Shown here: positions 1 through 64,000 of the stretch, piece after piece
How positions within the stretch are numbered: the stretch's first letter is position 1
Layout of the letters: each line of letters opens with the position of its first letter
Origin: Halanaerobiales bacterium
GTDB lineage: Bacteria; Bacillota; Halanaerobiia; Halanaerobiales; DTU029
Direction: 5' to 3'
NCBI GenBank assembly: GCA_029981855.1
Contig: JARRCS010000024.1
Location: 1-64,000 of the forward strand
DNA length: 64,000 bases
Program-made: the position numbers and the translations under genes
Notes under the pieces: model-generated
Databases searched by the model: none
Seen by the model: the letters and a program-made list of their open reading frames with translations, nothing else
Told to the model about the DNA's origin: nothing

Positions 1-115
1 CTTCTTGCGTGACAAAAATATGCATTTCATAACAGCTCTAGACCGGGACCAGATTAAAACCCTTGGCCTTTTTGATTTATCCATTTTTATGGAGTTTGAT
101 GACTTCTTTTTATGA
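1..115 (+). CDS. 3' end of an unidentified gene
   Basis: An open frame enters from the left edge (first whole codon at base 2) and stops at TGA 113-115. It gives 37 residues, ending in an acidic and aromatic tail (MEFDDFFL). The piece is too short to assign a family. It reads in the same direction as the genes that follow, about 310 bases ahead of the TPR gene. It could also be chance coding. Confidence 0.4.
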   Translation, partial: FLRDKNMHFITALDRDQIKTLGLFDLSIFMEFDDFFL

Positions 116-283
116 TCAGCTATATCGGTTACGGGCAAAAACTCCACTATGGTTTTAGTTTCAGCTAACCTCAACCTGTTTTAAACTTCCTTCGGTTAAA
201 CAGAAAAACAGCTTTTTCCGTGCTGGCTGGGAGTGTAAATAAAATCCAAAAGTAACTTGACACTATCAACAGGCATAAATTTC

Positions 284-312
284 TTGCTATCAGGGGATTT
301 AAATAATATAAT
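284..312 (+). promoter_or_regulatory. candidate sigma-A promoter for the TPR gene
   Basis: TTGCTA (284-289) and TATAAT (307-312) are 17 bases apart, about 115 bases ahead of the TPR start. A TTGACA at 257-262 lies nearby but has no -10 at suitable spacing. Apart from this site and the repeat at 349-384, the 116-428 stretch shows nothing recognisable. Confidence 0.4.
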
Positions 313-348
313 ATAAAATAGATACTATAAGAATTTCCTTTTGGCAAC

Positions 349-384
349 TTTTCCGATAGTAGAAACCTTCTTTATTTGCAATTA
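349..384 (+). repeat. dispersed intergenic repeat R1, copy a
   Basis: Contains TTCCGATAGTAGAAACCTTC followed by a T-rich run and TTGCAATTA. Similar words recur at 1056-1100, 4677-4752 and, inverted, at 31027-31056, always between genes. This copy lacks the CAAATAGATG half seen in the others. Confidence 0.45.
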
Positions 385-428
385 TTGTAAACAATGATGG
401 GGCATTAATTTAGAAAACAGGTGGTATA

Positions 429-980
429 ATGAAGGAGAAGCAGTATCTGGAAAAATTAACTGGAGAACTGGCAGAAAAATATCAAGAGGGAGTTAAGCAA
501 CTGGAACTGGGTAATTTTGCTCAGGCAGAGAAGCTATTAATAGAAGTAAAGGAGGAAAGACCGGATTTTGTGCCAGTCTATAATAAACTCGGTATTATTG
601 CCATCTACCGCAAAAACCTGGACAGGGCTAAGAACTGGCTGACACAGGCCCTTGAACTCGATAAGGAGTTCGTCCCGGCCATCACCAATCTAGGGAGTAT
701 TAAGAGGGAGGAAGGAGACCGGGACCTGGCCAGGGAATACTATTTAAAGGCAATTCAGCTTGATCCTGATTATGGACCTGCCTATAATAACCTGGGGGTT
801 ATCTATCGGGAAGAGGGTAATTACCGGGAATCGGTCAAATACTTAAAAAAAGCCAATAAACTGAAGAGTTATACTATAGATGCTTCCAAAGATAGGCTTT
901 TTTATAAGGAACCCGGTTGTATCGTTCCTCTGATTATTATGGTAGGTCTAGTTATTCTCTATCTTATCTTTATTCGATAA
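429..980 (+). CDS. TPR-repeat protein with C-terminal membrane anchor
   Basis: The 183-residue protein is mostly tandem tetratricopeptide helices (about residues 14-148). Typical TPR spacing is seen in 'YNKLGIIAIYRKN', 'ITNLGSIKREEGD' and 'YNNLGVIYREEGN', each followed by an 'A..LDP/LDKE'-like helix. Residues 165-182 form one hydrophobic segment that probably anchors the protein in the inner membrane with the TPR domain in the cytoplasm. The start ATG has AGGTGG 5-10 bases upstream. TPR domains mediate protein-protein contacts; the partner is unknown. The gene is separated from mscS by about 270 bases and is probably transcribed alone. Confidence 0.8.
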   Translation: MKEKQYLEKLTGELAEKYQEGVKQLELGNFAQAEKLLIEVKEERPDFVPVYNKLGIIAIYRKNLDRAKNWLTQALELDKEFVPAITNLGSIKREEGDRDLAREYYLKAIQLDPDYGPAYNNLGVIYREEGNYRESVKYLKKANKLKSYTIDASKDRLFYKEPGCIVPLIIMVGLVILYLIFIR

Positions 981-1055
981 AAATCATTCGATAAAAATCT
1001 TAAATTACCAGGAGTTATGTGTAAAAAGTTCTAATCATCTTTTTGCAGTTGAAAA

Positions 1056-1100
1056 CTACAAATAGATGTTTCCGATTGCAGAAACCTTCTTTTTAATTGC
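1056..1100 (+). repeat. dispersed intergenic repeat R1, copy b
   Basis: The most complete copy: CTACAAATAGATGTTTCCGA followed by TTGCAGAAACCTTC and a T-rich run. It shares its left half with copies c and e, and its right half with copy a. Confidence 0.5.
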
Positions 1101-1105
1101 GCCAG

Positions 1106-1209
1106 GATGGTTTAGATACTAACGCATCGAGCGTGTTGGTCTAAACCTTCTTTTAAATTATAAATTATGCAATAATGGTCTAGACACTAGCACATCGAGT
1201 GCGTGGCAG
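1106..1209 (+). repeat. two tandem hairpin repeats with the same ATCGA loop
   Basis: Unit 1 (1106-1147) has arms GGTTTAGA and TCTAAACC around CGC-ATCGA-GCG. Unit 2 (1175-1209) has GGTCTAGACACTAG before CAC-ATCGA-GTG. The loop-closing CGC/GCG in unit 1 becomes CAC/GTG in unit 2, so pairing is kept while sequence changes. The units sit just ahead of mscS. Confidence 0.5.
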
Positions 1210-1252
1210 AAATTTTTGATTCACTTAATTTCAAAACCGTGGAGGTTTAAAA

Positions 1253-2146
1253 ATGAATCTGAGCTGGGAGAGTTTTATTACCTATTTGAACAAATTATTT
1301 ACCACAGGATTAATATTGGATTACTTGGTTAAAATTATCGGCAGTATTGTGGTACTGATTGTTAGTAAAATGGTGATTAAATTCGGCAATAGATTTATAG
1401 TCAAACTGATTAAGAGGAACAAAAAAGAACATGATGATCGGAGAAAGAATACCTTGGTTATGCTCCTGAAAAGTATTTTAAGATACGGGATTTACTTCTT
1501 TGCCGGGATGATTATCCTTTCCATCTTTAATTTTCCCATTGCCTCCTTGCTGGCTGGCGCCGGAATTGTCGGCCTGGCCATCGGTTTCGGCTCCCAGAAC
1601 CTGGTCAAGGATGTAATTAATGGTTTTTTTATCCTCTTTGAGGACCAGTTCGGGGTTGGGGATTACATAAAAACGGCCGGGGTAGAAGGGATTGTAGAGG
1701 AGATAGGATTGAGAACTACCAGTATCAGGAATTTCGGGGGAGAGCTCCATATTATTCCCAACGGGGAGATCACCCAGGTGACCAATTACTCTACCGGTAA
1801 TATGCGGGTGATGGTGGATGTAGGGGTTGCCTATGAGGAAGACCCCGCTCATGTGATAGAGGTTCTGGAGAAACTCTGCGGAGAGATAGCCAGGGAAAAA
1901 AGTGATATCGTTACAGATGGCCCGACTGTTCTGGGTGTCCAGGAACTGGCTTCCTCCAGTGTGGTTATCCGTATCTGGGCTAAGGTAATTCCAATGGAAC
2001 AGTGGCATATGGCGAGATATATCCGCCAGCGGATTAAAGAGAGACTGGATGAGACGGGGATTGAAATCGCCTATCCCCATATGGTATTATTAACAAAAGA
2101 GTCTAAAGAAACTCAGGAGGCAACAGTACGGCCTGGAGACGGGTAG
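1253..2146 (+). CDS. small-conductance mechanosensitive channel, MscS family
   Basis: A 297-residue MscS-type channel that would open under membrane tension and release solutes on osmotic downshift. Three hydrophobic segments occupy roughly residues 22-105. The pore helix and beta-domain entry show the family hallmark 'GIVGLAIGFGSQNLVKD' followed by 'NGFFILFEDQFGVGDYI'. The rest is the soluble beta and alpha/beta cytoplasmic vestibule. The ATG start has a good GGAGG seven to eight bases upstream. Length is normal for a three-TM MscS. It is the first gene of a same-strand housekeeping run. Confidence 0.93.
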   Translation: MNLSWESFITYLNKLFTTGLILDYLVKIIGSIVVLIVSKMVIKFGNRFIVKLIKRNKKEHDDRRKNTLVMLLKSILRYGIYFFAGMIILSIFNFPIASLLAGAGIVGLAIGFGSQNLVKDVINGFFILFEDQFGVGDYIKTAGVEGIVEEIGLRTTSIRNFGGELHIIPNGEITQVTNYSTGNMRVMVDVGVAYEEDPAHVIEVLEKLCGEIAREKSDIVTDGPTVLGVQELASSSVVIRIWAKVIPMEQWHMARYIRQRIKERLDETGIEIAYPHMVLLTKESKETQEATVRPGDG

Positions 2147-2157
2147 GAAGAACGATA

Positions 2158-2258
2158 AGTTGATGGTTATGATTATTCATATTGCTTAGAGAAAGGGGGA
2201 AGGCGCATTTCTACCCGCTCTATAGAAGGACGGGGTATCCTGCGCCATCTTGGATGAA
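2158..2258 (+). mobile_element. IS200/IS605-like non-autonomous palindromic element, copy 1
   Basis: About 100 bp, nearly identical to 6307-6409. It begins after TTGAT with GGTTATGATTATTCATATT and ends in a long hairpin (GGCGCA 2202-2207 pairing with TGCGCC 2241-2246, inner ACCCG/CGGGGT). There are no terminal inverted repeats. Subterminal hairpins, lack of terminal repeats and insertion 3' of a TTGAT-like pentamer are features of IS200/IS605 relatives (ISDra2 uses TTGAT). Similarity to the other copy ends exactly at the start codon of the following gene. Assignment to this family is inference. Confidence 0.6.
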
Positions 2259-2466
2259 GAGGGATTTCCAGTTGGGAGATATAGTCCGTTTTCGTAAGAA
2301 ACACCCCTGTGGTGGTGATACCTGGGAGGTTATCAGAATCGGAATGGACTTTAAGGCTAAATGTACTACCTGTGGTAGGATTATCATGTTACCCAGGCGT
2401 AAATTTGAAAAGAGTGTTAAAGAAGTAATAAAGGAAAAGGATATTAAAAAAGCAGATGGAGAGTGA
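2254..2466 (+). CDS. DUF951 family protein
   Basis: A 70-residue protein with the DUF951 pattern: 'KKHPCGGDTWEVIRIG', 'DFKAKCTTCGR' and a basic tail. The cysteines could bind metal. DUF951 genes commonly lie beside ychF and mscS in Firmicutes, as here, but no biochemical role is established. ATG 2254 is chosen because the family starts near 'M...FQLGDIVRF'. An upstream TTG at 2182 would add 24 residues encoded by the palindromic element. No good Shine-Dalgarno precedes ATG 2254, because the element ends on it. The stop overlaps the ychF leader. Confidence 0.8.
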   Translation: MKRDFQLGDIVRFRKKHPCGGDTWEVIRIGMDFKAKCTTCGRIIMLPRRKFEKSVKEVIKEKDIKKADGE

Positions 2467-2474
2467 AGATAATA

Positions 2475-3566
2475 ATGAAGATAGGAATTGTAGGGCTGCC
2501 CAATGTAGGCAAGTCTACCCTCTTTAATGCCCTGACAAGGGCCGGAGCCGGTGCAGAGAATTACCCCTTCTGTACCATTGATCCCAATATCGGGGTAGTC
2601 AATGTACCCGATCAAAGACTTGATATCTTATATGAGATGTATCAACCGGAGAGAAAGGTCCCGACCACAATAGAATTTGTGGATATCGCCGGTCTGGTCA
2701 GGGGGGCCAGTGAGGGTGAGGGGCTGGGCAACCAGTTTCTGGCCCATATCCGGGAGGTTGAGGCCATTGCCCAGGTGGTCAGGTGTTTTACCGACAGTAA
2801 TGTTACCCATGTAGATGGTAATCTGGACCCGGTCAGGGATATCGAGACGATAAATACCGAATTGATGCTGGCTGACCTGGCTACCATAGAAAAGAGGACG
2901 GAAAAGACCCGGAAGATGGCTAAGAGCGGCAAAAAGGAATTACTCCAGGAACTGGATGAACTGGAGAGATTACGTGAGTCTCTGGAGGCAGGAAAAAGCA
3001 TCCGTCAGCTAGATTTCACTGAAAGGGGCAGGAAACTGATCAAGGAGCTGCAGCTTTTGACAGCCAAACCGGTTATCTATATTGCTAATATCGATGAGGA
3101 TGATCTGGGAGCTGAAGATAACCAGCTGGTAAGGGAGGTTAAGGAATATGCCTGGGGTGAGGAGGCCAGGGTAGTAACCATCAGTGCTAAAATAGAGGCC
3201 GATATTGCCGAACTTGAGGAGGAAGAGGCCGGGCTTTTCCTCGAGGAACTAGGCCTATCCCAATCAGGGCTTGACCGGGTTATCAGAGCAGGATATGACC
3301 TGCTAGGTCTTATTACCTTTTTTACAGCAGGTGAGCGTGAAGTCAGGGCCTGGACAGTCAGGCGCGGTTCTACAGCACCGGAGGCCGCTGGCAAGGTCCA
3401 TTCAGATATGCAGCGGGGATTTATTCGGGCCGAGGTTGTTAGTTTTGATGACTTGCTCCGGGCAGGCTCAATCGGTAAGGTCCGGGAAGAAGGGCTGCTT
3501 CGCCTGGAAGGGAAGGATTACCTGATTCAGGATGGCGATATCTGTTACTTCCGGTTCAATGTCTAA
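2475..3566 (+). CDS. ychF: redox-regulated ATPase YchF (OBG family)
   Basis: A 363-residue TRAFAC-class P-loop NTPase of the Obg/YchF family; YchF proteins bind ribosomes and prefer ATP. Seen in order: G1 'GLPNVGKST' near the N-terminus, 'NYPFCTIDPN', the G3 region 'VDIAGLVRGASEGEGLGNQFL', a helical coiled insertion around residues 130-200, and a C-terminal TGS-like domain ('REVRAWTVRRGSTAPEAAG' to 'YLIQDGDICYFRFNV'). Length matches the family (about 364). ATG 2475 is preferred over GTG 2463 because the latter overlaps the DUF951 stop and would add four residues before the conserved 'MKIGIVG'. Confidence 0.95.
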   Translation: MKIGIVGLPNVGKSTLFNALTRAGAGAENYPFCTIDPNIGVVNVPDQRLDILYEMYQPERKVPTTIEFVDIAGLVRGASEGEGLGNQFLAHIREVEAIAQVVRCFTDSNVTHVDGNLDPVRDIETINTELMLADLATIEKRTEKTRKMAKSGKKELLQELDELERLRESLEAGKSIRQLDFTERGRKLIKELQLLTAKPVIYIANIDEDDLGAEDNQLVREVKEYAWGEEARVVTISAKIEADIAELEEEEAGLFLEELGLSQSGLDRVIRAGYDLLGLITFFTAGEREVRAWTVRRGSTAPEAAGKVHSDMQRGFIRAEVVSFDDLLRAGSIGKVREEGLLRLEGKDYLIQDGDICYFRFNV

Positions 3567-3587
3567 AATCAAACCTTTGAATTTTTA

Positions 3588-3616
3588 TTGCATTAAAGGC
3601 CGGAGAGTGCTATAAT
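3588..3616 (+). promoter_or_regulatory. promoter of rpsF-ssb-rpsR
   Basis: TTGCAT (3588-3593) and TATAAT (3611-3616) with exactly 17 bases between them, about 70 bases before the rpsF start. Confidence 0.7.
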
Positions 3617-3632
3617 AGAGAATGAATTATCA

Positions 3633-3672
3633 TCCATGCTCTGTTTCAACAGGGCCGTTTAGACCATATGGA
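3633..3672 (+). promoter_or_regulatory. putative S6:S18 ribosomal leader of rpsF
   Basis: The rpsF 5' leader folds into an apical stem GCTCTGTT (3638-3645) / AACAGGGC (3648-3655) and an outer stem TCCAT (3633-3637) / ATGGA (3668-3672). The 3' strand of the internal loop contains CCG (3655-3657). A CCG-bearing bulge in the rpsF leader is the known binding determinant of the S6:S18 complex, which represses its own operon in many bacteria. The outer stem abuts the Shine-Dalgarno, which fits translational feedback. The fold was derived by eye. Confidence 0.5.
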
Positions 3673-3688
3673 GGAGGTGAAACAAGAA

Positions 3689-3979
3689 ATGGTGCGTGAT
3701 TATGAGACTACCTTTATCCTCAGGCCCGACCTGGAGGAAGAGACCAGGGAAGCCCTTATTGAGAGGATCAAGAATATTGTTACCGATAATAACGGTGAGA
3801 TTGTCGAGGTCGATATCTGGGGAGACAGGAAACTGGCCTATGAGATTAATGACTTCAGGTCCGGTTATTATATAGTAATGAACTTTAAAGGTGAAGCCGA
3901 CCTCGTTAATGAACTGGAGCGTAATTTCAAGATTATTGATAATGTCCTGCGTTATCTCATTGTCAGAAAGGAAGATTAG
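3689..3979 (+). CDS. rpsF: 30S ribosomal protein S6
   Basis: A 96-residue bS6 protein of the 30S platform, which binds 16S rRNA together with S18. Recognised from 'DYETTFILRPDLEEETREAL', 'GDRKLAYEINDFRSGYY' and 'IDNVLRYLIVRKED'. ATG 3689 is chosen because it lies eight bases after the strong Shine-Dalgarno GGAGGTG. The earlier in-frame ATG at 3668 would contain that Shine-Dalgarno. It is the first gene of the conserved rpsF-ssb-rpsR operon. Confidence 0.96.
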   Translation: MVRDYETTFILRPDLEEETREALIERIKNIVTDNNGEIVEVDIWGDRKLAYEINDFRSGYYIVMNFKGEADLVNELERNFKIIDNVLRYLIVRKED

Positions 3980-4003
3980 ATCTTAACCAGGGTGGTGAGT
4001 AAA

Positions 4004-4414
4004 TTGTTAAATCATATTATTCTGATCGGCCGTCTAGTTCGAGATCCGGAGTTGCGGTATACTTCTAACGGGATACCGGTCAGCAACTTTACTCTGGCTG
4101 TTGAGCGCAATTACACCAATCAGCAGGGTGAAAGGGATGTTGATTTCATTAGGATAGTTACCTGGCGTAAATTGGCCGAAAACTGTGCTCATCATCTGGG
4201 TAAAGGCAGGCTGGTGGCTGTTGATGGCTCCCTGCAGATCAGGAGAACCGAACGGGATGGACGTACCTATATCAATCCAGAGGTAGTTGCCAATGATGTC
4301 CGTTTTCTTGATTGGCCCAGCGATAAAAACAACAGCAAAACCAGCTACCAGGCTAATAATAATGATGATAACGACATTTTTGAAGTAGATGAAGATTTCG
4401 ATGTGCCGTTTTAA
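4004..4414 (+). CDS. ssb: single-stranded DNA-binding protein
   Basis: A 136-residue SSB with an OB fold over residues 1-105 ('NHIILIGRLVRDPELRYTSNG', 'FTLAVERNY', 'DFIRIVTWRKLAENC', 'GRLVAVDGSLQIRRTERDG'). A short flexible linker leads to the acidic tip 'DEDFDVPF', the conserved docking peptide for replication and repair partners. It coats single strands during replication. The start is probably TTG 4004 (MLNHIIL), with GGTGGTG about seven bases upstream; GTG 3992 or 3995 would place that Shine-Dalgarno inside the gene. It sits between rpsF and rpsR as in most Firmicutes. Confidence 0.94.
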   Translation: MLNHIILIGRLVRDPELRYTSNGIPVSNFTLAVERNYTNQQGERDVDFIRIVTWRKLAENCAHHLGKGRLVAVDGSLQIRRTERDGRTYINPEVVANDVRFLDWPSDKNNSKTSYQANNNDDNDIFEVDEDFDVPF

Positions 4415-4427
4415 AGGAGGGATATAG

Positions 4428-4643
4428 ATGGCAAGAGGCAGAAATAAGACCTGTTTCTTTTGTGCCAATAAGGACAAGGAAATAGATTATAAGGACATTA
4501 AGACCTTACAGCGTTTTATTACTGACAGGGGTAAGATTATACCCCGCAGGATTACAGGCAATTGTGCCAAACATCAGCGGACTTTGACCAGGGAGATCAA
4601 AAGAGCTAGAGCAGTTGCCCTGTTACCATATGTAAGAGAATAG
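4428..4643 (+). CDS. rpsR: 30S ribosomal protein S18
   Basis: A 71-residue bS18 that pairs with S6 on the 30S platform. The N-terminus carries 'CFFCANK' and further on 'GNCAKHQR', consistent with a zinc-binding (C+) form of S18. Conserved '[17 protein letters not shown]' and '[16 protein letters not shown]' are present. A strong AAAGGAGG precedes the ATG, 13 bases after the ssb stop. It is the last gene of the operon before a repeat and a terminator. Confidence 0.96.
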
Positions 4644-4676
4644 TAATTTCAACCGAAAGAATTTACTTTTGACAAG

Positions 4677-4752
4677 CTACAAATAGGTGTTTCCGATTTA
4701 CTAAGGCTTATTTACAAAAATTTCTAAATATCTCTCCAACATCTATTTGTAG
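4677..4752. repeat. dispersed repeat R1, inverted pair (copies c and d)
   Basis: CTACAAATAGGTGTT (4677-4691) and AACATCTATTTGTAG (4738-4752) are inverted with one mismatch, so the RNA could form a 15-bp stem. Both arms match R1 copies at 1056 and 31027. It lies between rpsR and the terminator. Confidence 0.5.
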
Positions 4753-4793
4753 TTGTTTTGGTAAATTATCGAACGATAGGGAGGCGTTAAGTT

Positions 4794-4836
4794 AAAGGAG
4801 GCAAAGGGCCTAGTCTTGAGCCTCCTTTATTTTTCA
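4794..4836 (+). terminator. rho-independent terminator after rpsR
   Basis: A perfect nine-base stem AAAGGAGGC (4794-4802) / GCCTCCTTT (4820-4828) followed by ATTTTTC. It closes the rpsF-ssb-rpsR unit. Confidence 0.8.
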
Positions 4837-4861
4837 TGTTTGTGAGGTGTTAATTTACCAT

Positions 4862-5752
4862 ATGATACCGGAATTATACAGGGATAGCTTAAAGGCCTTA
4901 ATGGTTATTATTTTGCTGACAATTCTCAACTTTAATCTACCGATTTTAAGTCTATTCATCTACATAATCTGGCCTATACCGATAGCCTATATAGTTGTAA
5001 AACACGGAATGAAAAGGGCTATCTTATTGATTATCGTAGCTGCCGTGGTTAACGGGCTGATAATGGGGGCGGTTATGGGCTTATATACGGTAATTGGTTT
5101 TGGCCTGATTGGTTTTATCCTCGGAGCCAGCCTGGAGGAGGGCTTTTCTCCCCTGAAAACCCTCCTTTTAACCATTTTTGCAGTTCTCATCTCTAATCTG
5201 ATCATTGCCGGTACCACCAGCTATATCTTCGGTTTTAGCTATAATCAGTTATTTAATGATCTTATTAAATCTTTAGGACAGAGCCCGGAGTTCTCCCATC
5301 TTTCTGTTGTGTTGGAGCAGCAGCTAAACTTAATTAAAAGGATCTTTCCCGCCATCACGGTAATAACCTCGATTATCACCGGAAGCCTGACCTATTATGC
5401 TACCCTCTGGTATCTAAAGAGGATGGGCTTGGAGCAGAAGGTTTATAAACCGGTTAAATACTGGCGCTTTCCCCACTGGTGGGTTTCACTGGGAATTGTT
5501 ATCAGCCTGTTATTTAAGACTAATATCTATCTCTTAAACCTGAATATTATCCTGTTATTTCTGGCCGCTCTCCAGGGTTTCGGCGTTGGGCTCTTTTATC
5601 TGACAAAGGGTAATTACCCACCCTTCTTAACCTTTACCTATATCCTGATAATAGTTTTGTTTAACCTCTTTAGCTTTATTATCCTGGCTCTAGTGGGTTT
5701 GGTCGATATGTGGTTTAACTTAAGAAAAATTAAACTTAATCCGGAAGGATAA
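4862..5752 (+). CDS. DUF2232 family polytopic membrane protein
   Basis: A protein of about 296 residues with some eight hydrophobic segments, from 'ALMVIILLTILNFNLP' to the C-terminal 'FSFIILALVGLVDMWFNLR'. The pattern and the position between rpsR and rplI match DUF2232 (YybS-like) proteins of Firmicutes, whose function is unknown. Glycine-rich early helices ('GLIMGAVMGLYTVIGFGLIGFILGA') resemble small-molecule transport folds, but that is only resemblance. ATG 4862 is used. GTG 4847 would add five residues, and GAGGTG sits 13 bases before ATG 4862, so the start is uncertain. Confidence 0.8.
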   Translation: MIPELYRDSLKALMVIILLTILNFNLPILSLFIYIIWPIPIAYIVVKHGMKRAILLIIVAAVVNGLIMGAVMGLYTVIGFGLIGFILGASLEEGFSPLKTLLLTIFAVLISNLIIAGTTSYIFGFSYNQLFNDLIKSLGQSPEFSHLSVVLEQQLNLIKRIFPAITVITSIITGSLTYYATLWYLKRMGLEQKVYKPVKYWRFPHWWVSLGIVISLLFKTNIYLLNLNIILLFLAALQGFGVGLFYLTKGNYPPFLTFTYILIIVLFNLFSFIILALVGLVDMWFNLRKIKLNPEG

Positions 5753-5849
5753 CAGTAAAAAATATCTGAATGCCAGAAGGATAGGTTAATATTTCTATTG
5801 TCAAAGAATTGTTTTTAATATAAAATAATTATGGAGGTAATCACAAACT

Positions 5850-6293
5850 ATGAAGGTGATCTTAAAAGAGGATGTTAAAAAGCTAGGCAAGAAGGGAGAT
5901 ATTGTCAAGGTTGCTGATGGTTACGGGAGAAATTATCTTTTACCTAAAGGCCTGGCTGAAGTGGCTACCGAGAGCAACTTAAATGAGTTAAAAAATAAAG
6001 AGAAGGTAAGGAAACGCAAGGAAAAGGAAAGAATTGCTGAGGCTAAGGAGCTTGCCGCCAGGCTGGAGAAGGAGAAGTTTGTCATCTCCGTTAAGGCCGG
6101 GGAAAATGGCCGGCTTTTTGGCTCTGTAACCACTAAGGATATTGCTGAAGCGGTCAAAAAGGCAGGTTATGAGATTGATAAGAGGAAGATTGACCTTAAT
6201 GAACATATAAAATCACTGGGTACCCATCGGGTTAATGTTAAAATATATGAAGATATCAGTGCTACATTGAAGGTTCAGGTAGTTGAGGCTTAA
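5850..6293 (+). CDS. rplI: 50S ribosomal protein L9
   Basis: A 147-residue bL9 that links the L1 stalk region to neighbouring ribosomes. The N-terminal rRNA-binding domain reads 'MKVILKEDVKKLGKKGDIVKVADGYGRNYLLPKGLA', followed by the long charged helix (about residues 45-75) and the C-terminal domain with 'GRLFGSVTTKDIAEA' and 'IKSLGTHRVNVKIYEDISA'. Full length. ATG follows ATGGAGGTAA at normal spacing. It is downstream of DUF2232, as in related genomes. Confidence 0.96.
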   Translation: MKVILKEDVKKLGKKGDIVKVADGYGRNYLLPKGLAEVATESNLNELKNKEKVRKRKEKERIAEAKELAARLEKEKFVISVKAGENGRLFGSVTTKDIAEAVKKAGYEIDKRKIDLNEHIKSLGTHRVNVKIYEDISATLKVQVVEA

Positions 6294-6306
6294 CTCTGTT
6301 TCATCG

Positions 6307-6409
6307 AGTTGATGGTTATGATTATTCATATTTTGCTTAACAGAAAGGGGGAAGGCGCATTTTTCCCCGCCCTATAGAGGACGGGGTATCCTGTGCCATT
6401 TTGGATGAA
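6307..6409 (+). mobile_element. IS200/IS605-like non-autonomous palindromic element, copy 2
   Basis: Close copy of 2158-2258, again starting after TTGAT and ending on the next start codon. The hairpin GGCGCA (6354-6359) / TGTGCC (6392-6397) with inner CCCCG/CGGGG is kept. Differences between the copies are two extra T, a few substitutions and small gaps. It lies between rplI and the Lon gene and supplies the sequence just ahead of that gene's start. Confidence 0.6.
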
Positions 6410-8327
6410 ACCCTTCTGGCGGGGCTGGTTCGAGAAAAAAGAAAAGGACAATCAGAATGATGAAAAATTTAGGCAGATCAAGGCCTTATATAAAAAGGCT
6501 ACTGACTTTTACGGTCAGGATAAATTTATCATGAAAGCTAGTAGGGTTGATGTACTTGATTTAATAACTTCTGATAAGATCAAGGAGAGGTTAACGGCTC
6601 TGGAGCGGATTGTTTATGATGATCCTACCATTGAAATTGATCGGGGTAATTTAGATGAAAGGATCCTCCGCCTGGAGAATAAGATAGCCGATCTACTGGC
6701 CGAGCGTTCGGTAGAAAGGGATCTGGAGGAACAGATCGCCGAAAGGATGCAGAGACGGCAGAAAGAGTACTTAAAGGAAATCAAGAAGGAGATAGTCAGG
6801 GGAGAACAGACTGCCGATAATGCCCAGACCTTAAGAAAGCTGGCCCAGCTGGAGAAGCTTGAGAGCAGGAGTCTGAACAGATCAACTCTGGACCTGGTAA
6901 GGCCCCAGACCTTTGAGGAGGTTATCGGGCAGGACCTGGCCCTCAAGGCCCTGGTCTCCAAAATTGCCTCTCCCTATCCCCAGCACGTCATTCTCTACGG
7001 TCCACCGGGTGTAGGTAAAACAACCGCTGCCCGCCTGGCTTTAGAGGAGGCCAAGAAGAAGAAGAATACCCCCTTCTATGAGGATTCAAAATTTGTTGAG
7101 GTTGATGGTAGCACCCTGCGCTGGGATCCGAGGGAGGTTACCAATCCCCTGCTCGGTTCTGTTCATGATCCGATCTACCAGGGGGCCAAGCGGAATCTGG
7201 CTGATGGAGGGGTGCCCGAACCCAAGACCGGTCTGGTAACTGAAGCCCACGGAGGGGTGCTTTTTATCGATGAGATTGGGGAATTAGATCCCATGCTCCA
7301 GAACAAACTTTTGAAAGTAATGGAGGATAAACGGGTGATGTTCGAATCCTCCTATTTTGATGAGAATGATGAGAATATCCCCCTCTATATCAAGAAACTC
7401 TTCAAAGAGGGGGCACCGGCCGATTTTATACTTATAGGGGCCACCACCAGGAGTCCGGAGGAGATAAATCCCGCCTTCCGCTCCCGCTGTGCCGAGGTAT
7501 TTTTTAATCCCCTGACCAAACAGGATATCCAGAAGATTGTTAGGAATGCAGTTAAAAAACTAGGGGTAAAGATTGAAGAGGAAATTCCTGTTATTATCAG
7601 TGATTATACTATAGAGGGGAGGACGGCCATTAATCTGTTATTAGACGCCTACAGCCTGGTCCTCTACGAGAATGAGAACAAAGATGAGTATAAACTGCTG
7701 ATTACCAAAGATAAGCTCTATGAGGCCATACAGAACCGCCGAATGACCCCCTGTAACAAGGTCAAGGTTGATGAACAGGCCCAGGTTGGCAAGATTTTTG
7801 GTCTGGGTGTCCGCGGCTTTATCGGTTCGGTTATCGAGATTGAGGCGATGGCCTTTCCGGCCGATGAAAAGGGCAAGGGGAGGCTCAGGTTTAATGAGAC
7901 CGCAGGAAGTATGGCCAAGGACTCCCTCTTTAATGCCGCGGCAGTTGTCCGCAAGATAACCGGTAAAAATATGAATGATTATGACCTTCATGTTAATATA
8001 GTGGGGGGCGGCAATGTTGACGGTCCTTCGGCCGGGATAGCCATGCTACTGGCTATTATTAGTGCTATTGAAGAGATACCCTTAAAACAGGATCTAGCCG
8101 TAACCGGGGAGGTATCCATCCAGGGCAAGATCAAACCGGTCGGTGGAATCAGGGAGAAACTCCATGCTGCCGAACAGGCCGGCTTGAAGGAGGTCCTGAT
8201 TCCCGAAGAGAATATCAATGATATCAATCAGGATACCCAACTTAAGGTTACCCCCGTCTCTACCGTTACCGAGGCCTTAAAAAAGGTCCTTATCTATGAC
8301 GAAAAGAAACTATCGATTGTAAAATAA
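6405..8327 (+). CDS. spore-type ATP-dependent Lon protease (LonC-like)
   Basis: About 640 residues. The N-terminal third is charged and coiled. It is followed by an AAA+ module with Walker A 'GPPGVGKTT', Walker B 'GVLFIDEIGEL' and 'GATTRSPEEINPAFRSR', and then a C-terminal Lon serine protease domain with catalytic Ser in 'DGPSAGIAM' and Lys in 'PVGGIREKLHAAE'. It lacks the large N-terminal domain of LonA and is most like the Lon family restricted to endospore formers. Intact Walker motifs suggest active ATP hydrolysis. The start is ATG 6405 (MKPFWRGW) or GTG 6393. Both lie at the edge of the palindromic element and neither has a strong Shine-Dalgarno. A terminator follows. Confidence 0.88.
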   Translation: MKPFWRGWFEKKEKDNQNDEKFRQIKALYKKATDFYGQDKFIMKASRVDVLDLITSDKIKERLTALERIVYDDPTIEIDRGNLDERILRLENKIADLLAERSVERDLEEQIAERMQRRQKEYLKEIKKEIVRGEQTADNAQTLRKLAQLEKLESRSLNRSTLDLVRPQTFEEVIGQDLALKALVSKIASPYPQHVILYGPPGVGKTTAARLALEEAKKKKNTPFYEDSKFVEVDGSTLRWDPREVTNPLLGSVHDPIYQGAKRNLADGGVPEPKTGLVTEAHGGVLFIDEIGELDPMLQNKLLKVMEDKRVMFESSYFDENDENIPLYIKKLFKEGAPADFILIGATTRSPEEINPAFRSRCAEVFFNPLTKQDIQKIVRNAVKKLGVKIEEEIPVIISDYTIEGRTAINLLLDAYSLVLYENENKDEYKLLITKDKLYEAIQNRRMTPCNKVKVDEQAQVGKIFGLGVRGFIGSVIEIEAMAFPADEKGKGRLRFNETAGSMAKDSLFNAAAVVRKITGKNMNDYDLHVNIVGGGNVDGPSAGIAMLLAIISAIEEIPLKQDLAVTGEVSIQGKIKPVGGIREKLHAAEQAGLKEVLIPEENINDINQDTQLKVTPVSTVTEALKKVLIYDEKKLSIVK

Positions 8328-8347
8328 ATACCATTTAATCATATTAT

Positions 8348-8383
8348 CCTCACAGAGTATTTTGCCTGTGGGGTTTTCTTTTT
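8348..8383 (+). terminator. rho-independent terminator after the Lon gene
   Basis: Stem CCTCACAG (8348-8355) / CTGTGGGG (8366-8373), with one G-T pair, followed by TTTTCTTTTT. Confidence 0.75.
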
Positions 8384-8436
8384 CCCGGGATCAGAAAAAA
8401 TATTTTGCTATTTAGAACAATTTTTCTATTTTTCTC

Positions 8437-8502
8437 TTGACAGCTTGTAATAGAAACCATATAATATGAATATAAATTCATGTGAAGGCGGGTTCATGTG
8501 AA
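8437..8502 (+). promoter_or_regulatory. consensus promoter with tandem palindromic operators
   Basis: TTGACA (8437-8442), 17 bases, then TATAAT (8460-8465). Two exact copies of TTCATGTGAA (8477-8486 and 8493-8502) follow, spaced 16 bases centre to centre; TTCA/TGAA arms make each nearly palindromic. A further ATTCATT lies at 8508-8514. The position just after the -10 fits autorepression by the TetR protein encoded immediately downstream. Confidence 0.7.
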
Positions 8503-8548
8503 TAAAGATTCATTAAAATGCAGATTAATACCGAAAGGGGGAGAGTAG

Positions 8549-9163
8549 GTGCCAAAGGATACTTTTTTTAACCTCTCCGAAAGCAAGAGAGGGAGGGTTG
8601 TAGCAGCGGCCATTGATGAATTTGCCAGTTATCCATTTCATAAAGCCAGTGTTACCAGAATTATTAAAAAGGCAGGTATTGCCAGCGGAAGTTTTTATCA
8701 GTATTTTGAAGACAAGAAAGATCTTTACATGTATATTATAAAATTAATAGGTGACAAAAAAATGGAGTATTTAAATTATGTTTTGCAGAGATTTGATTCC
8801 TTAGATTTTTTTCAGATGTTAAGAGAGTTATATCTTGCGGGAATTCGCTTTGCCAGGGATAACCCCAAGCTGGATGCTATCGGCAATAATTTAATTAAGA
8901 ATAGTGATCAGCTTTATAAGGATATTATCGGGGATCAAAAACCTATGGCAATTCACTTTTTTGAAGAGATGCTGCAAAAAGGTATTGAGAAGGGGGGTGT
9001 CGATCCGGCAATAGATACCCGGCTTGTTGCCGAGATGCTGCTAGCGATAAATTTATCAATCTCCGAATTAATATATGAAGACGGGCAGGTGAATATGAAT
9101 GATATGGAGTTGATTGATAAAATGTTATATGTGATTGAGAACGGGATTAGAAAGAAGCGATAG
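8549..9163 (+). CDS. TetR/AcrR family transcriptional regulator
   Basis: A 204-residue one-component regulator. The N-terminal helix-turn-helix (residues 8-55) contains 'AAIDEFASYPFHKASVTRIIKKAGIASGSFYQYFEDKKDLYMYII', the TetR DNA-binding signature. The C-terminal helical domain would bind an unknown ligand. The start is GTG with AAAGGGGGAG upstream. It precedes the LolD/FtsX export genes on the same strand by about 50 bases, and its own promoter carries two palindromic sites, so it probably represses itself and the export operon. Confidence 0.9.
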   Translation: MPKDTFFNLSESKRGRVVAAAIDEFASYPFHKASVTRIIKKAGIASGSFYQYFEDKKDLYMYIIKLIGDKKMEYLNYVLQRFDSLDFFQMLRELYLAGIRFARDNPKLDAIGNNLIKNSDQLYKDIIGDQKPMAIHFFEEMLQKGIEKGGVDPAIDTRLVAEMLLAINLSISELIYEDGQVNMNDMELIDKMLYVIENGIRKKR

Positions 9164-9213
9164 GCAGGACGAAGGTGAGATAATTTTAATTTAAAGAGGG
9201 AGGTAAAAGCGGA

Positions 9214-9921
9214 ATGGCTTTACTGGAACTTAAGGGAGTGGAAAAGATTTACCAGCAGGGAAAGATAGAGGTACCTGCCCTGAGGGGGATTGACCTGATA
9301 GTGGAAAAGGGGGAATTTACTACCATCTTTGGTCCTTCCGGTTCGGGGAAGACCACCCTGCTTAATATGATTGGCTGCCTCGATAAACCCACTAAAGGGG
9401 AGATTTATTTCGATGGTCAGGAACTGGGCGATCTCTCCAAAAAGGAGCTGGCCTTAATCAGGCGGCATAATATCGGATTTATCTTTCAGAGTTACAACCT
9501 GATCCCCGTTCTCAGCGCCTATGAAAATGTCGAATTTGCTATCCGGCTGACAGATGGCAGGACGGAAAGTGAAATGAGAAAGAAGGTACTGGATATTCTG
9601 GAGGCGGTAGGCCTCGCCGGCCTGGAAGACCGCCGGCCCAATGAACTATCTGGGGGACAGAAACAGCGGGTCGCTATTGCCAGGGCCCTGGTTAAGGAGC
9701 CAAAACTAGTACTGGCCGATGAACCGACCGCTAACCTGGACTCTAAAACCAGTGATGAGGTTCTGGAGATTATGGTCAGGATGAACCAGCAGCTGGGTAC
9801 CACCTTTATCTTCTCAACCCATGATCCTCAGGTAATGGAATATGCCGGCAGATTGATTGAGATCAGGGATGGTAAGGTCTCCAGAGAGAAAAAGGGGGAG
9901 GATATCCGTGTTCATCATTAA
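9214..9921 (+). CDS. ABC transporter ATP-binding protein, LolD/MacB type
   Basis: A 235-residue ATPase with Walker A 'GPSGSGKTT', Q-loop 'FIFQSYNLIPVLSAYENV', signature 'LSGGQKQRVAIARAL', Walker B 'LVLADEPTANLD' and H-loop 'FSTHD'. The 'SAYENVEF' Q-loop context and the paired FtsX-type permeases mark the LolD/MacB/FtsE branch, which pulls substrates from the inner membrane by mechanotransmission and does not form a classical channel. It overlaps the next permease start by 14 bases, so the two are translationally coupled. Confidence 0.93.
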   Translation: MALLELKGVEKIYQQGKIEVPALRGIDLIVEKGEFTTIFGPSGSGKTTLLNMIGCLDKPTKGEIYFDGQELGDLSKKELALIRRHNIGFIFQSYNLIPVLSAYENVEFAIRLTDGRTESEMRKKVLDILEAVGLAGLEDRRPNELSGGQKQRVAIARALVKEPKLVLADEPTANLDSKTSDEVLEIMVRMNQQLGTTFIFSTHDPQVMEYAGRLIEIRDGKVSREKKGEDIRVHH

Positions 9922-11152
9922 GCTTGCTTTACGGAATCTGTTCCGGCACAAAAAGAGAACCATTATTACCGCAATTGTTATTTCCCTGGCTATCTTTATC
10001 TATCTCCTCTCAGACTCTTTGATGCTGGGGATAGAAGAGCTATCCTATGCCAATATTATTAACCTGGAATCAGGCCATCTCCAGGTAGTTAATCCGGACT
10101 ACTGGGAAGAGAGACAGGAGGCCCCCCTGGAGAATCTCATCCCTTTAAGTGAAGATTTAAAGAAAAAGATCAGGGAGATTGAAGGCTTTAATGCCATGGC
10201 CGGCCAGTTAAGGTTTTCTGCCAGTTTAAATAATGGGATCGATGAGATTCCCATCATGGGGTTGGGGATCAATCCAGAGGAAACGGAAAGGGTCTTGACC
10301 ATCGATGAATATTTTGTAGAGGGTTCGATGCTTACCCCGGGAAAATATGAGGCGGTACTGGGTAAAAGCCTGGCAGATTTGATGGATTTAAAGGTAGGTG
10401 ATTACCTGACCCTGATAGTCAGAACCAAGGAAAACACCTTTAATACCATTGACGCGGTAATTACCGGGTTGCTGAAAACCCCGCATCCCGATATTAACGA
10501 TAATACTGTCTTTGTTCCGCTGGATATTGCCCGGCAGGCCCTTAACCTGGAAGAGGAGGTCAGCCAGATAGTCATCAGATTAAACAGGGATAAGGAAGAA
10601 GCTCGGGAGATAGCTGCCGAACTTTCGCGGGATTTAACAGAGGGGGGCTTTAATTTAAAGGCCTATCCCTGGCAGGAATCAGCCGAGACCCTAACTGCCA
10701 TGATGCAGATGCAGGATATAGAAAATTTCGTTATCCTCGGTATTATTTTAGTTATCGCTGCCGTCGGGATTATTAATACGACCATTCTCTCGGCTATAGA
10801 GAGAATGGAAGAGATAGGAATGATGAAGGCTTTAGGCTTAAAGGAAGGTGAGATTATCCGGGTCTTTATGATTGAGGCTACCGGAATAGGGATTATCGGC
10901 GGACTAATCGGCTGTTTCTTTGGAGGAATAGGGGTTACCATCTTAAACCAGATCGGTTTATCGATGAATACCTTCGGGGGGCAGGATACTACTTACGGGC
11001 TGCCTATTCTGGAGAGGATCTACGGTGGCTGGAATCCGGGGGCCTTTATTTTCGTCTTTGTCTTCGGGGTGGTTGTTGCCCTTCTCTCCAGTATTCTACC
11101 GGCCCGCTGGGCAGCCCGTAAGGATCCGGTCAAGGCAATCTATCATCGTTAA
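9908..11152 (+). CDS. FtsX/LolCE-type ABC permease, first copy
   Basis: About 414 residues with the MacB/LolC topology: one N-terminal membrane helix (residues about 18-40), a periplasmic domain of some 230 residues containing 'LGKSLADLMDLKVGDYLTLIV', then three C-terminal helices starting at 'FVILGIILVIAAVGIINTTILSA' with the conserved 'ERMEEIGMMKALG' coupling helix. GTG 9908 is chosen because AGGGGGAGG lies about seven bases upstream, within the end of the ATPase gene. With the second permease it would form a heterodimer. Confidence 0.88.
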   Translation: MFIIKLALRNLFRHKKRTIITAIVISLAIFIYLLSDSLMLGIEELSYANIINLESGHLQVVNPDYWEERQEAPLENLIPLSEDLKKKIREIEGFNAMAGQLRFSASLNNGIDEIPIMGLGINPEETERVLTIDEYFVEGSMLTPGKYEAVLGKSLADLMDLKVGDYLTLIVRTKENTFNTIDAVITGLLKTPHPDINDNTVFVPLDIARQALNLEEEVSQIVIRLNRDKEEAREIAAELSRDLTEGGFNLKAYPWQESAETLTAMMQMQDIENFVILGIILVIAAVGIINTTILSAIERMEEIGMMKALGLKEGEIIRVFMIEATGIGIIGGLIGCFFGGIGVTILNQIGLSMNTFGGQDTTYGLPILERIYGGWNPGAFIFVFVFGVVVALLSSILPARWAARKDPVKAIYHR

Positions 11153-11166
11153 AGGAGGCGGGAAAA

Positions 11167-12426
11167 ATGAAATTTTTATGGACCCTGGCAGCAAAAAATT
11201 TGTTTCGTAACCGGCTCAGGAGTATAGTCTCTATTATTGCTATCGCTATTTCGGTTATGGTAGTCGTCTTTGCCAGGGGGTTAGTAACCGGCTTTATCGA
11301 TTCCACCTTTTCGCTATATATTAAGTATGATACCGGTCATATCAAGGTGGTTAATCAGGAATACAGACAGAAGGAACGGCTCTTTTCACTGAACTACCCG
11401 GTAGATGGTTTTAACGGTGAAGGTCTAACTTCCATGATCAAAAAGCTGGAAGGGGTCGAAGGGATTGAGATGGCCGTACCCAGGATTAAATTCGGAGCGA
11501 TGGCCAGTACGGATGATGACCTGATCACGATGCTCGGCTGGGGGGTTGACCCGGCTAAGGAGAGTAAGTTTACGGGAATAGAGAAACAATTAGTTGAGGG
11601 AAGGATGATCCGGCCCGGGGAGAAGGAGATACTTCTCGGAAAGGGGCTTTTAAAGAAACTAAACCGCCAGGTAGGGGATAAGGTGACAATCCTCTATAAT
11701 ACCTCCTTTAATTCCTTTAAGGGGGCTACATTACGAATTGCAGGTGTTATTGAAAGCGGAATGCCACTTCTTAATGATACTATTTTTTACCTTCCCCTGG
11801 ACATAGCCCAGGAGCTATTAATTATGCCTGATCAGGCTACAGAGGTTTTACTGGTAACCCCAAATGCTAAAGAGGCTGCTGCTTTTTACCCCGGGGTAAA
11901 GGAGCTCTTTACGGCTGAAGGGGCGGAGGAAAGATATTCGGTTGAGCCCTGGAATAAGGCCAACAGTGTCCTGGAGTATATGCAGGTTGCCATCAGGATT
12001 TATGACGTTATATATGTCTTTCTGGTCTTACTGGCCAGTATAGTGGTCATTAATACCATGGTTATGATCGTTAAGGAACGAACCCGGGAGATAGGGATGA
12101 TGACCGCCCTCGGTCTGCAGAGCAGGGATATCTTAAAGCTCTTCATTATGGAGGGAACGGTCATGGGTATCACCGGCAGTCTGCTCGGGGCGGTCCTGGG
12201 GGGAATAGTGACCAGGGTGCTTTCGGTCAATGGATTTGACTATAGTGCTATAGTCTCGGGAATGGGGGATGAGTTTTTAATGAATCCCATAATCTATCCT
12301 ACCTTCTCCGTCACCCATATGATATACGGTTTTCTGCTGGGGGTAATCGTGACTGCTGTTACCTGTATCATTCCTGCCCGCCGGGCAGCCCGGCTTGAGC
12401 CCTCGGAGGCATTGCGGGAATTTTAG
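11167..12426 (+). CDS. FtsX/LolCE-type ABC permease, second copy
   Basis: A 419-residue paralogue of the preceding gene with the same one-plus-three helix layout. The N-terminus 'AAKNLFRNRLRSIVSIIAIAI', the periplasmic 'LLGKGLLKKLNRQVGDKVTILY' and the coupling helix 'ERTREIGMMTALGLQSRDILKLFIMEG' are recognisable. ATG follows AAAGGAGG, 14 bases after the first permease stop. Two different permeases per ATPase recall LolC/LolE. The operon continues into a LolA-like protein, supporting lipoprotein or outer-membrane cargo. Confidence 0.88.
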   Translation: MKFLWTLAAKNLFRNRLRSIVSIIAIAISVMVVVFARGLVTGFIDSTFSLYIKYDTGHIKVVNQEYRQKERLFSLNYPVDGFNGEGLTSMIKKLEGVEGIEMAVPRIKFGAMASTDDDLITMLGWGVDPAKESKFTGIEKQLVEGRMIRPGEKEILLGKGLLKKLNRQVGDKVTILYNTSFNSFKGATLRIAGVIESGMPLLNDTIFYLPLDIAQELLIMPDQATEVLLVTPNAKEAAAFYPGVKELFTAEGAEERYSVEPWNKANSVLEYMQVAIRIYDVIYVFLVLLASIVVINTMVMIVKERTREIGMMTALGLQSRDILKLFIMEGTVMGITGSLLGAVLGGIVTRVLSVNGFDYSAIVSGMGDEFLMNPIIYPTFSVTHMIYGFLLGVIVTAVTCIIPARRAARLEPSEALREF

Positions 12427-12464
12427 AAAAGGATAACAAAGACTCAATAGAAGGGAGCTATAAA

Positions 12465-13208
12465 ATGAAAAATTATAAGGTGATTCTGCCGGTATTAGGG
12501 TTGTTAATTATTCTTCTTTCTAACCTGGCTCTGGCCATTACGGCCGAGGAGATAATTAACAGGCGTGATGATAATGAGTATATCGTCTCAGCCAGGGTTG
12601 AGTCTGAGATGGTGATTATTAATGGTGGTAGAAAAATGGTTAAAACTATGATCAGTTTAACCGATGGCAGAGACGGGCTAACTGAGTTTACCAATCCCCG
12701 GGACCGTGGGACAAAATTCCTTAAAAGAGGGGATGACCTCTGGATGTTCTTCCCCGATGCCGAGGATGTTGTTAAGATCTCCGGTCATATGCTGAATCAG
12801 GGAATGATGGGGAGTGACTTCTCCTACCAGGATATCATGGAGTCGGATAAATTAACCGATCTCTATAATTTTGAGGTTATCGGGGAGGAAGAGTTTGCCG
12901 GCCGGCCCTGTTATCTGCTGGAGGGAATAGCTAAGGAAGGGGCTGAGGTTTCCTACTACCGCCGTAAGATCTGGATCGATAAGGAGAGGTTTATCGGTCT
13001 AAAGATGGAGCTATATGCCCAGAGCGGCCGTCTGTTGAAGGTTAGCAGGGCAGAGAAGGTCGAAAAGATTGAGGGCCGCTGGCTTCCAACAGAATCGGTC
13101 ATGGAGAATAAATTAAGGAGAAATACCCGGACCGAATTTAAGATAATCTCCATCGAGTTTAATCCGGAGATCCCGGGGGGGACCTTTACCCTGCAGAATT
13201 TGCAATAA
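12465..13208 (+). CDS. LolA-like outer membrane lipoprotein-sorting protein
   Basis: A 247-residue secreted protein. A signal peptide covers residues 1-25 ('VILPVLGLLIILLSNLALA'). The rest is a half-barrel rich in beta strands with 'DDLWMFFPDAEDVVKISG', 'FAGRPCYLLEGIAKE' and 'YYRRKIWIDKERFIGLKMELY', typical of the LolA-like sorting family that often accompanies FtsX-type ABC genes. It would carry a hydrophobic cargo across the periplasm from the upstream transporter. No lipobox cysteine is seen. The cargo is not determined by the sequence. Confidence 0.82.
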   Translation: MKNYKVILPVLGLLIILLSNLALAITAEEIINRRDDNEYIVSARVESEMVIINGGRKMVKTMISLTDGRDGLTEFTNPRDRGTKFLKRGDDLWMFFPDAEDVVKISGHMLNQGMMGSDFSYQDIMESDKLTDLYNFEVIGEEEFAGRPCYLLEGIAKEGAEVSYYRRKIWIDKERFIGLKMELYAQSGRLLKVSRAEKVEKIEGRWLPTESVMENKLRRNTRTEFKIISIEFNPEIPGGTFTLQNLQ

Positions 13209-13229
13209 AACAACCAGGGGGGAATAATT

Positions 13230-14372
13230 GTGCAAAAGATTTTAAAGGTCTGTCTTCTGCTCTTGGTATTAATTCTCCTCTTCTCCTTACCGCTCTCCGC
13301 TCAGGCAGATATAGGGGGAGAGTTAAAGACCACTCTGATTGGTACTGTCGGTGAGGATGGGGAGATATCTACGGATTTACAGGAGAGTCTGGATCTGGAG
13401 CTATTTCTACCGGAATTCGGTAATACGGAGGCTAAATTTCAACTTGAGTTATTTAATCCGCCGCTAAAAGATTTGACCGGAGATGATCAAAGAATATCTG
13501 TAAAAAAACTATATTTAAGACACCGTTTTACTAATCTGAATTTAACCCTGGGCCGTCAGCCCATCTCCTGGTCTTTTGGCTCGCTGCTCAATCCCGTTGA
13601 CTTTACTCTGGGGGCGGTGGCTATGGGTGAGGAGACCTCGGGCAAGTATGTTGATGCCGTAGAGGGATATATTCCCTTTAACTGGAACTCGGGCCTGGCC
13701 CTGGTTGCAGCTTACCCTGAACATAGTGACGAGATTAAATGGGGGGTAAGGGGCAGGGCCGGAATCCGGGGTTATGACCTGACCATGAACTTTGTCCGGG
13801 AACCGGAGATAACTGTTGAAATTCCTGGTGTGGGGATGTTTACCAATCCCCCGGCAAAGAGAGCCGGCTTAACCTTCAAAGGAGACCTGGGTCCCATTGG
13901 TGCTTACGGGGCCGTTGGGTATTACCGGAGGAATAATCAGGAAAGCTATGTCTATCTGCTGGGCGGTGACTACAGTTATTACTCTGGGTTTGATAAGAAA
14001 ATCACCTTCCAGCTGGAGTATCTAAGTGTCAACAGGGATAATTTAAATAATATCCTGGGGATGAATTTGACTGGACTTACTTCCGGAGGGGATGATACCC
14101 TTAACCTCTTACTGGGAAATGTAAGCTACCCTATTAATGACTTTTCTTCAGTAAGTTTATTGCCGGTAATCAGCCTTGATGATGGGAGCTTACTCTTAAA
14201 CCCCACCTATCAGAATTTGCTGGGTAACAACCTGACCCTGACGGTCAGTGGAGTGGTCTATTACGGTGATGAAGATACCCTCTTTGGACCGAAGGAGATA
14301 ACCCCGGTCCAGGGGTTGCCCCAGAAAGTACCTAAAGGAGTTCTGGAGGTAGGTTTCAGCTATTCCTTTTAA
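13230..14372 (+). CDS. outer membrane beta-barrel protein
   Basis: 380 residues with an N-terminal signal peptide (residues 1-26, ending 'LPLSAQA'), then alternating amphipathic strands with many aromatic residues and Gly/Asn turns ('FNLTLGRQPISWSFGSLLNP'-like segments). The final strand 'GVLEVGFSYSF' ends in phenylalanine, the classical recognition signal for outer-membrane assembly. The 'LGRQPISWSFG' element recalls porin-like alginate or DUF1302-type barrels. The start is GTG after AGGGGGGAA. As the last gene of the LolD-FtsX-LolA-like set, it may be the terminal acceptor or receptor. It is direct evidence that the host is diderm. Confidence 0.78.
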   Translation: MQKILKVCLLLLVLILLFSLPLSAQADIGGELKTTLIGTVGEDGEISTDLQESLDLELFLPEFGNTEAKFQLELFNPPLKDLTGDDQRISVKKLYLRHRFTNLNLTLGRQPISWSFGSLLNPVDFTLGAVAMGEETSGKYVDAVEGYIPFNWNSGLALVAAYPEHSDEIKWGVRGRAGIRGYDLTMNFVREPEITVEIPGVGMFTNPPAKRAGLTFKGDLGPIGAYGAVGYYRRNNQESYVYLLGGDYSYYSGFDKKITFQLEYLSVNRDNLNNILGMNLTGLTSGGDDTLNLLLGNVSYPINDFSSVSLLPVISLDDGSLLLNPTYQNLLGNNLTLTVSGVVYYGDEDTLFGPKEITPVQGLPQKVPKGVLEVGFSYSF

Positions 14373-14386
14373 AGGGGGAGATGATC

Positions 14387-15658
14387 ATGGATAAACCTGT
14401 GACTGTGGCTGTACTGGGTGCGGGTAACCGGGGAAGGGATGCCTACGGGCAATTTATAAAAGAACATCCTGGAGAGATTAAAGCAGTAGCAGTTGCTGAA
14501 CCCGATGAAAGCAGAAGGGAGCTTTTTGCTGGGGAACACGATATCCCCGGGGAATACCGGTTTTCTTCCTGGGAAGAGTTGCTATCAGAGGAGAGACTGG
14601 CAGACGGGATTATTATAGCAACCCTGGATAATATGCATGTTGAGCCTGCCATAATGGCGATGGAGAGGGGTTATAAGATCTTACTGGAGAAACCGATTGC
14701 TCCCAACTGGAAGGATACCGTTAGGATTGCCAGAAAAGCTAAAGAGACCGGGAGTAAGATCCTGGTTGCCCATGTCCTGCGCTATACCAATTTCTACCGG
14801 GAACTAAAAAGGCTCTTAGAGGAAAGGGTTATCGGTGAGATTCGCTTTGTCGACCATATAGAAAACATCGGCTTTTTCCACTTCGCTCATAGCTATGTCC
14901 GGGGTAACTGGAGAAATACCGATATTGCTGCCCCGATTATCCTGGCCAAGAGCTGTCATGACCTGGATCTAATTTACTGGTTGCTGGGGAAAAAATGCCT
15001 TGAACTCTCTTCCCGGGCCTCTCTGGAATTCTTTACTCCCGAAAATCAGCCCGCCGGGGCGGGTGACCGCTGTCTCAACTGTCCGGTAGAGCAGGACTGC
15101 CCCTACTCTGCCTGTAAGATTTATCTAAGCGAGAATACAGGCTGGCCTGTCTCGGTTATCACCACCGATCTTTCCTATGAAGGCCGGTACCGGGCCCTGG
15201 AAGAAGGCCCTTATGGCAGGTGTGTCTTCAAGTGTGACAATAATATTCCGGAGGTTCAGTCGGTTTGTATGAGCTTTGAAGGCAATATTGAGGTTAATTT
15301 TGCGTTGACGGCCTTTTCCTATGAGATAAACAGAACCAGTAAATTCTTCGGAACCCGGGGGGAGATCAGGGCTGATTTTGAAGAGGGTTTAATTGAGGTC
15401 TATCGTTTCGGCCAGTCCGGGGAAAAACGCAAGGTGACCGCGGCTGCAGGTGGTCACGGTGGTGGTGACTCCGGATTAATGGAACAATTTATCGAGCTGT
15501 TAAGGGGAGAAACCAGGAGTGAGAGTGACGGAGCCGGCCCCGGCAGGTTTACCACCATTGAAAATTCGCTGGAGAGCCATCTGATGGCCTTTGCCGCTGA
15601 AAAGGCGAGAAGAGAAGGAAAAATTTCTAGGCTTGAAGACTGGAGAAAGGTTATATAA
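14387..15658 (+). CDS. Gfo/Idh/MocA family oxidoreductase with cysteine-rich insert
   Basis: About 423 residues. The N-terminal Rossmann fold has 'VAVLGAGNRGRDAYG' and the sugar-dehydrogenase hallmark 'EKPIAPNWKD' (Lys in EKP is the usual catalytic lysine). The C-terminal half holds an insertion with 'CLNCPVEQDCPYSACK' and later 'RCVFKCDNN' that could bind metal; the same cysteine pattern occurs in one subfamily of these dehydrogenases. It likely oxidises or epimerises a sugar or cyclitol with NAD(P). ATG 14387 is preferred over 14381 on spacing from AAAGGGGGAG. It probably belongs functionally with the sugar cluster downstream, although about 580 noncoding bases intervene. Confidence 0.85.
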   Translation: MDKPVTVAVLGAGNRGRDAYGQFIKEHPGEIKAVAVAEPDESRRELFAGEHDIPGEYRFSSWEELLSEERLADGIIIATLDNMHVEPAIMAMERGYKILLEKPIAPNWKDTVRIARKAKETGSKILVAHVLRYTNFYRELKRLLEERVIGEIRFVDHIENIGFFHFAHSYVRGNWRNTDIAAPIILAKSCHDLDLIYWLLGKKCLELSSRASLEFFTPENQPAGAGDRCLNCPVEQDCPYSACKIYLSENTGWPVSVITTDLSYEGRYRALEEGPYGRCVFKCDNNIPEVQSVCMSFEGNIEVNFALTAFSYEINRTSKFFGTRGEIRADFEEGLIEVYRFGQSGEKRKVTAAAGGHGGGDSGLMEQFIELLRGETRSESDGAGPGRFTTIENSLESHLMAFAAEKARREGKISRLEDWRKVI

Positions 15659-15739
15659 GCAAAAGTATACACTATCATGAATGCCCACATTTTATTCAAT
15701 GATAAAAAAAGGAATTACCACTTAAATATTGAATTATTA

Positions 15740-15934
15740 TATTGCCAAAAAGATGTCAGGAGGTATTTATCATGGCTAAATTATATGGGAGGGCGTATAC
15801 AGTAAATAGGTTAAGGGGAGAGGTCATTAGACTTAATAAGTTAGCGGAAGATCTCTGCTAGCTTTTCCTTAAATTCTTTCTCTGTGTAATCTTTATAGCT
15901 GTCAATAAGGGAGAGAATCCGGTCCAGTTCAAGG
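15740..15934 (+). pseudogene. collapsed duplicate of the cluster's right end
   Basis: Bases 15740-15801 match 20864-20925 (start region of the DUF4432 gene, one mismatch). Bases 15802-15934 match 23199-23331 (isomerase stop codon and the dnaB tail, one mismatch). The 2273 bases between those two segments are missing. The remnant keeps the Shine-Dalgarno and the first ten codons of the DUF4432 gene, then runs into the tail. On the minus strand the last 133 bases read as the C-terminus of a 48-codon frame ending '...EKLAEIFR'. Nothing else is recognised in 15935-16106. Confidence 0.85.
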
Positions 15935-16106
15935 TTTAATTTGGTATAGAATATAATTAATATATTAGTGGAACCGGTTTTAGCATTTTAATTAATAATT
16001 CTAATGATTCCTGTTATATCAACAATTATAGCTAAAAAGCTTATGATAAAAACGTTTTTAGAAAAAATTTGGCAATAAACAATAATTTTTGATGTCGGAA
16101 GAAACT

Positions 16107-16189
16107 ATACCACGTGGTATTCCCAATAGCACATATTTGGGTTTTGTTCATGGAATAAGGAAACTATGTCATGTGGATAACATAGTTTC
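16107..16189 (+). promoter_or_regulatory. palindromic operator candidates for the LacI regulator
   Basis: Two palindromes lie ahead of lacI: ATACCACGTGGTAT (16107-16120, perfect) and GAAACTATGT (16160-16169) / ACATAGTTTC (16180-16189) with a 10-base spacer. LacI-family dimers bind palindromes of this size, and autoregulation of the cluster is likely. The second could also form an RNA hairpin. Confidence 0.55.
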
Positions 16190-16242
16190 TGGCATCTTGT
16201 GGACAGCATAAATTTTCCATATTGAAAAAAAGGAGTTAGATG

Positions 16243-17265
16243 ATGAAGATTACTATTGAAGATGTAGCAAAAATAGCTAATGTATCAAAAAGCACTGTTT
16301 CCAGAGTGTTAAATAAAAGCGGTCCTGTTTCCCAGGAAACAAAAGAGGCCGTTCTCGGTGCGGTTAAAATTTTAAATTACCGCCCCAATCAGGTAGCCCG
16401 TAGTCTGGCCACCAAACAAACGCATACCATTGGTTTAATAGTTCCTGATATCAGGAACCCGTATTATTCAAAAGCATGCTGGTATGCTGAACGTCAGTTA
16501 TATAAAGATAAATATACAACAGTAATTTGCAATACCGATAATGACCCCGGGATGGAGAAGACATATTTACAGGTTTTACTAGACCGTAATGTTGACGGAA
16601 TCCTTACTATCGGAGGTGAGGAGGATTTCACCAATATTATAAACTTTAAATCCAGGGAAGATATTCCGATTGTTCTGGTTGATAGGGAGATTAAGGGCTA
16701 TGATATTCCTTCAATAACCCTGGACAATGTCTATGGTGGCCGCCTGGCAACAAAATTTCTTTTAGACCTGGGACACTCCAGAATTGCTTTTGCAACCTCT
16801 GACTTTACTCAGTCAGAGCGGTTAAGGCGCAAGGGTTACCTGTTAGCTCTTCAGGATGCCGGTATAAAACCAAGAGATGAATATATTATTAGCCGCAGTG
16901 AAGAAGACTGGAAGTCTGGAAAATGTTTAGAAGATATTATTAAACTCATGAATTATAAGGAACCACCTACTGCCATATTTGCATCCAACGATTTTAAGGC
17001 TCTCCGTATTTTATCAATATTAAAGACTAACGGGTTTACTGTCCCAGATGATGTCTCGCTTATCGGATATGATAATATAGAATTTTCCTCAATGGTGGAA
17101 CCGACCCTGACGACATTATCCCAACCTATAGACAAAATGATATCTATAGGGATTAAAATGCTTCTCAGTTATATAAACAACGATAAAAAAGTTCCGAGCA
17201 AGAAAGTAGTTAAGCCTAAACTGGTTGAAAGAAAGTCTACAAAAGAGTTTAAAGGGGGGGTATAA
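16243..17265 (+). CDS. LacI family transcriptional regulator
   Basis: About 340 residues. The N-terminal LacI helix-turn-helix 'TIEDVAKIANVSKSTVSRVLNKSGPVS' and hinge 'RPNQVARSLATKQTHTIGLIVPD' are complete. The periplasmic-binding-protein-like ligand domain follows ('FASNDFKALRIL', 'VPDDVSLIGYDNIEFS'). It probably represses the transporter and enzyme genes that follow until a sugar binds. AGGAG lies seven bases before ATG 16243; ATG 16240 is also possible. The stop is one base before the next start, so transcription is likely shared. Confidence 0.92.
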   Translation: MKITIEDVAKIANVSKSTVSRVLNKSGPVSQETKEAVLGAVKILNYRPNQVARSLATKQTHTIGLIVPDIRNPYYSKACWYAERQLYKDKYTTVICNTDNDPGMEKTYLQVLLDRNVDGILTIGGEEDFTNIINFKSREDIPIVLVDREIKGYDIPSITLDNVYGGRLATKFLLDLGHSRIAFATSDFTQSERLRRKGYLLALQDAGIKPRDEYIISRSEEDWKSGKCLEDIIKLMNYKEPPTAIFASNDFKALRILSILKTNGFTVPDDVSLIGYDNIEFSSMVEPTLTTLSQPIDKMISIGIKMLLSYINNDKKVPSKKVVKPKLVERKSTKEFKGGV

Positions 17266-17266
17266 A

Positions 17267-18769
17267 ATGTCAGTGGCCTTAGAGATGAGGAATATAACCA
17301 AAAGATTTCCCGGTGTTTTAGCGCTGGACAGCGTGAACCTTCTTGTTGAAGAGGGTGAAATTCATGCAGTGGTGGGTGAGAATGGGGCTGGTAAAAGTAC
17401 TCTGATGAAGATATTAGCCGGTGCTTACCAAAAGGACGCAGGCCAGATATTTGTCCGGGGGAAAGAAGTTGAAATTACCAATACCATAGATGCTCAGAAG
17501 CAGGGAATCGGTATGATTTATCAGGAATTTAATTTAATTCCCCATCTATCGGTAGCGGAAAATATCTTTCTGGGCAGGTTTCCCCTGACTAAAAGCAAAA
17601 AAATAAAGTTTGACGAATTAAACAAAATGGCCCAGCAGTATTTAAAAGAGCTGGAGACAGATATATCTCCTCAGAGCATAGTGGGGGAGTTATCTGTTGC
17701 CGATAGGCAGCTAGTAGAAATTGCCAAGGCCCTTTCTTTAAATTCTTCTGTGCTGGTGATGGATGAGCCAACCTCTTCATTAAGCCCGGGAGAAACGGAA
17801 GTACTATTCGGCATCATGAGAAAGCTAAAAGAATCCGGAGTCTCTATTATCTTTATCAGTCATCACATGGATGAAATTTTTAGTATTGCTGACCGGGTTA
17901 CCGTTCTCCGTGATGGCAAGTATATAGGAAGCTGGCCAATTTCAGAATTAAATGAGGAGATTCTAGTCCAAAAAATGGTTGGCCGGCAAATGTCAGATAT
18001 GTTTCCCAAAATAGAAGCTGAAATAGGAGAGACAATACTTGAAGTTCGTAATCTGACGGTCCCCGGTTATGTTTCGGACGTTTCATTCGAATTAAGGGCC
18101 GGAGAGATATTGGGAATTGGAGGCCTGGTGGGTGCCGGACGGACAGAACTTGTTAATGCTATTTTCGGGGCAATCCCTACTTCAGAGGGAGAAATTTTTA
18201 TAAATGGGTCCAGAGTAGCAATAAATCATCCCCAGGAAGCGGTTGAAAATGGTATAGCTCTTATACCCGAGGATAGAGGTCAACAGGGTCTGGTACTAAA
18301 ATTTAGTGTTAAGGAAAATATAACTCTACCTAATTTAAAGAGATTTGTTAAGAGGATTGAAATAAATACTGATCAGGAAGAAGCACTGGCAGATGAACTG
18401 GTGGAGCGTTTCAGTATTAAAACTCCCAGTCTGGCTCAGTTAGCAGAAAACTTAAGCGGGGGGAACCAGCAAAAGGTGGTCCTGGCTAAATGGCTTGGTA
18501 TGAAGCCCAAAATATTAATTCTGGATGAGCCGACCCGCGGCATAGATGTTGGGGCCAAGGCCGAGATTCATAAATTAATCGGGAAATTAGCGGCCGAAGG
18601 TATTGGAATTATTATGGTATCTTCAGAACTGCCGGAACTTTTAGGGGTAAGCGATAGAATACTGGTAATGTGTAGAGGAGAAAAAACGGGTGAATTTACC
18701 AGAGAAGAGGCTACATCGGAAAAGATAATGATGGCCGCGACAGGGGCAATAGAAATGGGGGTTAATTAG
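17267..18769 (+). CDS. ribose/galactose-type sugar ABC transporter ATPase (two ABC domains)
   Basis: 500 residues with duplicated ATPase domains, as in RbsA/MglA/XylG. The first has 'GENGAGKSTLMKIL', 'ELSVADRQLVEIAKAL' and 'VLVMDEPTSSLS'. The second has a modified Walker A 'GLVGAGRTE', 'LSGGNQQKVVLAKWL' and 'ILILDEPTRGIDVG'. This arrangement marks carbohydrate uptake (CUT2) systems. ATG 17267 follows a strong AAAGGGGGGG; an upstream in-frame ATG at 17225 lies inside lacI. It pairs with the permease and binding protein downstream. The substrate is a monosaccharide by family; the exact sugar is unknown. Confidence 0.93.
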   Translation: MSVALEMRNITKRFPGVLALDSVNLLVEEGEIHAVVGENGAGKSTLMKILAGAYQKDAGQIFVRGKEVEITNTIDAQKQGIGMIYQEFNLIPHLSVAENIFLGRFPLTKSKKIKFDELNKMAQQYLKELETDISPQSIVGELSVADRQLVEIAKALSLNSSVLVMDEPTSSLSPGETEVLFGIMRKLKESGVSIIFISHHMDEIFSIADRVTVLRDGKYIGSWPISELNEEILVQKMVGRQMSDMFPKIEAEIGETILEVRNLTVPGYVSDVSFELRAGEILGIGGLVGAGRTELVNAIFGAIPTSEGEIFINGSRVAINHPQEAVENGIALIPEDRGQQGLVLKFSVKENITLPNLKRFVKRIEINTDQEEALADELVERFSIKTPSLAQLAENLSGGNQQKVVLAKWLGMKPKILILDEPTRGIDVGAKAEIHKLIGKLAAEGIGIIMVSSELPELLGVSDRILVMCRGEKTGEFTREEATSEKIMMAATGAIEMGVN

Positions 18770-18770
18770 G

Positions 18771-19754
18771 ATGGAAAAAGCTAATCTGAAAAAACAAAAA
18801 AATATATTAGGGGAAAAATTAAATCTTGATGTTTTACGTGGCTTGAGTTCTTTTATCGGTTTAATTGTATTATGTGTTCTACTGGCAATAATATCACCGG
18901 TCTTTTTAACGGTCACTAATATACTAAATATACTGGTGCAGGTAGCTGTAATTTCAGTAATTGCAGCCGGTGCAACCTTTGTCATCTTAACCGGAGGAAT
19001 TGACCTTTCAGTTGGTTCAATTCTTGGTCTGTGCGGTGTAGTCTCGGCGGGAGTACTTAAAGCAACCGGGAGTCCCGTACTGGCAATACTGACCGGAATT
19101 CTCCTCGGTGCCTTATTAGGTTTAATCAATGGTACGGTAATTAGTATTGGTAAGGTGCCTGCCTTTGTTACCACCCTGGGAATGATGTCTGTAGCCAGAG
19201 GTCTGGCTTTTATCTATACCCATGGACGACCGATTAGCGGTTTTCCGGACAGTTTCAGATTCATCGGTTCTGGTTATCTTGGAAACATACCATTTCCTGT
19301 AATTGAAGCAATCATCATTTTTGTTATAGCGGCCTACATTTTGAAGAAAACCCCCTTTGGCAGATATGTTTATGCGATCGGCAGTAATGAAATTGCTACC
19401 AGGCTTTCAGGAATTAAGACCAACAAACATAAGATCATGGTCTATGTTATCTCCGGTTTGTTAAGCGGGTTTGCGGCTATCATGTTTATCGGCAGGATTA
19501 ATTCGGGTCATCCCCTTGGTGGTGACGGATATGAGCTCGATGCTATAGCCGCTGTAGTAATAGGTGGTACAAGTTTATCAGGTGGAAAAGGAACGGTTAT
19601 GGGAACCCTGATCGGGGCCTTAATTATGGGAGTAATCCGTAATGGCTTGAATCTATTGAATGTTGATGCCTTCTGGCAGGGTGTTGTCTTAGGTGTAGTT
19701 ATAGTTGCCGCGGTCTTAATTGACCAGCGCTCTAAAAAAACGACGAATCTTTAA
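18771..19754 (+). CDS. ribose/xylose-type sugar ABC transporter permease
   Basis: A 327-residue CUT2 permease (RbsC-like) with about eight to ten membrane helices. Recognised from 'TGGIDLSVGSILGLCGVVSAGVL', 'GKVPAFVTTLGMMSVARGLAF', 'YAIGSNEIATRLSGIKTNKHKIMVY' and 'LDAIAAVVIGGTSLSGGKGT'. It starts one base after the ATPase stop, indicating tight coupling. It would form the membrane pore as a homodimer. The 95 bases before the binding-protein gene contain no gene. Confidence 0.93.
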   Translation: MEKANLKKQKNILGEKLNLDVLRGLSSFIGLIVLCVLLAIISPVFLTVTNILNILVQVAVISVIAAGATFVILTGGIDLSVGSILGLCGVVSAGVLKATGSPVLAILTGILLGALLGLINGTVISIGKVPAFVTTLGMMSVARGLAFIYTHGRPISGFPDSFRFIGSGYLGNIPFPVIEAIIIFVIAAYILKKTPFGRYVYAIGSNEIATRLSGIKTNKHKIMVYVISGLLSGFAAIMFIGRINSGHPLGGDGYELDAIAAVVIGGTSLSGGKGTVMGTLIGALIMGVIRNGLNLLNVDAFWQGVVLGVVIVAAVLIDQRSKKTTNL

Positions 19755-19849
19755 AGGGGGTGGTTAATAACAAAAATTAAAGAACGCTCTCTTATACTTA
19801 TAGACAATATCCAGGCAAATTTCAAAAACAAAAAAGGAGGAGTTTATTA

Positions 19850-20773
19850 ATGAGTAAAAACAGGGTTTTAACAGTCTCTTTAATGGTAATGGTTTTAGTT
19901 CTGGCACTTTCTTTTGCTTCGCTGGCTAAGGATTATGTTTTTGGTTATGCTGTTCAGGATTTAGGTAATCAGTATTGGGTAACTGTTGCCGAAGGGGTTA
20001 AAGATCGGGCCGCCGAACTCGGTAATGTTGAGGTCATCGTACTGGATGCCCGTACCGACCCTGCCAGGGAACTGGCTAATGTTGAGGATCTTATTCAGAA
20101 GAAGGTAGATGCTATTCTTTTATCTCCCTGGGATCCGGGCCCGGCAACAAGTGCTGTTGAGGCAGCAAATAGGGCAGGTATTCCTGTATTAGTTCTAGAT
20201 GTTGGAGTCGACGGTGGCAAGATTGAAACCTTCATCGTTTCCGATAACCTTGAAGGAGGTAGAATTGCCGGAGAGTATATTGCAGAACTAATCGGAGGAG
20301 AAGGTGAAGTTGCCCATATCCAGTGTCAGCTAGGATATAAAATCCCTGCCCTCAGGGGTGAAGGCTTTACCCAGGTTATGGAAGAAAAGGGCATTAAGAT
20401 TGTTGCCAAACAGCCTGCTGATTCCCAGCGTGCTTTAGGTATGACTGTTATGCAGAATATGCTGCAGGCCCATCCAGAAATTGATGCCGTCTTCGCTGAA
20501 AATGACGAGATGGCACTCGGTGCCTATGAAGCAATTCGGGCTGCCCGCCTGGAAGATAAAATCAAGGTTGTTGGATTTGACGGAACAGCAGATGCCTTAC
20601 AGTCTATCAAAGAAGGCAAACTGGCAGGTTCTGTAGCCCAGCAGCCATACGAAATGGGTAAAATGGGTGTCGATGCAGCAATCAAATTCTTAAATGGTGA
20701 AGAACTTCCTGAAGTAACATATGTACCGGTTAAACTTATTACTAAAGAAAATGTAGATGAATACCTGAAGTAA
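19850..20773 (+). CDS. sugar ABC transporter substrate-binding protein
   Basis: A 307-residue RbsB-like binding protein. A hydrophobic signal peptide spans residues 1-27 ('VLTVSLMVMVLVLALSFASLA'). The Peripla_BP_4 fold is seen in 'FGYAVQDLGNQYWVTVAEGVKDRA', 'IQKKVDAILLSPWDPG', 'VFAENDEMALGAYEAI' and 'KVVGFDGTADALQSIKEGK'. No lipobox cysteine is obvious, so it may be free in the periplasm of this diderm cell. It has a strong AAGGAGG before ATG. Binding proteins are usually the most highly expressed member. Confidence 0.92.
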   Translation: MSKNRVLTVSLMVMVLVLALSFASLAKDYVFGYAVQDLGNQYWVTVAEGVKDRAAELGNVEVIVLDARTDPARELANVEDLIQKKVDAILLSPWDPGPATSAVEAANRAGIPVLVLDVGVDGGKIETFIVSDNLEGGRIAGEYIAELIGGEGEVAHIQCQLGYKIPALRGEGFTQVMEEKGIKIVAKQPADSQRALGMTVMQNMLQAHPEIDAVFAENDEMALGAYEAIRAARLEDKIKVVGFDGTADALQSIKEGKLAGSVAQQPYEMGKMGVDAAIKFLNGEELPEVTYVPVKLITKENVDEYLK

Positions 20774-20895
20774 CATATGTATCGGTTAAGCTTAAATATA
20801 TGATTAATCATTTAGCCAGATTGTTTTAAATGAAGGGAGGGGGTTTTAACCTCCTTCCTTCTCTATTGCCAAAAAGATGTCAGGAGGTATTTATC

Positions 20896-21984
20896 ATGGC
20901 TAAATTATATGGGAGGGAGTATACAAAGAATCAGATTCTGGAACTTGTTGGTGATATTTCTCAAGTTTGTTACGCAAAGCCCGTTAAACTCACCGATGGT
21001 AACCAGGAAGGTGTAGATGCGGTATTAGTTAGTACTGGTTCCGGCTTGAGTTTTATGGTTCTTCCCGGAAGAGGGATGGGTATATCTAATGCCGATTTTA
21101 AAGGTAGTGCCCTCGGCTGGATGTCGAGTACCGGAGAAATTGCCTCAGCCTTTTATGAGCCTGAAGGTCTGGGCTGGTTACGAGGATTTTATGGAGGCCT
21201 TCTGGCTACCTGTGGTCTTACCTATATAGGAGCTCCCTGTGAAGATAATGGCGAGGAACTGGGACTACATGGACGGGCTTCATATACCCCGGCCCGGAAT
21301 GTATGGGTAGATGGCAAATGGGATGGAGATGATTACTGGGTATGGGTTCAGGGAAAGATCCGGGAGGCAACGGTATTTGGAGAAAATCTGGTCTTAACAA
21401 GGAAAATTTCAGCAAAACTCGGGGATAGTAAAATATTTATAGAGGATACGGTTGAAAATTTAGGATTTGAAAGAACAGAGCATATGTTCCTTTATCATTT
21501 TAATATCGGGTTCCCGCTTTTAGATGAGGGAAGTGAATTTATTGCCCCGAGTATTTCGGTTACACCGCGGGATGAGGAAGCTGCCGTTGGACAGGAGGAT
21601 TATTACAAAGTATCGGCCCCTGTACCGGGGTATAAGGAAAAGGTCTATTATCATGAACTGGCCTCATTACCTGATGGTTCAACCAAAGTAGGTTTGATTA
21701 ACCGTAATTTTAATAATAAACAGGGCTTAGGTATTTATATAGCTTATTCGAAGAAGGAATTACCTAATCTGGTTCAGTGGAAGATGGTTGGTCAGGGGCA
21801 TTATGTAATGGGTATAGAACCGGCCAATTCCTGGGTAAGTGGTAGAGACCTGGCAAGAAAAGATGGAACTCTTAAATATCTTGAACCGGGTGAAAAGAGA
21901 AGTTATAAATTGGAAATAGGAGTACTAGAATCGCAGGAAGAGATAGAAAAGTTAACCAGGGAGATTAAAGCTATTAAAGAGTAA
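20896..21984 (+). CDS. DUF4432 / aldose 1-epimerase-like protein
   Basis: 362 residues of the galactose-mutarotase-like DUF4432 family: 'SGLSFMVLPGRGMGISNADFKG', 'GGLLATCGLTYIGAPCEDNGEELGLHGRASYTPA' and 'FLYHFNIGFPLLDEG'. Such proteins are thought to interconvert sugar anomers or act on sugar acids near isomerases. ATG 20896 is fixed by AGGAGGTATTTATC and by the copy of this start preserved in the remnant at 15740. It follows the binding protein by about 120 bases that contain a GGAGG/CCTCC hairpin, probably lowering expression relative to the transporter. Confidence 0.85.
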   Translation: MAKLYGREYTKNQILELVGDISQVCYAKPVKLTDGNQEGVDAVLVSTGSGLSFMVLPGRGMGISNADFKGSALGWMSSTGEIASAFYEPEGLGWLRGFYGGLLATCGLTYIGAPCEDNGEELGLHGRASYTPARNVWVDGKWDGDDYWVWVQGKIREATVFGENLVLTRKISAKLGDSKIFIEDTVENLGFERTEHMFLYHFNIGFPLLDEGSEFIAPSISVTPRDEEAAVGQEDYYKVSAPVPGYKEKVYYHELASLPDGSTKVGLINRNFNNKQGLGIYIAYSKKELPNLVQWKMVGQGHYVMGIEPANSWVSGRDLARKDGTLKYLEPGEKRSYKLEIGVLESQEEIEKLTREIKAIKE

Positions 21985-22002
21985 ATTGTAAGGAGGATTC
22001 AG

Positions 22003-23202
22003 ATGAATAAAACAAAGTTGATTCACGAAGCGTTTGAAAAAGGTGAAGGAATTCTGCGCCTAATCCCTAATTTTGTTCCACGTAGATTTGGCCGTCCGGG
22101 GAAACGACTACGCCTTCACCCAGATGATTATTTTGCCCTGGGCACAGCCCGTGGTGCAATTAAGGAGCGCTGGTTCTCCTCTATAACACCAGCTATGAAC
22201 GGAGATCTGGCACCGGAAGACGAAGGTTTAAGTTATGTCGCCCCAACAGATAATATTGAAGATAAATTTTTATTTAAAGATGCCGTTGAGGAACTGGGTG
22301 CTGACCTGATTGGCGAAGAATTGATGGAGAAATACGGCACCTGGCCGATGTATGCTAAGTTTTTTGATTATGAAACCCCACTCTTCCATCATCTCCATCT
22401 TGATGATGTTGCTGCAGGTAGGGTCGGCGCTCTCAGTAAACCGGAGGCATATTATTTCCCCCGTCAGTTAAACAACTATCCTGGTGAATTTCCGGTTACT
22501 TACTTTGGCTTTGACCCCGATGTAACTATCGAAGAGGTAAAAGAGCGGTTACTGGATTATGAAAAGCGTGATATCCGGATTACTGAACTCTCCCGGGCCT
22601 ACCGGATACAATTGGGAACCGGCTGGTATACTCCACCTGGAGTCTTACATGCACCTGGTTCTTACTTAACATATGAACCACAGTGGAATAGTGATGTTAA
22701 TTCGGTCTTTGAAAATATAACTGCCGGTGAAGTTTATGATTATGAGTTTCTGGTTGAGAACTGCCCTGAGGACAAAAAAAGGGATATCGATTATATCTTA
22801 AGTTTAATGGACTGGGAAGAGAATATTGATCCCCATTATAAGAAAAAGTATTTCAGGCCTCCAATCACCTGTGAGAGCTCAAATGAACAATTTACGGAGA
22901 AGTGGATCTCCTATGCTAATGACTATGTCGGGGCTAAGGAGTTAACAATTCAACCGAAACAGACAGTTGTAGTTAAAGATAAGGTTGCCTTTGGCTGTAT
23001 AATCATTCAGGGCCATGGAAAGTTTGGGGTTTACGATGCTGAAGCGGCAATTATGCTCAGATACGGTCAGCTCAGTGGAGATGAGTACTTCGTCAGTGAA
23101 AAGGCAGCAAGAGAAGGTATTACCATTACTAACGAGAGTTCATGGGAACCGATGGTAATCTTAAAACACTTTGGTCCAAATCACCCGGATATGCCACGGT
23201 AA
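22003..23202 (+). CDS. cupin-fold sugar isomerase-like protein
   Basis: A 399-residue protein with features of the phosphomannose-isomerase/cupin superfamily. 'PLFHHLHLDD' supplies clustered histidines for a metal, and 'GWYTPPGVLHAPGSYLTYEPQWNSDVN' gives the downstream His/Glu ligands. It lacks a recognisable kinase or Rossmann fold. I infer isomerisation of the free sugar delivered by the upstream transporter; D-lyxose/D-mannose-type isomerases are also cupins, but identity with them is not shown. ATG after AAGGAGG. The gene converges with dnaB, 52 bases apart. Confidence 0.7.
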   Translation: MNKTKLIHEAFEKGEGILRLIPNFVPRRFGRPGKRLRLHPDDYFALGTARGAIKERWFSSITPAMNGDLAPEDEGLSYVAPTDNIEDKFLFKDAVEELGADLIGEELMEKYGTWPMYAKFFDYETPLFHHLHLDDVAAGRVGALSKPEAYYFPRQLNNYPGEFPVTYFGFDPDVTIEEVKERLLDYEKRDIRITELSRAYRIQLGTGWYTPPGVLHAPGSYLTYEPQWNSDVNSVFENITAGEVYDYEFLVENCPEDKKRDIDYILSLMDWEENIDPHYKKKYFRPPITCESSNEQFTEKWISYANDYVGAKELTIQPKQTVVVKDKVAFGCIIIQGHGKFGVYDAEAAIMLRYGQLSGDEYFVSEKAAREGITITNESSWEPMVILKHFGPNHPDMPR

Positions 23203-23254
23203 ATAGGTTAAGGGGAGAGGTCATTAGACTTGATAAGTTAGCGGAAGATCTCTG

Positions 23255-24682
23255 CTAGCTTTTCCTTAAATTCTTTCTCTGTGTAATCTTTATAGCTGTC
23301 AATAAGGGAGAGAATCCGGTCCAGTTCAAGGCGGGGTCGACAAAGCGGACATATTCATCTTCAAAATAGAGTTTAACCGAGCCGGTCTGACCGGTTCTCT
23401 GCTTGGCAATAATCACCTCGGTGTCATTAACCGTTCCCTCTTCCTCGGCCTTTTCCCGGGCGGCGGCACTGGTATGAGCATGCCGGTAGAGAAAAATAAC
23501 CCCGTCGGCAATCTCCTCGATATTACCCGAATCCCTCAGGTCGGAGAGAACCGGCCTTTTATCCTGACGGCTGGTAAAGCTACGGCTGATCTGAGAGATA
23601 AGGATAATCGGCACCTCAAGCTCGGAAGCCAGGTTGCGCAACTGGAGAACGACCTGGCCGACGGCTCTGGCCGTATTACTAAATTGCTCCTCCGGGAGCT
23701 GGATCATCTGCAGGTAATCGATAATCACCATCCCCAACTCACCTAGCTGGGCCTTAAATTTACGCAGCCGGGCCCTGATCTGGGCAACATTTAGACCCCT
23801 CTCATCGGAGATAACCAGCGGTAGTTCGTGGAGATTGTCCAGGGCTTTGGAGATGCGTTTATCCTCCTCCTCGCTGGTCTCACCCTGGTTATACTTCCAG
23901 CCGTTAACCCCGGCCTCCTGAATGATCATCCTGTCGACAATTTCCTGGGCATCCATCTCCAGACTGATGATCGCTACCGGTATATTTCTTTTAAGGACAT
24001 TTTTGGCGATATTGATGGCAAAGGCGGTCTTACCCATACTGGTGGAGGCAGCGATAACATTGAGATGGCCCTTTTTAAAACCCCCGATCAGGTTATCCAG
24101 GGAGATAAAGCCGGTCCTTAAACCTACATCGGCCTGATTATACTTGCGGTCAACATAGGCCTCAAAGGACTTCATTAAGGCCTCCTCCATAGTATAGATA
24201 TGTTTCTCCAGATCGGCCGTTTCATTTGTGGCCTCAAAGATTAACTCCTGGGCCCTTGCCTGGTAGTCACCGATATCCAGGTCGGTATTTAGGGCCAGTT
24301 CCTCAATTCTCCTGGCGGCCTTGATAAGTAGCTGTTTCTGGTAGTTCTTTTTGATCAGCTCAATTGTCGGTAGGAGTTCATCAACTGTATTAAAACCGGA
24401 GGTTAAACGCTCAATCGTCTCTTCCGGGTTTTTAATAACCCCATCTTTTTTTAATTTAAGGAAGAGCTTAGTTCTGGAGATCTGGTTATCGCGCTGGAAC
24501 TGATTGAGCAGGATTTCATAGATTAACTGGGCCTGGGGATCGAGAAAGTGCTTGGTCTCTAAAGTATCGGCCACCTCATCAATTTTTTCCGGATACTGAA
24601 GCAGGATCCCTAAAAGTTGAAACTCCTGATTATTCCTTTCCAATTTCTTTAAATAGTTCTCTTCGGTAGCCATAGTAGTCAA
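23255..24682 (-). CDS. dnaB: replicative DNA helicase DnaB, C-terminus replaced
   Basis: A 475-residue hexameric replicative helicase. The N-terminal primase-interaction domain (residues about 15-115) is followed by a RecA-like domain with Walker A 'STSMGKTAF', 'IISLEMDAQEIVDRMI', 'GMVIIDYLQMI' and 'LSDLRDSGNIEEIADGVIFLYR'. Normal family sequence ends near 'VKLYFEDEYVRFVDPA'. The last 24 residues are encoded by the segment duplicated at 15802-15934, read in a different frame from the one that looks protein-like there. The start overlaps the upstream DnaD-like gene by four bases. The helicase core is intact, so function is probably retained. Confidence 0.93.
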   Translation of the reverse strand: MTTMATEENYLKKLERNNQEFQLLGILLQYPEKIDEVADTLETKHFLDPQAQLIYEILLNQFQRDNQISRTKLFLKLKKDGVIKNPEETIERLTSGFNTVDELLPTIELIKKNYQKQLLIKAARRIEELALNTDLDIGDYQARAQELIFEATNETADLEKHIYTMEEALMKSFEAYVDRKYNQADVGLRTGFISLDNLIGGFKKGHLNVIAASTSMGKTAFAINIAKNVLKRNIPVAIISLEMDAQEIVDRMIIQEAGVNGWKYNQGETSEEEDKRISKALDNLHELPLVISDERGLNVAQIRARLRKFKAQLGELGMVIIDYLQMIQLPEEQFSNTARAVGQVVLQLRNLASELEVPIILISQISRSFTSRQDKRPVLSDLRDSGNIEEIADGVIFLYRHAHTSAAAREKAEEEGTVNDTEVIIAKQRTGQTGSVKLYFEDEYVRFVDPALNWTGFSPLLTAIKITQRKNLRKS

Positions 24683-25749
24683 CCCCCTAAACCATCATAG
24701 TCTGTAAAATCCCAGTTGAGTTCTTCCCAGTTCTGCTCCCTGCCCATTTTTCCGGAATTTTTCTGGCTGGAAGTTTCGCTGGAGTTCAGTAGTTTTTTTG
24801 CTTCCTCTACGGTTTTAACCCGGGCCTCCTTCCAGGGTCTAATAAAATTATCCTCAATATACTTTAAGGAGGGCTGGCCATCTTTCTTCCGTTTAACGGC
24901 CTCCCTGATGGCCAATTTCGCCAGAGGCAGGCTCAGGGGAAAATCTCCCTCAAGCCAGCTTTTAAAGGTCTCCATATGGGCCGGTTTAACATTCTGCCAG
25001 CCCTTTATCCCGTATGTAAAGGCAAGTTCCCTTGTTTCCCGGTAGAGGCGGTCAAAGTGTTTTAAACGCCGGTAGCTGAAGATCTCCTTCCGGTACCAGT
25101 CATCGATGATCCCCTCCAGGTAATGGAAGGCCCTTTCCGGGGGATTATCATTTTTAGCGATCCATTTATCTACCCGCCGGATAAGTTCTTTAAGAATCTG
25201 TAAATCGAAATCTGCCAGCCATTTCTCTATCTCCGCCTGGACCAGTTCCTCCTTTTTACCGGGCGGGGCGAAGCTGAAGAGAGCCTCTTTTATTTCTTCC
25301 TCTGAGGGAGTGGCCTTGGCCAGGACCTGCCGGCGCAGCTCAGGGCCGGTGGAACCGGCCTCTTCCATCTTATTCCAGCCCGAATAATCAGTTGCCAGGC
25401 CTGCTGTCAGGTTTTCTAAATTTACCTTAATCCGGCAGGTATAATCCCCCTCCCTCCGGGGAGAGATCTCTACTATATCACGTTCAACCAGCAAATTTAA
25501 GGCCTCTTCAATTGTCTTTAGGTCGTAATTATCGGGGAGGTAGCTAGCGATAATCGCTACATTGGTTCTGACATAATTTCCCTTCTGCAAGTGGGTAATT
25601 AGATAGAGCAGGATAGCCAGGGCCGGGCCCGGGAACTGCTTTAAAAAGCCGTTATCTATCGCACTACTGCCGATCTCGACGGATTGTTCATTCCTACTGC
25701 CGGATATAGTTATCCTCTTTTGTTGTTGAATAAAGATCTCTTTTCTCAT
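24679..25749 (-). CDS. DnaD-domain replication initiation protein
   Basis: 356 residues. The N-terminal part ('FLKQFPGPALAILLYLITHLQKGNYVRTNVAIIASYL') is winged-helix-like. A middle DnaB2/DnaD-type helical domain follows (about residues 150-240), with 'ILKELIRRVDKWIAKN.PPERAFHYLEGIIDDWYRK' giving the YxxxIlxxW-like end. These primosomal proteins remodel DNA and recruit the helicase; the next gene on the same strand is dnaB with a four-base overlap, supporting that role. A TTTCGCGAAA palindrome lies 26 bases upstream of the start. Confidence 0.82.
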   Translation of the reverse strand: MRKEIFIQQQKRITISGSRNEQSVEIGSSAIDNGFLKQFPGPALAILLYLITHLQKGNYVRTNVAIIASYLPDNYDLKTIEEALNLLVERDIVEISPRREGDYTCRIKVNLENLTAGLATDYSGWNKMEEAGSTGPELRRQVLAKATPSEEEIKEALFSFAPPGKKEELVQAEIEKWLADFDLQILKELIRRVDKWIAKNDNPPERAFHYLEGIIDDWYRKEIFSYRRLKHFDRLYRETRELAFTYGIKGWQNVKPAHMETFKSWLEGDFPLSLPLAKLAIREAVKRKKDGQPSLKYIEDNFIRPWKEARVKTVEEAKKLLNSSETSSQKNSGKMGREQNWEELNWDFTDYDGLGG

Positions 25750-25774
25750 TAAATCTACCTTCCTTTCCTATATA

Positions 25775-25784
25775 TTTCGCGAAA
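25775..25784. promoter_or_regulatory. TTTCGCGAAA palindrome between divergent genes
   Basis: A perfect 10-base palindrome between the DnaD-like gene (minus) and purB (plus). The position suggests a binding site, but no regulator is identified. Confidence 0.3.
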
Positions 25785-25824
25785 GAGAATAAAAATCCTG
25801 CTTGAATTTTGGCCAGGCCCTTTC

Positions 25825-25853
25825 TTGACAGTAAAGGCTATATTTGCTAAGAT
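25825..25853 (+). promoter_or_regulatory. promoter of purB
   Basis: TTGACA (25825-25830), 17 bases, TAAGAT (25848-25853), about 43 bases ahead of the purB start. No purine riboswitch fits in the short leader. Confidence 0.7.
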
Positions 25854-25895
25854 TAAAACTGTAAGGGGATTTTAACTCTGGAAAGGAAGATAATT

Positions 25896-27197
25896 TTGCT
25901 GAAGCGATATAGACTACCTGAAATGGAGAAGGTCTGGAGCGAGGAGAACAAATATGCCAAATGGCTGGAGATCGAACTCGCTGTCTGCCGGGCCTGGGCT
26001 AAACTGGGGAGAATACCCGGTGAAGCTGTTAAGAAAATTGAAAAAAATATAAAACTTGATTTTGAGCAGATTAAAGAGATTGAAAAAACCACCAGACACG
26101 ATATCCTGGCTTTTGTCGAGGGGATAAGTAAGACCCTGGGTGATGAATCCAAATACATTCATCTGGGCCTGACCTCCTCTGATGTCAAGGATACCGCACT
26201 GGCCCTGCAGATGAGGGATGCCGTAGATCTGATTATTGCCGACCTTAAGGCGCTGAAGCAGAATCTTGCCAGAGAAGCCCGGTTACATAAGGATACGATT
26301 ATGATCGGGAGAACCCACGGTGTCCATGCTGAACCGGTAACCTGGGGTTTAAAACTGGCTATCTGGTATACCGAGATTGACCGGCATCTTAAGAGGATGG
26401 AGCGGGTCAGGGAAGTGATCAGTATTGGAAAGATCTCCGGGGCGGTCGGCACCTATGCCAGCATCGATCCCCGGGTTGAGGAGCTTGTCTGTGAAGAGCT
26501 GGGTTTAACTCCGGCCCCGGTCTCCAGTCAGATTCTCCAGCGGGACCGCCATGCTGATCTATTAAATAACTTAGGTTTAATAGCCGCCTCCCTGGAGAAG
26601 TTTGCCACCGAGATCCGCAACCTGCAGAGGACGGATATTCTGGAGGTGGAAGAGGGTTTCCGCAAGGGGCAGAAGGGCTCATCAGCCATGCCCCACAAGA
26701 AGAACCCGATTATCTGTGAGCGGATTAGCGGCCTGGCCAGGGTGGTCAGGGGATATGTTATCCCCGGGCTCGAGGATATTGCCCTCTGGCATGAACGGGA
26801 TCTGACCCATTCCTCAGTGGAGAGAATTATTCTTCCCGATAGTACGGTACTGGTCGATTATATGCTCAATAAATTCAATATGGTTCTTAAGGAACTGGTT
26901 GTTAATCAGGATAGAATGGAGGAAAATCTGGGCAGGACCCTTGGCCTGATCTTTTCCCAGAAGGTAATGCTGGCCCTGGTCGATAAGGGCCTAAGTAGAG
27001 AGCAGGCCTATGAGCTGGCCCAGAGAAATGCCCTTAAGGCCTGGGAGGAGCGGGTAGATTACCGGACCCTGCTGAAAAAGGACCGGGAGGTAACAAAGCA
27101 CCTGTCCGGTGAGGAGATAGATAAGATCTTTGATTATCAATCCTACCTCAAGGAGATCGATTATATCTTTGCCAGGCTGGATTTTGACAGTGATTAG
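25896..27197 (+). CDS. purB: adenylosuccinate lyase
   Basis: A 433-residue fumarase/aspartase-superfamily lyase that releases fumarate from SAICAR and from adenylosuccinate in purine synthesis. The family signature 'GSSAMPHKKNPI' with its flexible loop, 'TSSDVKDTALALQMRD' and 'GRTHGVHAEPVTWG' (catalytic His region) are present. The start is TTG 25896, with GGAAAGGAAG upstream. It is followed by purA and purD, so AMP-branch and early pathway steps are clustered. Confidence 0.95.
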   Translation: MLKRYRLPEMEKVWSEENKYAKWLEIELAVCRAWAKLGRIPGEAVKKIEKNIKLDFEQIKEIEKTTRHDILAFVEGISKTLGDESKYIHLGLTSSDVKDTALALQMRDAVDLIIADLKALKQNLAREARLHKDTIMIGRTHGVHAEPVTWGLKLAIWYTEIDRHLKRMERVREVISIGKISGAVGTYASIDPRVEELVCEELGLTPAPVSSQILQRDRHADLLNNLGLIAASLEKFATEIRNLQRTDILEVEEGFRKGQKGSSAMPHKKNPIICERISGLARVVRGYVIPGLEDIALWHERDLTHSSVERIILPDSTVLVDYMLNKFNMVLKELVVNQDRMEENLGRTLGLIFSQKVMLALVDKGLSREQAYELAQRNALKAWEERVDYRTLLKKDREVTKHLSGEEIDKIFDYQSYLKEIDYIFARLDFDSD

Positions 27198-27323
27198 AAA
27201 AGGAATTAATTATCTTATATCCTAATTGAAGAGATTGGCCTTGGGCATAATATTTGAACAAATTGGCTTTGTCATAATAAAATTGGCCTAAGGGCCATAA
27301 TCATGAACAAAGTGGCACTTAGC
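27198..27323 (+). repeat. imperfect repeats in the purB-purA spacer
   Basis: The spacer contains three imperfect copies of a word like ATTGGCCTTGGGCATAAT, the first and third followed at a short distance by GAACAAA (near 27233, 27263 and 27282). No gene is seen. They may derive from slippage or form weak RNA structure. Confidence 0.4.
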
Positions 27324-28634
<1,311 letters not shown>

Positions 28635-28645
28635 GGAGGGATAAG

Positions 28646-29923
28646 ATGAAGGTACTGGTCGTCGGTAGCGGGGGCCGGGAACATGCCCTGGTCTGGAAGA
28701 TCTATCAGAGTGAGCGGGTGGAGAAGATCTATGTAGCCCCTGGTAATGATGGCATGTTGGAGCTGGCCGAGAGGGTTGCTATTGCCAGTGATGATATCAA
28801 GGCCCTGGCCGACTGGGCTGAAGAGAATAAGATAGATCTGACCGTTGTAGGTCCGGAAAAACCGCTGGTTGAAGGGATAGTTGATGAGTTTGAAGCCCGT
28901 GGTTTAAAGATTTTCGGGCCGAATAAAAAGGCAGCCCGGGTAGAGGGAAGTAAGGTCTATGCCAAGGAGATCCTGAATAAATATAAGATACCGACGGCAG
29001 AGTATGAGGTCTTTACCGATCCTGATGAAGCCCTGGAGTATATTCAGCAGGCCAAGTATCCTCTGGTAATTAAGGCTGAAGGTCTGGCGGCAGGTAAGGG
29101 TGTTGTTATTGCCACCAACAGGGAAAAGGCCGAGGCTGCCATTGCCAAGATTATGGAGGAGAGGATCTTCGGTGATGCCGGAAACCGGATCGTTGTCGAA
29201 GATTTCCTCGAAGGAGAAGAGGTTTCGATCCTGGTCTTTACCGATGGCAAACATATCCTTCCCCTTTCTCCGGCTCGGGACCACAAGGCAGTCTTTGATG
29301 GTGATGAAGGCCCTAATACGGGAGGGATGGGAGCCTATAGCCCCGTGCCCTCTGTCACAAAAGAGGTGGAAAAAGAGATCTGTGAAAAGATCCTTAAACC
29401 GGCCATTAAAGCCTTTCAGTCCGAAGGGATTAACTACAAAGGGATTTTATATACCAATCTGATTCTTACCGGGATGGGTCCCAAGGTGCTGGATTTCAAC
29501 GCCCGCCTCGGCGATCCCGAATCTCAGGTTATCCTAACCCGTTTAAAGGATGATCTGGTCGACTTGATGGAGATGGTTGTGGAGGACCGGCTGGAAGAGA
29601 TCGAACTGGAATGGGATGAGCGGGCTGCCATCTGTGTGGTTCTGGCCTCGGGTGGTTATCCCATTGCCTATAAGACCGGTTTCAAGATCGAGGGCCTGGA
29701 AGGTCTGGCCCGGCATGATAATGTCCTCATTTTCCATGCCGGTACCAGAAAAGAGGGAGATGGTTTTGTCACGGCCGGGGGCCGGGTACTGGGCATAACC
29801 GTCCTCGGTGACGGGATGATCGATGCCATCAATCAGGTTTACGAATGTGTGAATGAGGTCTATTTTGAAGATATGCACTACCGGACTGATATCGGTTACA
29901 GGGTACTGGATAGAGATTATTAA
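28646..29923 (+). CDS. purD: phosphoribosylamine-glycine ligase
   Basis: A 425-residue ATP-grasp ligase making GAR from phosphoribosylamine and glycine (second purine step). Seen: 'MKVLVVGSGGREHALVWK', the ATP-grasp lid 'YPLVIKAEGLAAGKGVVIA', 'FLEGEEVSILVFTDG', 'ARDHKAVFDGDEGPNTGGMGAYSP' and 'DFNARLGDPESQ'. ATG 28646 is used because GGAGGG ends five to six bases upstream; ATG 28631 precedes that Shine-Dalgarno. A terminator follows, closing the purB-purA-purD unit. Confidence 0.96.
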   Translation: MKVLVVGSGGREHALVWKIYQSERVEKIYVAPGNDGMLELAERVAIASDDIKALADWAEENKIDLTVVGPEKPLVEGIVDEFEARGLKIFGPNKKAARVEGSKVYAKEILNKYKIPTAEYEVFTDPDEALEYIQQAKYPLVIKAEGLAAGKGVVIATNREKAEAAIAKIMEERIFGDAGNRIVVEDFLEGEEVSILVFTDGKHILPLSPARDHKAVFDGDEGPNTGGMGAYSPVPSVTKEVEKEICEKILKPAIKAFQSEGINYKGILYTNLILTGMGPKVLDFNARLGDPESQVILTRLKDDLVDLMEMVVEDRLEEIELEWDERAAICVVLASGGYPIAYKTGFKIEGLEGLARHDNVLIFHAGTRKEGDGFVTAGGRVLGITVLGDGMIDAINQVYECVNEVYFEDMHYRTDIGYRVLDRDY

Positions 29924-29975
29924 GGGATGAAGATTAGGAAATTAACTAAAAGATTGGAGCAGATCAAAGTGGAAG

Positions 29976-30004
29976 GACCCATTATTAGAAGTGGGTCTTT
30001 TTTT
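29976..30004 (+). terminator. rho-independent terminator after purD
   Basis: Stem GACCCA (29976-29981) / TGGGTC (29992-29997) followed by seven T. Confidence 0.75.
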
Positions 30005-30054
30005 CTTCATGATTTTTCCCTTGCAATAATTTTTTCTTATAACGAACATTCCTC

Positions 30055-30083
30055 TTGCATCCCGGGTTAATAAATGGTATAAT
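30055..30083 (+). promoter_or_regulatory. candidate promoter upstream of cysE
   Basis: TTGCAT (30055-30060), 17 bases, TATAAT (30078-30083). The leader to cysE would be about 255 bases and very AT-rich. I looked for T-box and other leader motifs in 30084-30346 and saw none; the stretch holds no gene. Confidence 0.5.
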
Positions 30084-30346
30084 TATGATACAAAGTTGAG
30101 TAGTTTACTAAAGATTAATTTTGTGGGGCATATCTAGACGACGGGATATTTATACATGTTTTTGAAATATTATTCATAAAATTATCTTTTGGAGTATATG
30201 CATTAAATATATTGAATATCAGTATTAAATATGGTTTTTAACTTAAAATATTTATAGAGCTGATATAATTATAATTTATAAAGGCGATTTTATTATTACT
30301 CTGAAAGCTGTCAATTTAAGATAGAAATAGAAAGGGAGTGGTATAA

Positions 30347-31012
30347 GTGTTTGAGACTATAAAGGCCGACATAAAAGCCATCTTTGAAAGGGATCCGGCA
30401 GTTAATAATCTGCTAGAGGCACTATTAACCTATTCGGGGCTCCATGCAATTATTATCCACCGTTTTTCTCACTGGCTATATAGACATGGGCTAAGGACCT
30501 TACCGCGGCTGATCTCCCAGCTGGCAAGGTTCTTTACCGGGATAGAGATTCACCCCGGTGCCCGGATCGGTAAGGGCTTTTTCATCGACCACGGAATGGG
30601 AATCGTCATTGGAGAGACGACAGAGATCGGGGATAATGTAACCCTTTATCAGGGTGTAACCCTCGGGGGAACGGGTAAGGAAAAGGGTAAGCGCCACCCC
30701 ACCCTCGGGGATAATGTCATGGTCGGGGCCGGAGCCAAGATCCTGGGCTCGATCAAGATCGGTAATGATTCGAAGATCGGGGCCGGTTCGGTGGTGTTGA
30801 AGGATGTACCGGAAAACTCTACGGTTGTGGGAATTCCGGGCCGGGTAATTCACCGGGAAGGAAAGAGGATTCATCCCGAGCTGGATCTCAATCATACCGA
30901 ACTGCCCGATCCCATCGGGGAGGCAATTAGCTCTCTGGAGAGACGGATTAGAACTCTGGAGAAAAAGCTGGCTGATCAGGAAAAAAAGGAAGGGATTGAC
31001 CGGGCTATCTAA
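30347..31012 (+). CDS. cysE: serine O-acetyltransferase
   Basis: A 221-residue left-handed beta-helix acetyltransferase that makes O-acetylserine, the substrate of CysK (encoded at 55.9-56.8 kb here). The short N-terminal helical domain '[33 protein letters not shown]' is followed by hexapeptide repeats '[44 protein letters not shown]' and '[30 protein letters not shown]'. The catalytic His/Asp region 'IDHGMG' is intact. GTG start after AAAGGGAGTG. A C-terminal coiled tail ends the protein. Confidence 0.94.
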
Positions 31013-31026
31013 CAGGCTATTTAGAT

Positions 31027-31056
31027 ACTATCGGAAACATCTATTTGCAGTTATTG
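31027..31056 (-). repeat. dispersed intergenic repeat R1, copy e
   Basis: On the minus strand it reads TGCAAATAGATGTTTCCGAT then AGT, matching copies a and b. It lies just after cysE. Confidence 0.5.
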
Positions 31057-31102
31057 CTGAATGGATGTAGAGGTAATAATTTAAATACCATAAAAACACC
31101 GG

Positions 31103-31152
31103 AAACCAACAGGGATTTTTTCTGCCTGGCAGATTAAATCTCTGTTGGTTTT
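31103..31152 (+). terminator. rho-independent terminator after cysE
   Basis: Long stem AAACCAACAGGGATTT (31103-31118) / AAATCTCTGTTGGTTT (31135-31152 region), ending in a T run. The remaining bases to 31350 contain no gene. Confidence 0.65.
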
Positions 31153-31350
31153 TGTATGCCAGGAGAAAAATTTCTTGATGTCCAAATTTATCCATAATAA
31201 AGTTGTGTATGAATTCCTGTGACATTAAAAAATTTTTGAAAATAAGAAGGATTTTTGCAAAATATCTAGAATAAATAATATAAGGGTTCAAAACATGACA
31301 TAGCAATTCACTGTGTGAAACAGAAAGACCTAGAACATGGAGGTAGTCCA

Positions 31351-32115
31351 TTGAAAAGAGAGGTAAATATAAAAACGGTTAGGGCAGTGGAGAGGGCTTT
31401 AAAGATTGTCAGTGTTTTTTCCTTTGAGCAGCCTGAATTAACATTAAGTGAAATTGTAGAAAAAACAAATTTAAACAGAACAACGGTTTACAGGCTTCTC
31501 TACACACTGGAACAGAAAAGGTTTATAAGTTATAATGCGGATTCGGGTACTTATAGTTTGGGAATTAAATTTTTTGAACTGGGTGGGGTGTTTTCTTCAA
31601 ATTTTTCCGAAAAAAATGTTATTGATATCTATCTTGACAAACTCATGTCCAGGGTAAACCATACAATCCTGGTGGCACGTTTATTTAATGATGAGCTTTT
31701 ATATATTGACAAAAGGGAGAGCAGAAATGAATTGCGGGTTACCTCTGAAATTGGACGGAGAAGACCACCAAACTACGGAATTCTGGGGAAGATCCTGATG
31801 GCTTATTTATCTGAAAAAGAGATATACCGTTTACTAAAAAAATACCCCTTAAAGAAATATACGGAAAGGTCAATAACATCAGAGCAGGTTTTTCTGGATA
31901 CATTAAAGCGGATTAGGGAGAATGGTTACTATATTGCACATGAAGAAACCATGAAAGGAGTAGTCGGTATCGGGGCTCCTATCTTTAAAAATAAATCAAT
32001 TTACGCGAGTTTCGGTATTATTGCCCCTAAAAGTATCATGTCAGACCAGGAAATAGAAGAGTGTAAAGAGTTAGTAGTCAGGTATTCAAAGATGATATCA
32101 AGCGATATTGGCTAA
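31351..32115 (+). CDS. IclR family transcriptional regulator
   Basis: A 254-residue regulator. The N-terminal winged helix 'AVERALKIVSVFSFEQPELTLSEIVEKTNLNRTTVYRLLYTLEQKRFIS' and the IclR effector domain with 'GIKFFELGGVF', 'SEIGRRRPPNYGILGKILMAYLSE' and 'GYYIAHEETMKGVVGIGAPIF' are complete. The start is TTG 31351, with GGAGG nine bases upstream. It heads the EPSPS-like and TAXI-TRAP genes and probably controls them; a TTACT/AGTAA palindrome lies at 32151-32165 ahead of the next gene. Confidence 0.88.
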   Translation: MKREVNIKTVRAVERALKIVSVFSFEQPELTLSEIVEKTNLNRTTVYRLLYTLEQKRFISYNADSGTYSLGIKFFELGGVFSSNFSEKNVIDIYLDKLMSRVNHTILVARLFNDELLYIDKRESRNELRVTSEIGRRRPPNYGILGKILMAYLSEKEIYRLLKKYPLKKYTERSITSEQVFLDTLKRIRENGYYIAHEETMKGVVGIGAPIFKNKSIYASFGIIAPKSIMSDQEIEECKELVVRYSKMISSDIG

Positions 32116-32226
32116 GAAATTAAATAAGGGGGGGTGTTTGAAAAAAGTTTTTACTTACTTAGTAACTTATATGGTAATAAATTAAAAGAAAATTATGAAA
32201 CAGTTAGTGATTTAAGGAGGTAATAA

Positions 32227-33525
32227 ATGATGAAATTCATTGTTAAACCATCTAATTTGGAAGGAGAAGCAACTATTCCCGGTTCTAAATCTAATACCAC
32301 CAGAGCGGTAATTATTGCAACCCTAGCTGAAGGAAGATCGGAAATACTGAACCCATTACCTGGTGTTGATTGTATTTCTACTGTAGAGGTTTGTGAAAAA
32401 CTGGGTGCAAAAGTAAAGATGGAAGAGGGACGTTGGGTCGTTGACGGAGTAGGTAAGGATAACCTTAAATCACCGGCAGGTATACTTGATGTAGGAAATT
32501 CAGGAACTACCCTTTATATTGCTACTGCAACTGCAGCCTTAATTAAGGAAGGATATTCGGTATTATCGGGTGATTACCAGATTTGTTACCGTCCTTCACA
32601 ACCATTGATCGATGCTTTAAATGATCTGGGAGCTACTGCTTTCTCAACTAGAGATACTGGAACCGCACCGATTGTCGTTAAGGGAGTAATAAAAGGTGGC
32701 AAAACACATTTACCCGGAATAAACTCCCAGTGGTTATCACCATTATTGATTAACTGTCCTTTGGCCGAGGGCGATACCGAAGTTACCGTTGAAAATCTTC
32801 AGGAAAAACCATATATTGATTTGACTATGGGCTGGTTGGATCTTCAGGACATTGAATATAAAAACCATGATTATGAACGATTTGTTATCAGGGGTGGACA
32901 AATCTATAAACCTTATAAAACTACTATTCCTGCTGACTGGGAATCAGCTACTTTTCCTATGGTTGCAGCAGCGATAACGGACTCAGAAGTAACTTTATAC
33001 GGTCTGGATACGAATGACTATCAGGGTGATAAGGAGATCGTTAATATCTTAAGAGAAATGGGGGCTGATGTAGAGGTAAGAAATAATGGAAAGGACGGTA
33101 TTACTGTTAGGGGTGGAAGTGAACTAACCGGTATGGAGATTGATTGTAGTGATTTGCCTGATGCTATTCCAATTCTCTCTGTTTTAGGATGCAAGGCCAA
33201 GGGTAAAACGGTGTTAACCAATCTCGGGGCTTCAAAACTAAAGGAGACTGATCGTTCAGCTTCTATTAAAGAAGAGTTGAGCAAAATGGGAGCAAGGATT
33301 GAAATTGAAGGTGACACCATGACTATTTACCAAAGTGATTTACAGGGGACATATCTTGATGGTCATGATGATCATAGGATTGTAATGGCGACAAGTGTTG
33401 CTGGTTTAATTGCAAAAGGTGTAACCGTCATCGATGGTGCCGAATATACTGCTATTTCCTTTCCTAATTTCTATGAAGTAATGACCCAATTAGGTGCTGA
33501 TATTGAGAGGTTAAAAAGAGCATAG
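32227..33525 (+). CDS. EPSP synthase family protein (AroA paralogue) in a transport operon
   Basis: 432 residues in the two-domain enolpyruvyl transferase fold. Counterparts of EPSPS motifs are visible: 'IPGSKSNTTRAVIIATLAEG' (normally SKSxxNRA), 'LDVGNSGTTLYI' (normally GNAGTAMR), 'RPSQPLIDALNDLGA', 'NSQWLSPLLINCPLA', 'DCSDLPDAIPILSVL', 'SKLKETDRSASI' and 'GHDDHRIVMA'. The Asn-Arg to Thr-Arg change and loss of the arginine after GNSGTT suggest altered substrate. No other shikimate genes are near; its neighbours are an IclR regulator and a TRAP transporter. A non-shikimate enolpyruvyl-transfer or lyase role is inference. AGGAGG precedes the ATGATG start. Confidence 0.8.
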   Translation: MMKFIVKPSNLEGEATIPGSKSNTTRAVIIATLAEGRSEILNPLPGVDCISTVEVCEKLGAKVKMEEGRWVVDGVGKDNLKSPAGILDVGNSGTTLYIATATAALIKEGYSVLSGDYQICYRPSQPLIDALNDLGATAFSTRDTGTAPIVVKGVIKGGKTHLPGINSQWLSPLLINCPLAEGDTEVTVENLQEKPYIDLTMGWLDLQDIEYKNHDYERFVIRGGQIYKPYKTTIPADWESATFPMVAAAITDSEVTLYGLDTNDYQGDKEIVNILREMGADVEVRNNGKDGITVRGGSELTGMEIDCSDLPDAIPILSVLGCKAKGKTVLTNLGASKLKETDRSASIKEELSKMGARIEIEGDTMTIYQSDLQGTYLDGHDDHRIVMATSVAGLIAKGVTVIDGAEYTAISFPNFYEVMTQLGADIERLKRA

Positions 33526-33569
33526 ATTTTAATTATCAAAGTCTAAAAATACTAACAGGAGGTTTAAAA

Positions 33570-34547
33570 ATGAAACGGATAATTAGTTTAGTATTTGTAA
33601 TTAGTCTGTTAACAATCTTGATGGGTGGTATTGTCCTGGCTGAAGACAAGCGAGGTATTACGATTGGTACGGCCGGAACCTCTGGGGCTTTGTACCCGAT
33701 GGGTGTTGCAATGGCACAGACAATTAATAATCATACTGAAAATTTTATGGCCAATGCTGCTGCCAGCGGAGCATCTCTTGAGAATATAAGAAATCTTAGC
33801 CAAAATAGAATTGACTGGGGTATTTCACAAAATGAGGTGGCCTATTTCGCTTATAACGGTATAGACCAGTATAAAGGCCATCAAGTTGAAGAACTGAGGG
33901 CATTATTCTCCACCCTGGTTTCCTGGGTTCAGATCTTTACCTCTGCAGATAGTGAGATTGAATCTGTTGCTGATTTTAAAGACAAAAGAATCGGGGTTGG
34001 TGCTCCTGGAAGTGGGGGTGAATTAGCTTCAAGAAAGATCCTCAAGAGTTATGGGCTAAGCTATGATGATATTCAGCCGGAATATATTTCAGACACAGAG
34101 ATGGTCAATGCTTTAAGAGATGGAACTATTGATGCCTTTATTATAACCCATCCCTTAAAATCTGCAGCATTGTTAGACTTGACCTCTTCTTTTGACGTTA
34201 AAATGATTGAACTGGCTGACGACAAGTTTTATCAGGATTATCCCTACTATACAATGAAGGAAATACCTGCCGGCACCTATAATAACGTGGATAAACCAAT
34301 TAGAACTGCCACAAGTGCCGTAGTTATGTATACAACTACAACAGCGAATTTTTCGGAAGATGAGATTTATGAGCTACTGAATGTTATCTGGTCTCACCGC
34401 GATGAATGGAAGGATACACATGCAGCAGTAAATAAATATGTTACACTTGAAACTGCTCTAGATGGAATTTCTACACCCCTCCATCCGGGTGCGGTGAAGT
34501 ATTACCAAGATAATGGATTTGAAATTCCTGAAAACCTTATTCCTTAG
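33570..34547 (+). CDS. TAXI-family TRAP transporter solute-binding protein
   Basis: A 325-residue exported binding protein. A signal peptide covers residues 1-24. The TAXI hallmark 'ITIGTAGTSGALYPMGVAMAQTINNH' follows, then 'DWGISQNEVAYFAYNG', 'RIGVGAPGSGGELASRKIL' and 'LRDGTIDAFIITHPL'. It delivers an unknown carboxylate-like solute to the fused permease downstream using an ion gradient. ATG after AGGAGG. A strong hairpin follows the gene, probably stabilising its message. Confidence 0.92.
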   Translation: MKRIISLVFVISLLTILMGGIVLAEDKRGITIGTAGTSGALYPMGVAMAQTINNHTENFMANAAASGASLENIRNLSQNRIDWGISQNEVAYFAYNGIDQYKGHQVEELRALFSTLVSWVQIFTSADSEIESVADFKDKRIGVGAPGSGGELASRKILKSYGLSYDDIQPEYISDTEMVNALRDGTIDAFIITHPLKSAALLDLTSSFDVKMIELADDKFYQDYPYYTMKEIPAGTYNNVDKPIRTATSAVVMYTTTTANFSEDEIYELLNVIWSHRDEWKDTHAAVNKYVTLETALDGISTPLHPGAVKYYQDNGFEIPENLIP

Positions 34548-34564
34548 TGCCGGTAGTTTAATAG

Positions 34565-34599
34565 TTATAGGGGGCATTATCTGATAATGCCCCCTATAA
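34565..34599 (+). other. long perfect intercistronic hairpin
   Basis: Arms TTATAGGGGGCATTAT (34565-34580) and ATAATGCCCCCTATAA (34584-34599) pair perfectly over 16 bases with a three-base loop. No T run follows, so it is not a standard terminator. It lies between the binding-protein gene and the DUF1850 gene, where a stable hairpin can protect the upstream message. Confidence 0.7.
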
Positions 34600-34615
34600 A
34601 ACACGGGGGATGGGA

Positions 34616-35143
34616 ATGAAATACTTTAAAATAATTTTTATTGTTTCGATTAAAATTATAATTGCTTTAGTTTTAATCTTTCCTCATCAGCCATATCTTA
34701 AAATTGAAAACACAGATAGCAGTAAGGTTTATTATTATAGATTTCCGAAAGGCTCAACCTTTTCTATTCGATATCTGCACTCATATGATAGGACTCCGGT
34801 TCTAGAAGTATTTAAGGCAGATAAATGTTTAAATATTATCCCCGTTGAGGTTAAATATTACTCAGACACCTATGATTTAAGGTTTGCCAGGTATAGTAAG
34901 GCTGATACTGAGGTTACTAATGAATATGTTAGAATTTATAACATCATTCCGCAAAGATATGACCGTTTAAAGGAAGTTTTTATTAATATCAAGAATTTTG
35001 AACCCCAATATTTATCAATTAACCCGTATTTAAAGGATTATTCTTTTATTAATTTTGGCGAAAAGGGTGATTTGCTCAGGATAAGTATTGTAAAAAATAA
35101 TTTTATCCAAATCTTCTTGAGAGGGGTTTTTATTAATGACTAA
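34616..35143 (+). CDS. DUF1850 domain protein of TAXI-TRAP systems
   Basis: About 175 residues with an N-terminal membrane segment (residues 5-25, 'IIFIVSIKIIIALVLIF') and an extracytoplasmic domain containing 'FPKGSTFSIRYLHSYDRTPVLEVF' and 'VKYYSDTYDLRFARYS', which fits DUF1850 with its conserved Ser-x-x-His-Ser/Tyr-like pattern. DUF1850 genes sit between TAXI binding proteins and fused permeases in many bacteria, but their role is not settled. ATG 34616 is preferred over 34610 by spacing from CGGGGGA. It overlaps the permease start. Confidence 0.75.
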   Translation: MKYFKIIFIVSIKIIIALVLIFPHQPYLKIENTDSSKVYYYRFPKGSTFSIRYLHSYDRTPVLEVFKADKCLNIIPVEVKYYSDTYDLRFARYSKADTEVTNEYVRIYNIIPQRYDRLKEVFINIKNFEPQYLSINPYLKDYSFINFGEKGDLLRISIVKNNFIQIFLRGVFIND

Positions 35144-37085
35144 CGCACAGAGAGAAATAACACAGAGCAAAAATAATCAGGGCAGGAGGAAGCTTCCCAG
35201 GATTCTTTCAATTATTGTTTCTTTTGTAGCAATTGGGTTGGCAGGGTTTCACCTTTATACGGCCTATTTTGGGGTTTTAACTCCAATGTTACAGCGGGCG
35301 ATTCATTTATTTGGGACATTACTGCTTGCTGCCTTTATTTACCCACCTCTAAAAAAATCCGAATCAAATAAAATTACCTGGTATGATATATTAATAATTA
35401 TTTTTATAACAGGATTAGGTGTCTTTTTTATCATGAATCTTAGCCCGGATGAGATATTAAACCGGGGTATCTGGGGACCTGATCAAATGGAGATCTGGGC
35501 AGGGTTACTATTAATTATATTCGTACTGGAATTTGCCAGGAGATCAATAGGGTTACCGATTGTAATTGTCGGAGCCGTCTTTTTGGTTTATGTATTTTTC
35601 GGACCGTATATGCCTTCTATTTTCTCCCATAAAGGATATGACCTGTATGAGACCATAAGTTTTCTAGTCTGGTCTAATTCTGGGATCTTTGGTATTCCCC
35701 TTGGGGTTGCCGCAACCTTTGTCATTATATTTATTTTATTTGGTGCATTTCTTGATGAACTTGGAGGTGGCGACTTTTTCTTAAAGATGGCCTATGCTAT
35801 TTCGGGACAGTTTAAAGGTGGTCCTGCAAAAACATCTATTCTTGCCAGCGGTTTAATGGGAAGTATTTCTGGTTCAGCAGTAGCCAATGTGGTAACAACC
35901 GGTGCCTTTACCATCCCCTTAATGAAAAAAACGGGATATAAGTCATATTATGCGGGGGCTGTTGAGGCAGTTGCTTCAACGGGTGGTCAGATAATGCCGC
36001 CAGTTATGGGTGCGGGCGCTTTTGTGCTAGCTGAAATGGCGGGTTTTTCCTATCCCGAGGTGGTATTGGCGGCTGCCATTCCCGCTGTATTATATTATCT
36101 TTCTTTAGGTTTCATGGTTCATTTTGAGGCTGACAAACTGGGCCTAAAAGGTATTCCGCGGGAGGAGTTGCCCAACCCTTTGCAGGTCTTAAAGAAGGGT
36201 TTTTATTTAATCCTCCCCCTGGGTGTCTTGATCTATCTGCTGATATTTTTACGCTATTCCCCGATGCGGGCGGGTATCTTTACCATCATTACCTTGCTAA
36301 CTATAAGTATTATTCAGTTTATTATTAGGGAGAAGAGATTTCCCCTTCAGGAAATTCTGCGGGCCATGGAGAAGGGTGTTAAAACCGCTATTCCGGTTGC
36401 AACTGCCTGTGCAACTGCCGGTATTGTGATCGGGGTAGTTTCACTGACGGGCCTCGGAGTACGCTTTTCCCAGCTTATAATCAGCATATCTGGTGGCAAC
36501 CTTATTCTGGCCCTGTTTTTTGTAATGATAGCATGTATTATCTTGGGGATGGGCCTGCCAACTACAGCGGCTTATATAATTACTGCCACTCTGGGGGTTC
36601 CGGCTTTAGTTAAACTCGGTGTTCCGTTGATGGCAGCACATCTCTTTGTTTTCTACTTTGCTATAATATCTTTTATCACTCCACCGGTTGCTATTAGTGC
36701 TTATGCAGCAAGCGGGTTAGCCGGCTCCAATGCTATGAGAACAGGCTTCCAGGCCTTTAAACTTGGTTTAGCGGGCTTTATCGTGCCGTATATGTTTGTA
36801 TTTAGCCCAACCCTAATTCTGATCGGGACCCCTCTTAAAATTATTCTATCCATTATAACGGCTATTATCGGAGTTTTTGCCCTGGCAGCCTCTATGGAGA
36901 ATTGGATCTTTTCTAAATTAAATCTCTGGCAGAGGGTCTTATTATTAATCGCCTCCTTAACATTAATAAAATCAGGATGGAAAACGGACCTGATCGGCAT
37001 TGTTGTTGTATTAATTATCTTTATCCTTCAGTTTAGAGGGGTAAATCATACTAAAAAAATTGGGGAACAGGAAAGTAGTTGTTAA
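35136..37085 (+). CDS. TRAP transporter fused permease (DctQM type)
   Basis: A 649-residue polytopic protein combining the small (four-helix) and large (twelve-helix) TRAP membrane subunits. Family sequences include 'GGDFFLKMAYAISGQFKGGPAKTSILASGLMGSISGSAVANVVTTG', 'EAVASTGGQIMPPVMGAGAFVLAE', 'MGLPTTAAYIITA' and 'FYFAIISFITPPVAISAYAASGLAG'. It couples solute uptake to sodium or proton entry together with the TAXI binding protein. It overlaps the DUF1850 gene by eight bases. Confidence 0.93.
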   Translation: MTNAQREITQSKNNQGRRKLPRILSIIVSFVAIGLAGFHLYTAYFGVLTPMLQRAIHLFGTLLLAAFIYPPLKKSESNKITWYDILIIIFITGLGVFFIMNLSPDEILNRGIWGPDQMEIWAGLLLIIFVLEFARRSIGLPIVIVGAVFLVYVFFGPYMPSIFSHKGYDLYETISFLVWSNSGIFGIPLGVAATFVIIFILFGAFLDELGGGDFFLKMAYAISGQFKGGPAKTSILASGLMGSISGSAVANVVTTGAFTIPLMKKTGYKSYYAGAVEAVASTGGQIMPPVMGAGAFVLAEMAGFSYPEVVLAAAIPAVLYYLSLGFMVHFEADKLGLKGIPREELPNPLQVLKKGFYLILPLGVLIYLLIFLRYSPMRAGIFTIITLLTISIIQFIIREKRFPLQEILRAMEKGVKTAIPVATACATAGIVIGVVSLTGLGVRFSQLIISISGGNLILALFFVMIACIILGMGLPTTAAYIITATLGVPALVKLGVPLMAAHLFVFYFAIISFITPPVAISAYAASGLAGSNAMRTGFQAFKLGLAGFIVPYMFVFSPTLILIGTPLKIILSIITAIIGVFALAASMENWIFSKLNLWQRVLLLIASLTLIKSGWKTDLIGIVVVLIIFILQFRGVNHTKKIGEQESSC

Positions 37086-37086
37086 A

Positions 37087-37302
37087 ATGGGAAATGAGTA
37101 TACTAAAGAAGGAAGGTATACTGAAACTAAAGAATACTATGTTCTATTAAGAGAATTAAGGTTTATAAACCGCTACCTTTCTTTTAATTCGCCTCATTCA
37201 CCTGAAGTAATAAAAGCAAGTCAAAAATTAGATGAATATGTTTTGAAGGTTATGAGAAATGCTGGAAAAAGAATAACAAGTGAAAAAAAGGACAACAGAT
37301 GA
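37087..37302 (+). CDS. Spo0E-like sporulation regulatory phosphatase
   Basis: A 71-residue small protein with the motif 'HSPEVIKASQKLDEYVLK', close to the SQELD motif of Spo0E-type aspartyl phosphatases that dephosphorylate Spo0A~P and delay sporulation. The N-terminal helix is shorter than usual but the helical hairpin can form. ATG 37087 is chosen; TTG 37060 overlaps the permease gene. Ribosome-binding sequence is weak. Length fits the family. It is probably functionally independent of the transporter. Confidence 0.65.
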   Translation: MGNEYTKEGRYTETKEYYVLLRELRFINRYLSFNSPHSPEVIKASQKLDEYVLKVMRNAGKRITSEKKDNR

Positions 37303-37564
37303 TAAAAAAACCTGCTGTTTCTAATACAGCATAAAACTCATTGAAGATTTCAACACTTTGGAAGAAACTTCTGTTAAATTAACCCTAAAAAACACGGAGA
37401 AACTTGTTGCAGAACTAGAAGAAAAGCTATTCAGAAATAAATTGGAAAAGATTAGAAGTTGTTGTTTTTAATAGAAAAAAGAAGGAATTGAATTAAATAA
37501 TATAGAATGTTATAATAAATAAAAATTACTAAATAATATAAAAACAGTAAATGGGTGTTTTTTT
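37303..37564 (+). other. gap without a convincing gene
   Basis: AT-rich stretch. Bases near 37332-37472 form a roughly 45-codon open frame without a start and with a helical, glutamate-rich sequence ('EKLVAELEEKLF'), possibly a gene remnant. No promoter of good quality was seen for the kinase gene that follows; GGGTG at 37552-37556 is its only weak ribosome-binding site. Confidence 0.4.
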
Positions 37565-39418
37565 ATGAACGCACTTGAAATTAAAAACCTAACAGCATTT
37601 AACACAGACGGATATTTTATAAGGGATATTAACCTGATATTAAAAAAGGGGGAAATTCAAGCCCTGATTGGAGAGAATGGTTCGGGGAAAAAGACCTTTA
37701 TTGAGTCACTTATGGGATTTATAAATGATATTACGGGTAAAATTATTTATGAAAGCAGAAATATTTCTTTGGACCATTCATTTCATGGCCTTAAGGGGGT
37801 TTCATTTATCGAGCAAGTTCCTAACCTGGTTGATAAATTATCTGTTGCTGAAAATATAAATTTATTAAATTATTCCCGGATGGGAATTTTTTCAATAATA
37901 AACTGGAAAAAGGTAAATAAAAATGCCAAAAATTTATTAGAAAAATTTGGTATAGAGCTGGATCCCCAGAAACTAATTAAAGATTTGTCAAGGGAAGAAA
38001 AGAAAATAGTGTAGATTGCTAAAGCATTTCTGCAGGACAACAAAATAATTGTGATGCATGAACCGACAGACGGACTAAGCGTGAAAACCTTGCAGAAATT
38101 ATATAAAATGTTAGTAGAACATAAAAAAAGAGGAGGAAGTATACTTTTTGTAACCAAACAATGGGAAGAGGCACTGAAAATAGCCGACCGGATAACCGTC
38201 TTGTCGAATGGAAATATTATCGGAACCCTTCCATCAGAACAGGCCAAAAAAAACCCCCGAAAGCTATTAAATATGATGTTAGGGGTTCCGAATTTTGAAA
38301 AGGGTACTAATAAAAACAGTAAGGAGAATTTACAGATGCTTGATGCCGTATTTAAAGCGGCTGAATTTTTAACATCTGAATATGAACTGAAGGATGTATT
38401 AATCTTTATTGCCAAACATGCTACCAAGATTATGAACGCCGATAACTGTATTTTAAATCTGATTGATGAGAAAACAGATACCATTATTGATACGGTAACT
38501 TATAGTACGAATAATAAAGTAATCGCCAGACTGAAAAAAGAAGCTCTTCTTGATATTGTTGGGAATGACTTATATTATACTACCGAACAGGACAGCGAGT
38601 TTTCAAGTCTTTTTGAAGAAAAAAATAATGTTAAAACTATGATCTGTGTTCCGGTACTGATCCGATCACAAGTGACGGGCTGTATTCAACTTTATTATGA
38701 AAACTTTTATATATATACAGAAGAAGAGGCTAAATACTTATCGACCCTGGCAAGGCAGGCTGCGATAGCTATTGAAGAGACTAGATTGATGGGGAGATCT
38801 GCTTTATTAAGGGAGAGCCACCACCGGATAAAGAATAATCTACAGTCCATTATTAGTTTGATTACACTGCAAAAGGATTTTATTGATCGAGGAAATAAGG
38901 ATTCTCTGGACAAGATACTTAATAAGATTATCGCTCGGGTTAAAAGTATTGCTTCTGTTCATGACTTGCTATCAAAGAATGAATTAGGCAGGAGTATCAT
39001 CAATATCCAGGAAATAGTAAGGGTTATTATCGACTTTTATAATATTGATAGCAGTATAAATATAAAACTTGATCTTGATGATATTTTTATCTCCTATAAC
39101 AAAGCAACTGCCATAGCCCTTATTATCAATGAACTGCTTCATAACTGCTTTGAACATGCTTTTCCCGGGGGTAATAGCGGGAATATATCTATTAAATGTG
39201 TGCAAAAAGAAGAGGCGATATTTTTAGTAGTTGAAGACGATGGAATAGGGTTGCCAGAAGATTTTGATCCTAATGATTTACGAGGTTTGGGTTTATCCAT
39301 CGTTAATTCTATTATCATCAATGAATTTCAGGGGGAGATGAATTTTGTCCAGAAAAGTAACAGGGAAGAGGGAACAAGAATAGAAATTATCTTATCAGCT
39401 AAAAGATGTTTATTTTAG
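37565..39418 (+). pseudogene. degenerate ABC-ATPase/GAF/HisKA_2 histidine kinase fusion with amber codon
   Basis: One frame of 618 codons interrupted only by TAG at 38012-38014 (codon 150). Codons 1-240 resemble the first ATPase half of RbsA but are degraded: Walker A is 'GENGSGKKT', the signature is 'LSREEKK' and Walker B is 'IIVMHEPTDGLS'. The amber replaces the residue before 'IAKAF', usually glutamate. Then come a GAF-like domain (about 255-400), a HisKA_2 H-box 'ESHHRIKNNLQSIISLI' (near 417) and HATPase ('NELLHNCFEHAF', 'VVEDDGIGLP', 'GLGLSIVNSI'). It pairs with the adjacent ANTAR regulator. The kinase half could be made from ATG 38051 or by readthrough. Confidence 0.75.
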
Positions 39419-39434
39419 TGAAGGAGGTTTCTTT

Positions 39435-40025
39435 ATGCAGAAGCCATTGCGGGTACTAATAGCGGAAGATGAACACCTTATTCTCATGGGGATAGAATCC
39501 ATTTTAAAACGTCTTGGTCATTCAATAATTGCTAAAGCAAATGATGGAGAGGAAGCGATAGAACTGGTTCTGGAGAAAAAACCTGACTTGATACTGATGG
39601 ATATTAACTTGCCCAATCTTGATGGGATTGAAGCTATCAAGAAAATAAATCAAGCGGTTGTTGTACCAGCAATAATAATCAGCGGATATCATGATAGAAA
39701 ACTTTTAGAGAAGGCAAAGGAGGCTGGTGTTTTTGGTTATCTTGTCAAACCGGTTGATGAAAGAGAACTTAAAGCTGCGATTGAGATATGCATTGCCCGT
39801 TTTGAGGAATTTCAGTCTTTGAAGAAGGACTACGAACATTTAAAGGATGCTCTGGAGGCACGAAAATACATCGAAAGGGCAAAAGGTATCTTAATGGACA
39901 GGAATAATTTAAAGGAGCCAGAGGCAATGAAGGCCCTCCAAAAAAAGAGTCGGGACAGTAACAGAAAGATTGTCGAGGTGGCAAAAGAAATCATTAAAGC
40001 AGATAATATACTGAGATTGAACTGA
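39435..40025 (+). CDS. response regulator with REC and ANTAR RNA-binding domains
   Basis: 196 residues. The receiver domain has the acidic pair 'IAEDE', phosphoacceptor Asp in 'PDLILMDINLP', 'IIISGY' and 'LVKPVDERELKAAIEI'. After a coiled linker comes the ANTAR domain 'ALEARKYIERAKGILMDRNNLKEPEAMKALQKKSRDSNRKIVEVAKEII', which binds paired hexaloop hairpins and prevents transcription termination, as in EutV. Such a hairpin pair and terminator lie in the leader immediately downstream. Partner kinase: preceding gene, 16 bases upstream. AAGGAGG before the ATG. Confidence 0.93.
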   Translation: MQKPLRVLIAEDEHLILMGIESILKRLGHSIIAKANDGEEAIELVLEKKPDLILMDINLPNLDGIEAIKKINQAVVVPAIIISGYHDRKLLEKAKEAGVFGYLVKPVDERELKAAIEICIARFEEFQSLKKDYEHLKDALEARKYIERAKGILMDRNNLKEPEAMKALQKKSRDSNRKIVEVAKEIIKADNILRLN

Positions 40026-40116
40026 GATATTATCACAAAATATGGAGACACCTCAAGCTATTGAGAGCAATATTTAATTAATGAAGTATAAAAGGAGATT
40101 TATAACATTCGATGGT

Positions 40117-40145
40117 TTGACATTATTTTTAAAATATCTTATAAT
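40117..40145 (+). promoter_or_regulatory. consensus promoter of the glycyl-radical operon
   Basis: TTGACA (40117-40122), 17 bases, TATAAT (40140-40145). Transcription would begin near 40152 and produce a 240-base leader containing two hairpins and a terminator before the activase gene. Confidence 0.75.
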
Positions 40146-40177
40146 TTAATCAGAATAAAAAATAAATATTTTATTCT

Positions 40178-40229
40178 CTGCTTATGGCAAGCAGGGGTCT
40201 AGTAACATAAGTTGCCTATGGTTGGTAAC
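40178..40229 (+). promoter_or_regulatory. putative ANTAR antitermination target (paired hairpins)
   Basis: Hairpin 1: CTGCT (40178-40182) / AGCAG (40190-40194) with loop TATGGCA. Hairpin 2: GTTGCC (40211-40216) / GGTAAC (40224-40229) with loop TATGGTT. Both loops contain A-x-x-G (ATGGCA, ATGGTT), the A1/G4 spacing known for ANTAR targets, although each has one extra T at its 5' side. They stand directly ahead of a terminator and directly after the ANTAR gene. Confidence 0.6.
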
Positions 40230-40248
40230 ATATATTGAGTTGAGGTCA

Positions 40249-40287
40249 AGGGTGCCTTATATCTGTGATATAGGGCACCCTATTTTT
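40249..40287 (+). terminator. intrinsic terminator in the operon leader (attenuator)
   Basis: Stem AGGGTGCCTTATAT (40249-40262) / ATATAGGGCACCCT (40268-40281), nearly perfect, then ATTTTTATT. As it lies after the 40117 promoter and before the activase, it would stop transcription by default. Confidence 0.8.
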
Positions 40288-40392
40288 ATTATCATAGGAA
40301 TTATTTGTAACAAGCCTAATTATTACCTACATTAATATTCTGGCTATGACTCGAAGTTAATTTATTCAGGAGTTTAATGGTGGTGAAATGAT

Positions 40393-41334
40393 ATGAACCT
40401 AGGGGAAAACGAAGGTATTGTAACCGAAATTGAAAGATATGCTATTTATGATGGGCCTGGGATAAGAACCGTGGTATTTTTGAAGGGGTGCAATCTAAGG
40501 TGTGCCTGGTGTGCTAACCCTGAGACCCAGAATCTTTACCCAGAAATGGGTTTTTTTGTCAATAAATGTATTGGCTGTTTAAAATGTATAGAAGCCTGTC
40601 CTTATGATGCTTTAAAATATGAGGATGGGAAATTTATTACTGACAGGAATATCTGCATGGAAAAATGCTATCATAACGAAAGGGAGTTAAGCTGTGTAGC
40701 GGCCTGTCCAGGTGATGCAAGAGTTCAGTACGGTAAAATTATGACCGTTGAGGAGATTTTAGAGGAGGTACTAAAAGATAAATCAGTTTATGATAGGACG
40801 GGTGGTGGTGTAACCCTTTCCGGTGGTGAACCATTTTTCCAAAAAGAGTTCATGTTTAAGTTGCTTAAGGCCTTGCGAGCCAACAGGGTCAGAGTTGCAA
40901 TAGAAACCAGCGGTTTTACCGACTGGGAGAATATAAACATGATTTTAGATGACCTGGATTTTATCTATTATGATATAAAATCTGCTGATCCCGTTTTGCA
41001 CAGGAAATTTACCGGAGGCTCTAATGATTTAGTTCTTGAGAATGTCATAAAGGTTTCCGAGTATGCTAAAAAAAATGGACTACCAATCATTTATAGAATT
41101 CCCGTTATTCCTAATTTTAATGACTCTAAAGAGGAAATAGAGAAAATTACTAAATTTATAAAGAATGAACTTTACAGAAAGGATTATGTGGAGTTGCTTT
41201 CCTATCATACTCTGGGTCTAGGCAAATATGAAAGTCTGGAAAGGGATTATTCACTCACGAAGGAAAAAATAACGAAAGAAAAAATCAAAATGCTTAAAGA
41301 GGTAGTTAGTGAGGCAGGATTAAAGGTCTTATAA
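40393..41334 (+). CDS. glycyl radical enzyme activating protein (radical SAM)
   Basis: A 313-residue radical SAM enzyme that abstracts a hydrogen from the glycine of its partner enzyme. It has the cluster motif 'CNLRCAWC' (CxxxCxxC), then two ferredoxin-like 4Fe-4S sets ('CIGCLKCIEACP' and 'CMEKCYHNERELSCVAACP') typical of activases for dehydratase and decarboxylase glycyl radical enzymes, and 'GGVTLSGGEPFFQ' for SAM binding. The partner is the split glycyl radical enzyme 2.6 kb downstream. ATG 40393 follows GGTGGTGAAATGAT. Confidence 0.93.
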   Translation: MNLGENEGIVTEIERYAIYDGPGIRTVVFLKGCNLRCAWCANPETQNLYPEMGFFVNKCIGCLKCIEACPYDALKYEDGKFITDRNICMEKCYHNERELSCVAACPGDARVQYGKIMTVEEILEEVLKDKSVYDRTGGGVTLSGGEPFFQKEFMFKLLKALRANRVRVAIETSGFTDWENINMILDDLDFIYYDIKSADPVLHRKFTGGSNDLVLENVIKVSEYAKKNGLPIIYRIPVIPNFNDSKEEIEKITKFIKNELYRKDYVELLSYHTLGLGKYESLERDYSLTKEKITKEKIKMLKEVVSEAGLKVL

Positions 41335-41357
41335 TATGTTAGTAGGGGGAGGTTATT

Positions 41358-42875
41358 TTGATTAATAAAGATGCAGTAATAATGAAAAATGTCACCAAAG
41401 AGTTTCCCGGTGTTGTAGCCCTAGATCAGGTTTCTTTAAATATCAAAAGGGCTGAAGTTAGAGCATTAGTAGGAGAAAATGGTGCTGGTAAATCGACACT
41501 AATAAAGGTATTAAGCGGTTATTATCCGCACAGCTCATTTAGTGGAGAGTTATATATAAAGGGAGAGAAAGTGAAGTTTAATACTCCAGGTGATGCTGAA
41601 CAAGCTGGTATTGCCGTTATTCATCAGGAAATGTCCCTGCTGAATCAACTATCGATTGCAGAGAACTTATTTGTTGGCAGGTGGATAAATAAAAGGGGAA
41701 TAGTTAACTGGAAGAAAATTTATCAAAAATCAGAAGAGATACTAAATAAGCTTGACCTGAACCTAGATCCCGGTATCTTGGTTAAAAATCTAGGTGTTGG
41801 CCAGAAACAGCTGATCGAAATCGGGAAGGCACTACTGCTAGAAAATGATATCTTGATCCTTGATGAACCAACAGCAGCTCTAACTGAGAGGGAGACGGAG
41901 AAATTATTTAAGATAATAAAAAATTTAAAGGAAGATGGGGTTACGATAATTTATATTTCACACCGCCTTGAAGAACTATTTGAAATCGCCGATACAGTAA
42001 CTGTACTGAGGGATGGTAAATATATAGGAACCAAAGATGTTAATGAGACTACCGAAAAGGATATTTCAACCATGATGGTTGGTCGGGATATCAAAGATAT
42101 GTACCCCAAAATAAATGTTAAAAGAAGAGACCCGGTTTTAAAAGTGAAAAATTATTCGGTTTTTGATCATGGTCGCAAGGGTTACCTGGTTGAAAATGTT
42201 TCCTTTACTGCCTACAGAGGTGAAATACTATGTTTTACCGGTTTAATCGGGTCAGGAAGGAGTGAGCTGTTCAAGTCAATCTTTGGGGCTTTGGGAAACG
42301 ACCGGGAAGGTAGGGTTTTTATTGATGGTCAAGAGGTAAATTTCAAAAGCCCTTATAATGCCATTAAAGTAGGGATGGCTTACTTAACAGAAGAAAGAAA
42401 GAATGATGGATTGATACTGCCGCAGGATGTGAAAACCAATATTTCACTGGCTGTTTTGAAAAAAATTAGTAAGCGTGGAATACTAAATTTAAAAGATGAA
42501 AAAAAGATGGCAGAAGATTATGTTAAGAAACTTGATATACGAATTCCAGAGTTACAGACCAAAGTGGAAAAATTAAGTGGTGGAAATCAGCAGAAGGTAG
42601 TTTTAGCTAAATGGCTGGCTAGTGGGCCGAAAATACTGGTTTTAGATGAACCGACTAGGGGAATTGATGTCGGCGCTAGGGTGGAAATATATAATATAAT
42701 TAATCATTTAATTAAACAGGGTGTTGTGATAATCATTATTTCTTCCGATATGCAGGAAGTTCTGGGAATCAGTGACCGTATTATTGTTATGAGAGAAGGG
42801 AAGATTAACGGGGAATTTGAGCGAGGTGATGCCACTGAAGAGAAGATTATCACTTGTGCTATCGGTGTAAATTAG
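41358..42875 (+). CDS. sugar-type (CUT2) ABC transporter ATPase
   Basis: A 505-residue double-ABC protein like RbsA/XylG. First half: 'GENGAGKSTLIKVLSG', 'LGVGQKQLIEIGKALL', 'ILILDEPTAALT'. Second half: 'GLIGSGRSELFKSIFG', 'LSGGNQQKVVLAKWLA', 'ILVLDEPTRGIDVGAR'. The degenerate ABC module of the upstream kinase resembles the first half of this protein, hinting that the sensor may mimic or contact the transporter. The start is TTG 41358, with GGGGGAGG five bases upstream. Co-transcribed with the activase. Confidence 0.92.
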   Translation: MINKDAVIMKNVTKEFPGVVALDQVSLNIKRAEVRALVGENGAGKSTLIKVLSGYYPHSSFSGELYIKGEKVKFNTPGDAEQAGIAVIHQEMSLLNQLSIAENLFVGRWINKRGIVNWKKIYQKSEEILNKLDLNLDPGILVKNLGVGQKQLIEIGKALLLENDILILDEPTAALTERETEKLFKIIKNLKEDGVTIIYISHRLEELFEIADTVTVLRDGKYIGTKDVNETTEKDISTMMVGRDIKDMYPKINVKRRDPVLKVKNYSVFDHGRKGYLVENVSFTAYRGEILCFTGLIGSGRSELFKSIFGALGNDREGRVFIDGQEVNFKSPYNAIKVGMAYLTEERKNDGLILPQDVKTNISLAVLKKISKRGILNLKDEKKMAEDYVKKLDIRIPELQTKVEKLSGGNQQKVVLAKWLASGPKILVLDEPTRGIDVGARVEIYNIINHLIKQGVVIIIISSDMQEVLGISDRIIVMREGKINGEFERGDATEEKIITCAIGVN

Positions 42876-42937
42876 ACTTGGTATTATTAGGTAATCAATA
42901 TAGAGTTTAAAAAAGATAAATTATGGAGGAGTTTGAG

Positions 42938-43926
42938 ATGGAAAAGATTACTGAGATAGAAAAGATTACACAGGATAAAAATAGAAATAACTTGAGTAAG
43001 GTATGGGGAAAAACCAAGATATTCATTTCAAATTATTATCTGTATATTTCATTTATATTGATTATCGTTATCGGTTCAATATTATCACCCCTTTTTTTAA
43101 ATCCGATAAACATTATCAATGTTTTATTGCAAAATTCTGTTTTCACAATTATTGCTATTGGGCAGCTTTTTGTAATTTTAACTGCCGGGATTGACCTTTC
43201 GGTAGGTTCAATTGTTGCCTTATCTGCTTCTCTTATCGCTGGTTTTTTACAGGGCGGAATATCACCGGTATTAGCAATTTTGATTGTAATTATAGTGGCC
43301 GGTATTACTGGTTCAATCAGTGGTACCATTATTTCTTACGGGAAGGTAGCCCCCTTTATTGTAACCCTTTCGATGATGTCAATTGTGAGGGGTATTGCCT
43401 ACATCTACCAGACCGGTGCAGATAGGCGTATATATAATATGGATTTTATTAATGGTGTAGCGGGGCAAATTAAAGGTATACCGCTGCCGATAATATATAT
43501 GTTTCTACTTGCTCTGCTAATGAATTTTATTTTACGAAGAACGGTTTTTGGTCGGGCGGTTTACGCTATAGGCGGTAATATGGAGACTTGCCGCCTGGCT
43601 GGAATTAGGGTTAACTTTTTTTAATCGGTGTATATACTATCTCTGGAATTATGGCCGGTATTGGGGGGGTTATCCTGGCCGCCCGATTGAATATGGGAAC
43701 AGCCCTGGTGGGAATGGGTTATGAACTGGATGCTATTGCCTCAGTTGTTATCGGTGGAGCTGCATTAGTTGGTGGAAGTGGAACGGTTCTTAACACGGTT
43801 ATCGGAGCCTTTATCATTGGTATTCTTAACAATATACTGAATCTACTAGGGGTTGCATCATACCCGCAGATGATTGTCAAAGGATTGATTATCCTGGTAG
43901 CAGTTCTGGCTAGGGGTAAGGAATAG
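42938..43926 (+). pseudogene. sugar ABC permease, frameshifted in a T tract
   Basis: An RbsC/XylH-like permease whose frame breaks at seven T (43616-43622). The first part ends '...CRLAGIRVNFF' at TAA 43622-43624. One extra T would read on as 'FFLIGVYTISGIMAGIGGVILAA' and join the second part (43651-43926, with 'LDAIASVVIGGAALVGGSGT'). Together they give a full-length protein near 329 residues with all family motifs ('TAGIDLSVGSIVALSASL', 'GKVAPFIVTLSMMSIVRG'). Either a real mutation, a slippage-prone tract or a sequencing error. ATG 42938 follows GGAGGAG. Confidence 0.88.
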
Positions 43927-43971
43927 AGTCATAATTTTTTTGTAAAAAATAATTAAACAGGAGGGATTTAT

Positions 43972-46269
43972 ATGCCAGGTGAATACCACTTTGGGTTAAA
44001 TACTAAACCAGAACGTACTGAACGAATTGAAAAATTAATAGACTATGTTAATTCAATTGAGCCCGGGATATGTCTTGAACGAGGAAGGTATATAACCCAG
44101 GTTTATAAGGAAAATGAATATGAATCGATTGTCATGAAGAGGGCCAAAAGTCTGGAAAAAATATTGGAAAACATGTCAATCTATATTATGCCGGGCAGCC
44201 TGTTTGTTGGGAACCAGGCTTCCAAACCGCGTTGGGCTCCATTGTTCCCTGAATATGAGGTTAAATGGTATGAAGAAGAAATAATAAACGGAGATCCCAT
44301 GTATCCCTGGGAAAGGCCTGCCGATGCCTTTCAAATTGAAAATAAAAAGGAAAGTTTAAAAGAAGCACAGGAAATCTTCAACTGGTGGAAAGGAAAAACT
44401 CACCGGCAGAAAGTTTATAATAACCTGCCGGAAGAGTTTGCTATCGTTCAGGATAAAGTTAGTGTCCTCAATATTTGGGATTATATCCAGGGGGGCGTAG
44501 GACACTTCAGTCCTGGACACAGATGGTTAATAAAAAATGGTTTGAACACTGTAATAGAAATTGCAGAAGAAAAGTTGGAGAGTCTTGGCTTTAGCAGTAG
44601 TGAAGAATTAAAAAAGCGTGAATTTTATAAGAGTGTCATTCTATCCTGTAAAGCAGTAATTAATTTTGCCCGGCGATATGCAGAACTAGCCCGGAATATG
44701 GCCAGGCAGGAAACAGATGATGAACGCCGGCAGGAGTTATTAAGAATTGCTGAGACCTGTGAACACGTACCGGCAAATCCGGCTCGAAGTTTTTATGAGG
44801 CCTTACAGTTTATGTATTTTATTCACCTTGTTGTTCAGATTGAGGATAGCGGGCAGGGGATATCTGTTGGCCGCTTTGACCAGATTCTATGGGATTATTA
44901 TAAAAATGACCTTGATAATGAAATTTTAACCAGGGATGAAGCACTGGAACTGATTGAAAACTTCTTTGTCATGATCTATACAATTAATAAGATTAAGAGC
45001 TGGGACTGTACCGATTATTTCAGAGGTTCTCCCATGTTCCAGAATTTAACCATTGGTGGTCAGGACCCGGTTACCCAAGATGATGCAACCAATGAACTAA
45101 CGTATCTTGTGCTAGAGGCCACTGCCAACACCAGGCTTACCCAGCCGTCGGTTACAGCGCGTTTCCATAAGAAATCACCGGAAGAATATAAGTTGGCGGT
45201 GGCAAAGGTAATTAGATTGGGAACCGGTTTCCCTGCCGTATTTAATGATGAACTCTATATCCCGGCCCTGATAAACCGTGGTTACGAGATTAATGATGCC
45301 TATGATTACTGCATTATTGGCTGTGCAGAGGCCGGCCCGGCCGGACTGCTTGCCGGTAGGACAGGTGGTGCATGGTTAAATCTTCCGAAAATACTGGAGC
45401 TAACCCTTTATAATGGCAAGGACCCTCTCACGGGAATTCGGCTGCGTAAGAATAAGAATGATAAAGACCTTTCTGAATTTATATCCTTTGAAGAACTCCT
45501 TGATGTATTCTATGATCAATTAGATTATTATCTAAAGATGGAAGTAGCCTTTGAGAATATTATAGACTATACCTATGAACAGGGCATCCTGGAGCCGTTT
45601 TCTTCCATAGCTGCCTGTCCGGAAACCTCTCTGGAAAGGGGTAAAACCTTAAGAGAAGGTGGAGGAAAATACGACTTTACCGGCCAACAAACCATTGGAA
45701 TTGCTAATGTTGCGAACAGTTTATATGCCATTAAAAAACTTGTTTTTGATGATAAAGTTCTGACTGGTGCTCAGCTTCTTCATGCAATTTCAACTGATTT
45801 TAGTGATAAAACTACTGACCCTTCGGGCCCGGAAATTAATAAGCTATGTGAGTCCGTAGATAAGTATGGTAATGATGTCGATGAAGTAGATTTTCTTGCC
45901 CGGGATGTTTTACGGTTTGTATCCTCGGAGCTTCCAAAATATAAAAATACTAGATATAAGAGGGGGCCAATTGGCTGCACAATGCATGCGTCAACCACAA
46001 CCGTTTCAAGTAATGTAGCCTTTGGTAAATCAGTCGGAGCCATGCCGGATGGACGCCGAAAGGGTAAACCCCTGGCCGATGGACAATCACCAATGCGTGG
46101 AACTGATGTGAAGGGTCCAACAGCAGCTGTAAATTCCGTTTCGAAGTTAAATAATATACTGCTGTCCTGTGGTTCATTATATAATCTTAAATTTAATCCC
46201 AAAGATTTGAGGTCAGGTCCAGTTTTGAAAGGTAGAGAGGAGCTTAGTCAAGCTAAATTTGCTGAATAA
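43972..46269 (+). CDS. glycyl radical enzyme body lacking the glycyl-radical domain
   Basis: 765 residues of the pyruvate formate-lyase/diol-dehydratase fold. The active-site loop 'DYCIIGCAEAG' puts Cys451 (thiyl radical) two residues from Glu453, as in dehydratase-type enzymes (GCVE). Other motifs are 'SPMFQNLTIGGQDPVTQDDATNELTYLVLEA', 'LGTGFPAVFNDELYIPALINRG' and 'IGCTMHASTTTVSSNVAFGKSVGAMPDGR'. The protein stops after 'LYNLKFNPKDLRS' plus 19 unrelated residues, exactly where the C-terminal radical domain should begin. That domain is encoded by the next gene. Probable reaction: radical dehydration or elimination of the imported compound. Confidence 0.88.
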   Translation: MPGEYHFGLNTKPERTERIEKLIDYVNSIEPGICLERGRYITQVYKENEYESIVMKRAKSLEKILENMSIYIMPGSLFVGNQASKPRWAPLFPEYEVKWYEEEIINGDPMYPWERPADAFQIENKKESLKEAQEIFNWWKGKTHRQKVYNNLPEEFAIVQDKVSVLNIWDYIQGGVGHFSPGHRWLIKNGLNTVIEIAEEKLESLGFSSSEELKKREFYKSVILSCKAVINFARRYAELARNMARQETDDERRQELLRIAETCEHVPANPARSFYEALQFMYFIHLVVQIEDSGQGISVGRFDQILWDYYKNDLDNEILTRDEALELIENFFVMIYTINKIKSWDCTDYFRGSPMFQNLTIGGQDPVTQDDATNELTYLVLEATANTRLTQPSVTARFHKKSPEEYKLAVAKVIRLGTGFPAVFNDELYIPALINRGYEINDAYDYCIIGCAEAGPAGLLAGRTGGAWLNLPKILELTLYNGKDPLTGIRLRKNKNDKDLSEFISFEELLDVFYDQLDYYLKMEVAFENIIDYTYEQGILEPFSSIAACPETSLERGKTLREGGGKYDFTGQQTIGIANVANSLYAIKKLVFDDKVLTGAQLLHAISTDFSDKTTDPSGPEINKLCESVDKYGNDVDEVDFLARDVLRFVSSELPKYKNTRYKRGPIGCTMHASTTTVSSNVAFGKSVGAMPDGRRKGKPLADGQSPMRGTDVKGPTAAVNSVSKLNNILLSCGSLYNLKFNPKDLRSGPVLKGREELSQAKFAE

Positions 46270-46358
46270 CTTCTGGAAAGTTCTAATATGTTTGCTTTTT
46301 GGCATTGATGTGTTGGATAACTACATTTGATGTAAAATTTAGATTGAAAGGGGGTGAA

Positions 46359-46619
46359 ATGTTGCCTAAGGTTGAATTAAAGTCTAATGAAGAAACGGGT
46401 TTAAGGAAGTTCGTAGGTTTAATCGACCATTACTTTGCTAATGGTGGTATGCAGATGCAGTTTAATATGGTAAGTAAAGAGACTCTTCTGGATGCTCAGA
46501 AGCATCCAGAAAGATACAAAGATTTACTGGTTAGGGTAGCGGGATATAGCGCCTATTTTACTCAGCTAGCCAAAGAGGTACAGGAAGATATAATTGAAAG
46601 AACAGAAGAGCGATTATAA
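46359..46619 (+). CDS. separate glycyl-radical subunit
   Basis: An 86-residue protein corresponding to the C-terminal radical domain of glycyl radical enzymes: '[20 protein letters not shown]', '[31 protein letters not shown]' and '[13 protein letters not shown]'. Gly62 in RVAGY is the predicted radical site. It has its own ATG preceded by AAAGGGGGTG and begins with ten residues not shared with the family, so it is a designed or stabilised separate cistron, unlike a simple frameshift. It resembles YfiD/GrcA in size, but its sequence continues the upstream enzyme. An upstream in-frame ATG at 46299 is unlikely. Confidence 0.88.
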
Positions 46620-46641
46620 ATTATAAGGAGGATAAATAATT

Positions 46642-47712
46642 ATGAAAAGAAGAGGATATTTATTAATTTTGGCTGTAGTTTTATTATCGGTTTTCGTGGG
46701 ACAGCTTGCCCTTGCTGCTGTAAAGTTACCCGAAATAACTCATGAAATGTTAACAGTAGCGCCGGATCAACCTGTCGGAGAAAAAGGTGTTTTTGCCGAT
46801 GATAAACTTGTAATCGGTTTTTCCCAGAGGAGATTAGCCGGAAGTGAATGGTATGAGAACCTGATAAACGTAGCCAAAAAAGAGGCAGAACACCTTGGAG
46901 TAGAGTTAATCGTTTTCGATGCTCAGGGTGATATTGCGAAACAAATCTCTGATATTGAAACTTTAATTGCCAAACAGGTTGATGCTCTGATTGTAAACCC
47001 ACAGGATTCTGAAGGTGTTTTACCTGCTATAAAAAAGGTTCATGAAACAAATATTCCCTTAGTTGTTGTTAATAGTGCTTTAAGTCCGGAAGGTGCTCCT
47101 TTTACCTTTGTATCAACAGATGCTTTCGGCACCGGGTTCAAATCTGGTCAGGAACTGGCTAAAGCTGTTGTTGAAAAATGGGGAAATAAAAAGGAAGTTA
47201 AGGCAGCTATAATAAGCGGTTATCCTAAGGAACTTGAATCTGACCGCAGGAGATGGGGACAAATTGCTGGATATACCGATTATATGCTTGAAAAATATGG
47301 GAGAAACAACCTAAACATTGTAAGTCTGAAATTTGGACACTGGTTACCTGATGTAACAATGCCTATAGTACAGGATATAGTAATGAGAAATCCTGACCTT
47401 GATATAATATTTGCTGCTTGCGATGGAACAACTCAGGGTGTAGTTAGTGGGCTTCAGAGCACCGGTAAGCTCGGTGATATCCTGATTGGCTCCATTGATG
47501 GCCGTAAATCCGTAATTAAGTGGATGATGGAAGACGATAAGGGTATCGCTGTTTCAGTTATGAACGACCCACGTCTGATGGGGAAATGGGCAGTATTTTT
47601 CGCAGCATATAAGGCAATGGGCGCTGTTACACCTTCTCAGTTCTTTGTTCCTAATCCGGCTATAACTCCGGAAAATGCTGCTGAATATTATAACCCTGAT
47701 TCTTCATATTAA
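46642..47712 (+). CDS. sugar ABC transporter substrate-binding protein
   Basis: A 356-residue exported protein with a signal peptide (residues 1-26, 'LLILAVVLLSVFVGQLALA') and the Peripla_BP_4 fold: 'IGFSQRRLAGSEWYENLINVAKKEAE', 'DIETLIAKQVDALIVNPQD', 'IIFAACDGTTQGVVSGLQ' and 'IGSIDGRKSVIKWM'. About 30 extra residues precede the domain compared with RbsB. It serves the ATPase and permease upstream. Placement after the enzyme genes, with its own AAGGAGG, suggests it is the last gene before the terminator. Confidence 0.92.
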   Translation: MKRRGYLLILAVVLLSVFVGQLALAAVKLPEITHEMLTVAPDQPVGEKGVFADDKLVIGFSQRRLAGSEWYENLINVAKKEAEHLGVELIVFDAQGDIAKQISDIETLIAKQVDALIVNPQDSEGVLPAIKKVHETNIPLVVVNSALSPEGAPFTFVSTDAFGTGFKSGQELAKAVVEKWGNKKEVKAAIISGYPKELESDRRRWGQIAGYTDYMLEKYGRNNLNIVSLKFGHWLPDVTMPIVQDIVMRNPDLDIIFAACDGTTQGVVSGLQSTGKLGDILIGSIDGRKSVIKWMMEDDKGIAVSVMNDPRLMGKWAVFFAAYKAMGAVTPSQFFVPNPAITPENAAEYYNPDSSY

Positions 47713-47750
47713 TTAAAATGCTAATAATCCAGACAGACTGAAGACACTTT

Positions 47751-47780
47751 AGAGGACCCGATTACAGGGTCCTCTTTTTA
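47751..47780 (+). terminator. rho-independent terminator of the glycyl-radical operon
   Basis: Perfect stem AGAGGACCC (47751-47759) / GGGTCCTCT (47767-47775) followed by a T run. It is well formed and marks the end of the operon. Confidence 0.9.
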
Positions 47781-47951
47781 TAGTATGCTCAGTAAAATAA
47801 AGAATGGCCAGATTTAAAATGAAATTTTAGAGAAATGGTAACGATTATAGAAAAAAATATTTAAATTGCCTTTCTGGCAAATAAGTGATATACTGATTCA
47901 GGAAGGTTATTTATTTTATTTTTAAACACTCCATTATAATTATCCTTATTT

Positions 47952-47981
47952 TTACAATATTTCAACAAATCCTTGTATTAT
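47952..47981 (+). promoter_or_regulatory. candidate promoter for the aminotransferase gene
   Basis: TTACAA (47952-47957), 18 bases, TATTAT (47976-47981), in an otherwise featureless AT-rich gap (47781-48065). Confidence 0.35.
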
Positions 47982-48065
47982 AACAAATTACTCTATCTAC
48001 CATATAACTGAAAAAGGAATACATAATATTCTGGCATTAAAATTTTTATCAGGGAGGAAATATTT

Positions 48066-49253
48066 ATGTGTAAAGAGTATCATGATTTAAATCCTCATCA
48101 GAGAATCCTGATGGGGCCCGGGCCAAGTAATGTTGATTCCAGGGTTTTGAAGGCTATGGCTACCCCCTTGATTGGACATCTGGATCCAGATTTTCTCGAA
48201 ATAATGAATGAGACAATGGAGTTATTACGTTATGTCTTCGGTACGGAAAATGAAATGACCATTGCCATGTCCGGGACAGGTAGTTCCGGAATGGAGACCT
48301 GCCTGGTTAATCTACTGGAACCTGGAGATAAGGCTGTGGTCGGTATCAATGGTTTATTCGGCCAGAGAATGGCAGATATTATAGGGCGCTGTGGTGCCGA
48401 ATTAATTCCGGTGGAAGCAGAATGGGGGAAGATAATTGAGCCTGAGGATATTGAAGAGGCTTTAAAAAATAACCCGGGGGTCAAGCTGGTCTGTATCGTT
48501 CATGCAGAGACCTCAACCGGCGTCCGGCAGCCCTTGAAGGAGATAGCAGATATTGCCCACAGGTTTGATGCCCTCCTGGTTGCCGATACGGTTACCTCTC
48601 TAGGCGGTATCCCGGTTGAGCTGGATAAAAACGGGGTTGATGCTACATATAGCGGAACCCAGAAGTGTTTGAGCTGTCCTCCTGGTCTCTCACCCGTTTC
48701 CTTTAACGAGAAGGCAGTCAAAGTACTGGAAAACCGGAAATCGAAGGTGCAGAGCTGGTATCTTGACCTGACGATGATTAGGAATTACTGGGGTAAGGAG
48801 AGGTTCTATCACCATACAGCCCCGATCAGCATGATCTATGCTCTGAGAGAAGCTCTGCGCCTGGTCTATGAAGAAGGTCTGGAGGCCAGATATAAAAGAC
48901 ACTTACTCAACGGAGGGGCCTTTACTACCGGTATTGAGGCTATGGGTCTGGAACTGCTGGTAGAGGAAGAGTACAGATTACCGGAGCTAATCGCTATTAA
49001 AATACCCGAAGGTGTTGAGGATTCCTTTGTCCGCTCAACACTACTAAATGAGTTTAATATTGAAATCGGCGGGGGGCTCGGTGAACTGGCCGGTAAACTC
49101 TGGAGGGTCGGTTTGATGGGTGTTTCCTCCACCAAGAAGAATGTCTATCTCTGTCTAACTGCCCTGGAGTCCATTCTCTCCCGCACGGACTTTAAAGTGG
49201 AGAGAGGTGCAGCTGTAGCTGCTGCAGAGGAGTATTATAAGAATAATAGCTAA
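48066..49253 (+). CDS. class V aminotransferase (alanine/serine/ureidoglycine-glyoxylate type)
   Basis: A 395-residue PLP enzyme of the AGXT/PucG/SgaA group. Seen: 'MGPGPSNVDSRVLKAMATPLIGHLDP', 'AMSGTGSSGMETCLVNLL' for phosphate binding, 'HAETSTGVRQPLKEI', 'VADTVTSLGGIPVELDKNGVD' and the PLP lysine in 'SGTQKCLSCPPGLSPVSF'. It transfers an amino group to glyoxylate or pyruvate; the donor (alanine, serine or ureidoglycine) cannot be decided from sequence. No purine-catabolic genes are near. It follows the glycyl-radical operon but is separated by a terminator and its own leader, so a shared role is unproven. Confidence 0.88.
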   Translation: MCKEYHDLNPHQRILMGPGPSNVDSRVLKAMATPLIGHLDPDFLEIMNETMELLRYVFGTENEMTIAMSGTGSSGMETCLVNLLEPGDKAVVGINGLFGQRMADIIGRCGAELIPVEAEWGKIIEPEDIEEALKNNPGVKLVCIVHAETSTGVRQPLKEIADIAHRFDALLVADTVTSLGGIPVELDKNGVDATYSGTQKCLSCPPGLSPVSFNEKAVKVLENRKSKVQSWYLDLTMIRNYWGKERFYHHTAPISMIYALREALRLVYEEGLEARYKRHLLNGGAFTTGIEAMGLELLVEEEYRLPELIAIKIPEGVEDSFVRSTLLNEFNIEIGGGLGELAGKLWRVGLMGVSSTKKNVYLCLTALESILSRTDFKVERGAAVAAAEEYYKNNS

Positions 49254-49285
49254 TATATATATACACCACTTTACAAAAAACAAAC

Positions 49286-49537
49286 AGTATCTATGAACAT
49301 CTTCGTAATAAAAGCTTTGATATAAAAGGCTTTATGTATGGACCACCGGAATCGGCAAAACATATATGGCAATAGAGGAACAATATATTCCTGGGGAATC
49401 TTTTCAAGTATGTATTTGAAATAACGAGTAAATCTATGAAAATAGGAGAAAGAGCATATTTTTATGTGTCTAGTTTAATGGGAACACTCCAATATGAAAT
49501 TTTGCCAGATAGAACTTATATGTGTGTTGAAAGGTAA
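49286..49537 (+). pseudogene. remnant of an AAA-type ATPase gene
   Basis: Two frames together read 'SFDIKGFMYGPPGIGKTYMAIEEQYIPGE' (a Walker A motif), and a third frame gives 'FEITSKSMKIGERAYFYVSSLMGTLQYEILPD' ending in TAA. At least two frameshifts within 250 bases show it is dead. The first part resembles AAA/McrB-like ATPases. It marks the left edge of the accessory island. Confidence 0.5.
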
Positions 49538-49565
49538 AAAAAAGAACAGTGGACAGTTTCCACTG

Positions 49566-49835
49566 CTAATTAAAACGTATTTCAAGTTTTTTACCTAATG
49601 CATGAGCTACTTTATCTAGTAATTCTATGCTTGGATTGTAATCATCACTTTCCAAGCGAGAAATTGCAGACTGTTTAGTTCCGATTTTCTTAGCAAGTTC
49701 CTTTTGACTTAGACCCTGTTCCAGCCGCAATTTAATAATCTGTCTCTTGATATCATATAGAACATTTAACTCATCATATTCTTTTTTTACCTCTGGGTTA
49801 TTTAAAATTAAATTTTTTACATCTTTATGATTCAT
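49566..49835 (-). CDS. XRE-family antitoxin (HigA-like)
   Basis: An 89-residue protein with a C-terminal helix-turn-helix, 'LRLEQGLSQKELAKKIGTKQSAISRLESDDYNPSIELLDKVAHALG'. It is encoded after the toxin, the order typical for HigBA. It should neutralise the toxin and repress the shared promoter. ATG 49835 follows AAAGGGGTGACGAAA; the longer frame to 49940 overlaps the toxin. It overlaps the toxin gene by 11 bases. Confidence 0.85.
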   Translation of the reverse strand: MNHKDVKNLILNNPEVKKEYDELNVLYDIKRQIIKLRLEQGLSQKELAKKIGTKQSAISRLESDDYNPSIELLDKVAHALGKKLEIRFN

Positions 49836-50196
49836 TTTCGTCACCCCTTTGAATATACTTTTGTAATCTGTTAAGCGCAATGTTAATCTCCTGTTTTGGA
49901 GTTTTATTAGATTTTTTCTTAAAGCCATGAAGTAAAACAAATTTGCCGTTTTTAATAGTAAAAAAGAGAATACGAAATATATTTGAACTATGCTTAATTC
50001 TAAGTTCCCATAAATTATTATTGGTGCCTTTAAGTTTTCTTATGTGAGGCATACCTAAAAAAAGACCGAATTCTTCAAGCAAGTCAATTTCTCTTAATAT
50101 TTTAGCTTGTTCTTTAGGAGAATGTTTCATTATGAATTCGACAACAGAAGATTTATTATTTTCTTCATAATAAATAATAGTATACAATTGGACCAA
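49825..50196 (-). CDS. RelE/HigB-type mRNA interferase toxin
   Basis: A 123-residue toxin of the phage-derived Gp49/HigB group: 'VVEFIMKHSPKEQAKILREIDLLEEFG', 'MPHIRKLKGTNNNLWELRIKHSSNIFRILFF' and 'KFVLLHGFKKKSNKTPKQEINIALNR'. Such toxins cleave mRNA on the ribosome. The start is probably TTG 50196 or TTG 50187. The promoter's -10 is only about 17 bases upstream, so the message may be almost leaderless. Downstream partner: the XRE antitoxin. Confidence 0.85.
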   Translation of the reverse strand: MVQLYTIIYYEENNKSSVVEFIMKHSPKEQAKILREIDLLEEFGLFLGMPHIRKLKGTNNNLWELRIKHSSNIFRILFFTIKNGKFVLLHGFKKKSNKTPKQEINIALNRLQKYIQRGDENES

Positions 50197-50212
50197 CTCA
50201 AAGTGTACTATT

Positions 50213-50242
50213 ATTATATCACATATATGTTATACTTATCAA
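50213..50242 (-). promoter_or_regulatory. promoter of the HigBA-like pair
   Basis: On the minus strand TTGATA (50242-50237), 18 bases, TATAAT (50218-50213). Confidence 0.6.
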
Positions 50243-50284
50243 TGGTAGTAAAAAATTTAATTAATACAAATGTCCAGACCAGCC

Positions 50285-50315
50285 ACGTCGTAAACACCCA
50301 GAACGTTATATGAAA
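50285..50315 (+). repeat. attC-like end repeat, copy A
   Basis: ACGTCGTAAACACCCAGAAC then GTTATATGAAA. It aligns with 51165-51195 and 52692-52721 over a core ACGTCG-n-AAYAC-n-CGTTATAYGA. It lies between the HigBA-like and MNT-HEPN modules. CCAGAAC at 50299-50305 also pairs with GTTCTGG just downstream. Confidence 0.6.
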
Positions 50316-50398
50316 GACTCATTTAATGTTCTGGATTTGTTTATGGTATAATAATACATAGATTATAGATATATATTTGAAGGAGGTTTTATTTAATC

Positions 50399-50689
50399 AT
50401 GAATGGTGAGGATATTATTACTTTTTTTAAAGAACACAAATCTGAAATAGAAAGATATGGAGTTGAAAAAATAGGATTATTTGGCTCGTATAGTAAAAAT
50501 CAAGAAAAAGAGAATAGCGATATTGATGTTTTAGTTCAATTTAAAGAAGGAAATAAAACTTTTGATAATTATATGGACTTAAAATTTTATTTAGAGGATA
50601 AATTTAATAAGGAAATAGATTTAGTAATAGATGAGAATATAAAAGAAGATTTAAAAAACGAAATTCTAGGAAGTGCTAGATATGCGTAA
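50399..50689 (+). CDS. MNT-type nucleotidyltransferase antitoxin
   Basis: A 96-residue minimal nucleotidyltransferase. The motif '[23 protein letters not shown]' provides the GS-x-DxD core with two aspartates, and '[10 protein letters not shown]' a third. Proteins of this type AMPylate the partner HEPN toxin and silence it. AAGGAGG lies about 12 bases upstream of ATG. It overlaps the HEPN gene by eight bases, the usual MNT-HEPN order. Confidence 0.9.
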
Positions 50690-51005
50690 TTATAAAGTAT
50701 ATTTAAATGACATATTGAATTGTATAAAAAAGATCGAAAAATATACAGAAGATATTTCATATAATGAGTTTAATAATAACGAATTAATTCAAGATGGAGT
50801 TATCAGAAATTTAGAAATAATAGGTGAAGCAGTAAAAAAATTACCTATGGATGTCAGAAATAATTATCCCAATGTTCAATGGAGAAAGATTGCTGGATTA
50901 AGAGATATATTAATTCATGATTACTTTGGAGTTGATTTAGAAATTATTTGGGATGTTATAGAAAACAAAGTTCCCAATTTAAAATGTACTATAATGTACT
51001 ATTGA
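50682..51005 (+). CDS. HEPN-domain (DUF86) toxin
   Basis: A 107-residue helical protein with the HEPN RNase motif R-x4-H-x-Y in 'RDILIHDY' and family context '[36 protein letters not shown]'. The tyrosine of the motif is the site AMPylated by MNT partners. It would cleave RNA (often tRNA) when freed. ATG 50682 is favoured by AGGAAG upstream; GTG 50673 is also possible. Confidence 0.9.
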
Positions 51006-51027
51006 CATATAATAGAAGAACAATGAG

Positions 51028-51195
51028 TCCTTCGTAAACACGGTATTTCCGTTACGGCTAAAAACCAGTCTACCCAGAGGGACATGCCCTCTGTTACAAA
51101 GCTTGCAATTAGTGAGGTTAGTGTGGCGGCTGGCAAGCTTTGCGCCAGGCCTGACGGCACGGCAACGTCGGAAATACTGAGAACGTTATACGACA
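51028..51195 (+). repeat. attC-like imperfect palindrome, copy B
   Basis: About 165 bp. Outer arms: CGGTATTTCCGTTACG (51041-51056) opposite ACGTCGGAAATACTGAG (51165-51181). Inner perfect arms: CAAAGCTTGC (51097-51106) / GCAAGCTTTG (51133-51142). It ends in AACGTTATACGAC. Size, nested imperfect arms and the G-TTATAC end resemble integron attC sites, but no canonical RYYYAAC box is clear at the left end. Confidence 0.6.
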
Positions 51196-51230
51196 TTTTG
51201 CTAGTTGGTTGATTTTGGTTGCTTAAGGTA

Positions 51231-51268
51231 TTGACATTTTACGGCTAATGTAATACAATATGTATTAC
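51231..51268 (+). promoter_or_regulatory. promoter and operator of the VapBC-like pair
   Basis: TTGACA (51231-51236), 17 bases, TACAAT (51254-51259). The palindrome GTAATAC (51250-51256) / GTATTAC (51262-51268) overlaps the -10, as expected for repression by a ribbon-helix-helix antitoxin. Confidence 0.75.
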
Positions 51269-51280
51269 GGAGGTGTTAAT

Positions 51281-51529
51281 ATGATTAGTGTAAGATTATC
51301 TAAAGAATTAGAAGAGAAAATTAATTCATTATCCAAACGTGAAAATGTTACTAAGTCAGATATTATTAAAGAAGCTCTTGAAAAATACTTTAATGATCAT
51401 GAGAAAAAGTTAAATCCATATGATTTAGGAAAAGAATTTTTTGGTAAGCATGGAAGTGGTAAGGGGAATTTATCTGAAACATACAAGAAGAAAGTGAGAG
51501 AAAAAATAAATGAAAAAATGTCTCATTGA
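51281..51529 (+). CDS. ribbon-helix-helix antitoxin (VapB/CopG-like)
   Basis: An 82-residue protein with an N-terminal ribbon-helix-helix, 'MISVRLSKELEEKINSLSKRENVTKSDIIKEALEKYF', and a flexible C-terminal tail that would wrap the toxin. ATG 51281 follows GGAGGTG. It overlaps the PIN gene by 20 bases. A palindrome over the promoter fits autoregulation. Confidence 0.88.
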   Translation: MISVRLSKELEEKINSLSKRENVTKSDIIKEALEKYFNDHEKKLNPYDLGKEFFGKHGSGKGNLSETYKKKVREKINEKMSH

Positions 51530-51926
51530 TGCCGGACCATTGATAGCATTGTTTGATAGAGATGATAAATATCATGTGCCAGTAAAAGAATTTATAAAAA
51601 AATATGAGGGACGTTTATATACATCCTGGCCTGTTATAACTGAAGTCTTGCATATGTTGGATTTTAATGTAAACGTACAAATAGACTTTTTAAAATGGAT
51701 TAGTAGAGATGCATTAGAAGTAATACCAATTTCAAAAGAAAGTATTTCAAGAATAATAAAGCTATCGGAGAAGTATTCAGATATACCAATGGATTTTGCA
51801 GATGCAACTCTGATTGTTATTTCTGAAATAGAGAATATTAGTGAAATAATAGCAATCGATTCAGATTTTTATATTTACAGGAATATTCGCAATGAATATA
51901 TTAAGAATATTTTTAATTATCATTGA
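51510..51926 (+). CDS. PIN-domain toxin (VapC-like)
   Basis: A 138-residue PIN nuclease with acidic residues in 'LIDAGPLIALFDRDD' (first Asp), 'SWPVITEVLHML' (Glu) and 'PMDFADATLIVIS' (Asp pair), plus 'IIAIDSDFYIYR'. VapC-type toxins cleave tRNA or rRNA with magnesium. It is partnered by the preceding antitoxin. The next repeat (copy D) begins 15 bases after the stop. Confidence 0.9.
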   Translation: MKKCLIDAGPLIALFDRDDKYHVPVKEFIKKYEGRLYTSWPVITEVLHMLDFNVNVQIDFLKWISRDALEVIPISKESISRIIKLSEKYSDIPMDFADATLIVISEIENISEIIAIDSDFYIYRNIRNEYIKNIFNYH

Positions 51927-51940
51927 AGAAAAGAAATGCA

Positions 51941-51982
51941 GAACGTCGTTAACAAGGTATTTACGTGACGCCAAAAACCGGC
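51941..51982 (+). repeat. attC-like left-arm repeat, copy D
   Basis: CGTTAACAAGGTATTTACGT then GACGCCAAAAACCGG aligns with the left arm of copy B (51032-51069) at roughly 75-80 percent. No matching right arm is seen before the ACT-domain gene. TTTAGTAATTTCAAAT follows (51986-52001) and recurs at 53557-53572. Confidence 0.5.
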
Positions 51983-52030
51983 TACTTTAGTAATTTCAAA
52001 TAATATATAAGAAAGGATGAAAATAAAACT

Positions 52031-52420
52031 ATGTTAGAAAAAAGACTAATAATGAAAGTATTAAAAGAAAAATTTGGAGTTTGTAGATTAGACAGTACTG
52101 CATTAATCCCTGATTGGTCAAAAAATAGTGAATTCTTTTCAATAACAAAAACATCATACGAACTTTCAATCGTATGTTCTCAAGATAGTATTCCTAATGA
52201 TATTAAATGTGAAAAAGATTGGAGAATATTAAAGGTTGAAGGACCATTGGATTTTTCATTAACTGGAGTTCTTGCTTCAATTAGTACTACATTAGCACAG
52301 CAAGGTATAAGTATATTTGCTATTTCTACATATGATACAGATTATATTTTGATTAAAGATAAAGATATAGAAAATGCAGTAAATGCACTATCTAATGAAG
52401 GACATCAAATTAGAATTTAA
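52031..52420 (+). CDS. ACT-domain protein (CASTOR/ACT_7-like)
   Basis: 129 residues with two ACT-like folds. The second is recognisable from 'WRILKVEGPLDFSLTGVLASISTTLAQQGISIFAISTYDTDYILIKDKDIENAVNAL', characteristic of small ACT proteins thought to bind amino acids. It has no obvious partner and is the only non-toxin gene in the island, so it may be a cassette cargo gene. ATG follows AGAAAGGATG. Confidence 0.8.
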   Translation: MLEKRLIMKVLKEKFGVCRLDSTALIPDWSKNSEFFSITKTSYELSIVCSQDSIPNDIKCEKDWRILKVEGPLDFSLTGVLASISTTLAQQGISIFAISTYDTDYILIKDKDIENAVNALSNEGHQIRI

Positions 52421-52607
52421 TAATAATAAATACTGCTATCTTCCTCATTAACATTTAACATATGTTATGTTTGACTTTCTTAAGGGGTTGCCGTCCGTGG
52501 CAACCTCTGAACGGGATACCGCCACACATTTTATAACCAATATATTCTCGCTGCGCCGCCTATGGAGGCTTGGGTACAGGGAGAAAGGTTTTGGGGCAGG
52601 TCTGTAA

Positions 52608-52727
52608 GACATCCCCTCGTTAACCTAGACGGCTTGACTGAACCTAAGATAGGAGTTATCTAAGGTTCAATCTACGCCTGTAAACTCGGGGACGTCGGGA
52701 ACACGACATCGTTATATGAAATCGCGG
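52608..52727 (+). repeat. attC-like imperfect palindrome, copy C
   Basis: Outer arms GACATCCCC (52608-52616) / GGGGACGTC (52688-52696) and inner arms GAACCTAAGAT (52640-52650) / ATCTAAGGTTC (52658-52668) are centred near 52653. The right end ACGTCGGGAACACGACATCG then TTATATGAAA aligns with copies A and B. GC-rich sequence at 52480-52600 before it holds no gene. Confidence 0.6.
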
Positions 52728-52728
52728 T

Positions 52729-53148
52729 TTACTGTATATTTTGTAAGGTTAAAAATTCAGAAGGACTTAGAGGTTTTACATTACTATGTTTGAAATCATC
52801 TAAATTTCTAGTTATTATATAATCTATACCAATTTTTAAAGAACTTATTTCTATGACCGCATCTTCATAATCTTTAATTTTAGAGTTAAGAGCACCTCTA
52901 AGGATGTTCTCTGTAATAGGAATAGTATGAAACAAGTCAAGTAATTCTCCAAGAACATATTTAACTTTAGTGGTATCATTATGATTTTTCATAAGGAAGT
53001 AAGCTAATGTTGTTACTTCGTGGGCGCAAATATACCCTTCGATAACTCCATTAGTACAAAGGCTAAAAATTTTGGCAGCCTGGGCATGATTTCCTCTCTT
53101 GTTTAAAAAGTCTAAAATAATGTTAAGATCAATGGTTACCTTTTTCAT
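52729..53148 (-). CDS. PIN-domain toxin
   Basis: A 139-residue PIN nuclease, distinct from the one at 51510: 'VTIDLNIILDFLNKRGNHAQAAKIF', 'GYICAHEVTTLAYFLMK', 'KIKDYEDAVIEISSLKIGIDYIITRNLDDF'. Acidic catalytic positions (Asp7, Glu in HEVTT, Asp pair in DYEDA) are present. It is translated from a start overlapping its antitoxin gene by 20 bases. The module is on the minus strand, opposite to its neighbours in the island. Confidence 0.88.
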   Translation of the reverse strand: MKKVTIDLNIILDFLNKRGNHAQAAKIFSLCTNGVIEGYICAHEVTTLAYFLMKNHNDTTKVKYVLGELLDLFHTIPITENILRGALNSKIKDYEDAVIEISSLKIGIDYIITRNLDDFKHSNVKPLSPSEFLTLQNIQ

Positions 53149-53371
53149 AGAACATCTTCCTTAATTCTTTTTTATCGGGGATAGGTTGATCTTCAAAAAT
53201 TCCATATAAGTTTTCTATTCTTGGGTGTACTTTATTTTTGTTTTCTTGTTTTTTTAGTTGAAGGAAATATTCTTCAACCATTTTTGAAATAGATTGATTT
53301 GTTTCTTTCGAAAAATGGTGTGCAAATTTAATTAAATCTTCATCAATACTTAACGTTAATTTCTTTTGCAT
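53129..53371 (-). CDS. antitoxin with ribbon-helix-helix N-terminus (DUF6364-like)
   Basis: An 80-residue protein: 'KLTLSIDEDLIKFAHHFSKETNQSISKMVEEYFLQLKK' is the DNA-binding part, and the tail '...PIPDKKELRKMFYEKGNH' would bind the PIN toxin. ATG 53371 is best placed relative to AAGGGG; ATG 53377 or GTG 53380 are alternatives. The promoter overlaps a long palindrome. Confidence 0.85.
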   Translation of the reverse strand: MQKKLTLSIDEDLIKFAHHFSKETNQSISKMVEEYFLQLKKQENKNKVHPRIENLYGIFEDQPIPDKKELRKMFYEKGNH

Positions 53372-53384
53372 TTTCATCACCCCT

Positions 53385-53423
53385 TACGTATACTATTATA
53401 ATATTATACGTATGATTTGTCAA
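53385..53423 (-). promoter_or_regulatory. promoter and operator of the second RHH-PIN pair
   Basis: On the minus strand TTGACA (53423-53418), 17 bases, TATAAT (53400-53395). Palindromic arms TACGTATA (53385-53392) and TATACGTA (53405-53412) flank the -10, 20 bases centre to centre. Confidence 0.75.
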
Positions 53424-53438
53424 AGGTGTTAAAATTAT

Positions 53439-53457
53439 CCGCGACTTCACATAACTT
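53439..53457 (-). repeat. inverted copy of the copy-C end
   Basis: On the minus strand it reads GTTATGTGAAGTCGCGG, matching 15 of 17 bases of GTTATATGAAATCGCGG at 52711-52727. The RHH-PIN unit therefore sits between inverted 17-bp ends. Bases 53458-53624 show only AT-rich sequence and the TTTAGTAATTTCAAAT word. Confidence 0.55.
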
Positions 53458-53624
53458 AATAGGATGGGACAATTATTGGTTACATAATAATGTGGCAAAA
53501 CCAACCGACTTTTTCATGCTACCAATTTTTTTAACAGCGCAAATCCCCATTTTTTAGTAATTTCAAATCACCGCCGTATAATTTATCTATAATGTCTAAA
53601 TTGGACATCTTGTCTCGCCTGTTT

Positions 53625-54182
53625 TTATAAATGAACAATTTGCTTTCCTCCGGCTGAATATATTTTATGTATTTTATATTTTAAAACTACTGCATTTCTG
53701 GCCCTTCTATCATCAGAAATAAAGTAATTTATCTTTTCCTTTTCTATATCCCTTAATAAAATTATCATCTGTAAAGTTCTTATTTCCCCAATATTATCTT
53801 CTATAGTTCTATCTATATCTTCAAGCTCAGCGATAAGCCTGTCCGGTTCATTTAAATAATTCTCAAGTTTAGAATAAAGATTACTATAATCAATACCAAA
53901 TATTTCAAGAGCCTGTTTTAACGAGTCAAGAAATAGTTCTTTTATTTCTAATTTATTAAATAACTCTTTATCAGTAATTAAAACTATTTTATTAGCATTA
54001 ATCAATTTGTTAAGTAATTTCACTGTTTCTTCCGGCCATTTTACTTCCTGATAAACTCGTTCATGGAGATAACATTTATCAAATATATCAATTATCCGCT
54101 GCAATAAACCGGAATTATTCCGACTCATTTTAATAATTACATCAGTATCTAAACAGGCAATCTTCTTATTAGCTTTACTCAT
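53625..54182 (-). CDS. PIN-like protein of an XRE/ImmA module
   Basis: About 185 residues. The N-terminus 'KIACLDTDVIIKMSRNNSG' and the C-terminal 'YFISDDRRARNAVVL' resemble PIN-like nuclease acidic motifs, with a long helical middle. I do not recognise a named family with certainty. The start at 54182 overlaps the upstream metallopeptidase gene by eight bases. Three-gene sets of XRE regulator, ImmA/IrrE peptidase and a PIN-like effector are consistent with a toxin-antitoxin or phage-response module. Confidence 0.65.
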   Translation of the reverse strand: MSKANKKIACLDTDVIIKMSRNNSGLLQRIIDIFDKCYLHERVYQEVKWPEETVKLLNKLINANKIVLITDKELFNKLEIKELFLDSLKQALEIFGIDYSNLYSKLENYLNEPDRLIAELEDIDRTIEDNIGEIRTLQMIILLRDIEKEKINYFISDDRRARNAVVLKYKIHKIYSAGGKQIVHL

Positions 54183-54960
54183 TTTGATCATCTTGCCTGA
54201 TAAAAGCAAGATCCTTCTCTATTCTTTTTTTCGGTAAAAGCTCTAATTCATCATTATCAAGAATCAAAGCCTGTAAATTACTATATTTAACCTCTCTGGT
54301 CCTTTTCTGCCATCTCTCGCCTATTTTATGTTTTTTTATTTGATATAAAATACCTTTATTCTCATCTCTATCTGGAATAGAAAGCCATTTTCCTGTTTTT
54401 TCTTCATTAAGGATTTCTAATTCATATAACCTGAGAATTATTGTTTTGTAAGGCACAGCAAAGGTATCCATTAATTTTATTATCTTTAATTCATCTATGT
54501 CCTTATCACTTTTAACCTTTAACAAATCTAGTTCTTTCCTTAAGGATTCGTCTGGAACCAGGAGTAAGGCAGCAAATAGATTAGCCTTGCTTTCTTCAAG
54601 GTCTATTTTCTCATCATCATCTATTATTTTACGATGCAGTAATTCCTTATGGCCATTTTTGATAAAATGATACAATTCATGGGCGGCAGCAAAGATCTGT
54701 TTTTCGTAGGGTAAGTAAGTATTGATATAGATAAAAGTTTGCCCTTTATATTCACAGATAAAACCACACAGTTCTTCATCTTCAATAGGAAAAAGTAATA
54801 AGTCTATCCCTTCCATCTCTTCAATTATTCTAAAAATATCATCCTGTAAAACCTTATCCCGGGCCCCGGTATATTTTTCTTGAAAAAATAAAACTTCTTT
54901 CTTAATATCCTCATACAAATCCGGCCTTACTTTTTTGATGGTTTCTTCTAATAATCTCAT
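54175..54960 (-). CDS. ImmA/IrrE family metallopeptidase
   Basis: About 261 residues. The zinc-protease motif HExxH is in 'AAAHELYHFIKNGH', with a downstream glutamate in 'DLEESKANLFAALLLVPDE', the COG2856 arrangement. Relatives cleave a partner XRE repressor. The C-terminal third is unlike ImmA and may bind the PIN-like protein. ATG 54960 is used; the longer frame runs back into the XRE gene. Confidence 0.88.
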   Translation of the reverse strand: MRLLEETIKKVRPDLYEDIKKEVLFFQEKYTGARDKVLQDDIFRIIEEMEGIDLLLFPIEDEELCGFICEYKGQTFIYINTYLPYEKQIFAAAHELYHFIKNGHKELLHRKIIDDDEKIDLEESKANLFAALLLVPDESLRKELDLLKVKSDKDIDELKIIKLMDTFAVPYKTIILRLYELEILNEEKTGKWLSIPDRDENKGILYQIKKHKIGERWQKRTREVKYSNLQALILDNDELELLPKKRIEKDLAFIRQDDQNE

Positions 54961-54973
54961 TCCATACCACACC

Positions 54974-55339
54974 TTATTCAGAAAACAAATCCTGTTGGGC
55001 ATTATTTAGATCACAGTGAAAGATAATTAAATCCATAATCTTTTTTGCCTTGTTCAATCCCTCTTTTGCCTTTTCAGATGTAACTTCCCCCATAAAGGCA
55101 ATAATAGGATCCTCTTCTGCCTCTTTAGAAGGCTGTTTTACTAATTCCTCAAGATCTATATCTAATATTTCTGCTATCATTTTAACTTCTTCTAGAGTAA
55201 TATTTTTTCTGCCATGGATTATCTTATTGACAATCTGTCTGGAAATACCTAACTCTTCAGCTAAACGGACCTGGCTCCAGCCAATCTCATCTAAGCGCTT
55301 TTGTATTCTATTACCAACTATTGTATTAAACGAAAGCAT
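54974..55339 (-). CDS. XRE-family regulator partnered with ImmA/IrrE
   Basis: A 121-residue protein with an N-terminal helix-turn-helix 'RIQKRLDEIGWSQVRLAEELGISRQIVNKIIHGRKNITLEEVKMIAEIL' and a C-terminal tail probably cleaved or bound by the peptidase. ATG 55339 follows AGGAGGTGAAATAA. First gene of the module; autoregulation is likely. Confidence 0.88.
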   Translation of the reverse strand: MLSFNTIVGNRIQKRLDEIGWSQVRLAEELGISRQIVNKIIHGRKNITLEEVKMIAEILDIDLEELVKQPSKEAEEDPIIAFMGEVTSEKAKEGLNKAKKIMDLIIFHCDLNNAQQDLFSE

Positions 55340-55359
55340 TTATTTCACCTCCTGTTTAA

Positions 55360-55388
55360 ATTATAACACTTGCCGTTTATTAAATCAA
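55360..55388 (-). promoter_or_regulatory. promoter of the XRE/ImmA module
   Basis: On the minus strand TTGATT (55388-55383), 17 bases, TATAAT (55365-55360). Confidence 0.65.
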
Positions 55389-55497
55389 TATAAAATTTAC
55401 ATAATCTATTATATGCAGTTTTTTTGTAAATGATACATTGACATATGAAAATACGGAGAAATCTTAAAATCTCCAAAAACTTTGCTGGTACATAATC

Positions 55498-55852
55498 AGC
55501 TTAGCAAATGCCTATGCAATCCAGGAATTTTTTAAAGATAAAGATATAAAAAATCTGTTTGGACCTGATGTTGAAATTAAAGACCTAAATGATGATTGTC
55601 TGGGTAGAGTCTTAGATAAAATCGATGATGCCGGTCCTAAAAAAGTCTTCTCTACAATTGCTTTTAATGTTATCGATTTAGAAGATATTGAATTAGATAC
55701 TTTACACGCTGATACCACCTCCTGGACTCTTTATGGTGAATATGATAATAGAGATTCTGAAGATGAATCAGGTCCAATAAATATCACTTACGTTTCTGTG
55801 AAGAGGGATAAAGTTGAGGCTGATCATCTTAACTTTACCCTACTCGATTAAT
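55498..55852 (+). pseudogene. IS1634-type transposase fragment
   Basis: An open stretch without a start codon reads 'LANAYAIQEFFKDKDIKNLFGPDVEIKDLNDDCLGRVLDKI', then 'IELDTLHADTTSWTLYGEYDN' and 'SGPINITY'. It matches the middle of IS1634-family (DDE) transposases, including the first catalytic Asp region. After 'PINITY' the expected 'GYSKDHRPDL' is missing and the frame ends in unrelated sequence at 55852. No ends of the element were found. Right edge of the accessory island. Confidence 0.7.
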
Positions 55853-55917
55853 AAAACAGCTGGTAAATTATTAAAGTCAATAGTTAGGGCAAAAGTGATT
55901 CCAATAAGCCCAATAAA

Positions 55918-56820
55918 TCATGCAAAAAGCTCTGTACTCAAATAGCGCTCACCGGTATCGGGGGCTATGGCAACGATCGTCTTATCCCCGGATACTTCAC
56001 CGGCCAGCTTCCGGGTGGCGGCATAGGCTGCCCCTGATGAGATCCCGACAAGTAATCCATGAACCCTGGCCAGTTCTCTCGCTGCCTCCATAGCTTCCTC
56101 ATTCCTGATCTTGATAACCCGGTCAATAATCTTTGTGTTGAGAACCTCAGGAATAAAACCGGCACCGATCCCCTGAATCTTGTGGGGGGCCGGTTTTTCT
56201 CCAGAGAGGACGGCAGAATCGGCTGGTTCAACGGCGATAACCTGAATTTCAGGATTTTTCTCCTTCAGGACCTCGCCCACACCGGTCAGGGTACCGCCTG
56301 TTCCGACCCCGGCTACAAAATAATCAATTTTTCCTCCCGTATCCTCCAGGATCTCCCGGGCGGTGGTTTTGCGGTGGATTTCGGGGTTAGCCGGGTTTTC
56401 AAACTGCTGTGGCATAAAGTAGTTATCGTTTTCGGTAACTAGCTCCTTCGCTTTATTGATGGCTCCCTTCATTCCTTCTGCTCCCGGGGTCAGAACTAGT
56501 TCCGCCCCATAGGCTTTAAGTAGCTTGCGCCTCTCCACACTCATGGTATCAGGCATGGTTAATATAACCTTATAACCCCTGGCTGCCCCGATCAGGGCAA
56601 GTCCAATCCCCGTATTACCACTGGTGGGTTCGACAATAGTTCCCCCTGCCTTCAGCTTGCCGCTCTCTTCAGCAGCCTTAATCATACTATAGCAGATCCG
56701 GTCCTTAACACTCCCCCCTGGATTAGACCTCTCGAGTTTCAGAAGGATATTAGGGGCCTCCTTTACCTTAATCATCGGTGTATTACCGATAAGTTCGGTT
56801 ACATTATTATAGATCGCCAT
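55918..56820 (-). CDS. cysK: cysteine synthase A
   Basis: A 300-residue PLP enzyme converting O-acetylserine and sulfide to cysteine. Seen: 'IGNTPMIKV', the PLP lysine in '[15 protein letters not shown]', '[20 protein letters not shown]' and '[14 protein letters not shown]'. ATG 56820 is preferred because GGAGGA lies nine bases upstream; GTG 56829 abuts it. The substrate comes from CysE, encoded 25 kb away. A consensus promoter precedes a leader of about 130 bases. Confidence 0.95.
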
Positions 56821-56956
56821 TTTTTTCACTCCTCCTAAAGTTAAGTATTGTTAATTTTCCGGGTATTATGCCGGATGTCAGTTAAGTTAAGTAAAGGAAT
56901 TAAGCAACCCGAAACACCAAAGTAGAGTAAACCGATATACTTTTACTACTTTATAT

Positions 56957-56985
56957 ATTATAGCTTTTTTCTGAGATTTTGTCAA
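56957..56985 (-). promoter_or_regulatory. consensus promoter of cysK
   Basis: On the minus strand TTGACA (56985-56980), 17 bases, TATAAT (56962-56957). Confidence 0.8.
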
Positions 56986-57054
56986 ATTTAAACCTGCATT
57001 TTGCTAAAGCTTTTAATTGTTCGTCTCCTGTTAAAATAGATTACTTTTCGCATG

Positions 57055-57081
57055 TTAAAAGGGCCACAATCAGTGGCCCTC
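57055..57081 (-). terminator. rho-independent terminator of cotJABC
   Basis: On the minus strand AGGGCCAC pairs with GTGGCCCT (57080-57073 and 57067-57060), followed by TTTT. Confidence 0.8.
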
Positions 57082-57140
57082 CAGAATTTATATCATCAAC
57101 TATAAGCAATATAATACCTGGCTTATTTCTCCCTGCTTTG

Positions 57141-57719
57141 TCATTTATCCCGGTGTTCCGGGTTCTCCATATAATCATATAATAGATCCAGAACCTCACC
57201 GAAACGCTGGAAATGGACGACCTCCCTTTCCCGCAGGAAGGAGAGGGTATCGATAATAGCGGGGTCATTTGTCATATCGATCAGGTTTTCATAGGTCGCC
57301 CTGGCCTTTTGTTCTGCTGCCAGGTCTTCAGTGATTGAGGCAATCGGGTCCTCATGGGACTGGAAGTAGGCTGCTACAAAGGGAACGCCCGACGCATCTG
57401 TTGGATAATTGGCCCGCCCGTGCTGGACGTAATGTGGTGCAAAACCTGATTCCCTTAAGACATCTGCTGGAATCCCTTTAACCAGCTTATAAACCAGCGT
57501 ACCAACAATCTCAAAATGAGCCAGTTCTTCGGTACCGATATCATTGAGGGTTGCCTTGGCTTCCGGGATAGGCATTGTATACATCTGAGATATATACCTC
57601 AGTGATGCCGAGAGTTCACCATCCGGGCCTCCGAACTGGGTAATAACCAGAGAAGCAAATTCAGGATCCTGTCTTCTTATATTGGCCGGATATTCAAGGT
57701 ATTTTTTGTATTCCCACAT
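57141..57719 (-). CDS. cotJC: spore coat protein CotJC (manganese-catalase-like)
   Basis: A 192-residue ferritin-like protein of the spore coat: 'LEYPANIRRQDPEFASLVITQFGGPDGELSASLRYISQMYTMP', 'IGTEELAHFEIVGTLVYKL' and 'FLREREVVHFQRFGEVLDLL'. The Glu and Glu-x-x-His motifs fit the di-manganese site of catalases. In Bacillus it belongs to an inner-coat complex with CotJA. ATG 57719 follows GGAGGA; upstream in-frame sequence overlaps cotJB. Last gene of the operon. Confidence 0.93.
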   Translation of the reverse strand: MWEYKKYLEYPANIRRQDPEFASLVITQFGGPDGELSASLRYISQMYTMPIPEAKATLNDIGTEELAHFEIVGTLVYKLVKGIPADVLRESGFAPHYVQHGRANYPTDASGVPFVAAYFQSHEDPIASITEDLAAEQKARATYENLIDMTNDPAIIDTLSFLREREVVHFQRFGEVLDLLYDYMENPEHRDK

Positions 57720-57742
57720 AAAACAATCCTCCTTTCGGTTAA

Positions 57743-58006
57743 TTAATATTCTATCTCCCAGGGCCATGGTTCGTCGATCCACTGCCATGGATAATCTGCT
57801 TCCGGATAAGTCGGATATAATGGACCATAGAGTTTCTGATATTCCATTTCTCTTCTTGCCAAACGCTCGGCAAGGTCATTATGCAGATCTAAAACGGTCT
57901 GATCGGTTGGATGGGTATTTAAATAGAGCACGGTTTCGAGTACTGCAAAATTAAGCTGCATAATTTCCTTTAGCATTTCCACATTGATCCGACCTCTTCT
58001 ATCCAT
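57743..58006 (-). CDS. cotJB: spore coat protein CotJB
   Basis: An 87-residue protein with 'LNFAVLETVLYLNTHPTDQTVLDLHNDLAERL' and the Trp/Pro-rich end 'YPWQWIDEPWPWEIEY', both typical of CotJB. Accessory to CotJA/CotJC coat assembly. ATG follows GGAGGTGAAATTTT. It is 23 bases upstream of cotJC. Confidence 0.92.
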   Translation of the reverse strand: MDRRGRINVEMLKEIMQLNFAVLETVLYLNTHPTDQTVLDLHNDLAERLARREMEYQKLYGPLYPTYPEADYPWQWIDEPWPWEIEY

Positions 58007-58051
58007 AAAATTTCACCTCCATCTATTTAATGGCCGAAGGCCAATTTGTTC

Positions 58052-58240
58052 TTAATAATATCCTCTACAGCGATCTGGCTTGTAAGGCATCCAGAGTTCG
58101 GGGAATAGGGTTCCCTTTCTTAATGCCTCTGCCGGTGAGTAGCTCTCCGAATAACGCTGGTAGGGGACATAGGCATGAGCCAGTCTCATTTTACTCATTC
58201 CGGGACCCGGTCCATAATACTTCTGGGCATCTGTATCCAT
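58052..58240 (-). CDS. cotJA: spore coat-associated protein CotJA
   Basis: A 62-residue protein with 'LAHAYVPYQRYSESYSPAEALRKGTLFPELWMPY', the CotJA core. ATG 58240 is set by AAAGGAGG eight bases upstream; the longer frame to 58303 has no ribosome-binding site. First gene of cotJABC, normally switched on by the mother-cell sigma factor during sporulation; I could not fix a sigma-E promoter by eye. Confidence 0.9.
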   Translation of the reverse strand: MDTDAQKYYGPGPGMSKMRLAHAYVPYQRYSESYSPAEALRKGTLFPELWMPYKPDRCRGYY

Positions 58241-58453
58241 CCAGAATCCTCCTTTCATAAAAGCCAGAGCTTTAAACCTTCTGGAAATGACTATTTTGAA
58301 CAATTAATAATCTTAAATACCAAAAACAACATTGAGTAGAGGTTAAATTATATTTATTATATATTATGGTAAACTGGTTATTAGTGTTCAAAAATTATTA
58401 GAAAATGTCATTTCAGGCAGGAAAATTAAAAGAGGTGGAGAATATATTTAATA

Positions 58454-58482
58454 GTGGCATAGACCACATGCTATATAGTCCA
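58454..58482 (+). promoter_or_regulatory. DasR/NagR-like operator pair ahead of the GntR gene
   Basis: TGGCATAGACCA (58455-58466) matches 10 of 12 bases of the palindrome TGGTCTAGACCA bound by DasR/NagR proteins. TGCTATATAGTCCA (58469-58482) is a weaker second site. Their position suggests autoregulation by the following gene. No other feature is seen in 58304-58453. Confidence 0.5.
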
Positions 58483-58543
58483 CAGCGAGAGAAGAAAAGG
58501 TAAACAGAAATGGGAAGAAAGGTCACGGGAGAGGAGAAGAGAA

Positions 58544-59299
58544 ATGCTGGATAAGATGTATAAAATAAATAAAAATAGTCCGCTCCCTTTATACTACCAG
58601 TTAAAAGAGCTATTAATTGGTCTGATCAAGGAAGGGGAATTAAAACCCGGAGACAAGATTCCCTCGGAGAGGGAGCTCTGCGAATACCATGAGATAAGCA
58701 GGATGACCGTTAATAAAGCCCTTGAACAGCTGGTTCAGGAGGATTACCTCTACCGGGAAAAGGGCAAGGGGACCTTTGTTGCTGAAAGAAAGGAGTCAAA
58801 GGTTTTCTCTCCGCTGGCCAGTTTTACTGCAGAGATGAAGGCTCAGGGTCTTACTGCTTCAACTAAAATCCGGGACTGGGAGATTGTTGAGGCCGGGAAA
58901 GAACTGGCCCGGCAGTTAAAATTAGCACCGGGGGAGAGGGTCTACCGGATAGAGCGCTTAAGGCTAATAGAGGGGACTCCTTTTCTTCTGGAGAAGACCT
59001 ATCTACCCGTGAAGCTCTGCCCCGGTTTAAAGGAGAAGATGCTCAGCGACCAATCTCTCTACAGGATTCTGCGGGAGAGATACCATTACAGGCTGGAGCG
59101 GGCTGAGGCAACGGTTGAACCGGTTCTCATCTCCGGGGAGACTGCGGCAGTTTTAAATGTTGCCGAAGGGATTATGGGTCTTCTCTTTTATCAGCTAACC
59201 TTTCTGGAGGGAGGAAAGCCTGTTGAATATACCCGGGCCTTTTACCGCAGTGATGACTATAAATTTAAAATGAACTTCTTTTATGAGCAAAGCAATTGA
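58544..59299 (+). CDS. GntR/HutC-family regulator (NagR/DasR-like)
   Basis: 251 residues. The GntR winged helix 'PLYYQLKELLIGLIKEGELKPGDKIPSERELCEYHEISRMTVNKALEQLVQEDYLYREKGKGTFVA' is followed by a UTRA ligand domain ('RVYRIERLRLIEGTPFLLEKTYLP', 'PVEYTRAFYRSDDYKF'). It sits directly before nagA-nagB, so glucosamine-6-phosphate or GlcNAc-6-phosphate is the likely effector. ATG follows GAGAGGAGAAGAGAA. Confidence 0.9.
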   Translation: MLDKMYKINKNSPLPLYYQLKELLIGLIKEGELKPGDKIPSERELCEYHEISRMTVNKALEQLVQEDYLYREKGKGTFVAERKESKVFSPLASFTAEMKAQGLTASTKIRDWEIVEAGKELARQLKLAPGERVYRIERLRLIEGTPFLLEKTYLPVKLCPGLKEKMLSDQSLYRILRERYHYRLERAEATVEPVLISGETAAVLNVAEGIMGLLFYQLTFLEGGKPVEYTRAFYRSDDYKFKMNFFYEQSN

Positions 59300-59400
59300 T
59301 GATCCGGATCAGATACACTGAAGAAGGCAAATCTCTGCAGGGCAAACACCAGTAACAGGATGGAAGTTGCAAATAACTGAAAATACTGGCATATAGGGGG

Positions 59401-60582
59401 ATGATTTATTTGAAGTTAATCAAGAATATAAGTCTGGTTTTACCGGACCAGGTGCTTAAAAGAAGTGGGATTCTTTTCTCTAACCGGATTGAAAGGATCC
59501 TTAAGGAAGAGGAGCTAAAGGCGGTTGAAGAGAAACCGGATCTGGAGGTAATCGATGGTAGGGGGCTTTATCTCTCTCCCGGTTTTATTGATATCCATAT
59601 CCACGGGGCGGCTGGCCATGATACCATGGATAGCACTTATGAAGCCATTAATATGATCAGCAAAGCAGTAATTAAATCGGGAGTTACCTCTTTTCTACCG
59701 ACAACGATGACCATGCCAATGAAAAGTATCAATAAAGCTCTAAAGAATATCAGAGAGGTTATTTCACGCGGAACTTCAGGGGCCCGCCCCCTGGGTGTCC
59801 ACCTGGAGGGGCCTTTTATCAATCCAGAATATAAAGGAGCTCAGAATGATGAGGATATAGTTTCTCCCGATATCAGTCTTATAGAAAACTACCTGGATGT
59901 TATTAAAATTGTCACCATTGCTCCTGAACTGGAAGGGGCTAAAGAGCTGGCTAAAAGTCTTACTCAAGGAGGTATAGTAGTATCAGCGGGTCATACCGGG
60001 GCGACTTATGAAAAAATACTTGAGGCCAGGGGGTGGGGGGTCAATCATATTACCCATCTTTTTAATGCTATGACCGGACTCCACCATCGTCAACCGGGTA
60101 CAGTCGGGGCAGCCTTGACTCTTGATATGACCTGTGAAATAATTGCTGATTTTATTCATCTCCATCCTGCCGTAATTGAACTTGTCTTAAAAATCAAAGA
60201 TCCGGCAGAGGTTATTTTAATAACCGATCAAATGATGGCCGGTTCCCTGGGAGAAGGAGTGTACCAGCTGGGGGGTCAGAAGGTTTTTGTTAAAAATGGA
60301 GAGGCCCGGCTGGAAAACGGCCAGCTGGCCGGAAGCATATTAACCCTGGACCAGGCAATACGTAATATCAATAAGCTGAAGGTACTGTCTTTACCCCGGT
60401 TGTTTAATCTTGTTACTTACAACCCGGCCAGGTTACTTGGACTGGAAAATGAAATCGGTCAGATAGCTCCGGGCTGCCGGGCTGACCTGGTGCTAATGGA
60501 TGAAGAATTAAGGGTTAAAAATGTATACATAGATGGAAGAGAGGTTGTTAAGGAGGGGGAGTTTAATGAGGGTAATCATTGA
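59401..60582 (+). CDS. nagA: N-acetylglucosamine-6-phosphate deacetylase
   Basis: A 393-residue amidohydrolase that removes acetate from GlcNAc-6-phosphate. Metal and catalytic motifs: '[17 protein letters not shown]', '[15 protein letters not shown]', 'SAGHTGA', '[15 protein letters not shown]' and '[15 protein letters not shown]' (catalytic Asp). The HIHG/EG/H/H set is complete. It lies 100 bases after the GntR gene and overlaps nagB by 17 bases. Confidence 0.94.
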
Positions 60583-61291
60583 AGAAGATTATGAAGCAAT
60601 GAGTAAAAAAGCGGCATTACTGGTAGCAAGTCAGATCAATCTAAAACCCAATGCAGTCCTCGGGCTGGCAACGGGGGAGACCCCTTTAGGGATGTACCGC
60701 CAATTAATCAAGATGTACCGGAAGGGAGAGATCGATTTCTCCGAAGTTATAACCTTTAATCTGGATGAATACTACCGGCTCCCTCCCGATAATTCCCGGA
60801 GTTACCATTATTATATGCAGGAAAACTTTTTTAACCATATTAATATTCACCCCGGGAATACCCATCTTCCTGATGGGATGGCAGCAGATATAGATGAGGA
60901 ATGTAGTAGATATGAGGAGATGATCAGGCAGAATGGGGGTATAGATTTACAGATCCTGGGGGTTGGTTCCAACGGTCATATTGGTTTTAACGAACCGGCT
61001 GAACGGTTAAATGTAACCACCCATCTGGTCAGCCTGACCGAAGAAACGATCAGGGCCAACAGCAGGTTTTTCAATTCACCGGACGATGTGCCCCGGAAGG
61101 CTGTATCGGTTGGAATAGCAACTATCCTGAAGGCGAGGAGGATAATCCTTCTGGCCAGCGGTCGAAATAAGGCCCGGGCTATAAAAAAGACGGTCAACGG
61201 TTATGTTGATACCAAAGTCCCTTCATCTTTACTCCAGACCCACCCGGAGGTAACATTAATTATCGATCAGGAAGCAGCCAGCCTTCTTTAG
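60566..61291 (+). CDS. nagB: glucosamine-6-phosphate deaminase
   Basis: A 241-residue enzyme converting GlcN-6-phosphate to fructose-6-phosphate and ammonia. Motifs: '[16 protein letters not shown]', '[11 protein letters not shown]' (catalytic Asp), '[15 protein letters not shown]' and the aldose-opening His. ATG 60566 follows AAGGAGGGGG; upstream codons lie in nagA. Together with nagA it recycles amino sugars, possibly from peptidoglycan or chitin. Confidence 0.94.
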
Positions 61292-61304
61292 GGCTGGTTT
61301 TTTC
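61277..61304 (+). terminator. rho-independent terminator after nagB
   Basis: Stem GCCAGCC (61277-61283) / GGCTGG (61292-61297) then TTTTTTC; it overlaps the nagB stop. Confidence 0.8.
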
Positions 61305-61355
61305 ATTACTCCTTAAAATGGGACGAGTTTTCCTGGCTATAGGTTTTAGGTTTAG

Positions 61356-61700
61356 TTAATCCTTTTTTTGATTAGCTACATATGTAATGACATCTACATC
61401 TTCAATGGTAATTAAACCTTCTTTAACCATTTCCTTTACTTCCGGAAGAATTGTTTCAATCTTTTCAGCTTTGTCCACAACTTCAATTATCAGGGGAAGA
61501 TCTTCTGATAATTGTAAGATATGGGCGCTCTTAATTCTACTATTTAGACCAAATCCCTCAATTCCCCTTACTACTGTTGCCCCGGCAAGTCCTGCTTTCT
61601 TGAACTTTTTGATTAAGGCATGGTAAAGTGGTTCATGACCCCATTTATCGGTTTCCCCAATATATATTTTTAATATCTTTCCTTTACCCATAATTCCCAT
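61356..61700 (-). CDS. DUF190 family protein
   Basis: A 114-residue protein resembling PII-like folds: 'LKIYIGETDKWGHEPLYHALIKKFKKAGLAGATVVRGIEGFG' and 'LPLIIEVVDKAEKIETILPEVKEMV'. DUF190 genes are regular neighbours of crcB fluoride channels, as here, though their role is unproven. ATG 61700 follows AAAGGAGG. It is 132 bases downstream of crcB on the same strand. Confidence 0.9.
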   Translation of the reverse strand: MGIMGKGKILKIYIGETDKWGHEPLYHALIKKFKKAGLAGATVVRGIEGFGLNSRIKSAHILQLSEDLPLIIEVVDKAEKIETILPEVKEMVKEGLITIEDVDVITYVANQKKD

Positions 61701-61832
61701 TAAGAAACCTCCTTTCGTTTTTTTTTAGGAATTTCTTAAATTTATTTTTGATGATGAGCAATTATTCTTTTATACTTTAAGAATTTCTTTACTGAAACAT
61801 TATGCTAGCGGTTGAAAAATATACATTTATTA

Positions 61833-62207
61833 TCAAATGGTTCTACCGATTATAATACCTATCATAACAGAAATTAATCCCAGTATCAAATTAGCTAAAA
61901 TATTAACACCGGCAAAAAGGACCTCTTTATCTTCTAAAAGCATCATTGTTTCATAACCAAAAGTAGAAAAAGTGGTTAGTGCTCCGAGAAATCCCGTAGT
62001 TATAGCGACTCTCAAATAAGGGTGGGTAATACCCTTTTCCAGGAAAATAGTCATAATTAATCCCAGTAAAAAAGATCCAATCATATTAACCGTTAAAGTA
62101 CCATAAGGAAGGACACTTTCCCATCTGGTTTCTACCCATTTTGAAATGCTGTAACGGCTAATTGCTCCCAAAAATCCACCAAATCCAATATAAATTAGTT
62201 TTAACAT
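61833..62207 (-). CDS. crcB: fluoride ion channel CrcB (Fluc)
   Basis: A 124-residue four-helix protein that exports fluoride as a dual-topology dimer. Motifs: 'GGFLGAISRYSISK', 'YGTLTVNMIGSFLLG' (Asn on the pore) and 'TGFLGALTTFSTFGYE' (phenylalanine box and sodium-site region). ATG follows AAAGGAG. It is controlled by a fluoride riboswitch about 155 bases upstream. Confidence 0.95.
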   Translation of the reverse strand: MLKLIYIGFGGFLGAISRYSISKWVETRWESVLPYGTLTVNMIGSFLLGLIMTIFLEKGITHPYLRVAITTGFLGALTTFSTFGYETMMLLEDKEVLFAGVNILANLILGLISVMIGIIIGRTI

Positions 62208-62361
62208 TTTCTGGCTCCTTTCTTTGCTTATTATAGTTATGGTAATCGCCTAATAAATACTAACCCGTAAAAAATCAATCTTTGGTTAATAATTTCTCTG
62301 GTTCCCAACCGGTATAACGCCAGATTTACCACCTTCTTTCAAAGAAAATTTTCTGAAAAAG

Positions 62362-62397
62362 AAAAAACCCCTGTTTAGTCTAAAAGACCAAACAGGA
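62362..62397 (-). terminator. expression-platform terminator of the fluoride riboswitch
   Basis: On the minus strand CCTGTTTGGTC (from 62397) pairs with GACTAAACAGG, followed by GGTTTTTTC. It begins within the last paired bases of the aptamer, so ligand binding and terminator formation would compete. Confidence 0.8.
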
Positions 62398-62442
62398 GCC
62401 ATTATCCATAATTAGGAAATTTTTGGCGAGCCCCATCACCAT
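62390..62442 (-). ncRNA. fluoride riboswitch (crcB motif) aptamer
   Basis: On the minus strand the sequence starts with GGTGATGGGGCTCGCC (62440-62425), continues with AAAAATTTCC, and ends with GGATAATGGCTCCTG (to about 62393). This matches the fluoride aptamer pattern: conserved GGxGATGG, a CGCC pairing and a late TGGCTCC pairing back to form the pseudoknot. An intrinsic terminator follows and crcB is next, so fluoride would favour readthrough. Confidence 0.88.
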
Positions 62443-62783
62443 ATAATTTAAAAATATATTATATAACTAGTTTATAAAAGTCAAGTGTTAAAAGTAAATT
62501 TATTTTGAAAGATTAACATAAATTTCTGCTAAGTTAATTTTGCTTATTCACACAGATTATTTTTTCGTAAATCTGTTTGTTCTTTCACCATTAGCTCGTC
62601 TGGAGTAATCTTCTTTAAATTCAGATCATCTTTATACCCCGGTAAATAAGGGTATATGTATCAGAATATAATATTTTTAAGTCAAATTAAATAATTGTCT
62701 GAATTTTATGAGGGGCTTTTCGAGCGGATTCCTAGGTAAGTTTGCTTAAATTTGTAGAATAGAGTGTTGACAGGTGCTACCTA

Positions 62784-62812
62784 TTGTATTAACTCTGTAA
62801 AACTGATATAAT
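62784..62812 (+). promoter_or_regulatory. candidate promoter of the flavodiiron gene
   Basis: TTGTAT (62784-62789), 17 bases, TATAAT (62807-62812), about 70 bases before the start. A TTGACA at 62767 is too far from this -10. Bases 62443-62766 show no gene. Confidence 0.5.
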
Positions 62813-62883
62813 GTCTAATAAGGTAACTATTTGATAAATATCGTTAAAGTCGATAAAATGATTAAAAAAAACAGGAGGCTGGT

Positions 62884-64000
62884 ATGAAGGCGATTAAGTT
62901 AACTGAAGGTATATATTGGGTTGGTGGAATCGACTGGGACTTAAGGAATTTTCACGGCTATAAAACTCAACGGGGTTCAACCTATAATGCCTATCTGATT
63001 GTTGATGAAAAGATAACCTTGATTGATACCGTCAAACATTATCTTTATGATGAGATGCTCGAGAGAATATCCAGCGTTATTAACCCTGCTGATATTGATT
63101 ACATAATTTCCAACCATGTAGAGATGGACCATTCAGGTGGATTGCCCAAAATAATGAAACAAGCAAAGAATGCCACCTTATTTACTTCACCTAGAGGAGA
63201 AGCTGGGTTAAAGCAACATTATGATTATAAAAACTGGCAGTTAGAGGTGATAAAACCGGGTGTTTCACTTGACCTGGGCCGGAGGAGCCTTGATTTTATT
63301 CTAACCCCGATGGTTCACTGGCCGGATAATATGGTAACCTATCTACCTGAAGAAAAACTACTCTTTTCTAATGATGCTTTTGGGCAGCATTATGCTTCAC
63401 CCGAGAGATTTGATGATCAGGTGCCACTTGAGATCGTCCTGGAAGAAGCAAAGAAGTATTATGCGAATATAGTTATGCCTTATGGCAGTCAGGTCCAACG
63501 CGTGCTGGAAAATATTGAAAAAATGAATCTGGAAATCGATATAATCGCTCCTTCTCATGGGGTTATCTGGAGGAAAAATTTAGCAAAAATAATAGAATTA
63601 TATAAAAGATGGTCTTCCAATCAGGTAAAGAAGGAAGCTCTGATTGTTTATGATACTATGTGGGGTTCAACAGAGAAGATAGCCTATGCACTTCTCGATT
63701 TCTTTGCAGCAAAAGGTATTAAGGCAACAATTAAGAATTTGAAGGTTAATCATATCTCTGATATTATACCCTGTGTACTGGATGCGCAATATATCTGTGT
63801 GGGTTCACCAACACTAAATAATAATATGCTGCCTACGGTAGCCTCCTTCCTTACCTATTTGAAGGGTTTATCCTCCGGGGGAAGAAAGGCGATAGCTTTC
63901 GGTTCTTACGGTTGGAGTGGACAGAGTGTTGGTCAGATAGCCGGAATGCTGGAAGAAGCGAAATTTAATGTTATTGACCAGATTAAATTACAATATGTTC
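62884..64000 (+). CDS. flavodiiron protein (FprA-type oxygen reductase), 3' end outside the window
   Basis: 372 residues are visible before the edge; the family is about 400. The N-terminal metallo-beta-lactamase-like domain has the diiron ligands His-x-Glu-x-Asp-His in 'SNHVEMDHSGGLP', His in 'TPMVHWPDNM', Asp in 'FSNDAFGQHYASPE' and His in 'PSHGVIW'. The flavodoxin domain begins at 'EALIVYDTMWGSTEKIAYAL' (FMN phosphate loop). It reduces oxygen to water, or nitric oxide, and protects anaerobes. ATG follows AACAGGAGGCTGGT. It reads on with no stop through base 64000. Confidence 0.95.
   Translation, partial: MKAIKLTEGIYWVGGIDWDLRNFHGYKTQRGSTYNAYLIVDEKITLIDTVKHYLYDEMLERISSVINPADIDYIISNHVEMDHSGGLPKIMKQAKNATLFTSPRGEAGLKQHYDYKNWQLEVIKPGVSLDLGRRSLDFILTPMVHWPDNMVTYLPEEKLLFSNDAFGQHYASPERFDDQVPLEIVLEEAKKYYANIVMPYGSQVQRVLENIEKMNLEIDIIAPSHGVIWRKNLAKIIELYKRWSSNQVKKEALIVYDTMWGSTEKIAYALLDFFAAKGIKATIKNLKVNHISDIIPCVLDAQYICVGSPTLNNNMLPTVASFLTYLKGLSSGGRKAIAFGSYGWSGQSVGQIAGMLEEAKFNVIDQIKLQYV

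Follow-up and report, generated by a model that had tools for sequence, protein, structure and literature searches.

A predicted ANTAR-controlled attenuator with seven-base hairpin loops in front of a glycyl-radical and sugar-transport operon

The published targets of ANTAR proteins are hexaloops with A at position 1 and G at position 4 (PMC3369931; PMC8934654; PMC8164766). In the eut leaders of Enterococcus faecalis, which are controlled by EutV (PMC3369931, PMC8934654), a single promoter precedes two small hairpins, the second of which overlaps an intrinsic terminator, and linkers of 5–12 nt have been reported between the two hairpins (PMC3369931). Among the EutV residues that engage the RNA, Tyr164 stacks on G4, Arg175 touches the stem and Met172 plugs the loop, possibly also gauging loop size (PMC8934654). 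Dual hairpins with a wide variety of regulons were also found in a survey of actinobacterial ANTAR-target RNAs, with linkers of 2–25 nt and mostly without a terminator; that survey demands hexanucleotide loops, and heptaloops lie outside its search (PMC8164766). As far as they are covered in PMC3369931, which cites them, the nasF leader (NasR) and the amiE leader (AmiR) likewise combine ANTAR-domain antitermination with a hairpin before a terminator, their loops being A1/G4 hexaloops and their signals nitrate and amide.

The locus described here was found in a window of 64 kb, the whole stretch of DNA that was analysed. Like the eut system, it has a regulator with receiver and ANTAR domains, a pair of small hairpins separated by a short linker, a loop G4, a second hairpin (P2) that overlaps an intrinsic terminator and a single promoter before the leader, and with the actinobacterial RNAs it shares the dual hairpins, the variety of regulons and a linker within their span. 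Unlike eut, where loops have six bases and A1, loops of the window class mostly comprise seven bases and carry the A at position 2, and a U.G closing pair is common. Furthermore, Tyr164, Met172 and Arg175 are replaced, the kinase bears an ABC-ATPase-like domain, and sugar ABC transport, joined in two genomes by a glycyl-radical enzyme, takes the place of ethanolamine or nitrogen use as target. NasR and AmiR, as described in the source cited above, also differ from the window regulator by lacking its residue signature.

The leader follows the gene for a response regulator with receiver and ANTAR domains (39435–40025; plus strand, as are all features of this locus given below). Its promoter (TTGACA-17-TATAAT, 40117–40145) matches the sigma70 consensus at 12 of 12 positions and ranks first among 53 promoter-like sites within 12.6 kb, in agreement with the consensus promoter claimed in the original prediction. 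The promoter had been placed immediately after the ANTAR gene and does lie downstream of it, but starts 91 nt past the stop codon. Transcription is expected to start near 40152. The first hairpin, P0 (40175–40197), has the sequence TCTCTGCT-TATGGCA-AGCAGGGG and is able to close further to a 5-nt loop, and the second one, P1 (40211–40229), consists of the stem GTTGCC/GGTAAC and the loop TATGGTT. Both had been recognized before, as had a strong intrinsic terminator, which extends over 40249–40290 with a 15-bp stem (40249–40281) and a U-tract. A third hairpin, P2 (40241–40259; stem TGAGGT/GCCTTA, loop CAAGGGT), is present in the minimum-energy fold of the nascent transcript; located within the terminator arm, it had been missed. 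P1 and P2 comprise 6 bp each, are separated by 11 nt, which is within the range for eut (PMC3369931), and thereby correspond to the canonical arrangement of tandem hairpins with 3 bp or more and a short linker. Since bases 40249–40259 belong to P2 as well as to the 5' arm of the terminator, an overlap found in canonical ANTAR targets, P2 and terminator cannot coexist. The original prediction had taken the first two hairpins as the ANTAR pair, a pairing that was ruled out because neither overlaps the terminator; the working pair is P1 and P2, with P0 as an extra upstream hairpin. The loop of P0 conforms to the pattern of the other two, and this hairpin may load additional regulator. A comparable upstream hairpin was observed in the leaders L033 and L045, so that at least three leaders carry three ANTAR-type hairpins in a row, all with this loop pattern.

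Computed energies amounted to about -7.5 kcal/mol for P1, -4.5 kcal/mol for P2 and -25 kcal/mol for the terminator. When the growing transcript was folded without constraints up to 40259–40270, P0, P1 and P2 formed; past this point, computed folding of the full-length leader favoured the terminator. A stretch of 141 nt with hairpins and terminator was more stable than each of 200 shuffles (z -3.9), and the leader is intact in the window genome, unlike the kinase and permease genes. This layout is that of an ANTAR antiterminator, with termination by default and rescue when P2 is held. It is extremely improbable that P0 and P1 represent mere structural noise and the terminator serves just to end transcripts of the kinase-ANTAR operon; the terminator is strong alone and an independent upstream promoter is unnecessary for such a role, but a perfect promoter stands just before the hairpins, there is no start codon from promoter to terminator, and the dual hairpin recurs at the exact offset in relatives, with compensatory changes.

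A covariance search of this leader and of homologous loci had been proposed as a check of the attenuator. A covariance model (R2) made from 14 sequences of relatives, with the window excluded, matched P1 and P2 (40211–40259) with 35.7 bits and an E-value of 2.7e-6, which was the sole strong match in the 2.59-Mb genome; the second-best match reached 19.2 bits. When model R1 was run over 38 genomes of the order, all matches with E <0.05 were located directly behind the ten M-type ANTAR genes, those of the window type, and four of the matched loci (L004, L006, L033 and L036) had been absent from model building. In the 28 genomes without an M-type ANTAR gene, no R1 match was better than E 0.057. 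E-values of the short-calibrated model are unreliable at face value, and they were distrusted because a match in G106, finally rejected, had a good one. It belongs to a group of matches elsewhere (L179–L181, L186, L188–L193, L203 and L204) that were located inside reading frames and were considered to be due to chance. A wider regulon in the window genome was also rejected as there were only weak second matches of 18–19 bits, and the one inspected (C32:48740) was devoid of a terminator.

A fixed descriptor, composed of P1, linker, P2 and overlapping terminator, was positive behind 14 of 20 M-type ANTAR genes, compared to 0.025 expected from dinucleotide shuffles, and negative in the other 6 regions. 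Behind other ANTARs it was positive in one of 36 cases for the remaining non-Met172 proteins and in none of 62 for the classic Met172 proteins. Covariation of the hairpins in relatives, the absence of which was to count against the prediction, is present: P1 is paired in 100% of the 14 sequences with changes on both sides in 4 of 6 pairs, and for both helices together 28 cells were changed versus 8.5 in shuffles, although most aligned leaders had been picked by stem strength and A2/G4 loops, which inflates counts of covariation and of loops. P1 covariation was also present in an 11-sequence version of the alignment. Independent tests are the positions of matches by gene, the relatives left out and the window left out.

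Computation yields the anatomy, conservation and covariation of the element, its association with a single ANTAR subfamily and the exclusion between P2 and terminator, and it supports that the dual hairpin belongs to the adjacent regulator. A search of 40000–40420 against Rfam gave no family at gathering score (best sub-threshold match 21/42 bits). If the attenuator answered to a non-ANTAR input, it would be a metabolite riboswitch or the target of another antiterminator protein. Alternative folds are possible, and the first computed fold had the P1 region paired with sequence downstream of the terminator; nevertheless, we regard this as very improbable, as the leader matches no Rfam family, nothing pocket-sized is conserved besides the two small hairpins, and the element accompanies a single ANTAR subfamily in different families and phyla, genomes without this subfamily being devoid of it. 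The prediction of an ANTAR-controlled attenuator before the glycyl-radical and sugar-transport operon is strongly supported at the sequence level, with homologous loci keeping the order kinase, ANTAR gene, dual hairpin, overlapping terminator and operon, and P1 showing compensatory changes.

The loops were compared in a set of 46 from 22 leaders, in which all but one pair is complete and for which the inflation by selection mentioned above applies. Position 4 is G in 46 of 46 loops, as in canonical targets. Position 2 is A in 45, the exception being the P1 loop CCTGTTT of L172, and 45 loops have a purine at position 5, which is G in 31. The canonical A at position 1 was found in one loop only, and the window loops of P1 and P2 start with U and C. 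Seven bases are present in 36 loops, including those of the window, six in 6 and eight in 4, which is distinct from the canonical hexaloop. In both hairpins of the class the closing pair is mostly U.G. Inner pairs are possible in L040–L042, down to a three-base loop; loops like TATGGTT and CATGGAC are unable to close inward, and an open loop is therefore the usual state. The aligned loops indicate that the class has its own register, where G4 is the same, the A is shifted from position 1 to 2 and the loop is one base longer on average. As seven-base A2/G4 loops are the rule in the subfamily, the published hexaloop code does not fit, and the window element was set apart from the dual-hexaloop family because two tested defining features are lacking.

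In the original prediction, the seven-base loop was read as an imperfect hexaloop with an extruded U. An ordinary hexaloop target, with one extruded base per loop and unchanged recognition, would account for the dual hairpins, G4, P2 within the terminator and the adjacent ANTAR gene, which are all classic (PMC3369931, PMC8934654), and also for the 6 of 46 loops that do have six bases. However, extrusion of base 1 moves the essential G to position 5, where no more than 31 of 46 loops have a G, position 4 being the invariant one. Besides the rarity of A1, regulators of the class lack Tyr164, Met172 and Arg175, and true A1..G4 hexaloops do exist in this order, close to the Met172-type ANTARs L032, L034 and L035, and were also found near the Met172 ANTAR L025. 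We therefore consider it unlikely that these loops are disguised hexaloops and favour a distinct register.

The regulator of the window matched PF00072 with 100 bits and PF03861 with 72.9 bits, both over cut-off, and it is the only ANTAR protein encoded in its genome. Its AlphaFold model (pLDDT 94.5) was employed in a structure search, and EutV (6wsh) was retrieved first at full length with a Z of 22.6 over 189 residues, a match that carries no information about RNA contacts. The alignment of its ANTAR domain with that of EutV is free of gaps. The RNA contacts R142, K143, K149 and E160 of EutV are kept as R143, K144, K150 and E161 and are present in nearly all of 120 relatives, and the loop-holding residues Y164, M172 and R175 are replaced by M165, R173 and N176. 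Orthologues share the signature EAMxxLQxxS[RNQ]xxNxK, and the receiver residues D12, E13, D56 and K105 are invariant across the subfamily. Among the 120 sequences, the non-Met172 set includes Phe164 members from Chloroflexota, Deltaproteobacteria, Planctomycetota and Nitrospirota. In the tree, a single branch (support 99/89) splits all loci with heptaloop leaders from all loci with hexaloop leaders, and EutV is on the hexaloop side. Because the tree requires only one change, the match between residues and loops counts as one evolutionary event; it is consistent but unreplicated, and a repeated co-evolution was dropped. Residue 164 was also dropped as determinant of the loop class since L053 has Phe164 together with heptaloops. 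L003 combines Met164 with Met172, and no target was found there; in viral contigs, no relative of the regulator was detected.

These data probably reflect two ANTAR recognition codes on either side of an old and well supported split in the response-regulator tree. Hexaloop readers would have Tyr or Phe164, Met172 and Arg175, whereas the heptaloop class, with a non-Met172 residue and Asn175, would read N-A-N-G-R loops; it occurs in Bacillota, the phylum of the window, in Chloroflexota and Nitrospirota and in deltaproteobacterial genomes, and in the lineage of the window it would connect kinases fused to an ABC-ATPase with sugar uptake and glycyl-radical metabolism.

In the relatives, a kinase with ABC-ATPase-like, GAF, HisKA_2 and HATPase domains is followed by the ANTAR regulator, the leader with its overlapping terminator and a sugar ABC operon, which encodes binding protein, ATPase and permease; transketolase, alcohol dehydrogenase and sugar kinases are examples of additional genes, and a divergent kinase is seen in some Bacillaceae. 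Within the M-type lineage, most targets are sugar ABC operons, and a glycyl-radical enzyme is the target only in the window and in one relative of the same family, L166, in agreement with the predicted extension of known ANTAR targets. In L166, the leader directly precedes a fused glycyl-radical enzyme, followed by activase and permeases, and in the window it precedes the activase, ABC genes and then a two-gene glycyl-radical enzyme. Outside the M-type lineage, element and overlapping terminator were found before a FadL-type outer-membrane protein in L176, a Nitrospirota MAG, and before a PocR-GAF-GGDEF protein in L178. Both also precede proteins of the CXXCH haem type, in L202 and, with a CSCHTMH-bearing protein recognized by eye, in L070, and a DHO_dh-like gene in L172. 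In the deltaproteobacterial MAGs G447 and G451 (L178, L202, L211–L214) several matches to the heptaloop model per genome were observed, two of them with clear overlapping terminators, which suggests that the Phe164/Gln172 ANTARs of these genomes run multi-operon regulons.

Upstream of the regulator, an ABC-ATPase-like N-terminal piece of a sensor kinase (37565–38014; PF00005) ends at an in-frame TAG (38012–38014) and is followed by the GAF-HisKA_2-HATPase part of the histidine kinase (38051–39418; Pfam). These pieces are fused in relatives, and the orthologue of L166 (1959–3800) is an intact ABC-GAF-HisKA_2-HATPase protein of 613 aa that aligns across the window stop. A histidine kinase with an N-terminal sugar-ABC-ATPase-like domain, followed by GAF, HisKA_2 and HATPase, is conserved beside the ANTAR subfamily in the window (37565–39418) and in L160–L169. 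By eye, the Walker A (GENGSGKK) and LSGGQ (LSREE) motifs of the window kinase look degenerate. The kinase might dock on the permease and in this way sense transport.

The first gene past the switch encodes a glycyl-radical enzyme activase of the radical SAM type (40393–41334; TIGR02494 over cut-off). It is followed by genes for a sugar ABC transporter ATPase (41358–42875; two PF00005 domains, xylose/ribose-type NCBIfam models below equivalog cut-offs), a sugar ABC permease (42923–43926; PF02653 on its first piece), the large part of a glycyl-radical enzyme (43972–46269; PF02901, 62% identical to L166), the glycyl-radical domain, small and separately encoded behind a ribosome-binding site of its own (46359–46619; PF01228, 73% identity to the C-terminal end of the fused enzyme in L166) and a sugar-binding protein (46642–47712; PF13407), and a terminator-like hairpin (47751–47775) is located at the end of the operon. 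The permease gene is frameshifted near 43617 at a run of seven T, and a tblastn search with the L166 permease crosses two frames there; this frameshift and the TAG in the kinase gene may mean that the system is decaying here or may be assembly errors. In the two-gene glycyl-radical enzyme, the large part stops at 46269, and a strong ribosome-binding site precedes the 86-aa gene of the domain. In G132, a genome of another family, the enzyme is split at the identical junction (L217, about 1250–1760), and other close matches in 299 genomes of the phylum were fused. A broken gene was dropped as explanation because stop and separate domain gene recur at this junction. No paper on such a split was found in the literature search, and the enzyme scored below every substrate-specific NCBIfam cut-off.

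Elsewhere in the window, a fluoride riboswitch (62386–62449, minus strand; 34.6 bits versus a gathering score of 34) and, by eye from translations, two toxin-antitoxin-like pairs were observed, one of an HTH protein and a RelE/HigB-like protein (49566–50196, minus strand) and one of a minimal nucleotidyltransferase and a HEPN-like protein (50399–51005, plus strand).

By analogy with EutVW, the following mode of action is proposed. Polymerase would start at the promoter 40117–40145 or arrive from the kinase-ANTAR genes, and by default the leader transcript would end at the terminator stem 40249–40281. A sugar-related signal would reach the kinase, perhaps via its ABC-like domain, and the kinase would phosphorylate the ANTAR response regulator, which then dimerises. 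The dimer would take nascent P1 and next P2, and P2, once held, would keep 40249–40259 out of the terminator stem; the terminator would fail and readthrough into the genes for activase, sugar ABC transporter and glycyl-radical enzyme would follow. In the loops, a U.G or C-G closing pair followed by N-A-N-G-R, mostly within seven bases, would be read by an ANTAR surface without the Tyr164, Met172 and Arg175 of EutV. Signal, phosphorylation and its requirement, binding and readthrough are postulated from the known system, and a role of the substituted residues in loop reading is likewise a proposal. It is very likely that the leader works as an ANTAR antiterminator opened by the regulator encoded just upstream.

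In our literature search no paper joined ANTAR with a heptaloop, weak evidence of absence as subscription journals were outside its coverage; a class of ANTAR targets with shifted, mostly seven-base loops and altered RNA-contact residues is apparently undescribed so far. The class would have been missed because the published ANTAR target searches that we examined demand six-base A1/G4 loops. It supplies RNA partners for a large ANTAR subfamily and offers a natural test of the roles of Met172 and Tyr164 in loop recognition, where plug, size gauge and stacking partner have been proposed (PMC8934654). The covariance model can be used on any genome for the mapping of regulons. Sugar ABC transport and glycyl-radical metabolism would be added to nitrogen and ethanolamine use as processes under ANTAR control.
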